Source: an uncultured Pelagibacteraceae bacterium (GTDB lineage: Bacteria > Pseudomonadota > Alphaproteobacteria > Pelagibacterales > Pelagibacteraceae). Taken from it: 63,680 nt of DNA. Shown here in pieces: positions 1-63,680 of the stretch. The DNA lies in assembly GCA_902595745.1 (NCBI GenBank), contig CACJRE010000002.1, forward strand, positions 1 to 63,680, given 5' to 3'. Made by a program: the position numbers and the translations under genes. The notes beneath the pieces were generated by a model that did no database searches, was not told where the DNA came from, and saw only the letters and a list, made by a program, of their open reading frames with translations. Position 1 is the first letter of the stretch. Every line of letters starts with the position of its first letter.

Positions 1-294
1 GCACTTTTAATTAATGGAACAGGCAGAACTGATTTTCAAAATGGAAGTTCAAAAGACTCTTACCATTCCATATTTGATAAACTTTTAAAATTACCAGAGG
101 AAACTCTTCTATATCCTGGTCATGATTATAATGGTGAAAAAGTAAGTACTATTGGAAAAGAAAAAAAGTTTAATCCTAGATTGCAAGTAAATAGTGTTGA
201 TGAATATATTGAAATTATGTCTAACCTAAACCTATCTAAACCAGAAATGATGGATAGCAATGTTAGTAAAAATATTCAATTAGGTTCTAATTAA
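1..294 (+). CDS. MBL-fold metallohydrolase, ETHE1/persulfide dioxygenase-like (3' part only, truncated by window start)
   Basis: Frame 1 reads ALLINGTGRTDFQNGSSKDSYHSIFDKLLKLPEETLLYPGHDYNGEKVSTIGKEKKFNPRL...GSN* with stop at 292-294; GRTDFQ and LLYPGHDY are typical of ETHE1-type proteins. Confidence 0.75.
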   Translation, partial: ALLINGTGRTDFQNGSSKDSYHSIFDKLLKLPEETLLYPGHDYNGEKVSTIGKEKKFNPRLQVNSVDEYIEIMSNLNLSKPEMMDSNVSKNIQLGSN

Positions 295-604
295 ATACGA
301 CAAATATTAAGAACCAATAAGAAATCAATCCTGATATAATAGTTGCAATAATATTTTTTGAAAAATAACCAACAATAGTTGCAACTATTGCTCCAAAAAT
401 TTTAGGGTCATTCATTTCAACAAATGATCCATAATCATTAATAAAAATTGCAGGAAATATAATTGCTGGAAATACTGCTGATGGAACATATTCCAATACA
501 GCTTTAATTTTATCTCCAAGCATGTCTCTATCTATTAAGACAATCATGGTCATTCTGGTTAAATAAGTAAGAATACCTGCAATAATGATTGATAACCAAG
601 TCAT
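287..604 (-). CDS. azlD: AzlD family branched-chain amino acid exporter subunit
   Basis: 105-aa hydrophobic ORF overlapping the AzlC-like ORF; size and TM pattern typical. Confidence 0.75.
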   Translation of the reverse strand: MTWLSIIIAGILTYLTRMTMIVLIDRDMLGDKIKAVLEYVPSAVFPAIIFPAIFINDYGSFVEMNDPKIFGAIVATIVGYFSKNIIATIISGLISYWFLIFVVFN

Positions 605-1287
605 TTTTTTAACCTCAATATTAATGAAGCTACGAAAAGAGCAATGACTGGTGCTATTATTATGTAAGACTTAAATGGAGCATCAAAAAATAATAATGAA
701 CTTAAGCCACAAGTAATCATTACAATTAAATGATCAATTTTTTTTAAATCTTGAACAACAATAGCTAAAAAGGTCAGTGGTATTGTAAATTTTAAACCGA
801 GTTCTTCAGGAACAAAAGATCCTAAAATAATGCCTGAAAGTGTTGCAGCTTGCCAACAAATCCACATCGTACAACCTGTTCCAATCAAATGGTAATGTAA
901 ATGTTGTTCTGATTTATTTTTTTTAAAAAATTTATTAGACTCTGCAAACCCTTGGTCGACTATAAAATAAGAGATTATTAACTTTTTAATCAATGATAAT
1001 TTTTCAAGATATTCTGACAAAACCGCACCATATAATAAGTGTCTAGAATTAATAATTGCAACAGAAGTAACTGCAACTAAACTAGTTGCACCACCTGAGA
1101 GCACTTGTAAAAATACAATTTGGGAAGCTCCTCCAAAAATTATGAAAGACATTGCGTAGACTAAATATGGATTAAAACCAAGCTCAACTCCAATTGCTCC
1201 ACAAATTATTCCAAATGGAATTACTGAAAGCATATGTGGAGAAATATCCAACATACCCCTAGTGAATAATTGTTTTTTAGTGAGCAT
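601..1287 (-). CDS. azlC: AzlC family ABC-type/branched-chain amino acid exporter permease
   Basis: 228-aa membrane protein with 'GASQIVFLQVLSGGA' and 'NSRHLLYGAVLSE' AzlC motifs. Confidence 0.85.
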   Translation of the reverse strand: MLTKKQLFTRGMLDISPHMLSVIPFGIICGAIGVELGFNPYLVYAMSFIIFGGASQIVFLQVLSGGATSLVAVTSVAIINSRHLLYGAVLSEYLEKLSLIKKLIISYFIVDQGFAESNKFFKKNKSEQHLHYHLIGTGCTMWICWQAATLSGIILGSFVPEELGLKFTIPLTFLAIVVQDLKKIDHLIVMITCGLSSLLFFDAPFKSYIIIAPVIALFVASLILRLKK

Positions 1288-1299
1288 TTGCTTGTTTTA

Positions 1300-2361
1300 T
1301 TAAAAACAAACTATGTGATCAATATTAATCGGTCGTTTAATTCCAAACTTTTCGTCAGCTTCATGTTGATGTTCGTGATGGGAATGAACAAAAACTGGTA
1401 TTAATAAATCGCTATTAGTTTTTAATGTATAAATAAAGTTTGTTCCTCTAAATTTTCGATCTACAACTTCTAGCTTTAGATTGCTTTTATCATCATGCTC
1501 AAGGTCTTCTGGCTGGAGTAACAATTGTACATTTGAACCTTTTGGATAATGCTTAATAAAATTACCTTTAATTGTTCCAAGATCCTTGTTTTCTAATGAA
1601 TTTTCTCCTGTTACCTTTGCTGGAATTAAAATTCCACGATTTAAAAAATTTACTACTTCGACTGAGTTTGGAAAATGATAAACATTATAAGGATCATCAA
1701 ACTGCTTAATTTGACCATCTAATATAATTGCACATTTAGTGCCAAGATAAAAAGCTTCGTAAGAGTCGTGAGTAACAATTATTGTTGTAATTTTTAATTT
1801 ACTTAATATTTTTTTTAATCTTACTTGAATTTCTTCTTTAAAACTTTGATCTACATTAGATAGTGGTTCATCTAAAAGTAAAAGGTCAGGCTGTGTTAAC
1901 AGTGATCTTGCAAGTGATGCCCTTTGCGCCTCCCCTGCGCTAATTTCATGAGGATATTTTGGTAATATTTTTTCTATATCGAGAAAATCTATAATCTCTT
2001 TAAAACTGAGCTTTTTTCTTCTTTTTCCTTTATTTCTCTCCGCACCTAATAAAATATTTTTTTCAACTGTATAATGAGGGAACAAACTGTTGTCCTGAAA
2101 AGCTAAAGATATGTTTCTATTTTCAGGTTCTACATTTTGATCTTTAGATGATAGTAACTTGCTATTAAGTTTAATTGAACCTTTGTCAATTTTTTCTAAA
2201 CCAGCTATAGTTCTAAGTATGGTAGTTTTACCAATACCAGAAGGACCTAATATACATAAAGTATCCCCTTCGTTTTCAATTGCAAAAGATGCGTTCTTAA
2301 CTTTTATCTTTCCACCTATAGTGAAATCAACATTTTTAACCTCTAAATAACTATCACTCAT
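1300..2361 (-). CDS. fbpC: Fe(3+) ABC transporter ATP-binding protein (FbpC-like)
   Basis: Walker A GPSGIGKTT, signature SAGEAQRASLARSL, Walker B LLLLDEP; adjacent to FbpB-like permease. Confidence 0.85.
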   Translation of the reverse strand: MSDSYLEVKNVDFTIGGKIKVKNASFAIENEGDTLCILGPSGIGKTTILRTIAGLEKIDKGSIKLNSKLLSSKDQNVEPENRNISLAFQDNSLFPHYTVEKNILLGAERNKGKRRKKLSFKEIIDFLDIEKILPKYPHEISAGEAQRASLARSLLTQPDLLLLDEPLSNVDQSFKEEIQVRLKKILSKLKITTIIVTHDSYEAFYLGTKCAIILDGQIKQFDDPYNVYHFPNSVEVVNFLNRGILIPAKVTGENSLENKDLGTIKGNFIKHYPKGSNVQLLLQPEDLEHDDKSNLKLEVVDRKFRGTNFIYTLKTNSDLLIPVFVHSHHEHQHEADEKFGIKRPINIDHIVCF

Positions 2362-3979
2362 TTTCCCTCAGTATATATTTAGAAGTAAGCATTATAAATA
2401 AAGTTGCAATCAAAATTAAAAACAATGAGGGAACAGCTGCGGCTTCCAATAAGTCTTCTGAAGCAGATATATAGGCTGTAGTTGCAAATGTTTCAAAATT
2501 AAAAGGTCTTAAAATCAAAGTGATTGGTAGCTCTCTTATTATCTCTAAAGAAATCAGTATTCCAACAAACAAAAGAGAATTTCTTAAAAAAGGGATATGA
2601 ATATTCATAAAAGTTTTCTTTTTCGAATAACCAAGCAAATATGAACTTTCATCAACAGAAATATTTATTTTTTCATAACCAGATTTTATTCCATTAAAAG
2701 CTAAAGAATAGAATCTTATAAAATAAACTAGGACAAGCCCTAAAATAGAACCAATAAACATCTTTTTAATAGATAAAAAACCAAGTGCTTTTACAACATT
2801 GTCATCAAACCAAGCAATAAAAGTTATAAATGCCACTGCTAAAATTACTCCTGGAATTGCATAACCAGAAATAGATAAAGTAGATAAAGTATTTAAAGTT
2901 TTGTTTTTAGAAACTCTATTTCCATAATTAGAAATTAAAGAAAAAATTATTAAAACTAAGCTTGATAATAAAACCAAGTACAGGGTATTTAATGTTAAAG
3001 TTACTACTGGAATATCAAAAAGATTCTCTGGAAATTTTAAGGTCCAATAAAGCATTTGACTTAAAGGAAATAAAAAACTTAGAAAAAAAACTAAAAAACA
3101 AATTGAGAATGCAAAAAATGCTTTAGTTCCTGATAGTTGGATTTTTTCTTTTTGTTTAAATCCACCTTTGCTATTGGCATGATATCTTGCCTTCTTTCTG
3201 GATAAATTTTCTAAAATAAATATTGCAAAAATAAATAAAAGAAGAAAAAAAGATATCCTGTTTGAGAAAGCTAAATCATCAAATGTAATCCATGAATTAT
3301 AAATACCTGTTGTTAAAGTATTTATAGAAAAAAAATCAACTGCCCCAAATTCAGCTAATGTTTCCATTGCAACGAGAGAGAGACCAGCAACTATGGCGGG
3401 TCTTGCAGCAGGTAAGATCAACAAATAAAAGGATTTTGCTTTTGAAAATCCTAGATTTCTGCCTAAATCAATTAAATTTTGAGATTGATACAAAAATGAT
3501 GCTCTTGAAAGAATATAAACATATGCAAATAAAGAAAAAGATAACGAAAGTACTGCCCCTAATAAACCGTCAAATTTTGGAATACTTTGGTTATAATTCG
3601 CCTCTCCAAATAGATTTTTTAATATCGAATACAAAGTTCCATAATTTTCAAAGAATGCTGTCAATGAATATGCGTAAATATAAGGAGGTACAGCAAAGGA
3701 TAATATAAGAGCCCATTTGAAAAAATTACTTAATGGAAATTTATAAAAAGAAACTAAATAAGCTGAACAAGTTCCAATTAAAAAAGTCAAAAACAAAACG
3801 CTAATTAACAAAATTAGCGAATTAAAAATGTATTCTAATAAAAAAGTGTCTTTTAAAATTTGATAATAATTTGAGGTATCCTCAAAAAAACTAGTAAATA
3901 CAGTAACGATTGGTATAGCAACAAAAATTGATACCAATAAAGAACTTAAAAACCAAAAATTAATTTTTTTTAAATACAT
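2354..3979 (-). CDS. fbpB: Fe(3+) ABC transporter permease (FbpB-like)
   Basis: 541-aa, two permease halves with EAA-type loops; overlaps ATPase gene. Confidence 0.85.
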   Translation of the reverse strand: MYLKKINFWFLSSLLVSIFVAIPIVTVFTSFFEDTSNYYQILKDTFLLEYIFNSLILLISVLFLTFLIGTCSAYLVSFYKFPLSNFFKWALILSFAVPPYIYAYSLTAFFENYGTLYSILKNLFGEANYNQSIPKFDGLLGAVLSLSFSLFAYVYILSRASFLYQSQNLIDLGRNLGFSKAKSFYLLILPAARPAIVAGLSLVAMETLAEFGAVDFFSINTLTTGIYNSWITFDDLAFSNRISFFLLLFIFAIFILENLSRKKARYHANSKGGFKQKEKIQLSGTKAFFAFSICFLVFFLSFLFPLSQMLYWTLKFPENLFDIPVVTLTLNTLYLVLLSSLVLIIFSLISNYGNRVSKNKTLNTLSTLSISGYAIPGVILAVAFITFIAWFDDNVVKALGFLSIKKMFIGSILGLVLVYFIRFYSLAFNGIKSGYEKINISVDESSYLLGYSKKKTFMNIHIPFLRNSLLFVGILISLEIIRELPITLILRPFNFETFATTAYISASEDLLEAAAVPSLFLILIATLFIMLTSKYILRENE

Positions 3980-4042
3980 TTTACCCTTTTATACAGTGAA
4001 CATAATCAATAGTAGGGTAAATAACTATTGAATTATGTTCAC
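3980..4042 (-). promoter_or_regulatory. Candidate intercistronic RNA element: stem-loop with loop complementary to fbpB RBS region
   Basis: Arms GTGAACATAATCAATAGT (3996-4013) and ACTATTGAATTATGTTCAC (4024-4042), one bulged nt; loop AGGGTAAATA (4014-4023, + strand) contains AGGGTAAA, the exact reverse complement of TTTACCCT (3980-3987) immediately upstream of the fbpB start. Confidence 0.5.
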
Positions 4043-4052
4043 GTTTTGAAAA

Positions 4053-4247
4053 TTAACTTTTTAAATCAAAAACATTAATGACATGATCAATATCATCTTT
4101 TTTAATCTCAGATAATTTTCTATTATTTATTCTTTTTTTAATTTTTTCACATTGTGACAAGCATGGCTCACAAGTTATCTGACCCGCTAGAGAACCACTA
4201 TTGCTCGGAGAAATGTCTAAATTAAAATTAAATAAATTCTTTGTCAC
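4053..4247 (-). CDS. Small Cys-rich hypothetical protein in the iron transporter operon
   Basis: 64-aa ORF with CEPCLSQC motif, 7 nt after the fbpA stop; apparent GTG start. Confidence 0.5.
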   Translation of the reverse strand: MTKNLFNFNLDISPSNSGSLAGQITCEPCLSQCEKIKKRINNRKLSEIKKDDIDHVINVFDLKS

Positions 4248-4254
4248 TTGATCA

Positions 4255-5283
4255 TTACTTCCATCCAGCAGCTGTCATTACTTCTAATGCAGCAGCTTGA
4301 TTTTTTCCATAGCTTGAAACTTTAGTTGTTAGATCTTGTTTAAAATCTAATCCTAAATTATTCACTACCAATGGATTTGGAGATACTCCAGCTATCATCG
4401 GAAACTCAAAAGTATTATTTGTAAAATGTTCCTGAGCTTCTGGTGATAATAAAAAGTCAACAAGTGCAATTGCATTAGCTTTATTAGGTGCTGCTTTTAC
4501 TAGAGCAGCACAACTAATATTCATGTGTGTTCCTCTGTCATTTTGATTAGGAAAAAATACCTTAACTTTTTTAGCGGCTGCTTGTTGTTCTGCTCCTTTA
4601 TTACCAGATAGCATAAGTGCCAAGTAATAAGTGTTTGCTACGGCAATATCAGCTTCTCCAGCTGCAACTGCCATGATTTGAGCTCTATCGTTTCCTTTTG
4701 GTGTTCGTGCCATGTTAGAAACAACTCCTTTAGACCATTCAGCAGCAGCTTTCTTACCATTATTCTCAATTAATGAGGCTACTAGTGACTTATTATAAAT
4801 GTTACTTGATTTTCTAATTACTAGTCTATCTTTCCATTTTGGATCAGCTAGACCTTCATATGTAAGACCTGATAATTCAGCACCACTTACTCTTTCTGGT
4901 GAATAATAGATTACTCTTGCTCTTTTAGCTACTCCTACCCAGTGTGTAGTTCTAAAATTTTTTGGAACAGAAGATTTAATTGTTGAAGATATCAAACCAC
5001 TTTGAGTCATTCCTATAGCTTTGAAAGCTCCACATCTTCCGGCATCAGCAGTAATATAAAGATCCGCAGAAGAATCTGTACCTTCTTCGATCATTCTTTT
5101 TTCTAGTGCACTAGCCTTTCCATTAATAAGGTTTACTTTAATTCCAGTTTTGTCGGTAAATTTGCTATAAAGCTCTTTATCTGCTTTGTAATGCCTTGCA
5201 TTGAAGATATTTACCTCATTTGCGATCGCAAAAGACGTGGCTATTAAAGAGACAAATAAACTTACTATTGTTACTTTTTTCAT
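4255..5283 (-). CDS. fbpA: Fe(3+) ABC transporter substrate-binding protein (FbpA/SfuA-like)
   Basis: Signal peptide; 'VNIFNARHYKADKELYSKFTDKTGIKVNLI', 'ANTYYLALMLSG', typical of the FbpA/FutA family. Confidence 0.9.
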   Translation of the reverse strand: MKKVTIVSLFVSLIATSFAIANEVNIFNARHYKADKELYSKFTDKTGIKVNLINGKASALEKRMIEEGTDSSADLYITADAGRCGAFKAIGMTQSGLISSTIKSSVPKNFRTTHWVGVAKRARVIYYSPERVSGAELSGLTYEGLADPKWKDRLVIRKSSNIYNKSLVASLIENNGKKAAAEWSKGVVSNMARTPKGNDRAQIMAVAAGEADIAVANTYYLALMLSGNKGAEQQAAAKKVKVFFPNQNDRGTHMNISCAALVKAAPNKANAIALVDFLLSPEAQEHFTNNTFEFPMIAGVSPNPLVVNNLGLDFKQDLTTKVSSYGKNQAAALEVMTAAGWK

Positions 5284-5311
5284 TCTATCCTTTTCCTTAC
5301 CCTAATTATTT

Positions 5312-5354
5312 TGCGAATGAGAATTATTCGCAATGCGAATGATTATCAATCGCA
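5312..5354. promoter_or_regulatory. Two tandem near-palindromic Fur-like operator boxes upstream of fbpA
   Basis: TGCGAATGAGAATTATTCGCA (5312-5332; perfect 7-bp arms) and TGCGAATGATTATCAATCGCA (5334-5354; 9/10 arm match); core resembles GATAATGATAATCATTATC (13 of 19 positions for box 1 by hand alignment). Confidence 0.65.
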
Positions 5355-5420
5355 TATATTGACGCAGTTGTAAAGCCTTTATTTTGGTAATTTGAATCTG
5401 TATTGATTTATTAGAAATTA

Positions 5421-6308
5421 TTATTTCCAGTCACCTATTTTACTAAAAAGGAAGTTTCTGAAAGCTTGAACTCTAGCAGTGTTTTTTAAAGATTGAGGAT
5501 ATACGAAATGGGCCTCTGTAATTGGACCTTCAGATTTTGGTAGAACTTTTATAACATTTGTTGAATTTGATACTAAATATTCTGGTAAAGCAGCTAAACC
5601 TACTCCAGACTCTACTGCTAAAAGTAATCCCATTACGCTATTAACTTTCATAACTGTTTTTCTTTTTTTACCATCATGCATTCCAAGTTTTAAAGCCCAA
5701 TCAGGATTATAAACTGGAGAAGGAGCACCTTTTCCAAAAGAAATAAATTTATGCTTATTTAAATCTGCGATAGTTTTTGGCATTCCAAATTTTTCTAAAT
5801 ATTTATTAGATCCATAAACATAGTACTTAATATCAACTAATTTTTTTTGAATATAATTCAATTGTTTGGGTCTTCTCATAAAAATACCGATATCAGCTTG
5901 TCGTGTACTTAAATCTAATTCTTTGTCATCAAAAACTAATTCAATTTCTATTTCAGGATTTAATCTCATAAATTCCTGAATTCTAGGTGTTAACCAGTGA
6001 GTTCCAAAACTTCTAACTGTTGTAATTGTTAATTTTCCAGTTGGTTTATTTTTTTGATCCCCTAGTGAAGTTTCAACTTCCTTTAGTTTGCTAATTACTT
6101 CATGAGCAGTTTTAAAAACATACTCTCCATTTTCAGTAAGAGTTAATCCTCTAGCGTGTCTCTCAAAAAGTTGGACTTTTAGATCTTGTTCTAGCGCTTG
6201 AATTTGTCGACTAATTGCAGATTGACTTAGATTTAAATTAATTGTTGCGTTTGTAAAACTGCCTGCTTCAGCAACTGCATGAAAAATTTTTAATTTATCC
6301 CAATCCAT
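5421..6308 (-). CDS. LysR family transcriptional regulator
   Basis: N-terminal HTH 'MDWDKLKIFHAVAEAGSFTNATINLNLSQSAISRQIQALEQDLKVQLFERHARGLTLTENG'. Confidence 0.92.
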   Translation of the reverse strand: MDWDKLKIFHAVAEAGSFTNATINLNLSQSAISRQIQALEQDLKVQLFERHARGLTLTENGEYVFKTAHEVISKLKEVETSLGDQKNKPTGKLTITTVRSFGTHWLTPRIQEFMRLNPEIEIELVFDDKELDLSTRQADIGIFMRRPKQLNYIQKKLVDIKYYVYGSNKYLEKFGMPKTIADLNKHKFISFGKGAPSPVYNPDWALKLGMHDGKKRKTVMKVNSVMGLLLAVESGVGLAALPEYLVSNSTNVIKVLPKSEGPITEAHFVYPQSLKNTARVQAFRNFLFSKIGDWK

Positions 6309-7309
6309 TATTTATTTAAATCAACTATTACTCGTCCAGAAATTTCTCCTTTTAAAATCTTTGGATAAGTTTCAATTAATTCTTCTAGGCTAACTGTTAC
6401 AATTGATTTTTCGATCAAATCAAAATCAATTAATTTTGAGGCTTCTGACCATATAAATTCTCTTCTTTTGATACTACAATTCGCAGAGTCCATTCCCCAA
6501 AGTTTAATTCCTCTCAACATAAAAGGTATTACACTTGTGTTTAGTTCGTTATTATTTGCATTTCCACATACCGCAATAATTCCATTTGGTTTTGTTTGAA
6601 CTATTGTGTTAGCTAAAATTTTACCACCGACTGTATCTACTACACCATCCCATAAACCTTTATCAATCAACCTTGGATCTTTGTCAAATTCAGACCTATT
6701 TACAACAGTTTTGGCACCTAATGATTTTAAGTAATCTGCTTTAGAATCTTTTCCTGTCACTGCAGTAACATTATATCCTAGTTTTGATAATGCCATCACT
6801 GCAACACTTCCCACTCCACCAGTTGCACCAGTGACTAATACGTCATTAACTTTTTCTCCTAATAAAATACTCTCTCTTGCTTGAATTGCAAAAGCACTCA
6901 TTAGAGAAGTAAATCCGGCTGTACCTAAAATCATTGACTGTTTACTCGTAAGATCTTTTGGTTTTTTAACTAAAAAATCTGCATTAACTTTTGCTATTTG
7001 TGAATATCCACCAAAAAATACTTCTCCTACTCTAAAGCCTGTTAAAATAACTTCATCACCCTCTTTAAATTTAGAATTTTCACTTTCTATAACTGTGCCA
7101 GAAAAATCAATACCTGGAATATGAGGAAACTCTTTAACTAACCTTCCTCCATTTTTTAAAATCATTCCATCTTTAAAATTAAGATCTGAATAATCTACTT
7201 TAATAGTGACATCACCATGTTTTAAAAAACTTTTATCAATTAATTTTATTTCTCTAGTAAAATTATCACCCTCTTGATTGATAATTAATGCTTTGAATTG
7301 ATCTGACAC
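6308..7309 (-). CDS. acuI: YhdH/AcuI-type NADPH:quinone/acrylyl-CoA reductase family oxidoreductase
   Basis: MDR family; 'SDLNFKDGMILKNGGRLVKEFPHIPGIDFSGTV', 'VTGATGGVGSVAVMALSKLGYNVTAVTGK'. Confidence 0.8.
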   Translation of the reverse strand: MSDQFKALIINQEGDNFTREIKLIDKSFLKHGDVTIKVDYSDLNFKDGMILKNGGRLVKEFPHIPGIDFSGTVIESENSKFKEGDEVILTGFRVGEVFFGGYSQIAKVNADFLVKKPKDLTSKQSMILGTAGFTSLMSAFAIQARESILLGEKVNDVLVTGATGGVGSVAVMALSKLGYNVTAVTGKDSKADYLKSLGAKTVVNRSEFDKDPRLIDKGLWDGVVDTVGGKILANTIVQTKPNGIIAVCGNANNNELNTSVIPFMLRGIKLWGMDSANCSIKRREFIWSEASKLIDFDLIEKSIVTVSLEELIETYPKILKGEISGRVIVDLNK

Positions 7310-7310
7310 T

Positions 7311-7928
7311 TTAATCTTTTGCGATACTAATAAATCTTAAATATCTATTTTGATAACTTAGATCATCTTTAAACTGACCCAAGTAGTAATTTGTTACAGT
7401 TGATGCTTGTTCTTTTTTTATACCTCTCATGGTCATACATTGGTGAGTAGAATCTATTGTTACCGCAACACCTTTAGCATCTAATGATTCCATTAATGTT
7501 TTTGCAATCTGCATGGTTAATCTCTCTTGTGTTTGTAGTCTTTTTGAAAAAACCTCAACCACTCTTGCAAGCTTACTTAAACCAACAACTCTCTCATTTG
7601 GAATATATGCAACATGAGCCTTGCCAATAATTGGTGCCATGTGATGTTCGCAATGACTTTGAACAGAGATATTTTTTTGAATAACCATATCGTCATAGCC
7701 ATCCACATCTCCAAATGTTTTATCTAAAATTTTATTTGGGTCTTCTTTGTAACCAGCAAAATATTCTTTATAAGCTTTAACAACTCTTTTAGGTGTTTCT
7801 AACAATCCTTCACGATTTGGATCTTCTCCCATCCAAGCTAATATAGTTTTAAAAGCTTCTTCAGCTTCTTTATCTGAAACTTTATTTGCTTCTAAATTCT
7901 TGTTATCAGTATCTTTAACTAATTTCAT
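7311..7928 (-). CDS. folE: GTP cyclohydrolase I
   Basis: 'SVQSHCEHHMAPIIGKAHVAYIPNERVVGLSKLARVV' and 'STHQCMTMRG'. Confidence 0.95.
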   Translation of the reverse strand: MKLVKDTDNKNLEANKVSDKEAEEAFKTILAWMGEDPNREGLLETPKRVVKAYKEYFAGYKEDPNKILDKTFGDVDGYDDMVIQKNISVQSHCEHHMAPIIGKAHVAYIPNERVVGLSKLARVVEVFSKRLQTQERLTMQIAKTLMESLDAKGVAVTIDSTHQCMTMRGIKKEQASTVTNYYLGQFKDDLSYQNRYLRFISIAKD

Positions 7929-8005
7929 AGCGCCTTTTTATACAGTAATTACTTAATTTTAAAAATATTTAATATATTCATATTTATGCTACATAATCAC
8001 CCAAT

Positions 8006-8473
8006 ATGTTCAAAAAAAGAGAAAATGTCTTAGAAATTGAAGAAGGAAATCTACTATCCCCTAAGTTTGATAACGATGGCCTAATACCTGTAATTACTGT
8101 TTGTTCAAAAACAAAAGATGTATTGATGCATGGATATATGAATGTTGAAGCTTTAAAAAAAACCATCGAAACTAAAGAGGCTCATTATTTTAGTAGATCA
8201 AGAAAAGCTATTTGGCACAAAGGTAAAACTAGTGGCTTTACTCAAAAAGTTACTGAATTAAGAATTGATGATGATCAAGACTCGATTTGGATGACAGTTG
8301 ATATTGGTGATGGTGCAAGTTGCCATGTTGGATATAGATCTTGTTTTTATAGATCAATCCCAATGGGACCAATTGAAAATGGTCGTAAAATAGAAATGAA
8401 ATTTTTAGAAAAAGAAAAAAAATTTGATCCAGAAGAAGTATATAAAGGTCAACCAAACCCAACTAAAATATAA
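8006..8473 (+). CDS. hisI: Phosphoribosyl-AMP cyclohydrolase
   Basis: 'HGYMNVEALKKTIETKEAHYFSRSRKAIWHKGKTSGFTQKV', 'DDDQDSIWMTVDIGDGASCHVGYRSCFYR'. Confidence 0.93.
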   Translation: MFKKRENVLEIEEGNLLSPKFDNDGLIPVITVCSKTKDVLMHGYMNVEALKKTIETKEAHYFSRSRKAIWHKGKTSGFTQKVTELRIDDDQDSIWMTVDIGDGASCHVGYRSCFYRSIPMGPIENGRKIEMKFLEKEKKFDPEEVYKGQPNPTKI

Positions 8474-8502
8474 AAGGTATAAAATAAAAAAAATAATTTT
8501 AA

Positions 8503-9153
8503 TTGATTATGAATGACAAAATTAATTTCGAAGTACATAGGAGATTTGGACCTTCAATACTAAAAGTAAAAATTCCAGAAAATATAATAAATAATCTAAA
8601 TAATTATGTAGATCAGACTATTTCAAATGATAAAAAAATTCAAAAACAGAATCTTGGTGAAGGCTTAGTTGGAGATGTAACTCAAGAATTTTCCCTTGAA
8701 CAAGATATTATGGAAAAAACAGGATGGGGAAATTTTTTAGCATCCTGTGTCTCAAATTGGATTAATATGGAGATGAAAAAAAAAATTACAAAATTTAAAA
8801 TAAGAAAATCCTGGATCGTGAGGCAATTTAAAAATGAATACAATCCAACACACTGGCATTCAGGTCATATTTCTGGAGCAGGATTTTTAAAAGTTCCAAA
8901 TACTTTTGGTAAACATGTGCAAAATAAACAAAATAGAGTTTACCGTGGTGGTAACTTGCAATTAATTCATGGATCAAAAATGTTTTTATGTGAGTCTACA
9001 TTTACTATTGTACCCAAAGTAGGAGATTTTTATTTTTTTCCAAATTATATGATGCATACAGTTTTTCCTTTTAAAGATACAAATGAAGAAAGAAGATCAA
9101 TCTCTTTCAATGCTGATATCGATAATGAAATCTACAATGTTTATGGTGAATAA
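8503..9153 (+). CDS. Putative 2OG-Fe(II) oxygenase-type protein
   Basis: 'NPTHWHSGHISGAGFLKVP ... RGGNLQLIHG ... FYFFPNYMMHTVFPFKDTNEERRSISFNAD' HxD/H...H..R-like pattern. Confidence 0.6.
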   Translation: MIMNDKINFEVHRRFGPSILKVKIPENIINNLNNYVDQTISNDKKIQKQNLGEGLVGDVTQEFSLEQDIMEKTGWGNFLASCVSNWINMEMKKKITKFKIRKSWIVRQFKNEYNPTHWHSGHISGAGFLKVPNTFGKHVQNKQNRVYRGGNLQLIHGSKMFLCESTFTIVPKVGDFYFFPNYMMHTVFPFKDTNEERRSISFNADIDNEIYNVYGE

Positions 9154-9520
9154 TAAGCAAAAAAATGTTCTCAATGAAGATCTTGAAGAATGCTCAAACG
9201 ACCCACTAACAGGTTGGTACCGTGACGGATGTTGCAACACAGATGAAAATGATCATGGAGTTCATACTGTTTGTGCAAAAGTTACAACTGAATTTTTAGA
9301 ATGGTTAAAAGTTGCAGGTAATGATTTAATAACACCTCATCCTGAATATGGATTTCCTGGCTTAAAAGATGGAGATGGATGGTGTGTTTGCGCAAACTGG
9401 TATGCAAAAGCGGTTGAAGCTGGTAAGGGATGTCCAATATTTATAAAAAGAACTCATAAAAATACTCTAAAACATTTACCTATTGAAACTTTAAAAAAGT
9501 TTGCAATAGATTTGTCTTAA
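9143..9520 (+). CDS. DUF2237 family protein
   Basis: 'CSNDPLTGWYRDGCCNTDENDHGVHTVCAKVTTEFLEWLK...GDGWCVCANWYAKAVEAGKGCPIFIKRTH'; start reassigned from 9083 to ATG 9143 to limit overlap. Confidence 0.8.
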   Translation: MVNNKQKNVLNEDLEECSNDPLTGWYRDGCCNTDENDHGVHTVCAKVTTEFLEWLKVAGNDLITPHPEYGFPGLKDGDGWCVCANWYAKAVEAGKGCPIFIKRTHKNTLKHLPIETLKKFAIDLS

Positions 9521-9521
9521 A

Positions 9522-11141
9522 TTACATATTTCCATATTTTGGTCCACCACCACCCTCCGGGGTAACCCAAGTAATATTTTGTGATGGTTCTTTAATATCA
9601 CAAGTTTTACAGTGAATACAATTTTGTGAATTAATCACAAATTTGTTTTGATCATTTTCTTTTTGTACTTCATAAACTCCAGCTGGACAATATCTTTGTG
9701 CAGGTTCATCAAATTTTTCTAGAGTATAGCTAATTGGCAAATTAGGATCTATAAGTTTTAGATGAACTGGTTGGTTTTCAGTATGATTAGTACCCGTCAA
9801 ATAAACGGAGCTTGTTTTATCAAAGGTAATCACATTATCATATTTTGGATATTCAATTTTTGGCATCTTATTTGAAGGTTTAAGTGTTTCATGATCAGCA
9901 TGTTTATGTTTCAAAGTAAAAGGTAGTTTTCCTTTAAATAAAATCTGATCAATACCAGTAAATATTATTCCAAGAATTAAACCCCAACTAAAACTTGGTT
10001 TTACATTACGGGCTGCGTGAAGCTCCTCGTAAACCCAGCTTTTTTTAAAGTTTTCTTCATAAAGTGATAAACTTTTTTTTTCTTTAATATGCTTAATTAT
10101 TGTTTCAGCTGCTATCATTCCACTTTTCATTGCTGTATGAGAGCCTTTAATTTTAGGCATATTCAAAGTTCCCGCATCACAACCAACTAATAATGCTCCA
10201 GGCATAAACATTTGAGGTAAACTTTGAAGTCCACCTTCAATTAGTGCTCGTGCTCCATAAGATATTCTTTTTCCACCTTCAATAATTTTCTTTATTGATG
10301 GATGGGTTTTAAATCTTTGAAATTCATCATAAGGGGAAAGATGCGGATTTTTATAATCTAAACCTATAACGTAACCCAGAAATATCTGTTTATTTTCTGC
10401 ATGATACATGAAACTACCACCATAAGTATTATTATCCAGTGGCCAACCTGCCGTGTGCATAACCATTCCTTCTTCATGGTTTTTATCTTCAATTTCCCAA
10501 ATTTCTTTAAATCCAATTCCATATTGCTGAGGATCTTTATCTTTTGAAAGCTCAAATTTTTCAATTAACTGTTTTCCTAAGTGGCCTCTACAACCCTCTG
10601 CAAATACAGTTACTTTTCCTAATAATTCTATACCTGGCTCGAAACTATCTTTTTTATTTCCTTCTTTATCAATACCCATATCTTGGGTGGCAACACCTTT
10701 TACTGATCCATCTTCGTTGTATAAAATTTCACTTGCAGGAAATCCTGGGAAAATCTCAACCCCCAAAGCTTCAGCTTGTTCTGCTAACCACCTACATAAA
10801 TTAGCAAGACTAATGATATAATTATTATGATTTTGTTGAACCTTAGGAAGTAACCATGTCGGCCAACTTAATGATTTTGTTTTTCCTAAAAATAAAAATT
10901 TTTCTTTAGATACTTTAGTTTTAATTGGAGAATTTAACTTTTTCCAATCTGGTAAAAGCTCATCTAAAGCTCGTGTTTCAAAAACATTGCCACTTAAGAT
11001 ATGAGCGCCAATTTCTGATGCTTTTTCCAATAAACAAACATTTAAATTTTGATTAAGTTGTTTGAGTTTAATGGCTGTAGATAATCCAGAGGGGCCTCCT
11101 CCAACGATAACAACATCATACTCCATCGACTCTCTACCCAT
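9522..11141 (-). CDS. Electron transfer flavoprotein-ubiquinone oxidoreductase
   Basis: FAD GGGPSG motif, 'EKASEIGAHILSGNVFETRALDELLPDWK', C-terminal 4Fe-4S 'CIHCKTCDIKEPSQNITWVTPEGGGGPKY'. Confidence 0.95.
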   Translation of the reverse strand: MGRESMEYDVVIVGGGPSGLSTAIKLKQLNQNLNVCLLEKASEIGAHILSGNVFETRALDELLPDWKKLNSPIKTKVSKEKFLFLGKTKSLSWPTWLLPKVQQNHNNYIISLANLCRWLAEQAEALGVEIFPGFPASEILYNEDGSVKGVATQDMGIDKEGNKKDSFEPGIELLGKVTVFAEGCRGHLGKQLIEKFELSKDKDPQQYGIGFKEIWEIEDKNHEEGMVMHTAGWPLDNNTYGGSFMYHAENKQIFLGYVIGLDYKNPHLSPYDEFQRFKTHPSIKKIIEGGKRISYGARALIEGGLQSLPQMFMPGALLVGCDAGTLNMPKIKGSHTAMKSGMIAAETIIKHIKEKKSLSLYEENFKKSWVYEELHAARNVKPSFSWGLILGIIFTGIDQILFKGKLPFTLKHKHADHETLKPSNKMPKIEYPKYDNVITFDKTSSVYLTGTNHTENQPVHLKLIDPNLPISYTLEKFDEPAQRYCPAGVYEVQKENDQNKFVINSQNCIHCKTCDIKEPSQNITWVTPEGGGGPKYGNM

Positions 11142-11163
11142 ATGATATTTTTATCTTTAAGAG

Positions 11164-12117
11164 TTATTTTTGTATAGTGTTTAATTTATTCAACTCTTCT
11201 AAGAACTGTGGCAAAGCCTCAAATAAATCTGCTTCTAGACCATAATCTGCGACACTAAAAATTGGAGCCTCTCCGTCTTTATTGATTGCAACAATTACTT
11301 TACTCTCTTTCATTCCTGCTAAATGTTGAATAGCTCCTGATATTCCAACTGCGATATATAAATCTGGGACAACTACTTTTCCTGTTTGACCAACTTGATG
11401 GTCGTTACTAATATAACCTGCATCAACTGCTGCTCTCGATGCACCTATTGCTGCATTTAATTTATCAGCTATGGAGGTAATTAATTTAAAATTGTCTCCA
11501 CTTTGCATTCCTCTTCCCCCAGAAACAACAATTCTTGCTGTACCAAGTTCTGGTCGATCCGATTTTATCTCTTCTCTTTTAAGAAATTTTGTTAATGAAA
11601 ATTCATCTGCTGCTTCAGTAGTTTCAATTGGTGCAGAACCTCCAGTGCTTTCACATGGATCAAAAGAAGTGGGTCTAATTGTAATACATTTTTTTTCATC
11701 TGTGCTTTTCACAGTTGCAAAAGCATTACCTGCATAAATTGGTCTTATAAAAGTATCTGATGATTCAACTTTTATAATATCACTCACCTGTGATGCATCT
11801 AATTTGGCAGCAACCCTTGGCATTAAGTTTTTACCAAAAGTATTTGCTGAACAAACTATATGTGAATAATTATTTGCAAGTTTAATAATTACAGGGGCAA
11901 AATTTTCTGCTAAAAAATTTTCATAATGAGCAGCTTCTACTGTTATTACTTTTTTAACTAAAGGTAACTCTGATGCTGCTTTTGCAGCACCTCCACAATT
12001 ATTCCCAATAACTAAAGCATGAACATCATTATCCATTTGAGATGCCGCTGTTACCGCATTTAAAGTGAATGATTTAAGTTCTTTATTGTTATGTTCTGCT
12101 ATTAATAATACTGACAT
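11164..12117 (-). CDS. etfA: Electron transfer flavoprotein alpha subunit
   Basis: 'GASRAAVDAGYISNDHQVGQTGKVVVPDLYIAVGISGAIQHLAGMKESKVIVAINKD'. Confidence 0.96.
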   Translation of the reverse strand: MSVLLIAEHNNKELKSFTLNAVTAASQMDNDVHALVIGNNCGGAAKAASELPLVKKVITVEAAHYENFLAENFAPVIIKLANNYSHIVCSANTFGKNLMPRVAAKLDASQVSDIIKVESSDTFIRPIYAGNAFATVKSTDEKKCITIRPTSFDPCESTGGSAPIETTEAADEFSLTKFLKREEIKSDRPELGTARIVVSGGRGMQSGDNFKLITSIADKLNAAIGASRAAVDAGYISNDHQVGQTGKVVVPDLYIAVGISGAIQHLAGMKESKVIVAINKDGEAPIFSVADYGLEADLFEALPQFLEELNKLNTIQK

Positions 12118-12866
12118 TATATTACTTTCGCCTCGTTTTTTAATTTTTGAACCAATTCAGCAACACTTGAAACTTTAATACCAGCTTTTCGTTTTGGTGG
12201 TTCTTCAACTTTTAACTGTTGTATTTTAGGGGTTATATCAACACCAAGATCTGAAACATTAATTTGTTCAATTGGTTTTTTCTTTGCTTTCATAATATTT
12301 GGTAATGAAGCATATCTTGGTTCATTTAATCTTAAATCACATGTAACAATTGCAGGTGTATTAATTTCAATAGTTTCTAAACCTTCGTCAATTTCTCTAA
12401 CTACTTCAAGTTTTCCTTCTTTAACCTCAATTTTAGAAGCAAAAGTTGCTTGTGGCCAATCTAATAAGGCACTTAACATCTGTCCTGTTTGATTGCAGTC
12501 ATCATCTATTGCTTGTTTGCCCATAAAAACTAAATCGGGTTTTTCTTTATCAACAATTTTTTGTAAAATTTTTGATACAGCTAAAGGTTCTATTACACCT
12601 TCCGCTTTAACGTGAATTCCTCTGTCAGCTCCAACCGCTAATGCTTTTCTTACTGTCTCTTGAGCTTTCTCTTCTCCAACAGTTACTGCAATTACCTCTG
12701 TTGCTTTTCCACTTTCTTTTATCTTTACCGCTTCTTCGATAGCATTATCATCAGGTGGATTAGTTGACATCTTAACATTATCCGTAACAACCCCTGTTCC
12801 ATCCTCTTTAACTCTTACTTGAACGTTGTAATCAATAACTCTTTTAACAGCGACTAAAATTTTCAT
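12117..12866 (-). CDS. etfB: Electron transfer flavoprotein beta subunit
   Basis: '[20 protein letters not shown]', '[34 protein letters not shown]'. Confidence 0.96.
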
Positions 12867-15295
12867 TAAGCTCTCAATAAATTGTTTTCAGAATCGTACG
12901 GACTCTCCTTTAAAACAGTAGCGTCATACATTTCACCTAAAATATCAACTTGTAATTTGTCGCCCACATTTGCATGTTCTGGTTTAACCATAGCAAGTGC
13001 AATTGATTTATCTAATCTAAAACCAAATTCTCCCCCTGTCGCTCTTCCAACAACCTTGTTATCTTTATAGATTGGATTATTTCCTAAAACATCAGCATCT
13101 TTAGTATTATGAACTTCAAGAGTAATCAGTTTGTTATCAAATCCTTTTTCTCTCCATTTATTAAGAGCTTCTAAACCAATAAAGCTTCCCTTGTTAGGAT
13201 GAACAAATCTATCTAACCCCGACTCATAAGGTGAATATTCAATTGAAAGTTCTGTTCCAACTAATTTGTATGATTTTTCTAGCCTTAAGCTATTCATTGC
13301 TCTAATTCCAAAAGGTTTAATACCTAAATTTTTTCCAGCTTCCATTAATTTATCAAAAATATGATTTTGATATTCAATTGGATGATGAAGTTCCCAACCT
13401 AATTCACCAACAAAATTTACTCTCATAGCATTAACAGGAGCATATCCAACTTCAACATTTTGCGCTGTTAACCATTTGAAATTTTCATTTGAAAAATCAT
13501 CATTAGATACTTTCTGTAATAACTCTCTTGATTTAGGACCTGCAACAACCAATACACCTTTACTGTTGGTTAAATCTTCAAAAGTAACACCATCGTCTGG
13601 CATCCATTTTTTAATCCAATCATGGTCTAATCTTAAATTTGCTCCAGCTGAAACTAAATAAAAACTATCTTCAGCTTCTCTCATAATTGTAAACTCTGAA
13701 TGAACTCCACCCTTAGTATTCAGTGCATGGCATAGTCCAATTCTTCCAATTTTTTTTGGAAGTTTATTCGCCACCAAATGATCTAAAAATTCTTCCGCTT
13801 TTAGACCTTTAATTCTACACTTTGCAAATGCTGTCATATCCAAAAGCCCTACATTATCTTTTACGTTTTGACATTCTTTCTTAATAGCTTCAAACCACTT
13901 TGATCTTCTAAAAGACCAGTCATCTTTTTGCTCCATACCATTTGTTGCAAAAAAATTTGGTCTTTCCCATCCAAATTTTTGACCAAAAACTGCACCTAAA
14001 TCTTTCATTCTTTCATAACAAGGAGATGTTCTTAGAGGTCTTGCAGCTGGTCTTTCTTCATCTGGATAATGAGTGATAAAAACATGACTGTAAGCTTCTT
14101 CGTTTTTAGCTTTTAAATAAGATTTAGTAGCGTAATCACCATAACGTCTAGGTTCAACACCAAGCATATCAATTGTTGGCTCACCATCAATAATCCATTC
14201 TGCTAACTGCCATCCTGCTCCACCCGCTGCAGTAATTCCAAAACTATGTCCTTCATTGATCCAAAAGTTTTTTAATCCCCATGCAGGTCCAACAATTGGA
14301 TTACCATCTGGTGTATAACAAATTGCTCCGTTGTAAACTTTTTTAACACCTACTTCTCCAAATGCAGGAACACGATGTATTGCTCCTTCAATGTGTGGCG
14401 CTAATCTATCCAAATCTTCTTGAAATAATTCATACTCAGAATCTTTTGATGGTCCATTCACATAACAAGCAGGTGCACCATCTTCATAGGGTCCTAAAAT
14501 TAATCCACCCGCCTCTTCTCTCATATACCATCTGCTATCACTATCTCTTAAAACTCCCATCTCTGGTAAGCCATCTTTTTTTCTTTTTTGAATTTCAGGA
14601 TGAGGTTCAGTTACAATGTATTGATGCTCAACTGGAATAACTGGAATATCTAATCCAACCATTTTACCAGTTTGTCTTGCAAAATTTCCTGAGCAAGAAA
14701 TAATATGTTCACATTCAATTGATCCTTTATCAGTTTCGACAACCCAGCCATCTTTAGTTTGTTTCATAGCAAGTACACTTGTGTTTCTATAAATTTCTGC
14801 ACCCATGTTTCTTGCACCAGTTGCCATAGCTTGTGTTAAATCAGCTGGTTGAATATAGCCATCTTCTGGATGCTGAATTGCACCAACTAAATCATCTGTA
14901 TGACATAAAGGCCAAATTTCTTTTACTTGATCTGGTGTTAAAAATTTTACATCCACACCAATAGTTTGAGCGACACCAGCATATTGATGATACTCATCCA
15001 TTCTGTCTTTAGTGCTTGCTAAACGAATATTTGATACAACACTAAAACCAACATTTTTTCCTGTTTCTTCTTCTAATTTTTTATAAAGATCGACAGCGTA
15101 TTTATGAAGTTGTCCAACCGAATAACTCATATTAAACAAAGGCAATAACCCTGCTGCGTGCCATGTTGATCCTGAAGTTAATTCTTTTCGCTCAACTAGA
15201 ACAACATCTGACCAACCTTTTTTTGCTAAATGATAAAGTGCACTAACTCCTACTACCCCACCACCAACTACTACGACTTTAGTTTTTGTTTTCAT
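12866..15295 (-). CDS. FAD-dependent dimethylglycine/sarcosine dehydrogenase-like protein with C-terminal GcvT domain
   Basis: 809 aa: N-terminal DAO-type FAD domain ([42 protein letters not shown]) plus GcvT-type C-terminus ([16 protein letters not shown]). Confidence 0.88.
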
Positions 15296-15351
15296 TCGCG
15301 ATTCCTACTAAATTTTTTGAATTAACGAAACAAAATTGTATCTGTGGATAA

Positions 15352-15825
15352 TTAAATTGAACTACCAAGTGGGATGGGGTTTGACACCATGGTGGTCAAC
15401 CAGCAATCCTTGAGTGTTCCCTCAAGGGTATACTTTTCGACCTGCCAATTAAACTTATGATATATTTTGTTTTTGTCTAAAATGATGACTTCAAATTGAG
15501 CCCATTTGTCACTACTTCCAAGCTCTGTAATAGTGTGACTGAGGTGATCCAGCATCATTTGATAAGACTCCCCTTTTATCATTCTTTTAAACTTTGGTAG
15601 GGGACCAGTAACTTTTTTATTATTTGGGTGAGCAAAATTCCAGGTTTGCTCTATTCCACTATCTTTAAATTTAAGATCATTTTTTTGAAGCCCAATGAGC
15701 TGGATTTTAACTACTTCTGATGGCTTAATATCACTGTTGGGTTTTAAAATTTCCGCCTTTGATGAAGTTAAAAAAATAGAAATAAAAAATAATATTTTAA
15801 ATATTATTTGCAGTCTTCCTAACAT
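15352..15825 (-). CDS. DUF4864-like exported protein
   Basis: Signal peptide; 'IQLIGLQKNDLKFKDSGIEQTWNFAHPNNKKVTGPLPKFKRMI'. Confidence 0.55.
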   Translation of the reverse strand: MLGRLQIIFKILFFISIFLTSSKAEILKPNSDIKPSEVVKIQLIGLQKNDLKFKDSGIEQTWNFAHPNNKKVTGPLPKFKRMIKGESYQMMLDHLSHTITELGSSDKWAQFEVIILDKNKIYHKFNWQVEKYTLEGTLKDCWLTTMVSNPIPLGSSI

Positions 15826-16381
15826 CTTCTAAAAATTCTTCTCTCTTAGCATCGCTTACAAAGGGTACTGCAAAATATCTTCTATAGACAATGTTATATA
15901 TGCCACACATATGAAATACTCCTCTTTTTAATCTTCTAATAGGTAAATTTAAAAAGAAAGTTGTGATTGCTAGTCTTGGTGAACCATAAGTACAAAATAT
16001 TATTGCCTTTTTTTGTCTTAAATTACCTATTGGATATCCGTAATTACCCCAAAGTTGTTTGAATTTAAATGCCCACGGTGGAGCTAAAACTTTATCAATC
16101 CAACCTTCAACAATAGCAGGCATTCTAAAATTCCAAATGGGAGCTATTAAAACAATAGTATCACATTCTTCTATTCTTTGACGGTGATTTAAAACATCTT
16201 TACCAGGCTCTTCTCCAGCAAAAACAGGATTAAATTTTTCTTTATATAAATCTACAGTATCAACTTTGTTACCTTTTGCTTCAGCAGTTTTAACAAATGT
16301 ATCTCTTATCGCAGCATTAAAAGATTTATCATTATAATGACCGTAAACTAAAAAAATTTTTTTCATGTCTTTTAATAGCAA
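15797..16381 (-). CDS. NAD(P)H dehydrogenase (quinone)/flavodoxin-like family
   Basis: 'KIFLVYGHYNDKSFNAAIRDTFVKTAEAKG', 'IVLIAPIWNFRMPAIVEGWIDKVL'. Confidence 0.8.
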   Translation of the reverse strand: MLLKDMKKIFLVYGHYNDKSFNAAIRDTFVKTAEAKGNKVDTVDLYKEKFNPVFAGEEPGKDVLNHRQRIEECDTIVLIAPIWNFRMPAIVEGWIDKVLAPPWAFKFKQLWGNYGYPIGNLRQKKAIIFCTYGSPRLAITTFFLNLPIRRLKRGVFHMCGIYNIVYRRYFAVPFVSDAKREEFLEDVRKTANNI

Positions 16382-16412
16382 AATAATTAGAAATAACTAA
16401 TGAATTTTTTGA

Positions 16413-18023
16413 TTACTCTTGAGTTTTGTATTTACTGTTGTTGATTATAAAGACAAACAGAATAGGTAAAATTAATGTTAGCAAGGTTACCACAATTAAT
16501 AATATTCCAAGTTCAGAATAATCAGCAGTAGTTTGAATTTCACCTGATACTTTATCTTTTACTTCTCTAGTAACTGTAAATATTTCATTTAAATACTTTG
16601 TTCCAAGGGCACTTGCAGAAAGAGCTAAATTTGTAAAAGAGGCAAAGACAGCAAAGAAAGTAGCTTTAAGATGTGAGGGAGCATTTTTTGCAATCCAAGC
16701 TAATAAGGGAATCATCGATACTTGCCCTAAGGGAGACTCTAATGCTGTATTAATCAATGCAATAAATTTTGCATCAACAATCCCACCTGTTAATGAAGCT
16801 GTCCAATTATGAAAACCGTAATACATCCCGACACTAGGTAAAAATAAAATCGCACCAGCTATACTTAATACAACAATAATTTTTGCAATTGAGTTATTAG
16901 CCATAAAGGGTCTTAATAAAACTATTCCAGCCAATGTTAAAATTGATGTTAGTAAAGACAAAATTGAAAAAAATTGTTCATTAAAACCAAGTTCATCGAT
17001 TTCAAACCAAGTTAGACCAGGACCAGGGCCTGGCATTGCTCTAAATATAAAAATGATGATTGCTGTTCCAACAATTGTTAGCCGTAAATTCTCTGGTAAT
17101 TCTTTGATGAGTTTAAACATCAAAAATAAAATTATGATAACTGAACCGATAAAAACTATTTCTTGAGCAAAGGGAACTTTAAAAGATCCGATTGATAAAG
17201 TGAAAATAACAAATATTAAACTTCCTCCTAAAATCCACCAATTGACTTTAGTTTTTTCTGCTCCTCTCTCTTCTTTAAATTCTAATCCAAGAGATTTTAA
17301 ATTCTTAATTTTTTCATTTCTTAAATGTTTTGCTAAAAGAACCCCTAAAATTGAAACAACTGGAATAATTAATGCGTATATATAAATTTTACCGTATAGA
17401 GCAATTTTAGCTGATTGCTCTAAGCTATCTACGTCTCTAAATAAAATTACATTTACTAGTGCAACCAATACAGTCCCCCCGATAATTGCAAAACGTCCAA
17501 GAGTTTGCATTGTTGTATGCATGATCTTAATTTGATCCTTGCTATAATCATTTCCACTCTCATCGGTAAGTGGCACAGCCTCAACTGTCATTGCATCTGC
17601 AACAACATCTTGCACAACATATCCTACAGGTGCCAAAATTACGCTAATTACAAACCATGTTTCTACTAAGAAAATTTGAGCTAAGTATTCAGTATGAATT
17701 ATTAACCCATACATAATCAACAAACTTAGTGCTATTAAAAATGCACCAAAAAAAACCATATAATTTTTTCTATTCCAGATCAGATCAACTAAATGTCCTA
17801 ATGGCATCTTTAATGCCCACGGAATTCCAGCCCAAAATCCTAATCCTGCAAGAAACGCAGCTGATAAATTTAAGTAATCTTTAACAAAAAAAGTTCCAAC
17901 AATTCCTGTTAAACCAGAAATACCTGCTGCAACGTAAACCATTAACGGAGGTAGATAGCTCCATTTAAACTGTCTTCCTAAATCTAAAAAAGTATTATCT
18001 AAAAACTTAAGTAGTTTATTCAT
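16413..18023 (-). CDS. MFS-type transporter
   Basis: 536 aa, about 12 TM, 'FLAGLGFWAGIPWALKMPLGHLVDLIWNRKNYMVFFGAFL'. Confidence 0.7.
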   Translation of the reverse strand: MNKLLKFLDNTFLDLGRQFKWSYLPPLMVYVAAGISGLTGIVGTFFVKDYLNLSAAFLAGLGFWAGIPWALKMPLGHLVDLIWNRKNYMVFFGAFLIALSLLIMYGLIIHTEYLAQIFLVETWFVISVILAPVGYVVQDVVADAMTVEAVPLTDESGNDYSKDQIKIMHTTMQTLGRFAIIGGTVLVALVNVILFRDVDSLEQSAKIALYGKIYIYALIIPVVSILGVLLAKHLRNEKIKNLKSLGLEFKEERGAEKTKVNWWILGGSLIFVIFTLSIGSFKVPFAQEIVFIGSVIIILFLMFKLIKELPENLRLTIVGTAIIIFIFRAMPGPGPGLTWFEIDELGFNEQFFSILSLLTSILTLAGIVLLRPFMANNSIAKIIVVLSIAGAILFLPSVGMYYGFHNWTASLTGGIVDAKFIALINTALESPLGQVSMIPLLAWIAKNAPSHLKATFFAVFASFTNLALSASALGTKYLNEIFTVTREVKDKVSGEIQTTADYSELGILLIVVTLLTLILPILFVFIINNSKYKTQE

Positions 18024-18072
18024 AAAAATAATTTTTATGAAATATTATACTTTAATTATCGCAATATAAAAT

Positions 18073-18492
18073 CTAACTAGTCTTACTGAGATTAAAAAAT
18101 TTGACTATATAAAATCCAATAAACATAGCAAAAACAAAAGTAATTGAATTTATATTTAATAATGCAATTGAGGATATGGCTGGACCAGGACAAAGTCCTC
18201 CAAGACCCCAACCAGCTCCAAATAAAGCAGATCCAATAATTAACTTATTATTGATTTCTTTATTATTTGAGTAATTAAATTGTTCAACAAAAATTGGCTT
18301 TTCTCTCTTTTTAATTACATGAAAAAGTGGCGAGGAGATAATTAAGGCTCCAATCATCACAAATGCTAATGATGGATCCCAATTTCCAAATAAATCTAAA
18401 AATCCAAGTACTTTTGCAGGATTAACCATTTCAGAAATAAGCAATCCAATTCCAAAGACAATTCCAGAGATAAGAGAAATTAATTTATTCAT
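18073..18492 (-). CDS. YeeE/YedE family membrane protein (half 2)
   Basis: 'GAGWGLGGLCPGPAISSIALLN'. Confidence 0.85.
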   Translation of the reverse strand: MNKLISLISGIVFGIGLLISEMVNPAKVLGFLDLFGNWDPSLAFVMIGALIISSPLFHVIKKREKPIFVEQFNYSNNKEINNKLIIGSALFGAGWGLGGLCPGPAISSIALLNINSITFVFAMFIGFYIVKFFNLSKTS

Positions 18493-18908
18493 ATAAAACT
18501 TTTAATTAACACGGTTAGAATACCAACAACCATAAATGTTATTGTTGCTATTATTGATCTTAAGGAAAATCTTCCAATACCACTTATTCCATGACCACTC
18601 GTGCAACCTCCACTAACTCTTGTCCCTATTCCAACTAGTAAGCCTGCAAATATTAATAAAATTATAGAGTTTGAAATTGTGATGTTTATTTCTTTGCTAG
18701 AAAATAAACTATAAATAATAGGGCCTATTATCAATCCAAGTAAAAATAATATATTGTCAAACTTGTTATCTTTTTCAGTTAAAGCATTAGAGGCAATTCC
18801 ACTAATTCCAACCAACCTTCCATTGAAGAAAAAAAATATTACAACTGCCAACCCAATAATCATCCCTCCAAGAGTTGCAGTGAATGGTGTAAAATTTACG
18901 ATATTCAT
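18489..18908 (-). CDS. YeeE/YedE family membrane protein (half 1)
   Basis: 'GLLVGIGTRVSGGCTSGHGISGIGRFSLRSIIATITFM'. Confidence 0.88.
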   Translation of the reverse strand: MNIVNFTPFTATLGGMIIGLAVVIFFFFNGRLVGISGIASNALTEKDNKFDNILFLLGLIIGPIIYSLFSSKEINITISNSIILLIFAGLLVGIGTRVSGGCTSGHGISGIGRFSLRSIIATITFMVVGILTVLIKSFI

Positions 18909-19343
18909 TTAATTGCTTAATACTGGAAACGCTTGTCTTTTCTTTAAAAAAAAATTTTGATATTCCATTTTGGTACATTTATTTTCAACGTAATCAATAT
19001 TGTTTTGATCCATTAATTTTTTTGCCTCTTCATCTCTAATACCTAGTTGAAGCCATAATACTTTTGCTCCGATTTTTACTGCATCTTCTGCTATTGCATA
19101 AACTTCGTTGGATGGTCTAAAAACATCTACAATTCCAACTGGTTCTTTGATATCAGTTATCTTTTCAAAAACCTCTTCTCCTAAGATTTTTTCACCCTTT
19201 GCTCTTGGATTAACTGGGATAACTTTAAATCCATATTTTTGCATATATTTCATAACTATCGTAGATGGTTTTTTAGGATCCTTGCTCACTCCAATCATTG
19301 CAATAGTTTTATATTTTGAAAGAATTTCTTTTATCTCAGACAT
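18909..19343 (-). CDS. CoA-binding domain protein (YccU-like)
   Basis: 'IAMIGVSKDPKKPSTIVMKYMQKYGFKVIPVNPRAKGEKILGEEVF', 'LWLQLGIRDEEA'. Confidence 0.9.
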   Translation of the reverse strand: MSEIKEILSKYKTIAMIGVSKDPKKPSTIVMKYMQKYGFKVIPVNPRAKGEKILGEEVFEKITDIKEPVGIVDVFRPSNEVYAIAEDAVKIGAKVLWLQLGIRDEEAKKLMDQNNIDYVENKCTKMEYQNFFLKKRQAFPVLSN

Positions 19344-19346
19344 AAA

Positions 19347-19559
19347 TTATTTGTTTTTTTTAATCTGATCTTCACAAAATTTTCGAGCTTCTTCTAAATC
19401 AGTAATTTTGGAGTCTGATAATTTCTGGCTACCGGCAAGACAAGCATCAACAGCTCTTTTGAAATTATGATCATTAAAACTTAAAACAAATATCATTCCC
19501 AATACAATAAAGACCACAATGAGAATATTTTTTTTATTTTTCATTATTTGTTTTTCCAT
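19347..19559 (-). CDS. Small single-TM hypothetical protein
   Basis: 70-aa ORF with one TM and two Cys, between tightly packed genes. Confidence 0.55.
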   Translation of the reverse strand: MEKQIMKNKKNILIVVFIVLGMIFVLSFNDHNFKRAVDACLAGSQKLSDSKITDLEEARKFCEDQIKKNK

Positions 19560-20317
19560 TTTGGTTTTCTTTTCTCTAAAAAAGCTGAAATTCCCTCTTT
19601 TGCATCCATTGCCATCATGTTTATCGTCATCATTTTACTGGTGTAGGCATACGCTTTTTTTAGGGGCATTTCTAATTGTTTGTAAAAAGCTTGTTTCCCA
19701 ATTTTAATTGTTAAATTTGATTTAGACGCAATAGTCTTAGCAACTTTTAATACTTCGTTCTCTAATTTAGATTTTGAAAAATAGTCATTAATTAACCCAA
19801 TTTCTTTTGCATAATTTGCTTTAATAGGTTCCCCTGTTAACAACATTTTCATCATAGGCTTTCTATTAATTTTTCTACTTACAGCAACCATTGGAGTACT
19901 ACAAAACAATCCTATATTAACCCCGGGTGTTGCAAATAAAGCATCTTTAGTACTATATGCTAAATCACAACTTGCAACTAACTGACATCCAGCAGCAAAC
20001 GCAGCCCCATGTACTTTTGCAATAACAGGTTTTTTACCCTCAACTATTTGAAGCATTAATTTTGAGCAAAGATTGAACAGTTTTTGATACTTATTTTTAA
20101 CTTTTAAACTTTTAACTTCTTTTAAATTATGTCCAGCACTAAAACCTTTACCAGCTCCCTCTAAAATTATTACTTTAGTATTTTTATCTTTATCAAGTTT
20201 CCTAAAAACTTTAATTAAATCATGTAAATTTTTAAATGATAAAGAATTATAAGTTTTTGGTTCGTTGATAGTGACTATGGCAATACTATTTTGAATAATT
20301 CTATATTTTATATTCAT
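19544..20317 (-). CDS. Enoyl-CoA hydratase/isomerase family protein
   Basis: 'VIILEGAGKGFSAGHNLKEV', 'VIAKVHGAAFAAGCQLVASCDLAYSTKDALFATPGVNIGL'. Confidence 0.9.
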   Translation of the reverse strand: MNIKYRIIQNSIAIVTINEPKTYNSLSFKNLHDLIKVFRKLDKDKNTKVIILEGAGKGFSAGHNLKEVKSLKVKNKYQKLFNLCSKLMLQIVEGKKPVIAKVHGAAFAAGCQLVASCDLAYSTKDALFATPGVNIGLFCSTPMVAVSRKINRKPMMKMLLTGEPIKANYAKEIGLINDYFSKSKLENEVLKVAKTIASKSNLTIKIGKQAFYKQLEMPLKKAYAYTSKMMTINMMAMDAKEGISAFLEKRKPKWKNK

Positions 20318-20327
20318 TTTGAAAGAG

Positions 20328-20702
20328 TTACTTTAATTTTCCCTCTTCTCTCATTTTAGCTCTTATTTTAGTTGCAGAAATTTCTTGAATTTCTTTTGAT
20401 AGTTCAATTTCCTCAATTTTGTATCCAACTCCTCTTCCATAACAAATATTTGTAATATTTGGTACCAGCATAATTTTAAATTGACCTTCAAACTCAGGGT
20501 TTAATCTGTCTTCTATATTTTTCTTAACTGTTTCAAAGTCAAAAGGATTGTCGTCCACCCCTTGTACATCTCTAATTTGAATACAAACTTGACCAGTTTT
20601 TTTAATAATTTCTTTAAATAAAGTGTAATGACCATCATGAAACGGTTGCCATCTTCCTAACATCTGCGCAGTTGGTTTTTTGTTATCCCATTCATAAGCC
20701 AT
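20328..20702 (-). CDS. Adenylyl-/cytidylyltransferase-like nucleotidyltransferase
   Basis: 'MLGRWQPFHDGHYTLFKEIIKKTG' HxGH-like motif, C-terminal 'ISATKIRAKMREEGKL'. Confidence 0.8.
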   Translation of the reverse strand: MAYEWDNKKPTAQMLGRWQPFHDGHYTLFKEIIKKTGQVCIQIRDVQGVDDNPFDFETVKKNIEDRLNPEFEGQFKIMLVPNITNICYGRGVGYKIEEIELSKEIQEISATKIRAKMREEGKLK

Positions 20703-21109
20703 TATTTTATCTCCTTTATTATTTTTGGTGCCCAGTTTTTAGCATCTTGTGTTGTTACATGAAAGTCAAACTTATCAGGTTTAACAAACATCTTGTTGGT
20801 ATCATCAAATCTACCCTCAGCAATAGTATCAACCCAAACAATAAAATCAGCTGGAAACAGTGCTCTTGCTTCAGGTGTTGGGCAAATAAAATCTGCTACA
20901 ACAAAATTTCCTTCCTCTTTTAATCTTAATGCAAAATCTGCCATTCTTTTTGCCTGTCTTTTTCTACCCTCTTTAGAAAAATCCCAATCATTTGCTTCTT
21001 TTCTAACTTCATCAGCATTTAATCTTTTTGCATTTAGTAATGGAGCCAATTGATCAGCTAAAGTTGTTTTTCCAGAGCCTGGCAGACCCATTATTAAAAT
21101 AATTTTCAT
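20702..21109 (-). CDS. Adenylylsulfate kinase (CysC)-like P-loop kinase
   Basis: 'LIMGLPGSGKTTLADQLAPLLNAKRLNADEVRKEANDWDFSKEGRKRQAKRMADFALRLKEEGNFVVADFICPTPEAR'. Confidence 0.8.
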   Translation of the reverse strand: MKIILIMGLPGSGKTTLADQLAPLLNAKRLNADEVRKEANDWDFSKEGRKRQAKRMADFALRLKEEGNFVVADFICPTPEARALFPADFIVWVDTIAEGRFDDTNKMFVKPDKFDFHVTTQDAKNWAPKIIKEIK

Positions 21110-21112
21110 TTT

Positions 21113-22306
21113 TTATAATAAACTATTTGCTACCCATTTATGAAATTGATGTGTTGGTTGATCCATAACTGGTGAAAAATTTCCCCCATTATAAACTGGT
21201 GATCCTCTCCCTGCCTGCATTCCTTCAATTGCACTTATATCTTCCAGCATAACATCTTTCCAAAATCTTGCGTTTTCTTTTCTTAATTCTTTAAGTTCCT
21301 CTCCATTAGCACTTTTATCACCAACATAATATATTTTCATATGTTCTTTTGTTTTATTAATTGTAATTGGTTCCAACCAAAATACGTAAAAATGATCAAG
21401 GTGCAAACCGATCATTACATTTGGAAATAATGCAATATATTCTGAATTTTTTAGGGAACTTTTTTTCCAATTCTTAAATGTATCAAATTTTTTATTTCCC
21501 TTTACAGGTTGCTCATATTTTTCACTTCCTTGTCCAGCAAATCGATTTGGTAATCCTTGAATGTGATAATGATCATTAATATTTGATACTTTATTTAATT
21601 CTGGATGAATGGTTGGTAAATGATAACTTTCACAATAATTTTCTATAGCAAATTTCCAATTGCTATTAACTTCCAAATCAAAAGAGCCATGATCTTTCGA
21701 ATAAACTAATAGTTTTTGATCCTCGTGATTAATAAATTTAGACCATCTTTGTTCAAGAGGTTTGATGTAATCTTCAAAATCAATTTCGTTTGAATTAATA
21801 TTTATAAATATAATATCCATCCATATTTTTGATCTCACTTCTTTTAAATTGCTCTGATTCTTTTCAAATTTATCTGAATTATGAATATTTAACCCTCCTA
21901 TGTGAGGAGTAGCTACTAAATTTCCTTTAAAGTCGTATGACCATGAATGGTAAGGGCATCTAATTACATTTTTTAAAGCACAGGGCTCATCTAAAAGCTT
22001 AAAACCTCTGTGACTACAGACATTATGAAATACTCTAATCTTGAGATCCTTATCTCTAACAATTAGCAAAGGAATCCCGAGTAGATTGTATGGCATTGCA
22101 TCACCAGCTTTGGGTATTGAGCTCCCCACTCCAATTACTGACCATTTATCGCAAAAAATCTTGTCTCTTTCGTACTCTAAATATTGTTCGCTGGTGTAAC
22201 ACTCGTTTGGAAGTCCGTTTGCGCTCTCAATAGCCTTGTCCACATTCATCAATTTCTTGATATCCAAAATTTTTGAGAGAGATTTATTTTTCTGATTTTG
22301 GTCCAT
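21113..22306 (-). CDS. Rieske [2Fe-2S] ring-hydroxylating-type oxygenase alpha subunit (choline/betaine monooxygenase-like)
   Basis: Rieske 'CSHRGFKLLDEPCALKNVIRCPYHSWSYDFKGNLVATPH' and 'ENYCESYHLPTIHPEL'; start moved to ATG at 22306 (MDQNQKN) because the upstream extension overlaps the divergent MetF-like gene. Confidence 0.88.
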   Translation of the reverse strand: MDQNQKNKSLSKILDIKKLMNVDKAIESANGLPNECYTSEQYLEYERDKIFCDKWSVIGVGSSIPKAGDAMPYNLLGIPLLIVRDKDLKIRVFHNVCSHRGFKLLDEPCALKNVIRCPYHSWSYDFKGNLVATPHIGGLNIHNSDKFEKNQSNLKEVRSKIWMDIIFININSNEIDFEDYIKPLEQRWSKFINHEDQKLLVYSKDHGSFDLEVNSNWKFAIENYCESYHLPTIHPELNKVSNINDHYHIQGLPNRFAGQGSEKYEQPVKGNKKFDTFKNWKKSSLKNSEYIALFPNVMIGLHLDHFYVFWLEPITINKTKEHMKIYYVGDKSANGEELKELRKENARFWKDVMLEDISAIEGMQAGRGSPVYNGGNFSPVMDQPTHQFHKWVANSLL

Positions 22307-22409
22307 AAAAAAAATTATCATGGCCCTGTTTTTTGGCAACAAATTTCCATTTTGAACTGTGCTGAATTTCTTTGACAGCTTTTTTAAAAAGGATAATGAT
22401 TTGGAAAAA

Positions 22410-23138
22410 ATGAATTTTTCATTGGAAATTGGTCCACACACTGACCTTGAAACTTTACCTCCTGTAAAGGATGTATACATTACAATGCTACCTGGTGGAG
22501 ATTATAAAGAAACAGCCGATAAATCAGGAGACCTTGTTAAAAAAGGTTTTAATCCTGTTCCACATTTCCCAGCAAGATCAATTAATAATGAAGAAGAATT
22601 AAAAGAATACGTTTCAAGATGTAAAGATCAAGGAGTTAAACAAGCTTTAGTAATTGGTGGAAGTAGAGAACCAATTGGAAAATTTGATAGCTCATTTCAA
22701 ATTCTTGAAACAGGATATTTAGAAGGAATTAAAATTGGTATTGCAGGACATCCAGAAGGAAGTCCAGATATATCAGAACAAAATTTAGAAAAAGCAATGA
22801 TAGACAAGAAGCCTTATGCTGATTACATAGTAACACAATGGTTATTAGATAGTCAGCCTATCATTGACTTCATTTCTAAACAAAGCGTACCAGTGCATGT
22901 GGGTATTACTGGGCCTATGAAAATATCTAGCTTAATTAAATTTGCTAATATTGTTGGGGCGAAAAATTCCATAAATTTTCTTAAATCTAATTTTAGTAAG
23001 GCGTTAGATTTATTGAAACCTAAAGACCCTAATGATTTAATTGGGAAAGTTAAATCGCATACTGATAACTTCCACATTTATACATTCGGCGGCTTGAAGG
23101 AAACTAACAAGTGGTTGAAGGAGAATAGTTATGTCTAA
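22410..23138 (+). CDS. Methylenetetrahydrofolate reductase-like protein
   Basis: MTHFR-like barrel 'NPVPHFPARSINNEEELKEYVSRCKDQGVKQALVIGG...IGIAGHPEGSP...DYIVTQWLLD'; ATG at 22410, alternative GTG at 22359. Confidence 0.8.
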   Translation: MNFSLEIGPHTDLETLPPVKDVYITMLPGGDYKETADKSGDLVKKGFNPVPHFPARSINNEEELKEYVSRCKDQGVKQALVIGGSREPIGKFDSSFQILETGYLEGIKIGIAGHPEGSPDISEQNLEKAMIDKKPYADYIVTQWLLDSQPIIDFISKQSVPVHVGITGPMKISSLIKFANIVGAKNSINFLKSNFSKALDLLKPKDPNDLIGKVKSHTDNFHIYTFGGLKETNKWLKENSYV

Positions 23139-24489
23139 TGAATTTGACTATACTAAACTAAAACATGTTACTTCAGTTGATCAATCAGATCGTGCAGTAC
23201 CATATAATTTAAGACAAAGTGGGCCAACTAAAGTTGAAATGCTTATCTCAACAAGGGTAAGAAAATCACCTTATTGGCATTTATCAATGCAGGCAGGTTG
23301 CTGGAGAGCAACAGTTTACAATCGTATTTATCATCCAAGGGGATATGTAAAACCAGAAGATGGTGGAGCAATGGTTGAGTATGATGCAATTGTGAATCAC
23401 GTTACTATGTGGAACGTTGCTGTTGAAAGGCAAATCAGAGTTAAGGGTCCAGATGCAGAAAAATTTACTGACTACGTAATAACTAGAGATGCTACAAAAA
23501 TTTCTCCTATGAGAGCAAGATATGTAATCTTGTGTAATGCATACGGTGGAGTTTTAAATGATCCAATTCTTCTTAGAATTTCTGAAGATGAATTTTGGTT
23601 TTCACTATCAGACTCTGATATTGGTATGTACCTTCAAGGAGTAAATGCTGATGGAAGATTTGATTGTACCATTGAAGAAATTGATGTCAGTCCAGTGCAA
23701 ATACAAGGTCCGAAATCAAAAGCTTTGATGAAAGACTTATGTGGAGATCAAGTTGATTTTGACAATATGCCATTTTATGGTCTAGCAGAAGTTAAAGTAG
23801 GTGGAAGAAGTTGTGTGATTTCTCAATCAGGTTTCTCTGGAGAAGCTGGATATGAAATCTATTTAAGAGATTCTACTTTATATGCTGAAGATATGTGGAA
23901 TGCTGTTCTTGAAGCTGGAAAAAAACATAGCCTTATGGTTATTGCTCCTGCTCACCACAGAAGAATTCAAGCTGGAATTCTCTCATGGGGTCAAGATATG
24001 GACTCTCAACATAATCCTTTTCAGTGTAACTTAGGTTATCAAGTTTCATTATCCGGAAAAGGTGAATGGGCTAAAAAAGGTGATTATGTGGGTAAAGCTG
24101 CATTAGAAAAAATGGGTGCAGAACTTAAAGGTGGTAAAAAACCTTACAAGCTTCAACTAGTTGGGCTTGAATTAGGTGGAAAACCAATTGAAGAGTATGC
24201 TCCTGATTTTTGGCTAGTGTCACCTGAGAGTGGTGGAGAACCAGTTGGATTTATTACCTCTCCTTGGTATCACCCAGAGAAAAAACAAAACATTGCAATG
24301 GGATATGTGCCATTTGATGGAACATTAAATGCAAATGGATTTCCAAAAGGTAAAGTTGGAACTAAATATAAAGTTCATTTACCTGAAAAATACTCAGACA
24401 CACCAGGAACACCTGTTGACGCTGTAGTAGTGGACATTCCATTCAAAGAGTCTTACAACGCTAATACTAGAGAAGTTGTAAAAGGCTAA
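23131..24489 (+). CDS. GcvT/DmdA-like aminomethyltransferase family protein
   Basis: 452 aa, 'MWNVAVERQIRVKGPDAEKFTDYVITRD', 'GGVLNDPILLRISEDEFWFSLSDSDIGMYL', 'ISQSGFSGEAGYEIYL'. Confidence 0.85.
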   Translation: MSNEFDYTKLKHVTSVDQSDRAVPYNLRQSGPTKVEMLISTRVRKSPYWHLSMQAGCWRATVYNRIYHPRGYVKPEDGGAMVEYDAIVNHVTMWNVAVERQIRVKGPDAEKFTDYVITRDATKISPMRARYVILCNAYGGVLNDPILLRISEDEFWFSLSDSDIGMYLQGVNADGRFDCTIEEIDVSPVQIQGPKSKALMKDLCGDQVDFDNMPFYGLAEVKVGGRSCVISQSGFSGEAGYEIYLRDSTLYAEDMWNAVLEAGKKHSLMVIAPAHHRRIQAGILSWGQDMDSQHNPFQCNLGYQVSLSGKGEWAKKGDYVGKAALEKMGAELKGGKKPYKLQLVGLELGGKPIEEYAPDFWLVSPESGGEPVGFITSPWYHPEKKQNIAMGYVPFDGTLNANGFPKGKVGTKYKVHLPEKYSDTPGTPVDAVVVDIPFKESYNANTREVVKG

Positions 24490-24500
24490 ATTTATTATTT

Positions 24501-24533
24501 TGGGGGAGCAAGATCAAAGCTTCCCCATTTTTT
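24501..24533 (+). terminator. Rho-independent terminator
   Basis: TGGGGGAGC-AAGATCAAA-GCTTCCCCA followed by TTTTTT (9-bp stem, one G.U). Confidence 0.8.
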
Positions 24534-24535
24534 CA

Positions 24536-24652
24536 ATGACTAAAGGTTTCTTAATCGCAATTTGCATTATCATCACGATTGCTTTAATAATATTTCCATT
24601 ATTAGTTTCTTACAAAGCACAAAAAAAAAGAATAAAGATTAATGTTTGGTGA
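24536..24652 (+). CDS. Small single-TM protein (38 aa)
   Basis: MTKGFLIAICIIITIALIIFPLLVSYKAQKKRIKINVW*; overlaps the start of the next ORF (24642); absent from the supplied ORF track. Confidence 0.45.
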   Translation: MTKGFLIAICIIITIALIIFPLLVSYKAQKKRIKINVW

Positions 24653-25187
24653 ATTTTTAAATATAGTTTTTAAGTCTATTAAACTAGACAAGACACTATA
24701 TACAGATAACAAAAACTTCGGTGAAGCCTCTGTCTATTTTGCTGGTCTTATAATGATCTTAGATGGGATCGCAGGTGCAGTAGCTGCAAATACAGTAATT
24801 CAAACTGCAGTAGCAATGTCTGGTCTTACATCGATATTAACTTGGTTAGTGTGGGCAATATTTATCTATGTAATTGGAGTTAAACTTTTTCCTGACAAAA
24901 AAACAAAAGTTCCATTTAAAAAAGTACTAACTGCTGTTGGTTTTGCGCATGCACCTGGTCTACTTCGATTTTTTGCAGTAACACCAAATATGATGATACC
25001 AATAATTTTTCTTACACAATTTTGGATTTTTGCAGGATTAATTATCTCTACAAGACATGTGCTAGGTTTAAAATCTAATATTAAATCTTTTGGGATTGTA
25101 TTCTTGTCATTCTTAATAATTGCATTTTTATCTATTTCTTTTGTAATGAGTAGAATGAATATGTTGCCTGTGAATCAAATAAGTTAA
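24642..25187 (+). CDS. YIP1 family membrane protein
   Basis: 181 aa, 4-5 TM, 'FGEASVYFAGLIMILDGIAGAVAAN', 'GFAHAPGLLRFF'. Confidence 0.65.
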   Translation: MFGEFLNIVFKSIKLDKTLYTDNKNFGEASVYFAGLIMILDGIAGAVAANTVIQTAVAMSGLTSILTWLVWAIFIYVIGVKLFPDKKTKVPFKKVLTAVGFAHAPGLLRFFAVTPNMMIPIIFLTQFWIFAGLIISTRHVLGLKSNIKSFGIVFLSFLIIAFLSISFVMSRMNMLPVNQIS

Positions 25188-25351
25188 ATTGGGAAAATAG
25201 TTTTAGAAACTCTACACGAGGAACACAATTTATAACTTGTTAAAATTAAATTTTGAGTAACACTTTCATCCTCTTTTTTGCACTCATCACAAATATTATT
25301 TAATTCTCTATTAATTTCTTCAACATGCTTATCCTCTAAATGATCAGTCAT
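25184..25351 (-). CDS. Small Cys4 (CxxC...CxxC) protein
   Basis: MTDHLEDKHVEEINRELNNICDECKKEDESVTQNLILTSYKLCSSCRVSKTIFPI; start chosen at the Met overlapping the upstream gene stop. Confidence 0.55.
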   Translation of the reverse strand: MTDHLEDKHVEEINRELNNICDECKKEDESVTQNLILTSYKLCSSCRVSKTIFPI

Positions 25352-25955
25352 TATCTGTAAGTCCTGCACCAGCCGCACCTTGTTTTAAACTATCGCTTTC
25401 CTCCACAAAAGTATCTTCTGCTAATTTATAAAGACTATTCCAATCTAAGTCGTTAAAATTATCTTTATTATCTATGAATTTAATCTCTATTTCATTAGCA
25501 AACTCAGGAAATTCTTGGTTAAAAAAGTTTGAAGAAATATTTACATTCAAATTAAGTAAAATTTCAGTTTGATCAAATACAGCATGTATTTTTTTTCCAC
25601 TAATTTCTGATGCTCTACTTAAAAAAGATAAAAAAAGAATTGGGTATGCAACTTTTTTGAATTTTATAGTTTTGAAATTTTCAATTGTTTTAATCTGATC
25701 TAAAAAACTAATACCAAGTATAATTGGGCAATAAGCTTCTAATGAGGTTTCATTTGTTTCACTTATTAAATTTAAATCTTCAAATTTTTTTGTTTCTTTT
25801 TCTTTATAATATTGATTTAAATTTTTAATTCCCTTTAGTCCAAATAATTCCAATTGGCGTACAGATTTTCCAACTTCTTCAGAATTTCCCCATGAAAAAC
25901 CAACAGCTCTACTTGCTCTTTTAACCGCAGTTTCTATTTCGCTTAGTGATCTCAT
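25344..25955 (-). CDS. DUF3726-like protein
   Basis: 203 aa, 'SEIETAVKRASRAVGFSWGNSEEVGKSVRQLELFGLKG'. Confidence 0.65.
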   Translation of the reverse strand: MRSLSEIETAVKRASRAVGFSWGNSEEVGKSVRQLELFGLKGIKNLNQYYKEKETKKFEDLNLISETNETSLEAYCPIILGISFLDQIKTIENFKTIKFKKVAYPILFLSFLSRASEISGKKIHAVFDQTEILLNLNVNISSNFFNQEFPEFANEIEIKFIDNKDNFNDLDWNSLYKLAEDTFVEESDSLKQGAAGAGLTDND

Positions 25956-25957
25956 TG

Positions 25958-27619
25958 TTAATTTATTGTTTTATATACCCATTGCTCATCATAATTTTTT
26001 AACTCATTTGGCAATGGAGCACCTTGAAACATGCAAATTCTCAACCACTTATCTGATCTTGGGTCAAACTTTAAGGCTCCAAAAAAAGATAATTTAAGTC
26101 TCAGCATATCGATAGGCACAATACTTTTGCTGATTGTGTTGTCTTGAATTTCAGAATAAGGAAATTTTTCTATAATAAAAGCTCTTCTTACAACATGTCT
26201 TAGTTCTGAATTGACAGACAAAAATTGAGCAACGGTTAAGTTGTCTTTCTCAGATAACAATATTTCATATAATTTTTTAATATCTCTTGCAATTGCAAGA
26301 GGTTGCTCTAGTTCCGAACCATGCTCCACAAATCTATCTGCTAATCTAGGTTCCTCTTTATTTTTAGAGATAAACCAAAAATTTTGATAATTCTCTTTTT
26401 TATCAAAATCAATATTCAAAATATTTTGATATCTAGTCTCGATAATATCTTTTAATTCTTTTATTGTCCGAGTAGTTGGGATGTTAAAATATTTGTCTTC
26501 ATCGGAACTCATATTTGAAACTAACGGCTGAGTTATTTTGTTATAAGGTTCCATCATAATAGATACGACATATTCTATGCATTCTTCACATGAGTTTTTC
26601 TCCAACCACAAATATATCTCGTTAAATGGATATTCAATTTCAAAATCAAAATCATTTTCAATATACTTTATAAACTTTTCAACATCATTTAATAACGACT
26701 TAATCTTTATTTGCTGATATTCACTGTCTGTATTCCAGCTAGTAATATTTTTTAATGATTGTTTTACACAATCTTTAAAAAGCTCACTTTCTTCTTTTTT
26801 AACTATTCTAATTTCTCTAATTTTCTTTAATGCTGTTTCTCTACTTAAAATCCAATTATTTAATAATGTTGGGTGATTGACTATAAATGGAGCCATACCA
26901 AGACCAGTTGAGTTTCCAATTCCTAGATTTTTACAAATTTTATTATCTAATTTGACTGCTTTTTTTGGATTTTTGAAATAAGCCACATGATTAACTTGGT
27001 CAAAAGTAAATTGTCTTACTAAATAAACTAGCATCATTTCTAATCTAAAAGGACCATTAATTTCCTCTCTATTTTTAATTCTAAATCTATCCGCTAATCC
27101 GAATTTACCAGATCCATAAACTGCAGTGGTTCTGTATAAGTACCCAACTTTTGATAACAAATCTAAATCAGGTTGATTACCTTCACTTAAACTTTCAACC
27201 ACATGATTAAAAACTCTTACAGATTTATTTGCTCTTGATAAAGTTAATTCCTTAAATGAAAGTCTGCCCACTTCCTGTTTAGGAACTTCATTTTTTAATC
27301 TGTCAATATCTTCAGAGTTTGGAGTGCCGTCATGTAGTGTAAACGCTGCATCCCATTTAGTTGCTATAACTCTATCTGATCTCTCCTCATCTTTAATTTC
27401 ATTAGCAAAACAAACTAATGAATAAACCCTATCTTTTTTTTTAAATGAATAGACTGCTTCTCCATATCCATTTTGATCAAGATTAAATAAATCTCTTTTA
27501 TATTCCCAATCTTTAAACTCGCTAAGAAAACTTCTTAAAAATGATAATTTTGACTGATGAAATGAGCCCAACCTTGACAATTTCATAATTGTATTTGGAT
27601 CTCTTAACTCGACTTTCAT
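25958..27619 (-). CDS. Hypothetical protein, 553 aa, no recognised domain
   Basis: Long intact ORF in tight operon (2-nt spacings) with DUF3726-like and dipeptidase genes. Confidence 0.85.
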   Translation of the reverse strand: MKVELRDPNTIMKLSRLGSFHQSKLSFLRSFLSEFKDWEYKRDLFNLDQNGYGEAVYSFKKKDRVYSLVCFANEIKDEERSDRVIATKWDAAFTLHDGTPNSEDIDRLKNEVPKQEVGRLSFKELTLSRANKSVRVFNHVVESLSEGNQPDLDLLSKVGYLYRTTAVYGSGKFGLADRFRIKNREEINGPFRLEMMLVYLVRQFTFDQVNHVAYFKNPKKAVKLDNKICKNLGIGNSTGLGMAPFIVNHPTLLNNWILSRETALKKIREIRIVKKEESELFKDCVKQSLKNITSWNTDSEYQQIKIKSLLNDVEKFIKYIENDFDFEIEYPFNEIYLWLEKNSCEECIEYVVSIMMEPYNKITQPLVSNMSSDEDKYFNIPTTRTIKELKDIIETRYQNILNIDFDKKENYQNFWFISKNKEEPRLADRFVEHGSELEQPLAIARDIKKLYEILLSEKDNLTVAQFLSVNSELRHVVRRAFIIEKFPYSEIQDNTISKSIVPIDMLRLKLSFFGALKFDPRSDKWLRICMFQGAPLPNELKNYDEQWVYKTIN

Positions 27620-27621
27620 AT

Positions 27622-28608
27622 CTAAATTGATTTATAAAAATTATACCAGTTGTTTCCTAGTATTCCATGTGTCTCACTATCTGAAAAACCCACTTTTTTT
27701 AAGCCTGTTTCAATATTTTTAAATCCTCTAGCGTCCTCAAACCATTCAGGTTGTTTCGGAAAACCAGGTTTGTTTTTAGATCCTTCTCCATAATTTTTAC
27801 TTTTAGACCATGTGCCATTTCTCATCCATTCAACAACACTATCTGGTTGTTCCAAACAAAGATCTGAACCAATTCCAATATTTTTTATATCCATGATCTC
27901 AGCTGTTTTAGCAACCATTTCACAAAAACTTTCAATTGTACAATTAGTATTATCTTTTAAATGATGAGGATATAAAGATAACCCCAACATACCTCTACTT
28001 TCACTTAATGCTTTTAAAAGATCGTTAGATTTATTTCTTTTTGCTGCATGCCAAAAGGTTGGGTTTGCATGAGTAATCGCTATTGGTTTTTCACTTATTT
28101 CAATCGCATCAAAGGTACTTTTTTCTGCTGAATGAGACATGTCAACAACAATACCTACTCTATTCATTTCTTTTATTGCTTCACGACCAAAATTTGTAAC
28201 TCCACTGTCAATTTTTTCATAACAACCTGTTGCGAGCAATGATTGGTTATTGTACGTAAGTTGCATAAACCTGCATCCTAATTCATGAACTTTTTCAACT
28301 AAGTTGATATCATCTTCAATTGGAGAACAGTTTTGAAAACCAAAAAAAATTGCTGTTTTGTTTTCGGCTTTAGCTTTTTCAATATCTTTGTAGTTTCTTC
28401 CAAAAAATATTAAGTCAGAGTTTTCAGAAAAAAGTAATTCCCATTTTTTGATTTCATCTAAAAGTTCATGATAATCCTCATGATAAACAATAGTTACATG
28501 AACTGCGTCCAGTCCAGCAGATCTGTTATATTCAAATATCTTTCTAGACCAATTGCAATATTGTAAATTATCAATTTTAAAATTCATGTTATTTGCAACC
28601 TTAATCAA
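27622..28608 (-). CDS. Membrane dipeptidase (renal dipeptidase, M19 family)
   Basis: 'GLDAVHVTIVYHEDYHELL', 'FFGFQNCSPIEDDINLVEKVHELGCRFMQLTYNNQS', 'GIVVDMSHSAEKSTFDAIEISEKPIAITHAN', 'IGIGSDL'. Confidence 0.92.
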   Translation of the reverse strand: MIKVANNMNFKIDNLQYCNWSRKIFEYNRSAGLDAVHVTIVYHEDYHELLDEIKKWELLFSENSDLIFFGRNYKDIEKAKAENKTAIFFGFQNCSPIEDDINLVEKVHELGCRFMQLTYNNQSLLATGCYEKIDSGVTNFGREAIKEMNRVGIVVDMSHSAEKSTFDAIEISEKPIAITHANPTFWHAAKRNKSNDLLKALSESRGMLGLSLYPHHLKDNTNCTIESFCEMVAKTAEIMDIKNIGIGSDLCLEQPDSVVEWMRNGTWSKSKNYGEGSKNKPGFPKQPEWFEDARGFKNIETGLKKVGFSDSETHGILGNNWYNFYKSI

Positions 28609-28682
28609 AATGATTTTTAAATACTATTAATTTTATTGAAATTTTGAGCTAATTTTGAAATAAGACTTTTAAGCAGTTTTTC

Positions 28683-29174
28683 ATGAAAAAAAATAAATCA
28701 TTTAAAGTTTCAATAGTAATGGGTAGTCAATCTGACTACAAAACTATGCAGCTAGTTGAGAAAACTCTAAAAAAAATTGGAGTTTCTTTTGAAACAAAGA
28801 TTATATCAGCACATCGAACTCCAAAAAGAATGTATGAGTTTGCATCCAATGCTGAAAAAAATAATATTGGTGTAATTGTTGCAGGTGCGGGTGGATCTGC
28901 GCACTTACCTGGAATGATTGCTGCTTTGACACCCATTCCTGTACTAGGTGTGCCTATTGAAAGCAAAAAACTTAAAGGTTTAGACAGCTTACTATCGATC
29001 GCTCAAATGCCTAAAGGAATTCCTGTCGGAACTCTAGCTATAGGAGAAGATGGAGCGATTAATGCCGCGTTATTAGCAGCTGCAATTATCTCAAATACCA
29101 ATTCTAATATTAAAAAAAATTTAAACAATTTGAGAACACAACAAACAAAAGCTGTTAAAAAAAGACCTAAATAA
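28683..29174 (+). CDS. purE: 5-(carboxyamino)imidazole ribonucleotide mutase
   Basis: 'VSIVMGSQSDYKTMQLVEKTLKKIGVSFETKIISAHRTPKRM', 'AGAGGSAHLPGMIAALTPIPVLGVP'. Confidence 0.97.
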   Translation: MKKNKSFKVSIVMGSQSDYKTMQLVEKTLKKIGVSFETKIISAHRTPKRMYEFASNAEKNNIGVIVAGAGGSAHLPGMIAALTPIPVLGVPIESKKLKGLDSLLSIAQMPKGIPVGTLAIGEDGAINAALLAAAIISNTNSNIKKNLNNLRTQQTKAVKKRPK

Positions 29175-29175
29175 A

Positions 29176-30222
29176 ATGTCAGATATTACTCTTGGTATTA
29201 TAGGGGGTGGTCAACTTGGTAGCATGCTTGCGATTTCAGCCAAGAAAATAAATATTAAAACTGTAATTTATTGTGATGATTCAGATGCGCCAGCACAAAA
29301 CTTTTGTGACAAATTTATTTCAGGTGAATACGGTGATAAAGAAAAAATTATTGAATTTGTAAATTTAGTTAATTTTGTAACTTTTGAATTTGAGAATATT
29401 CCTTTTGAAACATTAAATGAAATAAACAAGTTAAAACCTGTTTTACCCAAACCTTCAATAAATAGAATTATACAACATAGGCTAGCTGAGAAAGATTTTG
29501 TAAATAACTTGAATATTAGAACAACAAGGTATGCTTCAGTAGAAAGTGAGTCTGAGATAGATTCTTTAGAAGATCTTTTGCCAGGTATTTTAAAAACAAC
29601 TACTCTTGGTTATGATGGTAAAGGACAATATCCTATCAATTCAATTGAAGAATTAAGTTCATTGAATATTGATTTTTCAAAAGGATATATTTTAGAAAAA
29701 TTAGTTAAATTAAAAAAAGAAATTTCAATCATTATTACAAGATTTAATAATCATAAATATGAAATCTATGAGCCAATAGAAAACAAACATGAAAATCAAA
29801 TATTAAAATTTTCAAAAATTCCTGCAGATATAGATAAAAAAATTTATGATCAATCTAAAGACTGGGCAATGTCAATTGCTGAAGAGCTAAAATATGTGGG
29901 AACATTGTGTGTAGAATTCTTTATAGATAGAAATGATAATTTATATGTTAATGAAATTGCTCCTAGAGTTCATAACTCTGGCCATCTGACAATTAATGCT
30001 TTTAACGTTAGTCAATTTGAAAATCATATTAGAGCAGTATGTGGTTTAGAGCAAATTCCATTGAAAAAGATATCTAATGCAACAATGGTTAATTTAATAG
30101 GAGATCAAATATCAGAGTATAGAAAGGTCTCTAAATTTAAAGATAATGAATTTTTTTTTGACTATTTAAAAAAAGAGATTAAAGAAAAAAGAAAAATGGG
30201 TCATATCACAACTTTAATTTAA
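29176..30222 (+). CDS. purK: 5-(carboxyamino)imidazole ribonucleotide synthase
   Basis: 'LGIIGGGQLGSMLAISAKKINIKTVIYCDDSDAPAQNFCDKFI', 'YVNEIAPRVHNSGHLTINAFNVSQFENHIRAV'. Confidence 0.97.
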   Translation: MSDITLGIIGGGQLGSMLAISAKKINIKTVIYCDDSDAPAQNFCDKFISGEYGDKEKIIEFVNLVNFVTFEFENIPFETLNEINKLKPVLPKPSINRIIQHRLAEKDFVNNLNIRTTRYASVESESEIDSLEDLLPGILKTTTLGYDGKGQYPINSIEELSSLNIDFSKGYILEKLVKLKKEISIIITRFNNHKYEIYEPIENKHENQILKFSKIPADIDKKIYDQSKDWAMSIAEELKYVGTLCVEFFIDRNDNLYVNEIAPRVHNSGHLTINAFNVSQFENHIRAVCGLEQIPLKKISNATMVNLIGDQISEYRKVSKFKDNEFFFDYLKKEIKEKRKMGHITTLI

Positions 30223-30681
30223 ATGTTAAAATCAATAGAGGGTAACTTTGATAATCCTGAAGTTAATGAACTTCTTACAAAACATTTTATTGAGTTAAGA
30301 GCCTCTTCTCCTGAAGGAAGTGCTCATGTTCTGGATATTCCTGGATTGAAAGATAAATCCATTAAATTTTGGAGTTTATGGCAAGATGAAATGTTAATGG
30401 GTTGTGGTGCATTAAAATTTCTAGAAAAAGATCATGGAGAATTTAAATCAATTAGAATTCACGATAATTTTAGAAGAAAAGGCAATGGTATTAACGTAAT
30501 AAATCATTTGATCAATGAAGCAAAAAAATTGAATATTAAAAAGTTAAGTATAGAAACTGGTGCAGGTGAATTCTTCAAACCTGCTAGAAAGTTATTTAAG
30601 CAGTGTGGTTTTGAAACATGCGATCCTTTTGCTCACTATAAAGAGGATGTAAATTCTGTTTATCTTACAAAATCTATATAA
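30223..30681 (+). CDS. GNAT family N-acetyltransferase
   Basis: 'MGCGALKFLEKDHGEFKSIRIHDNFRRKGNGINVINHLINEAKK'. Confidence 0.88.
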   Translation: MLKSIEGNFDNPEVNELLTKHFIELRASSPEGSAHVLDIPGLKDKSIKFWSLWQDEMLMGCGALKFLEKDHGEFKSIRIHDNFRRKGNGINVINHLINEAKKLNIKKLSIETGAGEFFKPARKLFKQCGFETCDPFAHYKEDVNSVYLTKSI

Positions 30682-30792
30682 AATAATTTTAACTAATCAA
30701 TTTAGTTGACAAAACCCAAATAAATCTAAAGAAAGCCAGAATTACTTAATTATAAGTAATAAATTAATACAACGAAAAGTAAGAAGATAAAT

Positions 30793-30999
30793 ATGAGTCT
30801 ACAAGGAAAAGTAAAATGGTTCAATCCAACCAAAGGTTTTGGTTTTATTGAAAGAGAAGATAAAGAAAAAGATGTGTTTGTACATGTTTCAGCTGTAAGA
30901 GATGCTGGTATGAACGGTTTAGATGAGGGTCAAGCTTTGACTTTCGATGTTGAAGATGGTCCTAAAGGTCCTTCAGCAGTTAACTTAAAAACTGCATAA
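30793..30999 (+). CDS. cspA: Cold-shock protein (CspA family)
   Basis: '[61 protein letters not shown]'. Confidence 0.96.
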
Positions 31000-31013
31000 T
31001 ATTCACACTTCCT

Positions 31014-31070
31014 ATTGGCTGAAATAATAAATTTTGAAACTATGTTTTCAAACATTTTATTTTAGCCAAT
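31014..31070 (+). other. Long hairpin in the cspA 3' region
   Basis: ATTGGCTGAAATAATAAATTTTGAAAC / GTTTTCAAACATTTTATTTTAGCCAAT imperfect inverted repeat; no U-tract on either side. Confidence 0.6.
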
Positions 31071-31145
31071 ACCAAAAAAACTTAAATCAAGCTTTAAACA
31101 CAATTTTCATTTACATAATTAAATTGTACAATATTAGTTATTGAT

Positions 31146-31493
31146 ATGAGTGAAAGATTCATAAGAAATATTAACGATTTAGATTTCAAACCATTTGATA
31201 ATTATGGCAAACCTGTCGAAGGTATGAGCTGGCATAAAATAAGTTACGATAAAAGTAATGGTGGATTTGGCACTTATATTCTTAAAATGGAAGCTGGTGC
31301 AAAAAGCTTACCTCATATTCATCAAGGTTATGAGGAATTTTATGTAATAGATGGTGAGCTTCAGGATGCAGACGGCAAAATATTTAAAAAAGGTGATTTT
31401 GTAACTTTTGAACCTGGTACAAACCACAACTCTCAAACTAAAAATGGTTGCCTACTTATTGTTTTTATGAGAGGTATCAACAAACCAATCTAA
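31146..31493 (+). CDS. Cupin domain protein
   Basis: 'MEAGAKSLPHIHQGYEEFYVIDGELQDADGKIFKKGDFVTFEPGTNHNSQTKNGCLLIVFMRG'. Confidence 0.9.
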   Translation: MSERFIRNINDLDFKPFDNYGKPVEGMSWHKISYDKSNGGFGTYILKMEAGAKSLPHIHQGYEEFYVIDGELQDADGKIFKKGDFVTFEPGTNHNSQTKNGCLLIVFMRGINKPI

Positions 31494-31514
31494 TAATAAT
31501 TATTCAAAAAAAAT

Positions 31515-32261
31515 ATGATCGGCATTTTAGGTGGAATGGGAACTCAAGCAGGTTTAGATTTTTGTAATAAACTTGCAGTTTTAAATAGAGGGAAAATTGA
31601 TCAAGAATATCCTCTTTTTATTCTTTATAACAAATCAAATATACCTGGAAGACCAGAGTCAATCGGTGTTCAAACAAAAAATTTGTCTAATAAATCTTCA
31701 GATAACAAAAGTAAAAAGAAGTACAATAATGTTTTAAAAAGTTTACTTCACGGATGTAAGTTGCTTGAAAAAAATAAATGTAAATTTATTGTCATACCAT
31801 GTAACACTGCTCATTATTGGTTTGATGATCTACAGAAGAAAATAAATATTCCAATCATAAACATGCCAAAAGAAGTGTTTAAATTTACAAAAAAAAATTG
31901 TAAGAAAAATTCAAAAGTGGGTTTGCTAGCTACTGAGGGAACATTAAAAACTGGTGTATATGATAAAATTTTTGATAAAGATTATCATTTAATTCGACCG
32001 TCAGAAAATCTTCAAAAAAAATCAGTTAATAAAGCCATAAAACTTGTCAAAATGGGTAATGTTAAGGCTGCAGCAAAAGCAATTAAACCTGCAATTAATG
32101 AGTTAATCAAAATGAAATGTAAAAAAATAATATTAGGTTGTACAGAACTTCCTATAGCTATTTTCGCTTTTAAATCATTTAAAAATGTAAAATCATCTAA
32201 AATTTTTTTAGATCCTAATTTAATACTTGCAAGCTCTGCAATGGCTAAACATAAAAAATAA
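31515..32261 (+). CDS. Aspartate/glutamate racemase family protein
   Basis: 'MIGILGGMGTQAGLDFCNKL', 'FIVIPCNTAHYWFDDLQ', 'KIILGCTELPIAI'. Confidence 0.9.
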   Translation: MIGILGGMGTQAGLDFCNKLAVLNRGKIDQEYPLFILYNKSNIPGRPESIGVQTKNLSNKSSDNKSKKKYNNVLKSLLHGCKLLEKNKCKFIVIPCNTAHYWFDDLQKKINIPIINMPKEVFKFTKKNCKKNSKVGLLATEGTLKTGVYDKIFDKDYHLIRPSENLQKKSVNKAIKLVKMGNVKAAAKAIKPAINELIKMKCKKIILGCTELPIAIFAFKSFKNVKSSKIFLDPNLILASSAMAKHKK

Positions 32262-32264
32262 TTT

Positions 32265-32705
32265 ATGTCTTCAAATAATGATAAGCCTTATGTTCTAAGA
32301 GTAGCAGAATTGATTTATAATAAGGTTGTAAATATTAAAAAAGAAAACTCTCAAATGACTAATATTCAAGCTTTTGAGGTTTTTATGACAACAGAAGATT
32401 ACGATTTAATAAGTTCTGGAGAATTTCACAATCAATGGTTTTTAGAATTAAAAGAAAATGATTTTATTGATAAATTAACAAAAAAAAAAATTAATGAAGA
32501 AACAATCAAACTTTTAGAATTACAAAAAGACTCCATGGTTAAGTTTTTAATGAAAATTCCAAAACTGTATTATACCAAAAGTCATTTTCCTTTAGAAATA
32601 TCTCAAAGAGCTTTCGATCACCTCTGGAGAGTTTGTGAAAGTTATGAAATGTGGTGTAAAGAAACTAAGCAAGATAAATTAATTAAATTAGATTTGTTAG
32701 ATTAA
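32265..32705 (+). CDS. Hypothetical protein (146 aa)
   Basis: Intact ORF 3 nt after the racemase gene; no recognised domain. Confidence 0.7.
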   Translation: MSSNNDKPYVLRVAELIYNKVVNIKKENSQMTNIQAFEVFMTTEDYDLISSGEFHNQWFLELKENDFIDKLTKKKINEETIKLLELQKDSMVKFLMKIPKLYYTKSHFPLEISQRAFDHLWRVCESYEMWCKETKQDKLIKLDLLD

Positions 32706-32750
32706 TCCTTTTTTATAGGACTGAAACTAATAATAAATTATAAAGCTTAA

Positions 32751-33599
32751 ATGGTTAAAGTATTTCCTCTGCTATTTATTTTACTTTGGTCTTCAGCATT
32801 TATAACTACAAAACCAATAATTGATAATAGCGATCCGTTTTCAGCTCTTGCGTTTAGATTTATAATTGTGGCATTTGGTTTTTTTTTATTTTCGATCTAT
32901 TCAAAACAAAAAATAATTATTCAAAAGAAAAATCTAATTGAATCTTTTTTTAGTGGCATTCTTTTTCATGGCTTTTATTTAGGGGGTGTTTTTTTTTCAA
33001 TTTCCAAAGGAATGCCAACAGGAATTGCAGCATTAATAGTTACTCTTCAACCAATACTTACAAATGCATTAAGTGGGCCGATATTAAATGAAAAAGTAAC
33101 AATAAAACAATGGATAGGTGTTCTCTTAGGGTTTGTTGGGGCTGCAATTGTGCTTGGCTTTGATGTTGGTTCAGATATCCCGATGATAGGTTTGGTTGCA
33201 ACTATAATATCTTTGATTGCAATTACTGCTTCAACTATTTGGCAAAAGAAACTTAGTAATAATTTACCTTTATCAGTTAGCAACATGTATCAGGCTATAG
33301 GAGGTTTTACTTTTCATTTAATAGTCATTATTTTTTTTGCAAAACCATATATTGATTTTACACAAACATTTGTAATTGCAATGGGTCATCAAATATTATT
33401 GGTGTCCTTTGGTGCTTTCACTATATTGATGTATTTAATTAAGAATAATTCAGCAAGTAAAACAGTTTCCATATTTTTTTTAATACCGGCTACCTCAGCT
33501 TTTATGGCCTGGTTATTTTTAAATGAAAATTTAACTAATTTAGATCTTTTAGGTTTTTTAATAACTACAATAGGTGTTTATATTGCAACCAGAAATTAA
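32751..33599 (+). CDS. EamA/DMT family transporter
   Basis: 'LLFILLWSSAFITTKPIIDNSDPFSALAFRFIIV', 'LQPILTNALSGPILNEKVTIKQWIGVLLGFVGAAIV'. Confidence 0.92.
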   Translation: MVKVFPLLFILLWSSAFITTKPIIDNSDPFSALAFRFIIVAFGFFLFSIYSKQKIIIQKKNLIESFFSGILFHGFYLGGVFFSISKGMPTGIAALIVTLQPILTNALSGPILNEKVTIKQWIGVLLGFVGAAIVLGFDVGSDIPMIGLVATIISLIAITASTIWQKKLSNNLPLSVSNMYQAIGGFTFHLIVIIFFAKPYIDFTQTFVIAMGHQILLVSFGAFTILMYLIKNNSASKTVSIFFLIPATSAFMAWLFLNENLTNLDLLGFLITTIGVYIATRN

Positions 33600-33606
33600 A
33601 AAGTAA

Positions 33607-34200
33607 TTATATTGATTTATATCCAAACTCTAACGAAGCATCAGTTACTGAATGGTATAAAGACTCACCAAAACTTCTAAGAGCAAATAATCTTACTTTT
33701 ACTTTATCAGGACTATCATTCAGCATATCAACCATAAATGCTATTCCATTATATGTGGAATTTATTGAATTATTTTTTTCTAAAGAATTAAAATTAAAAG
33801 GACATCCTTTCTTTAACACTTCTTTTACCTCAGGTCCTTCTATTTGAATTACTGCTCTTGAATGAGATAATTCAGTAACTGCAAAGTCTGTTTCACTAAA
33901 ATTTTGTATAATATCTTTAAGTAAATCTTTTTTTGTTGAAACTAAAAACCAGTTTTTTGGTCCATTCCATAAAATTCTTGTTTCATTATTACTTATTACC
34001 CTTAATGGCTCATCTTTTAATTTTAAACCATCAATATCAATACTTTTAACAGAAACCGATGAGTTTTTATATTGAACTATTTGAACGATTAGCAAGTTTT
34101 TTACTTCAGAGATTTTTAAAAGATTGTTTTCATTTTTATCCTCATGATCTCCATACTGACCTGTTGTGTGAACGTTTGCTAAAGCGGATATTAAACTCAT
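33607..34200 (-). CDS. soxG: Sarcosine oxidase gamma subunit-like (SoxG/MgdD-type)
   Basis: Position downstream of SoxA-like gene with overlap; 'LSHSRAVIQIEGPEVKEVLKKGCPFNF'. Confidence 0.8.
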   Translation of the reverse strand: MSLISALANVHTTGQYGDHEDKNENNLLKISEVKNLLIVQIVQYKNSSVSVKSIDIDGLKLKDEPLRVISNNETRILWNGPKNWFLVSTKKDLLKDIIQNFSETDFAVTELSHSRAVIQIEGPEVKEVLKKGCPFNFNSLEKNNSINSTYNGIAFMVDMLNDSPDKVKVRLFALRSFGESLYHSVTDASLEFGYKSI

Positions 34201-37193
34201 GATCTAACTCTTTCACCTTTTGGGTCAACATAGTGCGAAGAAACTATTTCAACTGGAATTACTTTATTTTTAAGTGGAGACATTACAAATAATTTTTCAC
34301 CAATCATATTTTTTCCATCTTTAAGTATTGCTAAAGAAAACGGATTGTCATACTCAACACTCCAACAAGAAGCTGAGATATAACCTAATTTTGGATTTGG
34401 TAATGGTGCATTTGAGTCTTTGACTAAATGTGATCCCTCTGGAATGCTTGTTTTTTTATCTAATGGGACAACACCAACAACTTTTTGTCTATCTTCAGCT
34501 ATAAATGCTTTTCTTGTTAACGATCTTTTTCCTATGAAATCTTTCTTTTTACTCAGTAATCCTTCAAGTGAATTATCATAAGGTATTGTTCTTCCATCAA
34601 GTTCTGATCCTGCAACGTGTCCCATCTCAATTCTAAGAGTTGATAAGGCCTCTGTTCCATAGGGTTGGATTTTAAATTCTTGACCAACTTCCATAATTTT
34701 TTCCCACATAAAGTTTCCATTATCAGACTCAACATTTACTTCATAAGCAAGCTCACCTGAAAATGAGATTCTAAAAATTCTAGCTTTTGCTCCAAACAAA
34801 TCTCCCTCCATATAGCCCATGAAAGGCAATCCCTCATTTGATACATCTAAATTTGGAAATAGTTTTTGTAGTAAATCTCTTGATTTTGGTCCAGCAATTG
34901 CCGCACCTGCCCATTGTTCTGTAGTTGAAACTACATTTACGTTCAACTCGGGCCACACCAATTGTAAGTAATATTCTAAATGGGAAAGAACGTTTGCAGC
35001 TTGAGCTGTAGTTGTTGTCATATGATAATGGTTTTCTGAAATTCTTGTAGTAGTTCCATCATCCATAACAATTCCATCTTCTCTTAGCATCACGCCATAT
35101 CTTGCTTTACCAACAGGTAATTTTAACCAAGCATTAGTGTAAACTCTGTTGAGAAATTCTGCTGCATCTGGTCCTTTAATATCTATTTTACCTAATGTAG
35201 TTACATCGCACACACCAACATTTGTTCTTACATTTTTTGCTTCTCTTTTAGATCCTTCAAATAAATTTTCATTTCCTTGTTTATAATATCTTGGTCTTAA
35301 CCAAACGCCTGCATCAACAAATACTGCATTATTTTTTTCATGCCATGAATGCATAGGGGATTTTCTAGTTGGCTTTGAATGTTTTCCAACTTCTCTTCCA
35401 ACAATTGCACCTATTGAAACTGGTGTATAAGGTGGTCTAAACGTTGTGTGACCTACATTTGGCACTACTTTATTTTCAATTTTAGATACCAATTGTAATC
35501 CATTTAAATTACTTGTCTTACCTTGGTCAGTTGCCATTCCAAGCGTTGTATATCTTTTAACATGCTCAATTGATCGATAACCTTCTCTAAGAGCTATCTC
35601 AACATCAGAAACAGCTACATCATTTTGAAAGTCTAAAAATCTTTTATAATTTTTACCCTCAGGTAATGGCACACACCAAAATTTGTCATGTGTTGTTGAT
35701 TTCTTTTCAACAACATTTGGGAAAGAAATTTTATTATCATTATTGGTAATTTTTTTTGAAAGCTCATAACCAGCTTCAAATGAACTTTTTAATGTGTCAT
35801 CTAAAGTATACGACCCATTTGCAGCACCTAATGTTCTTTCATTTTGTTTTGATGTTCCTGGAACAAATGCATCAATATCCTCATTAAATTTAGTTTTATT
35901 ACCTGATTGCGAAGCCAAATGAATAGTTGGCGTCCAAAAACCAGAAACACAAATACAATCACATTTAATATTTTCGACTGTTCCAAGTTGTTCTTTATCA
36001 TCTGAAATTTTTGCAATATCTGCAGATTTTACTTTTTTATAACCTTGAGCAGCTACTACGACATAAGAAAACTTAATATTTATTCCTAAATTTTCTGCTT
36101 CATCAACGATTTCTGATTGAGGGTCTTTTCTTGTATCTAAAACAATGGGATTAACTCCGTTTTTTTTAAACTCAATTGCAGTTTCATACCCGCTATCATT
36201 ATTGGTAAATATTAATGGATTTCTTCCAACTAGTACCCCATAAACTTTAAGATATTCTTTTGCAGCAGATGAAAGCATCACTCCCGGTGTATCATTGTTG
36301 CCAAATACGATTGGTCGTTCAATTGATCCAGATGAAATTAAAACTTCTTTTGCTCTGATATACCAAAGTCTTTGTTTTGGATGAAACTTTTTTGTTTTTG
36401 GAAGATGATCACTAATTCTCTCTGACATCACCAGCATATTATGATCGTAGTAACCAAAAACTTGTGATCTATTTTTAACAATCACATTCGGCATTTCTTT
36501 AAGCTCTGAAATTATCCCATCAGCCCATTCTTTACCTGATTGATTTCCTATATTAACTTCGCTAGTTAACAAAGTTCCTCCATGTCTAGCTTTATCCTCG
36601 GCTAAAATCACACGTGCACCATTTTTTGCTGCAGCATAGGCACTTGCAAGACCTGATGGGCCTGAACCTGCGATTAATAAATCACAGTATTCATATTTAT
36701 GCTCATATCTTTCCTTATCGTGCTTAATAGAAGCAACCCCAAGGCCAGCTGCCTTTCTAATAAAAGGCTCATAAATTTTATACCAAAAGCTCTTAGGCCA
36801 CATAAAAGTTTTGTAATAAAATCCAGCTGGTAGAAAAATCTTTAAAAAATTATTTATGGCTCCAATATCAAAGTTTACACTTGGCCAGCAATTCACACTT
36901 TTTGCCTCTAAACCCTCAAAAAGTTCTTGTTCTGTAGCTTTAACATTTGGCTCCGTTTCGCCATTTCTATATAATTGAACAATTGCATAAGGCTCATCAA
37001 CCCCTGCTCCAAAAAAACCTCTTGGTCTGTGATATTTAAAACTTCTTCCAACTAAATGAACTCCATTAGCTATTAAAGCAGAAGCAAGAGTATCACCTTC
37101 ATATCCTGTATAAGATACACCATTAAATTTAAATGAAAGCTTCTTTTCTCTATTAATTAAACCAACATTATCTAATCTATAACTCTGGGACAT
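34197..37193 (-). CDS. soxA: Sarcosine oxidase alpha subunit-like (SoxA/MgdC-type)
   Basis: 998 aa; N-terminal 'LSFKFNGVSYTGYEGDTLASALIANGVHLVGRSFKYHRPRGFFGAG', FAD/NAD domain 'DLLIAGSGPSGLASAYAAAKNGARVILAED', C-terminal GcvT domain. Confidence 0.92.
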   Translation of the reverse strand: MSQSYRLDNVGLINREKKLSFKFNGVSYTGYEGDTLASALIANGVHLVGRSFKYHRPRGFFGAGVDEPYAIVQLYRNGETEPNVKATEQELFEGLEAKSVNCWPSVNFDIGAINNFLKIFLPAGFYYKTFMWPKSFWYKIYEPFIRKAAGLGVASIKHDKERYEHKYEYCDLLIAGSGPSGLASAYAAAKNGARVILAEDKARHGGTLLTSEVNIGNQSGKEWADGIISELKEMPNVIVKNRSQVFGYYDHNMLVMSERISDHLPKTKKFHPKQRLWYIRAKEVLISSGSIERPIVFGNNDTPGVMLSSAAKEYLKVYGVLVGRNPLIFTNNDSGYETAIEFKKNGVNPIVLDTRKDPQSEIVDEAENLGINIKFSYVVVAAQGYKKVKSADIAKISDDKEQLGTVENIKCDCICVSGFWTPTIHLASQSGNKTKFNEDIDAFVPGTSKQNERTLGAANGSYTLDDTLKSSFEAGYELSKKITNNDNKISFPNVVEKKSTTHDKFWCVPLPEGKNYKRFLDFQNDVAVSDVEIALREGYRSIEHVKRYTTLGMATDQGKTSNLNGLQLVSKIENKVVPNVGHTTFRPPYTPVSIGAIVGREVGKHSKPTRKSPMHSWHEKNNAVFVDAGVWLRPRYYKQGNENLFEGSKREAKNVRTNVGVCDVTTLGKIDIKGPDAAEFLNRVYTNAWLKLPVGKARYGVMLREDGIVMDDGTTTRISENHYHMTTTTAQAANVLSHLEYYLQLVWPELNVNVVSTTEQWAGAAIAGPKSRDLLQKLFPNLDVSNEGLPFMGYMEGDLFGAKARIFRISFSGELAYEVNVESDNGNFMWEKIMEVGQEFKIQPYGTEALSTLRIEMGHVAGSELDGRTIPYDNSLEGLLSKKKDFIGKRSLTRKAFIAEDRQKVVGVVPLDKKTSIPEGSHLVKDSNAPLPNPKLGYISASCWSVEYDNPFSLAILKDGKNMIGEKLFVMSPLKNKVIPVEIVSSHYVDPKGERVRS

Positions 37194-37462
37194 TATAAAA
37201 TTTCCTCATTAGCTTTAAGAGTATTAAAAATTTCATGAGTAGCTGTGTCTCTTTCAACTTTTATCCATTGTCTGCAGCCTGATATATGTTGCCATAGTTC
37301 CCAATGTTTTCCTCTTGGACTTTTTCTATTATAGACAAAGTTATCCCAATCTTGATCAGATACTTCTTTGTTAAGTTCTGGTCTTTTAACTGTTGCATCT
37401 CCTCCATATGAAAATTCATTTTGTGATCTCATTCCACAGTAAGGACATTTGATATGTAACAT
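37193..37462 (-). CDS. soxD: Sarcosine oxidase delta subunit-like (SoxD/MgdB-type)
   Basis: 'CPYCGMRSQNEFSYGGDATVKRPE...GKHWELWQHISGCRQWIKVERDTATHEI'. Confidence 0.92.
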   Translation of the reverse strand: MLHIKCPYCGMRSQNEFSYGGDATVKRPELNKEVSDQDWDNFVYNRKSPRGKHWELWQHISGCRQWIKVERDTATHEIFNTLKANEEIL

Positions 37463-38719
37463 TTATGAAATCCAAGTTTTTGTTCCAAGTCCTTTTTCAT
37501 CTAATAAGTGACCAGTGTTGAATCTATTTAAACTATATCCAGCGTTTAATTTATGGACTCTATCTTGTGCAATTGTATGAGCAAATGTCCAGCCTGATGC
37601 TGGAGTTGCTTTAAATCCACCATAACACCAACCACAATTTAAATATAATCCTTCAATATGAGTTTTATCAATTATTGGAGAACCATCCATAGACATATCC
37701 ATTATTCCACCCCAGGTTCTAAGCATTTTTAATTTACTTAGAAAGGGCATCATCGCAATTCCTTCAGTTAAAACGTGTTGTAAAGTTGGTAAGTTTCCTC
37801 TTTGTGCGTAACTGTTGTATCCATCTAAATCTCCACCCATTACCATTTCACCTTTATCAGACTGACTTATATAAAAGTGCCCCGCTCCAAAAGTAACCAC
37901 TCTATCTAAAACTGGTTTTACTGGTTCTGATACACAAGCTTGAAGAAGATGTGTTTCAATTGGCAAAGTCATATTCAATTTTTCTGCTAAGATGTTAGTA
38001 CTTCCTGCAACACACAAACCAATTTTTTTAACTTTAATATCCCCTCTGGAGGTTCTGACACCATTAATTTTTCCACCACTTACATCAAAACCTGTGACCT
38101 CACAGTTTTGAATTATATCAACTCCCATTGAGTCTGCTTGTCTTGCATATCCCCAAGCAACTGCATCATGTCTTGCTGTTCCTGCGCTTGGTTGCATTAG
38201 TCCACCAAAAATTGGAAACCTTACATTTTCAGAAAAATCTGCCATAGGAATAATTTCTTTTACTTGTTCTCTGTTTAAAAGAACTGCATCAATTCCATTT
38301 AATCTCATTGAATTTCCTCTCCTTGCATACACATTCATTTGTGCATCAGAGTGTGCAAGATTAATAATTCCTCGTGGTGAAAACATTACATTGTAATTTA
38401 AATCCTGGCTCATCTTTCTCCATAAATCCATTCCAAACTCACTAAAAAGTGCGTTGTCATCATGCATGTAGTTTGATCTTATGATTGTAGTGTTTCGACC
38501 AACATTTCCTCCACCAATCCAACCTTTTTCAATGATAGCAACGTTTGTAATATTATGTTCTTTTGCCAAATAGTATGCTGTTGCTAGACCGTGGCCACCT
38601 CCACCAATAATTACAACATCGTATTCTTTTTTAGGAGTAGGATCTTTCCACGCTAAATCCCAGTTTTGATGACCTGAAAAAGCATTTTTAACTAGATTAA
38701 ATATTGAATATTTTTGCAT
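37463..38719 (-). CDS. soxB: Sarcosine oxidase beta subunit-like (SoxB/MgdA-type)
   Basis: 'YDVVIIGGGGHGLATAYYLAKEHNITNVAIIEKGWIGGGNVGRNTTIIRSNY', 'YLNCGWCYGGFKATPASGWTFAHTIA'. Confidence 0.93.
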   Translation of the reverse strand: MQKYSIFNLVKNAFSGHQNWDLAWKDPTPKKEYDVVIIGGGGHGLATAYYLAKEHNITNVAIIEKGWIGGGNVGRNTTIIRSNYMHDDNALFSEFGMDLWRKMSQDLNYNVMFSPRGIINLAHSDAQMNVYARRGNSMRLNGIDAVLLNREQVKEIIPMADFSENVRFPIFGGLMQPSAGTARHDAVAWGYARQADSMGVDIIQNCEVTGFDVSGGKINGVRTSRGDIKVKKIGLCVAGSTNILAEKLNMTLPIETHLLQACVSEPVKPVLDRVVTFGAGHFYISQSDKGEMVMGGDLDGYNSYAQRGNLPTLQHVLTEGIAMMPFLSKLKMLRTWGGIMDMSMDGSPIIDKTHIEGLYLNCGWCYGGFKATPASGWTFAHTIAQDRVHKLNAGYSLNRFNTGHLLDEKGLGTKTWIS

Positions 38720-38736
38720 GAGATATTTTTATCTCA
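38719..38736 (-). promoter_or_regulatory. Hairpin abutting the soxB start codon
   Basis: TGAGATA-TTTT-TATCTCA, perfect 7-bp stem and 4-nt loop, ending on the first nucleotide of the assigned ATG; no obvious Shine-Dalgarno. Confidence 0.45.
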
Positions 38737-38846
38737 ATGAATATAAATAGTTCTTATTTTTTTTATATATATTTTTTAGAAGTTTCCAAAGAACCTAAAA
38801 AAGGATAAGAATTCACCAACATAAAATTATAACTTTAGGATTTTAA

Positions 38847-40532
38847 ATGAGCGATGTTAAATCAGATATTCAAATAGCTAGAGAAGCTAAAATGCAACCA
38901 ATAAATGATATTTTAGCAAAAATAAATGTGCCCGATGAAAGTGCTGCTTTTAGTCCTATGGGTAGACACATCGCAAAAATTAATTTGGAGTATCTTGATA
39001 CTTTAAAAGATAAACCTGATGGCAAACTAATTCTTGTTACTGCAATTACTCCTACTCCAGCTGGTGAGGGTAAAACAACTACCTCAGTTGGATTAAATGA
39101 TGGCTTAAATAAAATTGGAAAAAAATCTATTGTTTGTTTAAGAGAACCAAGTCTTGGTCCATCGTTTGGAATGAAAGGTGGAGCTGCAGGAGGTGGATAT
39201 GCTCAAGTGGTTCCAATGGAACAAATTAATTTACATTTCACTGGAGACTTTCACGCAATAACCTCAGCTCATAATCTTTTATCTGCATTAATTGATAACC
39301 ATATTTATTGGGGAAATAAATTAGATATAGATGTTAGAAGAGTGGTTTGGAAAAGAGTGATGGACATGAATGATCGTTCATTAAGATCCATAAATATAAA
39401 CTTAGGTGGTGTTGCAAATGGTTTTCCAAGAGAAGATGGTTTTGACATCACTGTTGCATCTGAGATCATGGCAATCTTTTGTTTATCAAATGATCTGGAA
39501 GATTTAGAAAAAAGAATTGGAAATATAACTATTGCTTACACAAGAGATAAAAAACCTGTGTTTGCAAAAGATTTGAAAGCTCAAGGTCCTATGACTGTCT
39601 TATTAAAAGATGCAATTAGACCTAATGTAACTCAAACTTTAGAAAATAATCCTGCAATCATTCATGGTGGTCCTTTTGCAAACATTGCACACGGATGTAA
39701 TTCTGTAATCGCTACCAAGACAGGATTGAAACTTGCTGACTATGTTGTAACTGAAGCTGGATTTGGTGCGGACTTAGGAGCTGAAAAATTTCTTGATATT
39801 AAATGCAGAAAATCAAATTTAAAACCAAGTTGTGTAGTTATTGTTGCAACAATCAGAGCTCTTAAAATGCATGGTGGTGTTGCAAAAGATGATTTAAAGA
39901 ATGAAAACGTTGAAGCTCTTAAAAAAGGACTGGTTAATCTTGAAAGACATATTGAAAATGTTAAAAAATTTGGTTTACCAGTTGCAGTTGCAGTTAATCA
40001 TTTCATAAAAGATACTGATAATGAAGTAAAAGCTTTAATAGAATTTTGTGATGGTATGGGAGTAAAAGCAAGTCTATGTACGCATTGGTCAAATGGTGGA
40101 GAAGGTACAAAAGAATTAGCAGCTCACGTTTCTGAATTATGTGAAAAAAATGAAGCTAAGTTTCAGTTTTTATACGAGAGCAAAACTCCATTATTTAAAA
40201 AAATAGAGACTATTGCTAAAGAAATATATAGAGCTGACGAAGTTATAGCTGACACTAAAATTAGAGAACAATTAAAAAGTTTTGAAGAAGCAGGTTTTGG
40301 AGAATTACCTATTTGTGTGGCTAAAACTCAGTATAGTTTTTCAACTGATCCAAATTTAAAAGGAGCACCAAGTGGACATTCTTTACCGATAAGAGAGATT
40401 AGACTTTCATCTGGAGCAGAATTTATTGTTGTAGTTTGTGGAGCCATTATGACAATGCCTGGATTACCTAGAGTTCCAGCAGCCGATTCTATTAAGCTAA
40501 ATAAAGATGGTCAGATTGAAGGTTTGTTTTAA
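38847..40532 (+). CDS. fhs: Formate-tetrahydrofolate ligase
   Basis: '[28 protein letters not shown]', '[47 protein letters not shown]'. Confidence 0.98.
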
Positions 40533-40533
40533 A

Positions 40534-41325
40534 TTAGTTTTTTAAATAATTAAGCCAATTTCTAACTTCACAAGTACGATCGTTAAAGTTCAATGACTCA
40601 TTTTCAGACTTTATATATGTGATGTGTTTTTGATAATCTTCTTCATCAGAAAAATGTTTATTCTTAAATAATCGTTCTTTACGTCCTTCGATAAGATTAA
40701 GCATCTGGTAATATTCGTAATCAGGATGATATTGTAATCCGATAATTTCTGAATTCCCTCTATTAAAGATAATACCCATTACATTATTAACTTTATCACT
40801 AGATAAAAGAATAGCATCTTTTGGTATTTCGCTTACCTCATCAAAATTAAAAGCTGGTGAAGTAAAGATGCTTTTTTTATCTTTATAGATAAAGTGTTTC
40901 AGACCATCATCTTTAATTATTACATCAGATGCAATTCCTATATGCGCACCATTTTTACCAGGATTTACTTTTCCTCCTGCAGCTGTAGAACAAACTTGCA
41001 ACCCCCAACAGATTGCTAAAATTTTATTCTTATGTTCAAAACAGTCAGTAGCAAATTTGATATGTTTTTTGATAACATTGGTCATATCATTTATTCTCAT
41101 TGCTCCACCAGTAAAAACTATACCATTATATTTACTCATGTTTTTTAGAGCATTTGTAGTCTCATCATCATTACCAGGGTTTATAATATCGGTATTAGTT
41201 GTTGGTTCTAATTTTAGTATCAAATTTTTTAGATTATCTGCTGCAGAAGCTCCAGCTGCTTTTATGAAAAACTCACTATCTTCTTTAATATTTCCTTCAA
41301 CAATTAAAATATTTAGATTTTTCAC
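40534..41325 (-). CDS. Class I glutamine amidotransferase-like protein (stand-alone)
   Basis: 'KILAICWGLQVCSTAAGGKV' nucleophile motif and 'IIGLQYHPDYEY'. Confidence 0.85.
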   Translation of the reverse strand: MKNLNILIVEGNIKEDSEFFIKAAGASAADNLKNLILKLEPTTNTDIINPGNDDETTNALKNMSKYNGIVFTGGAMRINDMTNVIKKHIKFATDCFEHKNKILAICWGLQVCSTAAGGKVNPGKNGAHIGIASDVIIKDDGLKHFIYKDKKSIFTSPAFNFDEVSEIPKDAILLSSDKVNNVMGIIFNRGNSEIIGLQYHPDYEYYQMLNLIEGRKERLFKNKHFSDEEDYQKHITYIKSENESLNFNDRTCEVRNWLNYLKN

Positions 41326-42488
41326 TTAAATAATTCACCAGACATACTGTGTTGATACATTGTCTTCATATCATTTTCAGTCAATTTTTTTGGGTTTCCT
41401 CCAGTAGAAGGATCTGCTAATGCCATTTTTGATAATCTATCAAGATCAAAATCTTTTTCGTCGATTACTTCAGATAATTTATGAGGCATATCAAGTTTTT
41501 TTCTCAAATCTAAAACCCAATTAATAAATCCATCAAATGATCTATCTTGAAGTTCTAAATAATCACAAATTTTAATTATTTTTTTTTCAATCACGTCTTT
41601 ATTAAAAGTTAATACATAAGGCATAAATATTGCATTGGATAAACCATGATGAATGTTATTAAGTGCGTTTACTGGGTGACTTAATGAATGAATTGCGCCC
41701 AAACCTTTTTGAAATGCTGTTGATCCCATACTGGCTGCTGTAAGCATATTTTGTCGTGCTTCAATATTTGAACCATTATTAACTGCCTCTAGTAACCACT
41801 CGTTAATTATCTTCATACCTTCTAAAGCAATCCCATCAGCCATTGGATGATATCCAGGAGCGCAATAAGCTTCTAAATTATGTGCTAGAGCATCCATACC
41901 AGTTGCTGCAGTAATTTTTGCTGGAAGCCCCACTGTTAACACTGGATCTAATATAACTATTGAAGGTAAAAATTTAGGATGAAAAATTATATTCTTAACA
42001 CCTGTTTCTTCATTTAAAATTACAGATGCACGCCCAGTTTCAGATCCTGTTCCAGCAGTTGTTGGTACAGCTATAATTGGTGCAATTTTCTCAGAATTTG
42101 CTTTAGTCCAATTATCACCTACATCCTCAAAGTCCCAGATAGGTAATGTTTGTCCTGACATAAATGCAATCGCTTTACCCACATCAAGACCACTTCCGCC
42201 TCCAAAGGCTATTACACCATCACAATTTTTTTTTTTATAATAATCAGCTCCTTCGGTTACATTTGTACCTGTTGGATTGCCAACTACGTTAGAATATAAT
42301 TCTACAGATATCTTATTATCTTTTAATATTTTTAATGTATTTTTCACAATATCAGTTTCAGCTAAACCTTTGTCTGTTACCAATAATGGTTTTGTAATAC
42401 CCAAATTTTCACAAGCTTTAAAAATATCATTAATCCTATTTTCACCTACCCACATTGTTGTTGGATAATTCCAGTTGTATTTCTGCAT
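41322..42488 (-). CDS. Iron-containing alcohol dehydrogenase
   Basis: 'GVIAFGGGSGLDVGKAIAFM', 'PIIAVPTTAGTGSETGRASVI', 'GLGAIHSLSHPVNALNNIHHGLSNAIFMPYV'. Confidence 0.95.
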   Translation of the reverse strand: MQKYNWNYPTTMWVGENRINDIFKACENLGITKPLLVTDKGLAETDIVKNTLKILKDNKISVELYSNVVGNPTGTNVTEGADYYKKKNCDGVIAFGGGSGLDVGKAIAFMSGQTLPIWDFEDVGDNWTKANSEKIAPIIAVPTTAGTGSETGRASVILNEETGVKNIIFHPKFLPSIVILDPVLTVGLPAKITAATGMDALAHNLEAYCAPGYHPMADGIALEGMKIINEWLLEAVNNGSNIEARQNMLTAASMGSTAFQKGLGAIHSLSHPVNALNNIHHGLSNAIFMPYVLTFNKDVIEKKIIKICDYLELQDRSFDGFINWVLDLRKKLDMPHKLSEVIDEKDFDLDRLSKMALADPSTGGNPKKLTENDMKTMYQHSMSGELFK

Positions 42489-42559
42489 AATAATATCTAG
42501 TGTTATATGAAATTAGATGTTGTATATCATTTTCTTAATCAATTTTAACTAAAATAATT

Positions 42560-43936
42560 ATGCAAAAAACAATTACACCTATTGATAATAGTATCTATGT
42601 TGAGAGAGAATATCACTCTGACAAAATTGAAGAAACTATAAACAATTCAATGAATGCTCAAAAATCATGGGCTGAACTAACAGTTAAAGAAAGAGTAAAA
42701 TTATTAACAAAATTTGTCGAAGATTTTTTATCTAAAGGTGAATTAATAAGTGAAGAATTAAGTAGACAAATAGGTAGACCTATCTCTCAAGGTGCTGGTG
42801 AATTAAATGGCTTTAAAGAAAGAGCTGACTACATGCTATCGATAGCAGAAAAAAAATTAGAAGATATTGATGTAACAAAAGATAAAAATTTTAAGAGTTA
42901 TATTAAAAGAAGAGCTCTAGGAGTAGTTTTTGTAATTGCACCTTGGAATTATCCGTATCTTGTTGCTGTTAATTCAATAATTCCTGCGATGGCTTCAGGA
43001 AATACAGTTATTCTAAAACATTCTGCACAAACACCATTATGCGCTGAGCAACTATATGACTCAGCAAAAAAAACTTTGCCTAAAGATGTTTTTAATTATT
43101 TACACTTAAATCATGAAGACGGATTAAAAGTAGTTTCTGATAAAAGGATTAACTTTGTATCATTTACTGGATCAGTAAAGGCTGGATATGATGTCCAAAA
43201 AGCAACCCACACTAAATTCATAGATATGGCCTTAGAATTAGGGGGAAAAGATCCAGCTTACGCAAGACACGATTGCGACTTAGAAAAATCAGTCGAAAAT
43301 TTGGTAGATGGATCTTTTTTTAATTCTGGTCAATCTTGTTGTGGTATTGAAAGAATATATGTTGATGAAAAAATTTATAGCGACTTTATAGAATTATTTG
43401 CATCAAAAACTTATAATTATAAACTTGGAAACCCTTTAAACAAAGATACAAATTTAGGTCCAGTTGTAAAATTATCAGCGGCTGATTTTATTTTAAATCA
43501 AATGAATAGTGCAATTAGCAAAGGTGCAAAAAAAGTAATTGATGAAGGTAAATTTGATTTTCCAAATGAACATAAAAATTATTTAGTGCCTCAAGTTTTG
43601 ATTGATGTAAATCACAATATGGATTTTATGACAGAGGAAACATTTGGACCATGTGTTGGTATAATGAAAGTCAAAGATGAAAATGAGGCCATAAAATTGA
43701 TGAATGATAGTCCTTATGGTTTAACAGCCTCTATATGGACTAAAGACATGGAAGTAGCTGAGAAAATAGGTAACCAAATTCAAACTGGCACATTCTATAT
43801 GAATAGGTGTGATTATTTAGATCCAGCTCTTTCCTGGACTGGTGTTAAAGAAACCGGAAAGGGTTGCTCATTATCTGAAATAGCATATGAAAAATTAACA
43901 GCTCCAAAAAGTTTTCACTTAAGAAAAGAACAATAA
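42560..43936 (+). CDS. Aldehyde dehydrogenase family protein
   Basis: 'VIAPWNYPYLVAVNSIIPAMASGNTVILKHS', 'ALELGGKDPAYARHDCD', 'FNSGQSCCGIERIYV'. Confidence 0.95.
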   Translation: MQKTITPIDNSIYVEREYHSDKIEETINNSMNAQKSWAELTVKERVKLLTKFVEDFLSKGELISEELSRQIGRPISQGAGELNGFKERADYMLSIAEKKLEDIDVTKDKNFKSYIKRRALGVVFVIAPWNYPYLVAVNSIIPAMASGNTVILKHSAQTPLCAEQLYDSAKKTLPKDVFNYLHLNHEDGLKVVSDKRINFVSFTGSVKAGYDVQKATHTKFIDMALELGGKDPAYARHDCDLEKSVENLVDGSFFNSGQSCCGIERIYVDEKIYSDFIELFASKTYNYKLGNPLNKDTNLGPVVKLSAADFILNQMNSAISKGAKKVIDEGKFDFPNEHKNYLVPQVLIDVNHNMDFMTEETFGPCVGIMKVKDENEAIKLMNDSPYGLTASIWTKDMEVAEKIGNQIQTGTFYMNRCDYLDPALSWTGVKETGKGCSLSEIAYEKLTAPKSFHLRKEQ

Positions 43937-43937
43937 T

Positions 43938-44693
43938 ATGAAGTTACATTACCAAGGTAAATCAGCAATAATTTCTGGTGCCTCAGGAGGAATGGGTTTG
44001 GATATTTCCCAAAAATTATCTCAAAATAATATTTCTGTTTTAATGTTAGACATTAAAAGCCCTGCTGATGATTTTTTAAAAGAAAATAGAAATTGTGAAT
44101 TCAAAAAAGTAGATGTTACAAATTTTAAATCAATAAAAACTCATATCGATAGATTTTATAAAAAAAATAAGAGAATAGATTATTTAGTTAATACAACTGG
44201 AGTGCTTTGGTTCAATAAAGATATATCGGCCGTTAATATAGATGATAAAATTTGGGATAAAGTTTTTCAAATCAATTTAAAATCAATGGTTCTCTTATCA
44301 AAAATTATTGTTCCTAAAATGATAAAAAATAATTTTGGATCAATGGTTCATATTTCTTCTATAGATGCCTTGTCAGGAGACGATAAACCACAAGATGCAT
44401 ATGGTGCATCAAAAGCTGCCATGATTAGACTTTCTAAATCGTTTGCCATTCAATTTGCTGCAAATAAAATTAGATCTAATATAATTTTACCAGGGCCAAT
44501 TGAAACAGGTATGCAAATCAGATGGAAAAAAAATCCTAAAGCAAAAAAAAATTTAGAAAAATTTATCCCATTAAATAAAGTTGGTAAGCCAAAAGATATA
44601 TCTAATGCAACTATGTTTTTACTCAGTGACGAGGCGAATTATATTACAGGAACTGAATTAATTGTTGATGGTGGGATTACATCTAAGCCTTAA
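43938..44693 (+). CDS. SDR family oxidoreductase
   Basis: 'AIISGASGGMGLDISQKL', 'YGASKAAMIRLSKSFAIQFA', 'LSDEANYITGTELIVDGGI'. Confidence 0.94.
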   Translation: MKLHYQGKSAIISGASGGMGLDISQKLSQNNISVLMLDIKSPADDFLKENRNCEFKKVDVTNFKSIKTHIDRFYKKNKRIDYLVNTTGVLWFNKDISAVNIDDKIWDKVFQINLKSMVLLSKIIVPKMIKNNFGSMVHISSIDALSGDDKPQDAYGASKAAMIRLSKSFAIQFAANKIRSNIILPGPIETGMQIRWKKNPKAKKNLEKFIPLNKVGKPKDISNATMFLLSDEANYITGTELIVDGGITSKP

Positions 44694-44698
44694 TCTAA

Positions 44699-44726
44699 TT
44701 AGGCGCCTTTAAAATAAGGCGCCTAA
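44699..44726. terminator. Bidirectional-type terminator between convergent genes
   Basis: TTAGGCGCCTT-TAAAAT-AAGGCGCCTAA, perfect 11-bp stem between SDR (+) and DctP (-). Confidence 0.8.
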
Positions 44727-44737
44727 AATTATAGTTT

Positions 44738-45814
44738 TTATCTGTAAGGATATCCTGCTTTATCCATTGTTGAAGCATAAGCTTTGAATGCATCAACAAC
44801 CTTTTTAGCACGAGGACTAATTTTAGAAGTATCATCCCAAAATTTCTTAGAATCTTCTACAACTCTTCCCCATTCATTGTCAGGTAAACTTGTAAGCTCC
44901 ATCTTCTTACCTTCGACACGAAGTTTAGCTTCTCCACCCCAATACCAAACTTGTCTATAATAATGAGAGTCATTAATAGACATTCTGTAAAGCGCTTGAA
45001 GTTTCGGACTTAATTTATCCCAACTTTTTTGATTAGCAAAATAAGAACCAAACCATGCTCCAGTAACAGAGTTAGTTAGTGCATATTTACATATATCAGC
45101 CCAACCCACTTCATAGGCTTCTGTAAATCCACACCAGCATACTCCATCAAGTTCTCCTGTTTGCATAGCGACTTCAACATCATCCCATGGAACTGTTACT
45201 GGAATTAAGCCGTATTGAGCTAGGAATTTACCTGCTGTAGGAACACCAAATACTCTTAATCCTTTCATATCTGCTAGAGAAGTAACTTTTTTCTTAACAG
45301 TGAAAAGATGACATGGATCCCAAGCACTTGTGCTTAGCCATTTAACACCTTTAACTTCGCTGTAAGCTTCATCCCATATTTCATTTAAACCATAATATTT
45401 AAATAAAGCTGGAACATCTAAGCTGTATCTTGTTGCAAATGGGAAGTATCCTCCAAATACTGAAATATCTACTGGAGATCCCATTGTAGCGTCGTCACTT
45501 TGAACAGCGTCAAGCGTACCTGCCTGCATAGCTCTGAACAGTTCATCAGTTGGAACCAATTGATCCGCATAATAAAGCTCAATTTCCATTTCACCATAAG
45601 CAGCCTTATTAAATGCTTCAATTTGTGGTTTGATAACGTGTGCACCAAGAGGAGCTCCAGAATAAGTCTGTAGTCTCCATTTTATTGGGTTTGTTGCAGA
45701 GTAAGCATAAGGTGCTTTTACCGCAGTAGCACCAGCAGCTCCTAACGTTAGTAAACCTGCTTTCTTAATAAACGATCGTCTTTTATTCGTTATTATTTTT
45801 TTATCTTTTTTCAC
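44738..45814 (-). CDS. TRAP transporter substrate-binding protein (DctP family), Tat-type leader
   Basis: 'KRRSFIKKAGLLTLGAAGATAVKAPYAYSA' twin-Arg leader; 'WRLQTYSGAPLGAHVIKPQIEAFNKA'; GTG start with AAGGAG upstream. Confidence 0.92.
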   Translation of the reverse strand: MKKDKKIITNKRRSFIKKAGLLTLGAAGATAVKAPYAYSATNPIKWRLQTYSGAPLGAHVIKPQIEAFNKAAYGEMEIELYYADQLVPTDELFRAMQAGTLDAVQSDDATMGSPVDISVFGGYFPFATRYSLDVPALFKYYGLNEIWDEAYSEVKGVKWLSTSAWDPCHLFTVKKKVTSLADMKGLRVFGVPTAGKFLAQYGLIPVTVPWDDVEVAMQTGELDGVCWCGFTEAYEVGWADICKYALTNSVTGAWFGSYFANQKSWDKLSPKLQALYRMSINDSHYYRQVWYWGGEAKLRVEGKKMELTSLPDNEWGRVVEDSKKFWDDTSKISPRAKKVVDAFKAYASTMDKAGYPYR

Positions 45815-45940
45815 GTGGTCTCCTTTACGTAAGTTAAGAAAAAAACATATTATAAATTCAAAAGATATGAAACTTAATATTTCATTGTTTAATTGATAAA
45901 ATTTAAAAAAAAAATTTTTTTTTAAACTATGAGTTGAATA

Positions 45941-47278
45941 TTATCTGGATAGATATTTTTCTGGAAGATATGTGGCTATCTCAGGAAAAATCATAACGAT
46001 AGCAAGTCCAAAGACCATGATTAACACAAATGGAACAATTGAACTATAAATATCCTGTAAGGAAATTTCTTTTGGTGCCATTGCTCTCATCAAAAATAAA
46101 TTATAACCAAATGGTGGAGTCATATAAGCAATTTGACAAGTAATCGTATAAAGAACACCATACCAAATTGGATCAAAACCTAATGCAATAATCAAAGGTA
46201 CGTAAAGAGGCGCAACTATAACTAACATTGCTGTGTCGTCTAAAAACATTCCCATGAGAATATATGAAAGCTGCATCATAATTAAAACACCCCAAGGTGA
46301 AAGTTGCCACCTTTCAATAAATAATGTTTCAATAGCTCTACCCGCCCCTAAACCATCAAATACAGCACCAAAAGTTAATGCTGCTAATATAATCCACATA
46401 AACATACAGGAAACACCTAATGTCTTTTTTAAAGTTGTATCCAAAACTTTTCTGGTGAATCTTTTTTTATAAATCGATGCTAGTGTTGCTAGTAAAGCAC
46501 CTACTGCAGAGCATTCAACTAAACTTGCTATACCCATTAGAAATAATCCTGTCATAAGAAAAAAAATTAAAAAAGGTATTACTCCAGCTTTAAGTAATTT
46601 AATTTTTTCTAAAGTTGAAATATTTCTATCCTTTTTAGGTAAAGGAGGTCCAAGTTCTGGTTGTAGTTTACATCTAACATAAATATAAATTAAAAATAAA
46701 GTAGCCATTAATAAGCCTGGTAAAATTCCTGCCATCCATAATTTACTGACAGGTTGACGCGCAATCATTCCATATAAGACCATAACAACACTTGGAGGAA
46801 TTAAAATACCCAATGAACTGCCTGCTTGAACAACACCTGTAATCATTCTTTTATCGTAATTTCTTTTTAACATTTCGGGTATTGCTATAGTTGCACCTAT
46901 TGCCATACCAGCAACACTTAAGCCATTCATAGCTGAAATTGCTACCATCATAAACATTGTACCAATAGCTAAACCCCCTTTTAATCCACCAAACAAAACA
47001 TGAAACATTTTATATAGATCGCTTGCAATCCCTGACTCTGAAATCATAAAGCCCATGTAAATAAATAGTGGTAAAGTTAACATTGGATACCATTTGAAAA
47101 GTTTCCAAGTAGCTGTATAAGGCATTTCAAGTGAACCATCCCCCCAGACCAATAATGCTGAAGCTGCAGCAACAAATCCAATAGCACCAAATACCCTTTG
47201 TCCTGTAAACATCATAACGAGCATTGTTATGAACATGAAAAGAGCAATAAATTCGTAACTTAAATATTGAGCCAACAT
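45941..47278 (-). CDS. TRAP transporter large permease (DctM)
   Basis: 'SGIASDLYKMFHVLFGGLKGGLAIGTMFMMVAISAMNGLSVAGMAIGATIAIPEM', 'GSSLGILIPPSVVMVLYG'. Confidence 0.95.
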   Translation of the reverse strand: MLAQYLSYEFIALFMFITMLVMMFTGQRVFGAIGFVAAASALLVWGDGSLEMPYTATWKLFKWYPMLTLPLFIYMGFMISESGIASDLYKMFHVLFGGLKGGLAIGTMFMMVAISAMNGLSVAGMAIGATIAIPEMLKRNYDKRMITGVVQAGSSLGILIPPSVVMVLYGMIARQPVSKLWMAGILPGLLMATLFLIYIYVRCKLQPELGPPLPKKDRNISTLEKIKLLKAGVIPFLIFFLMTGLFLMGIASLVECSAVGALLATLASIYKKRFTRKVLDTTLKKTLGVSCMFMWIILAALTFGAVFDGLGAGRAIETLFIERWQLSPWGVLIMMQLSYILMGMFLDDTAMLVIVAPLYVPLIIALGFDPIWYGVLYTITCQIAYMTPPFGYNLFLMRAMAPKEISLQDIYSSIVPFVLIMVFGLAIVMIFPEIATYLPEKYLSR

Positions 47279-47280
47279 AT

Positions 47281-47790
47281 TTATATCTTTCTATTTCTCA
47301 CGTTAGCTATATTTTTGAATAAAGATGAAAATGCCTGAAGCAACATCAGTAAAATTCCTAATAACATCAAGGTTTTGATTGGCCAAACGTAGGGGGCCCA
47401 AGCAGTAAAAAGTTTTTGTTTTGTCTCAATGGTATAAATTAAACTTGTTATAGATCCGAAAAATAAAATAGCTAAATAGAAAATAAGAAAAAAGCTTGTA
47501 AATATATCCATTTTTGCTTTTCCTTTTTTTGATAATTTTCCATAAAATAAATCCATTCTCACATGGTCATCAGCTAACATGGAATATCCACCACCTAAAA
47601 GATAGTAAGCTGTTATCGTAAATTGGGCCATCTCAATAATCCACATCAACGGAAAATTAATAATATTTCTAGTAATAAAAGATAAAATTAAAAGAAACAT
47701 CATGAAGAAAACTCCATACATTACAAATCTACCCACTTTAATACAAATCGTATCAACTATACTTACATACATGGAAAATATTTTTGGCAT
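47281..47790 (-). CDS. TRAP transporter small permease (DctQ)
   Basis: 169 aa, 4 TM, 'WIIEMAQFTITAYYLLGGGYSMLADDHVRMDLFYGKLSKKGKAKMD'. Confidence 0.93.
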   Translation of the reverse strand: MPKIFSMYVSIVDTICIKVGRFVMYGVFFMMFLLILSFITRNIINFPLMWIIEMAQFTITAYYLLGGGYSMLADDHVRMDLFYGKLSKKGKAKMDIFTSFFLIFYLAILFFGSITSLIYTIETKQKLFTAWAPYVWPIKTLMLLGILLMLLQAFSSLFKNIANVRNRKI

Positions 47791-47875
47791 AAAATTCTAA
47801 AATTTATAATTCATATAGAAAACTCAATCAAACTTTAATTATTTCCTTTATTGACTGATAAATACTTAGATTTAT

Positions 47876-48904
47876 TTACCAATTAATTTCTAATTTTTTA
47901 TTTTCACAAATTGTTTGCAACATATTAAACATTAGTGGAAAATGGTTTGGATTTAAATCTTGTAAAATCTTTGGACCTATCTCTAAAGCTAACTGGGCAC
48001 CTTCAACTGTAATATCTTTCATAAACTTTTCTTTTGCTTCATTGTATAAGTAACCCTCGCCTAAATATTTTCCCATTAAACTATTTCTTCCACCAATAGC
48101 ACTAACATACAAATCACCAAGACCTGCTAAACCATAAACTGTTTCTGGTTTTCCTCCATAATGAGAAACAAATTCAACCATTTCTGAAATTGATCTATGA
48201 ATCAATGAAGCTGCAGTATTTAAATAGTATTTTGATTGAAGTTCTTTTGTTGCTTTTGAATTGCTTAATCCTTCTGAAGCACCTATTAACATTGAATATA
48301 TATTTTTAATTGCCCCCGATATTTCTACTCCAGAAATATCTTCAGATATTTCAGTAGAATAATAATTTGTTGAAATTATATTTTTTAAAGACTGACATTC
48401 TTTTGTATCTTGATTAGCGATAACAGTCCCTGTTCTCATTTTATTTGCTAAACCAGCTGCTAAGCAAGGGCCTTTAATTGCTGAAATATTTATTTCTAAA
48501 TGACCTTTTTTTTCTAAAAGATTTTTAATTTTATCTGATAAGGTCAAAAGCTCATTGTCTAAAATAGATAAACCTTTTGTTAATAAAACAATCGGTAGTT
48601 TTTTTTCATAATTTTTTGAAATTTGTTCAACAAACCACTCAATCCCTATAGAGCTTACTCCACAAACAATGATATCTGTTTTTTGCTCTAAAATAGTTTG
48701 TAATTTTTCAAATTTTTCAAATTTAATTTCTTTTGGCAGTTGCGTTTTTAAAGATGGATGTATTTTATTATTAGAATTTATATTATCTATAAGTTGATTT
48801 TCTAAATGAGTTCCAACTATTGTAACATCATTTTTATTCTCTATACAAGGCACTGCAAAAGCAGATCCCATTGCACCAGCGCCTATTATTATTATTTTTT
48901 TCAT
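47876..48904 (-). CDS. gpsA: NAD(P)H-dependent glycerol-3-phosphate dehydrogenase family protein
   Basis: 'IIIIGAGAMGSAFAVPCIENKNDVTIVGTH', 'ISAIKGPCLAAGLANKMRTGTVIA', 'GVEISGAIKNIYSMLIGASEGL', 'AGLGDLYVSA'. Confidence 0.88.
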   Translation of the reverse strand: MKKIIIIGAGAMGSAFAVPCIENKNDVTIVGTHLENQLIDNINSNNKIHPSLKTQLPKEIKFEKFEKLQTILEQKTDIIVCGVSSIGIEWFVEQISKNYEKKLPIVLLTKGLSILDNELLTLSDKIKNLLEKKGHLEINISAIKGPCLAAGLANKMRTGTVIANQDTKECQSLKNIISTNYYSTEISEDISGVEISGAIKNIYSMLIGASEGLSNSKATKELQSKYYLNTAASLIHRSISEMVEFVSHYGGKPETVYGLAGLGDLYVSAIGGRNSLMGKYLGEGYLYNEAKEKFMKDITVEGAQLALEIGPKILQDLNPNHFPLMFNMLQTICENKKLEINW

Positions 48905-48997
48905 TAGGTAAAATTAAGCTATAGTTTTTCTAGTTGCTTGTTGACATCCTTGCAATAGATTATTTCTTAATTCAATGCTAATTTTATGGAAAAAAAT

Positions 48998-49022
48998 GAG
49001 GTATTTTTGAAAATAAATACTC
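48998..49022 (-). terminator. Rho-independent terminator after the ABC permease gene
   Basis: Minus strand GAGTATTT-ATTTTCAA-AAATACCTC followed by ATTTTTTT (one bulge). Confidence 0.6.
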
Positions 49023-49031
49023 TTCTAAATT

Positions 49032-51062
49032 TTAATGCGTTTTAAAACCTAATTTTGACTTCATTTGTTTTGACCATTCAACAAGCAATCTGTCTGCTGT
49101 TAAACCAATAAATGCTACACATAAGCCTATTATCAAACCTTTTCCTCCATCACTGAATGAAAGAGCTCTAAAAATTTCTTGAGACAAATCAACAGTTCCA
49201 ATAAATCCAGCTATCATAACCATAAATAATGCAAACATTAGTGTTTGATTTGCTCCAAGTATTATTTCTGGAAATGCTAAAGGCATTTTTACTTTCCATA
49301 ATAATTGTCTTTCTGTACAACCAGAAGTAATAGATGCCTCTATGATTTGCTGAGGTACATTTCTTAAACCAAAAACAGTATACCTAATCATCGGTATTGA
49401 AGAGTATATAACAATTGCAAATATTGCTGAAACATCACTTATTTGAAATAGCATTATTGCTGGGAGCAGATAAATAAATGATGGGAATGTCTGGAAAATA
49501 TCACAAATATTTAAAACAATTTTTGTCCTACTTTCTTTTTTAGATGCCCAAATACCTAGAGGTATTCCAATCAGAGCACAAATCATTAATGATGCAAAAA
49601 CCATGTAAACTGTAATCATTGCTCTAACCCAATAACCAGACGAAGCTATAAAAAATACAAACAACATAACTGTTAAAGCTAATTTAATTTTACCAAGCCT
49701 CCACCCAATCGCTCCTACAAGTAATATTACTCCTGTCCATGGCATAGATTGAAATATAGATTTAAGAGGCATTAAAAAATATATTAACATCCAGTCTCTA
49801 AAAATTCCTAATGGCACAAACAATGACCTTGTAAATGATTTGATGCCATTATCTAAATATACAGATGCTGAAATAGTATACTCCTTAGGATATTCATTAA
49901 AAAATGGAAAAATAAAAACTAAAACAGTACAAATTATTATTGAAAAAATGCTTATAAATAAATACGGATGTCGATTAAAAATATTGCCCTCTCTTCTTTC
50001 GGGCTCTTTCAATGCTAAAGCTTGACTATATCTATCAAGCGTAATTGCAATCAAAACTACTGCAACACCTATCTCAAAAGCTTCACCTAATCTTAAACCT
50101 TGTAACCTAATTAATAAATCATGGCCAAGGCCTGGTTGACCAATAAATGCAGCAATAACAATCATCGCAAGACATTGCATGATTACTTGGTTTACACCTA
50201 GCATTATTGGAGATCTAGCCGCAGGAATCTCTACTTTGAATAACATTTGCCACTTTGTACAACCTGCCATAACTCCAGCCTCTTTTATTTCTTGAGATAT
50301 ATTTTGTAATCCTAAAATTGTTAATCTTGCCATAGGAGGAAAAGCAAATATTACTGTGGCTATTACTCCAGCTTTTGTTCCTATTCCAACAAATATAACT
50401 ACTAATATTAAATACGAAAAATGAGGAAGAGATTGTAAAATATTTAGCATTGGCCATAAAAAATTTGCAAATCTTTTTCTCTTTACTGCGAGTATACCTA
50501 AACATAGTCCAATTAACGCTGCTAATGGTGCTGAAACAGATATAGCTGCTAACGATTTCATGGACAGCTCCCAAATTCCTCGTTTACTAAATAAAATTAA
50601 ATAAGAAAAACATGCACCACCTAATAACGCTAGTCTCCAACCTCTTAAATAAAACCCTAAAATAATTGTAAGTGTTAAAATAAATATCCACGGTAAAGGT
50701 CCTACATCATAACTTGGAAAACCTTTGTGTAGTATTGCTTCTGTTAAATCTAAGAATTTATCAACATAGTTAGCAATGCCTCTCGTAAAATCTCTAAAGG
50801 TAAATAAACCAAATATTTCGTACTTTCTTAGAAACTGAATTAATGCATTTGTCCAATCTACAAACGGTATTAGTCCATCTATTGAACCACATCCGCCTAA
50901 GCAACTTTGAGGAGGTATGTAGGCCCAATGAGGTGTTTTAGATGAAATAGTGTAATTTGGAATAATATAACGCAATAGCCACAAAAAAACGAATGGCCCA
51001 AAAATAAAAAAAAATTTTCCTTTAATGATGTTTTTAATCTTGTTCATTTTTATCTTCAGCAA
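49032..51062 (-). CDS. Glycine betaine/proline-type ABC transporter permease, tandem fused
   Basis: 676 aa with two ProW-type permease modules, each with PxxAxxTxxGLxxxxxxxxEAxxxxGCTxxQxLxKVxxP. Confidence 0.9.
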   Translation of the reverse strand: MLKIKMNKIKNIIKGKFFFIFGPFVFLWLLRYIIPNYTISSKTPHWAYIPPQSCLGGCGSIDGLIPFVDWTNALIQFLRKYEIFGLFTFRDFTRGIANYVDKFLDLTEAILHKGFPSYDVGPLPWIFILTLTIILGFYLRGWRLALLGGACFSYLILFSKRGIWELSMKSLAAISVSAPLAALIGLCLGILAVKRKRFANFLWPMLNILQSLPHFSYLILVVIFVGIGTKAGVIATVIFAFPPMARLTILGLQNISQEIKEAGVMAGCTKWQMLFKVEIPAARSPIMLGVNQVIMQCLAMIVIAAFIGQPGLGHDLLIRLQGLRLGEAFEIGVAVVLIAITLDRYSQALALKEPERREGNIFNRHPYLFISIFSIIICTVLVFIFPFFNEYPKEYTISASVYLDNGIKSFTRSLFVPLGIFRDWMLIYFLMPLKSIFQSMPWTGVILLVGAIGWRLGKIKLALTVMLFVFFIASSGYWVRAMITVYMVFASLMICALIGIPLGIWASKKESRTKIVLNICDIFQTFPSFIYLLPAIMLFQISDVSAIFAIVIYSSIPMIRYTVFGLRNVPQQIIEASITSGCTERQLLWKVKMPLAFPEIILGANQTLMFALFMVMIAGFIGTVDLSQEIFRALSFSDGGKGLIIGLCVAFIGLTADRLLVEWSKQMKSKLGFKTH

Positions 51063-52068
51063 ATAAGGCTTTAATTAATTCTTTTTTACTTACTGAACCT
51101 ATGACTTCTTTATTTGCGTTAATGACAGAAAAAATGCTTTCTGACTTTAAAACCTTTGATGCAATTTTTTCGATTTTATCATTGTAATTAACAGTATTTT
51201 CATGAAGTTTTTTTTCCTTCTCATTCATAATATTTTCTGCATTTAATAATTTTGATCTTGGTATATCTTTTGTAAATTCTGCAACATAATCAGTAGCAGG
51301 TTTTGTTATCAATTCTTCAGGAGTACCTACTTGAACAATTAACCCCTCATACATTATTGCTATTCTGTCTGCTAATCTTATGGCCTCATCAAAATCATGA
51401 GTAATAAAAACGATTGTTTTTTTGAGCATACTCTGAAGTCTTAAAAACTCATTTTGCATTTCTTTTCTTATCAAAGGATCTAGTGCAGAAAATGGTTCAT
51501 CTAAAAACCACACATCTGGTTCCACAGCTAAAGATCTTGCAAGTCCAACTCTTTGTTGCTGACCACCAGAAAGTTCTCTTGGATAATATTTTTCTCGACC
51601 TTCTAAGCCTACTAATTTAATAACTTCTTTTGCTCTATTTTCTCTTTTTTCAACATCAATACCTTGCACCTCTAAAGGGAATGCAACATTTTGTAAAACT
51701 GTTCTATGAGGCAACAAAGCAAAATGTTGAAAGACCATTCCCATTTTGTGTCTTCTTATCTCAATTAATTCTTCATCACTGGTTTTTAATAAATCTTTAC
51801 CTTCAAAAAATACTTGTCCATCAGTAGGCTGTATAAGTTTTGACATACATCTTAACAATGTTGATTTACCCGATCCGCTTAATCCCATGATGACTAATAT
51901 TTCTCCAGTTTTTACATCGATTGATGCATCTCTAACCGCGGGTATGTACTTATTTAGTTTAAGCTGTTCTGTTGAAGGATTGTTATTATTTTCTTTTAAA
52001 AATTTTTCAGGATTTTCTCCGTATAACTTCCAAATATTTGAACAAGAAATTTTAATTTGTTTATTCAT
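51034..52068 (-). CDS. proV: Glycine betaine/proline ABC transporter ATP-binding protein (ProV/OpuAA-like)
   Basis: 'AVRDASIDVKTGEILVIMGLSGSGKSTLLRCMSKLIQPTDGQVFFEGKDL', 'SGGQQQRVGLARSLAVEPDVWFLDEPFSALDPLIRKEMQ'. Confidence 0.95.
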   Translation of the reverse strand: MNKQIKISCSNIWKLYGENPEKFLKENNNNPSTEQLKLNKYIPAVRDASIDVKTGEILVIMGLSGSGKSTLLRCMSKLIQPTDGQVFFEGKDLLKTSDEELIEIRRHKMGMVFQHFALLPHRTVLQNVAFPLEVQGIDVEKRENRAKEVIKLVGLEGREKYYPRELSGGQQQRVGLARSLAVEPDVWFLDEPFSALDPLIRKEMQNEFLRLQSMLKKTIVFITHDFDEAIRLADRIAIMYEGLIVQVGTPEELITKPATDYVAEFTKDIPRSKLLNAENIMNEKEKKLHENTVNYNDKIEKIASKVLKSESIFSVINANKEVIGSVSKKELIKALFAEDKNEQD

Positions 52069-52100
52069 TATTTTAATAATTAAAAAAACTTAACATAAAA

Positions 52101-52140
52101 TAAAAAAAAAACGAACCGACTAAAATTTAAGTCGGTTCGC
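52101..52140 (-). terminator. Rho-independent terminator downstream of proX, within the transporter operon
   Basis: CGAACCGACT (52112-52121) / AGTCGGTTCG (52130-52139) perfect 10-bp stem, U-tract from A-run 52102-52111 on minus transcript. Confidence 0.85.
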
Positions 52141-52161
52141 TTATATTTTGATCTTTTTAAA

Positions 52162-53106
52162 TTACTTAATCCAGTTGCTCCACTTAGATTTATGATCATC
52201 TAACCATTTTTGAGCAGCTGCAGATACCTCTAAACCATCGGTATCTTTGTAGTTAGCCATCTTGTCAATGTCTGGACCCGAAAAGTTCATTTTTTTTAAT
52301 AATTTGTATCCCGCTGGATGATTTTTTTTGAAATCAGCATTAACTGCTAATTTTAAATAACCGCTAGCTGGATTTCCACAGTCATAAAGTGCGTTTTTAT
52401 TAATTCCCCAAGCAGGGTCCTTTGTACAAGCAGGATCATGCTTTGGAAATTCAACAAATTTACCTGGGTATTTAGCACCTATAAAATTTGGAGACCAGTT
52501 AAATACTACAACAGCTTTTCCTTGTGCAACACCAGCATCCAATTCTGCCCATATTGCATCAGCTGAACCTGCATTTTTAACCATAAAGTTCATGCCTAAT
52601 GCTTCAACTTTTTCAGCATCATGCTTTAACCAATCAACTGGACCACCGATAAATACTCCTTTACCGCCTGAGTCAGCTCTAGCAAATTTATCACTGCACT
52701 TATCTAACGCTTTCCAATCAGGTAAACCAGGACATAATTTTTCAACATGATTTGGATACCACCAGTCCTCTCTAGTTACTGCATCATGAGTTAGAATTTC
52801 CTCAATTCCACCACCTGCTTTTGCTTTGTCATAAGATGCACCAAATGCACCTTCCCAAATCTCGTGTACCAAATCTATGTCTCCATCTGCCATAGCTTGG
52901 TAAACGGCTTGAGAATCCATGTTGATGTACTCAACTTTTTCACCAACCATTTTTAATAATTCACCAACCACTTCTGCACCTACTAGTTGACTTGACCAGT
53001 TATGAGTTGGGATTTTTACTACTCCACTTTTATCCGCATTTGCACTACTTAAAGTAAAAGCAAATGTTAATACTAAAGCGGAAAATAATGATGTTATTTT
53101 TTTCAT
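52162..53106 (-). CDS. proX: Glycine betaine/proline ABC transporter substrate-binding protein (ProX/OpuAC-like)
   Basis: Start trimmed from 53175 to ATG at 53106 (MKKITSLFSALVLTFAFTLSSANA signal peptide, AGAGGGG SD upstream); 'HNWSSQLVGAEVVGELLKMVGEKVEYINMDSQAVYQAMADGDIDLVHEIWEGA'. Confidence 0.93.
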   Translation of the reverse strand: MKKITSLFSALVLTFAFTLSSANADKSGVVKIPTHNWSSQLVGAEVVGELLKMVGEKVEYINMDSQAVYQAMADGDIDLVHEIWEGAFGASYDKAKAGGGIEEILTHDAVTREDWWYPNHVEKLCPGLPDWKALDKCSDKFARADSGGKGVFIGGPVDWLKHDAEKVEALGMNFMVKNAGSADAIWAELDAGVAQGKAVVVFNWSPNFIGAKYPGKFVEFPKHDPACTKDPAWGINKNALYDCGNPASGYLKLAVNADFKKNHPAGYKLLKKMNFSGPDIDKMANYKDTDGLEVSAAAQKWLDDHKSKWSNWIK

Positions 53107-53146
53107 ATATACCCCTCTATATATTATTGATATGTTTAATGATGAA

Positions 53147-53175
53147 AGTATGATCCTATTTAAACTTATAGTCAA
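53147..53175 (-). promoter_or_regulatory. Sigma70-type promoter for proX
   Basis: Minus strand TTGACT (53170-53175), 17-nt spacer, CATACT (53147-53152), 41 nt upstream of the trimmed proX start. Confidence 0.55.
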
Positions 53176-53224
53176 CTCGTTTTGATTATAATAAAGTTAT
53201 ATAAATTATATATATTTTGTTGAA

Positions 53225-55552
53225 ATGTTAGGAACTAGTAACGAAATACGAAATCCAGGCTTAAGAGCTTTACCACCAGGAGTTGAAAGATATTTTGTTA
53301 AAGGTGGTGGTTTATCTGTAATAGAGGTGTTCCCAGAAGACAAAATTGAAATAATCAATGATGATGGAAAACAAATTTCTGAAATTATAGTTTTTAATTC
53401 AAGTGGTAAACCTGACTTATCAATTTTAAACCTTAAAGAAAATGCTAATGCTGATTTTTCTAAAAGAGCGATCGCAAAAGATGAAAAAATTTCAAATATA
53501 TTCAAAAAAAGAAACTTAGATCTTCAAAAAGCTAAGTCGGCAATTATTTTTGATGAAGACTGTTTGATGGGGGATAAAATAACTCTTTCATCAAAAGATA
53601 AATGTTTTGTTCTAATTGCTGCACCTGGTGATCCATTAAATGTTCATGAACAAAACCCACCAACTGACTTAACTGTATTTATTTATAGGGCAAAATTTTC
53701 AGAGACAGATGAGCAATTTATTTTACCAGATCCTTTAAGTGATCCAATAGTTGAACAACTTGTAAAAAGACGTACCGCTGAAACTTATGAGGTAAAAGCA
53801 GGTGAATATATTCAAATTATTGATACAGGTGGAAGACAATGTTCTGATTTTTTAGCTTTTGATACTCATAAATTAAATGATGGTATTGAAAGTATAATAG
53901 ATGATAAAGCAACTAGAACCTTTATGGGTAGTGCTTATCCAGGCCCAGGCCTATTTTCAAAATTTTATGATGGTGATCATGAAGCAATGGTTGAGGTGGT
54001 AAGAGATACTGTTGGACGACATGATACTTTCAATTTAGCATGTACATCTAAATACTATGAAGATCTTGGTTATATGGGGCACATCAATTGCACTGATAAC
54101 TTTAATAAAGGATTGGAAAAATACGATATTAATGCTCGAAAAAGTTGGTCGGCGATAAATCTTTTTTTTAATACGGCAATTGATGCAAATAATGTTGCAA
54201 CCTTTGATGAACCTTGGTCTAGACCTGGAGACTATGTTTTGTTTAGAGCTTTAAAGGATTTAACATGCGTGTCCTCTGCTTGCCCATGTGATGTGGATGC
54301 TGCGAATGGCTGGAACCCTACAGATATATTTGTTAGAACTTATGGAAAAAATAACAAATATTCAAAAGCAATTGCATTTAGAATGAAAACAGACGCTGAA
54401 CCAAAATTAACTCAAGAAACAGGTTTTCATAAAAAAACATCAGAACTAACAAGAAATTTTGTAGAATATAAAGGCTATTGGTTAGCAAATAATTTTACTA
54501 ATTCAGGTACCATAAAAGAATACAACGCGTGTAGAGAAAGCGCGATAGCAACTGATCTTTCTCCTCTAAGAAAATTTGAAATATTAGGTCCTGATGCTGA
54601 AAATTTAATGCAATATACTTTAACTAGAAATGTTAAAAAATTATCTGTAGGTCAAGTTGTCTACACAGCGATGTGTTATGAAAATGGATGTATGTTAGAT
54701 GATGGTACTTTATTTAAATTTGGCCAAGATAATTTTAGATGGATTGGTGGAGACGAGTACAGTGGAGAATGGTTAAAAGAACAAGCTAAAAAAAAGAATT
54801 ATAAAGTTTGGATAAAATCAGCAACAGATCATATTCACAATATTGCTGTTCAAGGTCCAAACAGCAGAAAGATTTTAGAAAAATTTATTTGGACTGCCCC
54901 TATCCAGCCTTTAATTACTGAACTTGAATGGTTTAGATTTAATATTGCACGTATTGATCATGAAACTGGAACTCCAATTGTAATTTCAAGAACAGGTTAT
55001 ACAGGAGAACTTGGGTATGAAATTTGGTGTCATCCAAAAGATGCTAATGAAGTTTGGGATAAGGTTTGGGAAGCTGGAAAAGAATTTGACATCACCCCTT
55101 TAGGATTAGAAGCTTTGGATATGGTGCGTATTGAAGCTGGTTTAATTTTTTATGGCTATGAATTTGATGATCAAACTGATCCTTTTGAAGCTGGTATTGG
55201 TTTTACCGTACCTCTTAAAACTAAAGAAGATGATTTTATTGGCAAAGAAGAATTAATTAAAAGAAAAGCAAACCCACAAAAAAAATTAGTTGGCCTTGAA
55301 CTTGTAGGTCACGAACCAGCTATTCATGGAGATTGTGTGCATGTTGGACGAGCACAAATTGGAGTAATAACAAGTGGAATGTTATCACCTAAGCTTGGTA
55401 AAAATATTGCTTTATGTAGAATAGATGTCAAATATTCAGAGATTGGAACTGAAGTTGAAGTTGGAAAATTAGATGGGCACCAAAAAAGAATTGGTGCAAA
55501 AGTTATCGCGTTTCCATTCTATGATCCAACAAAATCTAGAGTTAGAGCTTAA
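53225..55552 (+). CDS. DUF1989 (urea carboxylase-associated/carboxyguanidine deiminase-like) fused to GcvT-type aminomethyltransferase
   Basis: 775 aa: N-terminal 'DTGGRQCSDFLAFDTH', 'GHINCTDNFNKGLEKYDI', 'DLTCVSSACPCDVDAANGWNPTDI'; C-terminal 'FEILGPDAENLMQYTLTRN', 'ISRTGYTGELGYEIWC'. Confidence 0.85.
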   Translation: MLGTSNEIRNPGLRALPPGVERYFVKGGGLSVIEVFPEDKIEIINDDGKQISEIIVFNSSGKPDLSILNLKENANADFSKRAIAKDEKISNIFKKRNLDLQKAKSAIIFDEDCLMGDKITLSSKDKCFVLIAAPGDPLNVHEQNPPTDLTVFIYRAKFSETDEQFILPDPLSDPIVEQLVKRRTAETYEVKAGEYIQIIDTGGRQCSDFLAFDTHKLNDGIESIIDDKATRTFMGSAYPGPGLFSKFYDGDHEAMVEVVRDTVGRHDTFNLACTSKYYEDLGYMGHINCTDNFNKGLEKYDINARKSWSAINLFFNTAIDANNVATFDEPWSRPGDYVLFRALKDLTCVSSACPCDVDAANGWNPTDIFVRTYGKNNKYSKAIAFRMKTDAEPKLTQETGFHKKTSELTRNFVEYKGYWLANNFTNSGTIKEYNACRESAIATDLSPLRKFEILGPDAENLMQYTLTRNVKKLSVGQVVYTAMCYENGCMLDDGTLFKFGQDNFRWIGGDEYSGEWLKEQAKKKNYKVWIKSATDHIHNIAVQGPNSRKILEKFIWTAPIQPLITELEWFRFNIARIDHETGTPIVISRTGYTGELGYEIWCHPKDANEVWDKVWEAGKEFDITPLGLEALDMVRIEAGLIFYGYEFDDQTDPFEAGIGFTVPLKTKEDDFIGKEELIKRKANPQKKLVGLELVGHEPAIHGDCVHVGRAQIGVITSGMLSPKLGKNIALCRIDVKYSEIGTEVEVGKLDGHQKRIGAKVIAFPFYDPTKSRVRA

Positions 55553-55558
55553 ACTATA

Positions 55559-55909
55559 ATGCCAAAAGATAAGAAAACTCTTTTAAATTTTTGGGAAGAT
55601 CAAATGAGACAGTCCCATACCTCTAGTAATTATTTTTTTCGAAAGTCACCTTCTCACTATCACATGATGTTATTAGTAATGTCAGCCTATAAAGAAGGAA
55701 CGAAATTATCAGTTGAAGAATTAAAAACAAAATTATTTAAAACTTCAAGACCGAAATCTGCATTAATAATCACTGAAGCCTGTGAAAAAGGATTCTTTCG
55801 TCTTGAAAAAACTTCAACCGATCAAAGAATTAAAAATATAATGCCAAGTGAATCATTCATTAATGAATTTAATGAGTATTTAACAACGCTTAAAAACATA
55901 AGTTATTAG
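55559..55909 (+). CDS. Small protein, possible winged-helix regulator
   Basis: 116 aa; 'LLVMSAYKEGTKLSVEELKTKLFKTSRPKSALIITEACEKGFFRLEKTSTDQRIKNIMPSESF' resembles MarR/wHTH with wing. Confidence 0.5.
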   Translation: MPKDKKTLLNFWEDQMRQSHTSSNYFFRKSPSHYHMMLLVMSAYKEGTKLSVEELKTKLFKTSRPKSALIITEACEKGFFRLEKTSTDQRIKNIMPSESFINEFNEYLTTLKNISY

Positions 55910-56012
55910 CCAATTATTTATTTAAATTAATAAAGCATATATTTTTTATATATAAATTTTAGTTCTATAAAAAATTATATTAATTAGTGTTTGCAAAAAA
56001 TAGTGTTTTCAT

Positions 56013-57341
56013 ATGACAACATTACCTTCAAAAGCAAAAGTAGTTATTATTGGTGGTGGTATTCATGGTTTGAGTACTGCTTGGAAACTTTCAGAAACAT
56101 ATAAAAATCCTGGCGATATTGTAGTCCTTGAGAAAAAAGATACTGCAGCTGGAGCAAGTGGTATTGCATGTGGAGTGGTTAGAAATAATTATTTTCAACC
56201 AGCTATGAGAGAATTAATGGCTCATTCTGTTTCAGTTTGGGAAAGTGATCCAAAAGCATTTAAATACAATGCTGTAGGATATTTACAAATTTCACCAGAG
56301 GTTATGCATGAAGATGTTGCAACTATTTATGAACAGCAAAAAGCAATAGGTTACGATTCAGAATTTATAGAAGGTGAAAAAGATTGCATGAATTATATGA
56401 AGGGGATGTTTGATGACTGGCAAGCGCAAGGCATTACATCAGTACTTCATGAAAAAAAAGGTGGTTACGCTTTTAATAAAGATTCTATTAAAGCACTTGA
56501 AAACAAATCTACATCTAACGGTGTTCAAGTGATGAAAGGTGTTAAAGTTACAGGTTTTAAAAGAGGAAGTAACAGTAAGGCTGTAACAGGAGTTGAAACA
56601 GATAAAGGTACCATTGAGTGTGAACAAGTAGTGATTGGTGCTGGACCTTGGGCTAGAGATTTTTGGAATATGTTAGAGCTTCCAAAGACTGCAAACATTA
56701 AAGGTAAAGATGGTAAGATGCACGAAACTGATATGTGGACATATTGGATGCTTCAAGAGGGAGTAATTGGTGTTGATGCAGATTTTCTAAAAATGAATAA
56801 TGGACAACAACCTCCTGTGATTCACGTTGACTCAACCGCTCCATTGTATTCAGACAAAACAAAAAAATTAATCACTGATAAAATTTGGGGAATTTATTAT
56901 AAACCTGACATTGAAGGTCTTGGTGTACAAGGAGGAACTTCTCCTTATATAGTTGATAAACATTTTGATAAAGTAAATGTAGATCCGTACGGAATTGAGT
57001 CTCCAGAATATCAAACCACTGAAGCATTTAATGATATGTGGTGTTCAGCTTTAGCTCATTGCCAAAAAAGATTTGAAGGTAAATCGGATCTTTACAGAAA
57101 AGGACCATCAGGTGGTTTAGGATGTATGACACCAGACTCGTTTCCAATCTTTGATAGATTTTTAGAAAACGTTTATATGATTGCAGATGCTAATCACGGT
57201 TATAAAATGATTGGTGTAGGTGAGCTAGTTGCAAAAGAAATTCTTGGTAGTGAGAGTGATTTATTGAAACCGTTTAGATTCAACCGTTACGAGAAAGGTG
57301 AACTTCACCCTACATCGAACAGTCCATTCCCTTGGAGTTAA
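56013..57341 (+). CDS. FAD-dependent oxidoreductase (sarcosine oxidase beta/DAO family)
   Basis: 'AKVVIIGGGIHGLSTAWKLSETYKNPGDIVVLEKKDTAAGASGIACGVVRNNYF', 'PDSFPIFDRFLENVYMIADANHGYKMIGVGELVA'. Confidence 0.9.
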   Translation: MTTLPSKAKVVIIGGGIHGLSTAWKLSETYKNPGDIVVLEKKDTAAGASGIACGVVRNNYFQPAMRELMAHSVSVWESDPKAFKYNAVGYLQISPEVMHEDVATIYEQQKAIGYDSEFIEGEKDCMNYMKGMFDDWQAQGITSVLHEKKGGYAFNKDSIKALENKSTSNGVQVMKGVKVTGFKRGSNSKAVTGVETDKGTIECEQVVIGAGPWARDFWNMLELPKTANIKGKDGKMHETDMWTYWMLQEGVIGVDADFLKMNNGQQPPVIHVDSTAPLYSDKTKKLITDKIWGIYYKPDIEGLGVQGGTSPYIVDKHFDKVNVDPYGIESPEYQTTEAFNDMWCSALAHCQKRFEGKSDLYRKGPSGGLGCMTPDSFPIFDRFLENVYMIADANHGYKMIGVGELVAKEILGSESDLLKPFRFNRYEKGELHPTSNSPFPWS

Positions 57342-57414
57342 ACTCTAAGGCTAGACACGAATAAAGATTTCAACTACCTTTGAATAAATTATAATTCATT
57401 GAGGGGTGAAATAA

Positions 57415-58884
57415 ATGACTGATCTAGAAAAACACGTTAACCAACCTGGTAGAGCTAAACTTGTAAAACAAGTAAGAGCTAAAATTAATGAACTAGGTAT
57501 CGAGTATATTTTTTTTCAATTCATATCTGTCACAGGTAGAGTTGTTGGAAAAGGAATCCCGACTGATCATTGGGAAAGAACATGTGAAAAAGGTTTCCAA
57601 TTAGTATACGGAGCAACAGCAAACTTATTTACAGATCGTCATGGAAATTATATTGGCTATGGTCCTGAAGCAAAAGAATTAGTTGGGATTCCAGATCCAG
57701 AAACATTTTGCCAACTTCCTTGGGATAAAAAAGTAGCAAGAGTGTTTGTTACTTGTTTTAGAAATAGAGAAGAAAGAGAAAATCCAGGGGCACATTTAAC
57801 TTCTGATTGTAGAGGAAATTTAAGAATTCATGCACAAGAATTTAAGAAAAAACATGGGTATCAATTAAGAGTTGGAACTGAGCCAGAAATGATGTGGCTA
57901 ACAAAAAATGAAGATGGCACCCCTACTGGAAAAGGTTTTTCTAAACCGTATTGTTATCACATAGATCAATTTGAGTCTTTAAGACCAGTGTTCATGCAAG
58001 TTATGAAATACGCAAGAGCAATGGGTCTTGATATGATTCAAGGAGATCATGAAGATGCGCCAGGACAGTTAGAATTAAACTGGACGTATGATGATGTTTT
58101 AAGAAATGCAGATAGACTTTCAACTTACAGACAAATTTGTGCTCAAGTTGCAAGAGAGTTTAATCTGATTGCTTGTTTTATGACAAAACCATTTATGGGA
58201 GTATCTGCAAGTGGATGTCATACGAACATGTCTTTATGGTCAGGTGGAAAAGATAAACTAAATAAATTAGGACATAAATCTTTACCGGCTATGGATGAAG
58301 TGTTTACTTATGTTGAAGGTGGAAAAAATACTTTTATGCCAGATACTAAAGATATTCAATTACCAGGTAAAGTTGGTTTAAAAGCAATTGGTGGTGTTAT
58401 GAAACACCTTGGAGCTTTAACTGCAATTGGATCTTCAACAGTAAACTCTTATAGAAGATTATGGGATCAAGGTTTTTGGGCACCTGTTTATGCTGACTGG
58501 GGATACCAAAATAGAACTTGTGGATTAAGAGTATCAGCTCCGGGTAGATTTGAGTACCGATCAGTTGACTCAATGCACAATCCATATTTGATGGGATCTG
58601 GATTATTAAAATGTTTTGATGATGGAATATCAAACAACATTGATCCAGGAAAACCAGAGTCTAGAAGTATGTACGAAGCTCAAGCAGCTGGAAAAGAAGT
58701 TAAAAAATTACCTTTAAGTCTTGGTCAAGCACTTGATCGTTTAGCTGAAGATGAAGTAATTAAATCAGCTATGCCAGATGAAATGTATAAAGTATTTCAT
58801 TGGTATAAAAATGATGAGTGGGAGAGATTTTTAGGTGCAACAACTCAATGGGATCTGGATACTTATCTCGATTGTCTACCGTAG
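57415..58884 (+). CDS. Glutamine synthetase family protein; candidate gamma-glutamylmethylamide synthetase (GmaS/GlnT-like)
   Basis: 489 aa GS fold: 'RVGTEPEMMWL', 'GDHEDAPGQLELNW', 'FMTKPFMGVSASGCHTNMSLW', 'RRLWDQGFWAPVYADWGYQNRTCGLRVSAPGRFEYRSVDSMHNPYLMGSGLLK'; followed by GlxBCD-type genes. Confidence 0.85.
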   Translation: MTDLEKHVNQPGRAKLVKQVRAKINELGIEYIFFQFISVTGRVVGKGIPTDHWERTCEKGFQLVYGATANLFTDRHGNYIGYGPEAKELVGIPDPETFCQLPWDKKVARVFVTCFRNREERENPGAHLTSDCRGNLRIHAQEFKKKHGYQLRVGTEPEMMWLTKNEDGTPTGKGFSKPYCYHIDQFESLRPVFMQVMKYARAMGLDMIQGDHEDAPGQLELNWTYDDVLRNADRLSTYRQICAQVAREFNLIACFMTKPFMGVSASGCHTNMSLWSGGKDKLNKLGHKSLPAMDEVFTYVEGGKNTFMPDTKDIQLPGKVGLKAIGGVMKHLGALTAIGSSTVNSYRRLWDQGFWAPVYADWGYQNRTCGLRVSAPGRFEYRSVDSMHNPYLMGSGLLKCFDDGISNNIDPGKPESRSMYEAQAAGKEVKKLPLSLGQALDRLAEDEVIKSAMPDEMYKVFHWYKNDEWERFLGATTQWDLDTYLDCLP

Positions 58885-58917
58885 GTCTTAAACAAATTAA
58901 TAGAAGGGGTAAATTAT

Positions 58918-59862
58918 ATGTGTGGGATAGCTGGACTAATACATAGAGGCAAATCTTCAAATGTAGGAAGTGAACTACAAGGTATGCTTCAAGCTTTAAA
59001 ACATAGAGGGGAAGACTCAACAGGTTACGCTCTATATGGCGACACTGATGGTAAAAATTTTATCATGCGTTTTAAAGTAGGAGAAAACGTTGGTGAAGGA
59101 AGTTCGTCAGTTATGGAAGATGTTTCTGTATACGATGAAAGAAAAAAAATAGTAGATCAGTATTTAGCTGAAATGGGAGCAAAAGTTCTTAAAGAAGAAA
59201 GAACTCTACCCTACTCTCTAAGATATGAAATTTCTTATGATAAAAAAGATCTATTAGATTTCTCTCAAAAAATTGAAAGTATCCCAGGTGTTGAAATCCT
59301 TTCAATGGGTAAATCATTAGAAGTAATCAAAGATCTTGGTAATGCTAAAGCAGTATGTGACCGATATTCTTTAGATAAACTTGTTGGTACTCATGCAATT
59401 GGACACGCAAGAATGGCAACAGAGTCTGGTGTTGATATCAAATCAGCTCACCCTTTTTGGGGATATCCTTTTAGTGATGTCTCAGTTGTTCATAACGGTC
59501 AACTTACAAATTATTGGAACAATAGAAGAGCGTTAGAGAACAAAGGGATGAGATTTATGTCTGAATGTGATTCAGAGTTAATCGCAGTATATATTGCTCA
59601 AAAAATGAGAGAAGGAGCAAGTCTTGAAGAAGGGATGAAAGACTCTCTATTAGGACTTGATGGAGTATTTACTTATTTTGTTGCAACAAAAGACTCGTTA
59701 GGGATGGCAAAAGATACCATGGCTGCAAAACCTTTGGTTCTTTATGAGTCAGATGATTTAGTTGCAATGGGTTCAGAAGAAATAGCGATCAGATCAGTTC
59801 TTCCACAAGAAATTGATACATATGATCCATTTGATGGAGAGGTAAAAGTATGGCAAATCTAA
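58918..59862 (+). CDS. glxB: Class II glutamine amidotransferase (GlxB / MgsA-like)
   Basis: N-terminal MCGIAGLIHRGKSSNVG, 'GTHAIGHARMATESGVDIKSAHPFWGYPFSDVSVVHNGQLTNYW'. Confidence 0.92.
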   Translation: MCGIAGLIHRGKSSNVGSELQGMLQALKHRGEDSTGYALYGDTDGKNFIMRFKVGENVGEGSSSVMEDVSVYDERKKIVDQYLAEMGAKVLKEERTLPYSLRYEISYDKKDLLDFSQKIESIPGVEILSMGKSLEVIKDLGNAKAVCDRYSLDKLVGTHAIGHARMATESGVDIKSAHPFWGYPFSDVSVVHNGQLTNYWNNRRALENKGMRFMSECDSELIAVYIAQKMREGASLEEGMKDSLLGLDGVFTYFVATKDSLGMAKDTMAAKPLVLYESDDLVAMGSEEIAIRSVLPQEIDTYDPFDGEVKVWQI

Positions 59863-60704
59863 AAACAAGCGAGAAAAAATCAAAAGCCCAGTCAATGGGT
59901 ATGCACACTGAAGTTTTAACAGGAAGAACTCAACAAAAGTTTTTTAATCCTGATGAAGCTGAAAACTTTTATTACTTTGGAACGTATGATGTAGATTTTA
60001 ACAAAAGAACAGATCTAGATGTTAAAGACATGTCGGCTCCAGAAGCTAATAAAGAAATCGATAATTTAATGAGCCAAGGGTATGGAACCATTGTGATTAA
60101 AAACCCACAAGGAAAACATAGTTTAGGTGTTGGAATTTTAAATAAACTAAACTTAATTTTTGAAGGAAGCTTAGGTTATTTTGGAATGGGTTCTTGTGAT
60201 GGTCCAACGGTAAGAATTAACGGAAGAGTTGGTTGGTCTTGTGCAGAAAATTTGATGGCAGGTAAAGTTGTTATTGAAAAAAATGCAGGATCTTGTTTTG
60301 GCGCAGCTATTAGAGGTGGAGACTTAATCTGCAAAGGTAGTGTTGGTGCAAGAACTGGTATTGATATGAAAGGTGGTACTATCATTATCGGTGGTGACGC
60401 TGGAGCATTTACTGGTTTTATGATGCAAAGAGGAAGAATAATTATTCTAGGAGATGTTGGAATAAATTTAGGTGACTCTATGTACGATGGGACAATTTTC
60501 GTAGGTGGAAGTATTGGTTCATATGGTAGTGATGCAGTAGATTCTGAACTTACTAAAAGTGACCAAGAGTGGTTGAAACGAAAATTAAAAGTTGCAGAAA
60601 TCGGTGAAAATTTTGATGTAAGTAAAATGAAAAAAATTGTAGCTGGTAAAAAATTATGGAACTACGATAATTTGGAACCTACAGAGAAGAAAGGAGCAAT
60701 TTAA
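59850..60704 (+). CDS. glxC: GXGXG-motif glutamate synthase-like subunit (GlxC / MgsB-like)
   Basis: 'GSCFGAAIRGGDLICKGSVGARTGIDMKGGTIIIGGDAGAFTGFMMQRGRIIILGDVGINLGDSMYDGTIFVGG'. Confidence 0.93.
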   Translation: MANLKTSEKKSKAQSMGMHTEVLTGRTQQKFFNPDEAENFYYFGTYDVDFNKRTDLDVKDMSAPEANKEIDNLMSQGYGTIVIKNPQGKHSLGVGILNKLNLIFEGSLGYFGMGSCDGPTVRINGRVGWSCAENLMAGKVVIEKNAGSCFGAAIRGGDLICKGSVGARTGIDMKGGTIIIGGDAGAFTGFMMQRGRIIILGDVGINLGDSMYDGTIFVGGSIGSYGSDAVDSELTKSDQEWLKRKLKVAEIGENFDVSKMKKIVAGKKLWNYDNLEPTEKKGAI

Positions 60705-62113
60705 TGCCTAAGAAAAAAACTAAAAAGAAAAAAAGTAATGGAAGTGTTGGTGGAAAAGCTGACGTTCATGCACATGAAGATGGCAAAAGAAATAAAAGTT
60801 TGTTAGGTCACAATGCTATTTTCACTCCTGAAGTAATTGACGATATTCATATCAAGTCCCAGTTAGGAAGATACAGAATGCGTGGAATGGCCTTGATGAA
60901 AAAAATTCCAACATTTGATGATCTAGTTTTCTTACCTGGAACTTTAACAAGATTTGTAATCGAAGGTTACAGAGAAAAATGTGAAACTAAAACTGTAATT
61001 GGTCCAAGATGTGAAAACCCTATTGAATTAGATATACCTGTTTATATCACTGGGATGAGTTTTGGAGCACTTTCTTACGAAGCAAAAACAGCTTTAGCAA
61101 GAGGAGCTACTATGGCTGGTAGCGCAACTTGTTCTGGAGAAGGTGGAATGATACCAGATGAAAGAAGATATTCTGAAAAATGGTACTACCAATGTATTCA
61201 ATCAAGATACGGATTTAATCCTCATCATGCTCAACTTGCAGATGGAATAGAAGTATTCATCGGACAAGGTCAAAAAGTTGGTATGGGTGGACACTTAATG
61301 GGTCAGAAAGTAACGGACCAAGTAGCTGAAATGAGATCACTACCATCTGGTATTGATCAAAGATCACCTGCACGTCACCCTGACTGGTTAGGTCCAGATG
61401 ATTTGGCTTTAAAAGTTGAAGAATTAAGACAATTAACAAAAAATAAAGTGCCAATTCAGTTAAAACTTGGAGCATCAAAAGTTTATGACGATGTTCGTAT
61501 GGCTGCTAAATGTGATCCTGACTCTATTTATTTAGATGGAATGGAAGGTTCAACTGGTGCAGGACCTCATATCGCTGCTGCAAATACTGGTATACCAGGA
61601 ATTGCTGCAATCAGAGAAGCTAGAAGAGCAATCGATGATGTGGGTAAAACTGGAAAAGTAACTTTAATTTATGCTGGTGGTGTGAGAGATGGTGCTGATA
61701 TGGCAAAAGCTTTAGCTCTAGGAGCTGATGCAATTGCAATTGGTACAGGTTCAATGATCGCCTTAAATTGTAATAAAGATATACCTGAAGCTAATTTTGA
61801 AAAAGAGATGGGTGTAAAAGCGGGTGAATGTTATCACTGCCATACTGGTCGTTGTCCAGTTGGTGTTGCAACACAGGATCCTAAATTAAGAGCAAGATTA
61901 AATCCTGATGACGCTGCTCTTAGAGTTTACAACTATCTTCATTCAATGACGTTAGAAGCTCAACTTTTAGCAAGAGCGTGTGGAAAAACTAACATCCACT
62001 CTCTAGAGCCAGAAGATTTAGCTGCATTAACTTCAGAAGCATCTGCTTTAGCAAAAGTTCCTTTAGCTGGAACTAACTATACAGTTGGTGTTGACAACTA
62101 TCACAAAATATAG
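60704..62113 (+). CDS. glxD: FMN-binding glutamate synthase-related protein (GlxD / MgsC-like)
   Basis: 'GMSFGALSYEAKTALARGATMAGSATCSGEGGMIPDER', 'IYLDGMEGSTGAGPHIAA', 'CYHCHTGRCPVGVATQDPKLRARLNP'. Confidence 0.95.
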   Translation: MPKKKTKKKKSNGSVGGKADVHAHEDGKRNKSLLGHNAIFTPEVIDDIHIKSQLGRYRMRGMALMKKIPTFDDLVFLPGTLTRFVIEGYREKCETKTVIGPRCENPIELDIPVYITGMSFGALSYEAKTALARGATMAGSATCSGEGGMIPDERRYSEKWYYQCIQSRYGFNPHHAQLADGIEVFIGQGQKVGMGGHLMGQKVTDQVAEMRSLPSGIDQRSPARHPDWLGPDDLALKVEELRQLTKNKVPIQLKLGASKVYDDVRMAAKCDPDSIYLDGMEGSTGAGPHIAAANTGIPGIAAIREARRAIDDVGKTGKVTLIYAGGVRDGADMAKALALGADAIAIGTGSMIALNCNKDIPEANFEKEMGVKAGECYHCHTGRCPVGVATQDPKLRARLNPDDAALRVYNYLHSMTLEAQLLARACGKTNIHSLEPEDLAALTSEASALAKVPLAGTNYTVGVDNYHKI

Positions 62114-62121
62114 AGGTAAAC

Positions 62122-62535
62122 ATGGCTAAGAAAAAAACTAAAAAAGTAAAAACATCAAAAGCTGTTAAAGACCAACAATTAGGTAAGAAAAAAGAAACAG
62201 CCAGAGAAAAAATGATCGGTCAATCGATTGGTTATAGATATGATGTTAATCTTCTTCCAGATTACACAAAGATAACTCCTTTTCTAAAAAAATATGTTGA
62301 GGCAATGGGATGGGATGATCTTAATTGGTTAGAAGATGTTCATATGGGATATGAAGAAGGAAGACCTGCTGTATTTTGTAGAAATGCAAATGGTTGGGTT
62401 ACTATTCCAAGTTCAATCAAACTTCCAAATAATCAACAAGATAGAGATATGATAGCAAGAGAACTTTTAGTTAAGTTTCAAATGTCACCAAAACATCCCC
62501 TCGTTGATTTGAAAAAAGCTTACTTAAAATTTTAA
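62122..62535 (+). CDS. Hypothetical protein with Lys-rich N-terminus, downstream of glxD
   Basis: 137 aa; 'MAKKKTKKVKTSKAVKDQQLGKKKETAREKMIGQSIGYRYDVNLLPDYTKITPFLKKYVEAMGWDDLNWLEDVHMGYEEGRPAVFCRNANGWVTIP'. Confidence 0.8.
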   Translation: MAKKKTKKVKTSKAVKDQQLGKKKETAREKMIGQSIGYRYDVNLLPDYTKITPFLKKYVEAMGWDDLNWLEDVHMGYEEGRPAVFCRNANGWVTIPSSIKLPNNQQDRDMIARELLVKFQMSPKHPLVDLKKAYLKF

Positions 62536-62563
62536 TTACACAATCAGTAGTTGATAATTGATT

Positions 62564-62594
62564 AAAAACCCAGTTTCCATACTGGGTTTTTTTT
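62564..62594 (+). terminator. Rho-independent terminator closing the GlnA-like/GlxBCD operon
   Basis: AAAAACCCAGT-TTCCAT-ACTGGGTTTTT followed by further Ts. Confidence 0.88.
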
Positions 62595-62661
62595 TATTCT
62601 TTATTTGTATCGAATCACAAAATTTTATAGTGTTCTAATAAACTAATATGGGAGAGAGAAA

Positions 62662-63680
62662 ATGACTGATCAGTTAGGCGCTCTTACAACCATATTTACA
62701 GAATTTTACTACTGGATAACCGTAGTACTGATGTTCTTAATTCACGTCGGGTTCTGTATGTATGAAGTTGGAGCTTCTCGATACAAACATCACCAACATA
62801 CTCTTATGAAAAACACAATGCTGATACCATTAGTTACAGTAACTTGGTTTTTCTTTGGTTGGTGGATTTACTGGGCATTTCCAACAGGACCTGGAATTGC
62901 ACCTTCAATAATGAATGAGAGTACAGCATTGATTACTGACGATAGTACGTTTAGTGCTAAATGGTATTTGGCTAACTCAGAGTTTATGGCGATTAATTTA
63001 GGTGATCACATAAGCGGAGTATTCTGGGCTGCATTCTTACTGTTTTCATGGACAGCGGCTTCTATTGTCTCTGGAGCAATCATTGAAAGAATTACAACTT
63101 TTGCATTTGGAATTTTAGCAATTGCAATTGGATCTGTATTTTGGACAATTGATGCTGCTTGGGGATGGCACTTTGATGGATGGATGCTTAAAATATTAGG
63201 ATATCATGATGCTTATGCATCAGGAGTAATTCACGCGATTGCGGGTGGATTCGCTTTAGGTGTTCTAGTTGTTTTAGGACCAAGAATTGGAAAATTCTCA
63301 TCAAGTGGTGAGCCAAGAAATATTGGACCAAGAAATCCTTGGCTAGTTACAGTTGGATTATTTTTAATCTATACTGGTTTCTGGGGATTCTATGCGGCAT
63401 GTAATATACCGATATTTGATCTTGGGCCTGAATATGGAATGGAAGGTATAAGCTATTGGACGGCTACAAACATTTATGTAACCCCTACCACACTGAGTGG
63501 TATTACCTTTAACTTCTTGATGTCATTATCAGGAGGATTATTGGCCGGATATGTGATTGCTAAAGGTGATCCTTTCTGGACTTACTCAAGTGGACTAGCG
63601 GGTGTCATATGTGCTTCAGCTGGAAATGATCTTTATCATCCAATTCAAGCAATGATCATTGGTATGATCGGTGTTGTAAT
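62662..63680 (+). CDS. amtB: Amt family ammonium/methylammonium transporter (partial, runs off window end)
   Basis: Translated by hand: MTDQLGALTTIFTEFYYWITVVLMFLIHVGFCMYEVGASRYKHHQHTLMKN... 'SGAIIERITTFAF', 'DAYASGVIHAIAGGFALGVLVVLGPRIGKF'; strong SD GGGAGAGAG; not in the ORF track. Confidence 0.85.
   Translation, partial: MTDQLGALTTIFTEFYYWITVVLMFLIHVGFCMYEVGASRYKHHQHTLMKNTMLIPLVTVTWFFFGWWIYWAFPTGPGIAPSIMNESTALITDDSTFSAKWYLANSEFMAINLGDHISGVFWAAFLLFSWTAASIVSGAIIERITTFAFGILAIAIGSVFWTIDAAWGWHFDGWMLKILGYHDAYASGVIHAIAGGFALGVLVVLGPRIGKFSSSGEPRNIGPRNPWLVTVGLFLIYTGFWGFYAACNIPIFDLGPEYGMEGISYWTATNIYVTPTTLSGITFNFLMSLSGGLLAGYVIAKGDPFWTYSSGLAGVICASAGNDLYHPIQAMIIGMIGVV

Follow-up and report, generated by a model that had tools for sequence, protein, structure and literature searches.

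SAR11 cells, the most abundant bacteria of the ocean, have, to our knowledge, few known regulators; how one operon can give rise to much binding protein but little permease is a general question. The question is raised here by an iron-transport operon of Pelagibacter (SAR11) on the minus strand of the window (the whole stretch of 63,680 nt that was analysed), in which fbpA, a 64-aa ORF, fbpB and an ABC ATPase gene are found. A cis-acting H-type pseudoknot over the fbpB start, present in part of Pelagibacter, probably acts as a translational brake that lowers FbpB relative to FbpA, a reading to which we assign a probability of roughly 0.7. If it is true, this conserved structure at the start of the permease gene would answer the ratio question for the main SAR11 iron importer.

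The operon and its intercistronic hairpin

The fbp and sfu names follow the layout of the operon and the literature on sfuC of Ca. P. ubique (PMC2864753). Because the NCBIfam scores lie below their cut-offs, iron is the presumed substrate; Fur-box-like palindromes are located 5′ of fbpA. The small Cys-rich ORF, which is conserved between fbpA and fbpB across much of Pelagibacter, has no match in Pfam or NCBIfam and, since several pseudoknot lineages lack it, is dispensable for the pseudoknot.

Between this ORF and fbpB, the first-pass annotation had described a stem-loop with a loop complementary to the ribosome-binding region of fbpB, and re-reading of the minus-strand sequence reproduced stem, loop and complement letter for letter (Table 1). 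Within the apical loop, UUUACCCU is the exact 8-nt complement of AGGGUAAA, which lies directly 5′ of the fbpB AUG. As the two arms of stem S1 differ in length by one nucleotide (19 and 18 nt), the stem comprises 18 bp and one bulged U, and the 141-nt strand folds better than its shuffles (z = −2.9). An intrinsic terminator was rejected, the hairpin being followed by UGUAUAAAAGGG with no U-tract directly after it; U-tracts are present after the hairpin in some relatives of other classes.

Table 1. Features of the fbpA–fbpB region in the window.
Feature	Position	Strand	Length	Remarks
fbpB (sfuB-like), ABC permease	2354..3979	−	541 aa	BPD_transp_1
fbpB AUG	3979	−		
S2 3′ strand, AGGGUAAA	3987–3980	−		Shine–Dalgarno/spacer of fbpB
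Linker L3, UGUAUAAA	3995–3988	−	8 nt	A/U-rich
S1 3′ arm, ACUAUUGAUUAUGUUCAC	4013–3996	−	18 nt	
S2 5′ strand, UUUACCCU	4021–4014	−		Part of the apical loop
Apical loop, UAUUUACCCU	4023–4014	−		
S1 5′ arm, GUGAACAUAAUUCAAUAGU	4042–4024	−	19 nt	Sequence read directly; covariation
Small ORF, CEPCLSQC (CxPCxxxC) motif	4053..4247	−	64 aa	Ends 10 nt before S1
fbpA (sfuC-like), periplasmic binding protein	4255..5283	−		SBP_bac_6
fbpA-leader motif, UAGGGUAA	5297..5304	−		Complementary to the hairpin loop; possible second partner

About 0.7% of random 10-mers from the window reach at least 8 complementary nucleotides against the fbpB region, and 2% of shuffled loops reach an 8-nt match. A match arising by chance at a rate of ~0.7–2% is only suggestive in a single sequence, and the decision therefore had to come from relatives. 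Among 59 genes of the window, two carry an 8-nt match to the loop, one of them being fbpB; another gene start, at position 58918 of the plus strand (AGAAGGGGUAAAUUAUAUG), is likewise complementary to the loop over 8 nt, probably by chance.

In a scan for loop-to-start pseudoknots, approximately 75 of 257 fbpB loci scored at least 15.5, compared with 60 matches of any score, mostly lower, at 3430 random positions of the window, with the fbpB feature itself among the top matches. A covariance model of the element found one strong match per genome, located in front of fbpB, which rules out a REP or other mobile repeat. The Rfam search returned no family; DicF alone appeared, below threshold (23.9 against a gathering score of 48) and beside the hairpin, and was judged to be a chance hit.

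Distribution of the element among relatives

The fbpB upstream regions of 177 genomes of the genus and of 80 named GTDB records were gathered and fall into three classes. Class (a) combines a hairpin carrying an ACCC-type loop with GGGUAA at the fbpB start. In class (b) the hairpin loops are UCUCC, GNRA-like, GGGG or U-rich, and the start usually lies in its own small hairpin, UUAUAAGGCGGAUUAUAA. Class (c) displays a −10-like box near the fbpB start, often behind a peroxiredoxin-like gene, and no loop:RBS pairing. On the FbpB tree, class (a) appears in three places that are apart from one another. In the class with a UCUCC loop and a GGCGGA RBS, loop:RBS pairing is unsupported (median shuffle p of 0.51). 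The pseudoknot is confined to some Pelagibacter lineages, and most of the genus shows no pairing between hairpin loop and start.

Loop and start motif occur together. Across 220 distinct upstream regions, an ACCC loop and a GGGUAA or GGAUAA start coincide in 64, neither is present in 147, the loop stands alone in six and the start alone in three, so that 64 of the 73 regions with either motif have both (Fisher p ~1e-44, a value that ignores kinship between the sequences). Four loop-only sequences (G230, G362, G133 and L229) are of one type, in which the hairpin stops a few bases short of the AUG. Among the start-only sequences, L232 has a loop altered at one base (ACCGUU), giving a helix with one mismatch, and L249 has lost both hairpin and small ORF; the loop:start helix of G106 likewise contains one mismatch. 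On a tree of 50 rows, six independent pairs differ in the loop, and the start motif changes likewise in ~4.4 of them on average and never in the opposite direction; with only four or five informative pairs, none discordant, the tree-corrected sign test cannot reach 0.05 (p ~0.125).

Covariation and spacing of the loop–start helix

The first-pass annotation had proposed an H-type pseudoknot at the fbpB start and had named conservation or compensatory change of the loop:RBS pairing in close relatives as its test. Compensatory and wobble-preserving changes were both found, and the proposal is supported by covariation of loop and RBS, by a rewritten pair in one isolate, by a spacing that is kept when the AUG shifts and by covariation of the stem, in which nine of ten consensus pairs display two-sided changes. 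Complementarity, covariation and spacing, like S1 itself, emerge from this comparison of sequences.

In 26 distinct haplotypes, 92.3% of the cells of the 8-bp loop:start helix are paired, compared with 35–62% for helices slid by one to three columns, and the helix scores 0.134 for covariation, shuffles that ignore relatedness reaching 0.055 ± 0.016 (none of 500 as high). The pair at columns 3–20 is U-A in 12 cases, A-U in seven, C-G in two and U-G in one, and two one-base substitutions in the loop, A>G in L235 and C>U in G217, both convert a Watson–Crick pair into a wobble. In L228 (isolate AG-343-D15) an unrelated loop, UAUUCCUCUAA, pairs with its own RBS, UUAGAGGAGUA, over 11 bp including one G-U. 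In L223 all 11 nt of the loop, UACUUACCCUU, are exactly complementary to AAGGGUAAGUA, a stretch that reaches into the start codon. As the core UUACCC/GGGUAA hardly varies, the covariation rests mainly on one pair and on L228, and the evidence that it provides for the helix is good, not overwhelming. Swapping of loops among 13 lineages gave p = 0.35 when contiguous length was scored and p = 0.0115 when duplex energy was.

Of the 26 haplotypes, 24 have the partner GGG at a distance of 31–35 nt from the loop CCC. Distances of 40 nt occur in G034 (in windows shared with 33-nt rows) and in G099, both of which have a second, nearer G-run, and there are one or two strict exceptions, according to the scoring of G034. 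In G100, G334, G295 and G132 and in the records of their type (L216–L218, L220, L222 and L224) the partner comprises codons 2–4 (AUGGGUAAUAAA), 33–34 nt from the loop. The spacing is thus held relative to the loop and not to the AUG, which fits what pairing in cis requires.

Two simpler accounts of the locus can be weighed against these results. A pure chance match in AT-rich DNA, which at ~1–2% for a single 8-nt match might be entertained for one genome, is refuted by conservation across separate lineages (association, covariation and L228) and is scarcely credible. Alternatively, the hairpin might be only a 3′ stabilizer or processing barrier of the fbpA mRNA, of the malE–malF REP kind, to which the loop:RBS match would be incidental; such a role needs S1 alone, which covaries, and would suit the many relatives whose hairpins persist with loops that do not pair with the start. 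It leaves the loop–start association, the covariation, the fixed spacing and L228 unexplained, and we regard it as rather improbable.

Geometry, predicted energies and proposed mechanism

In the proposed pseudoknot, S1 (18 bp here) would form first and the loop would then pair, through an S2 of 7–11 bp, with the Shine–Dalgarno/spacer of fbpB or, in some species, with codons 2–4, while L3 would follow the shallow groove of S1. By an A-form estimate, 18 bp need ~8–9 nt along this groove, leaving the L3 of the window taut. In relatives L3 measures 7–12 nt, which is just long enough for S1, and where a 20-bp S1 is combined with a 7-nt L3 one or two pairs at the bottom end must open. On this estimate the lengths allow both stems of an H-type fold.

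Pairing of the RBS with the loop is predicted to be worth −10.0 kcal/mol in the window, against −5.1 kcal/mol for pairing with the anti-SD; the corresponding values in three other lineages are −15.3 and −4.0, −13.7 and −8.7, and −11.9 and −4.0 kcal/mol, so that the predicted advantage of the loop exceeds 4 kcal/mol in all four lineages computed. Judged from these energies and from the alignment, S2 would cover the Shine–Dalgarno sequence or start codon of fbpB and outcompete the anti-SD, and its pairing would prevent the 30S subunit from docking there. The result would be a standing brake, lowering the FbpB permease relative to the FbpA that is translated from the shared iron-induced transcript. 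Maintenance of the pairing in relatives despite changed letters suggests that the brake is built in, to give more iron-catching protein than channel, and a fixed translational brake appears to be the likeliest role. It is from the compared sequences that we infer formation of the pseudoknot in the cell, repression of fbpB and a purpose in setting the subunit ratio rather than in responding to a signal.

Under iron limitation, Ca. P. ubique increases its sfuC, sfuB and sfuA mRNAs 16-fold, tenfold and fivefold, respectively, and its SfuC protein 27-fold. No SfuB peptides were ever detected, an absence that the authors blame in part on membrane insolubility (PMC2864753). These data agree in direction with a brake on FbpB, in strains that may not carry the class (a) element.

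The pseudoknot could instead be a switch that responds to a ligand, metal or protein, either riboswitch-like or opened by CspE/CspL under iron stress, given that the operon is iron-responsive, that the levels of CspE/CspL vary with iron in Ca. P. ubique (PMC2864753) and that the group has small pseudoknot switches, SAM-V among them (PMC6061858). In alignment A4, however, L1 and L3 vary freely, so that neither the linker nor the other unpaired bases are conserved; with no Rfam match either, no binding pocket is apparent and a riboswitch is not claimed. Conditional translation, which the first-pass annotation had also raised, finds no conserved unpaired core to sustain it, and a switch of this kind seems unlikely.

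A possible second partner in the fbpA leader

The loop is also complementary to AGGGUAAAG, a motif that many class (a) genomes carry in their fbpA leader. A loop acting in trans or at long range, as a seed of the 3′UTR-derived small RNA type that pairs with both the fbpA leader and the fbpB start, would account for the presence of this motif in 52 of 71 pseudoknot genomes and, among 78 others, in 12, of which several are pseudoknots that had been missed. It would also suit G012 (L172), in which leader (UCAGGCUA) and loop (UAGCCUGA) have both changed and match each other and the fbpB partner has disappeared. No further Pelagibacter genomes came from a search around G012. Against this, the leader match is absent from whole lineages (G017/G026/G034, G250/G108, G153, G227, G279 and L223), all of which keep the fbpB match, and the fixed loop-to-start spacing points to pairing in cis. 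A general rule of pairing between leader and intercistronic region is not convincing, matches of 8.1 nt within a genome being, overall, hardly longer than the 7.7 nt of swapped controls. A trans-acting seed is accordingly held to be quite improbable.

The leader match may represent a second partner or may be due to common ancestry and chance. That one loop is shared by two starts, pairing either with the fbpB RBS in cis or with AGGGUAAAG of the fbpA leader, and so balances translation of both proteins through a single RNA element is an unlikely possibility. In L004, L007, L016 and L017, the small ORF has a conserved UUCCGCAU/C, with a CCG codon amid AT-rich DNA, that is complementary over 8 nt to AUGCGGAA/GUGCGGAA of the fbpA leader.

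Comparison with known systems

Intercistronic hairpins between binding-protein and permease genes are known from the REP type of malE–malF, which the fbpB element resembles in position and in the likely outcome of more binding protein than permease. Unlike these, it is proposed to act through a loop:RBS helix and not through mRNA decay only, and it is present as a single copy with no repeat family. Small RNAs of alphaproteobacteria with anti-SD loops constitute the cuckoo/CcsR type; they share with the fbpB element a C-rich hairpin loop complementary to the Shine–Dalgarno sequence, whereas the latter targets its neighbouring start in cis and at a constant distance.

As in the SAM-II, SAM-V and preQ1-II riboswitches and in the autoregulation of S15 and of the alpha operon, the loop would pair with a downstream Shine–Dalgarno sequence and block initiation. 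The fbpB element differs from those RBS-sequestering pseudoknots in that its S1 is not short (18–20 bp), in that no conserved pocket for a ligand or protein was found at it and in its intercistronic position within a transporter operon. The rpsB leader pseudoknot and the SAM-V motif of Ca. P. ubique were likewise found by comparison and in the same group of organisms, but precede rpsB and methionine genes (PMC2704228). In a search through the text of Meyer 2009, sfuC turned up only in the table of intergenic regions, for the region next to SAR11_1239, with no motif given (PMC2704228).

Other arrangements of the fbpB start

In most of the genus (for example in L018, L004, L010 and L016) the Shine–Dalgarno sequence of fbpB, GGCGGA, lies inside a small palindromic hairpin, UUAUAA-GGCGGA-UUAUAA. 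Starts of this type come after a hairpin whose conserved loop is UCUCCU or GNRA-like and which in some cases precedes a U-tract.

Small ORF and hairpin have been deleted naturally in L053 (G411), L245, L249 and L250, placing fbpB directly behind fbpA, and in three of the four the RBS has changed from GGGUAA to GGGCAA; these strains offer a ready comparison for the effect of the element. Some fbpB genes have been relocated elsewhere. In L003, L009, L058 and L063, fbpB follows a peroxiredoxin-like gene and TATATTATAA-like −10 boxes stand a few bases before the start codon, which suggests that fbpB is transcribed from a promoter of its own, with a very short leader, in these genomes.
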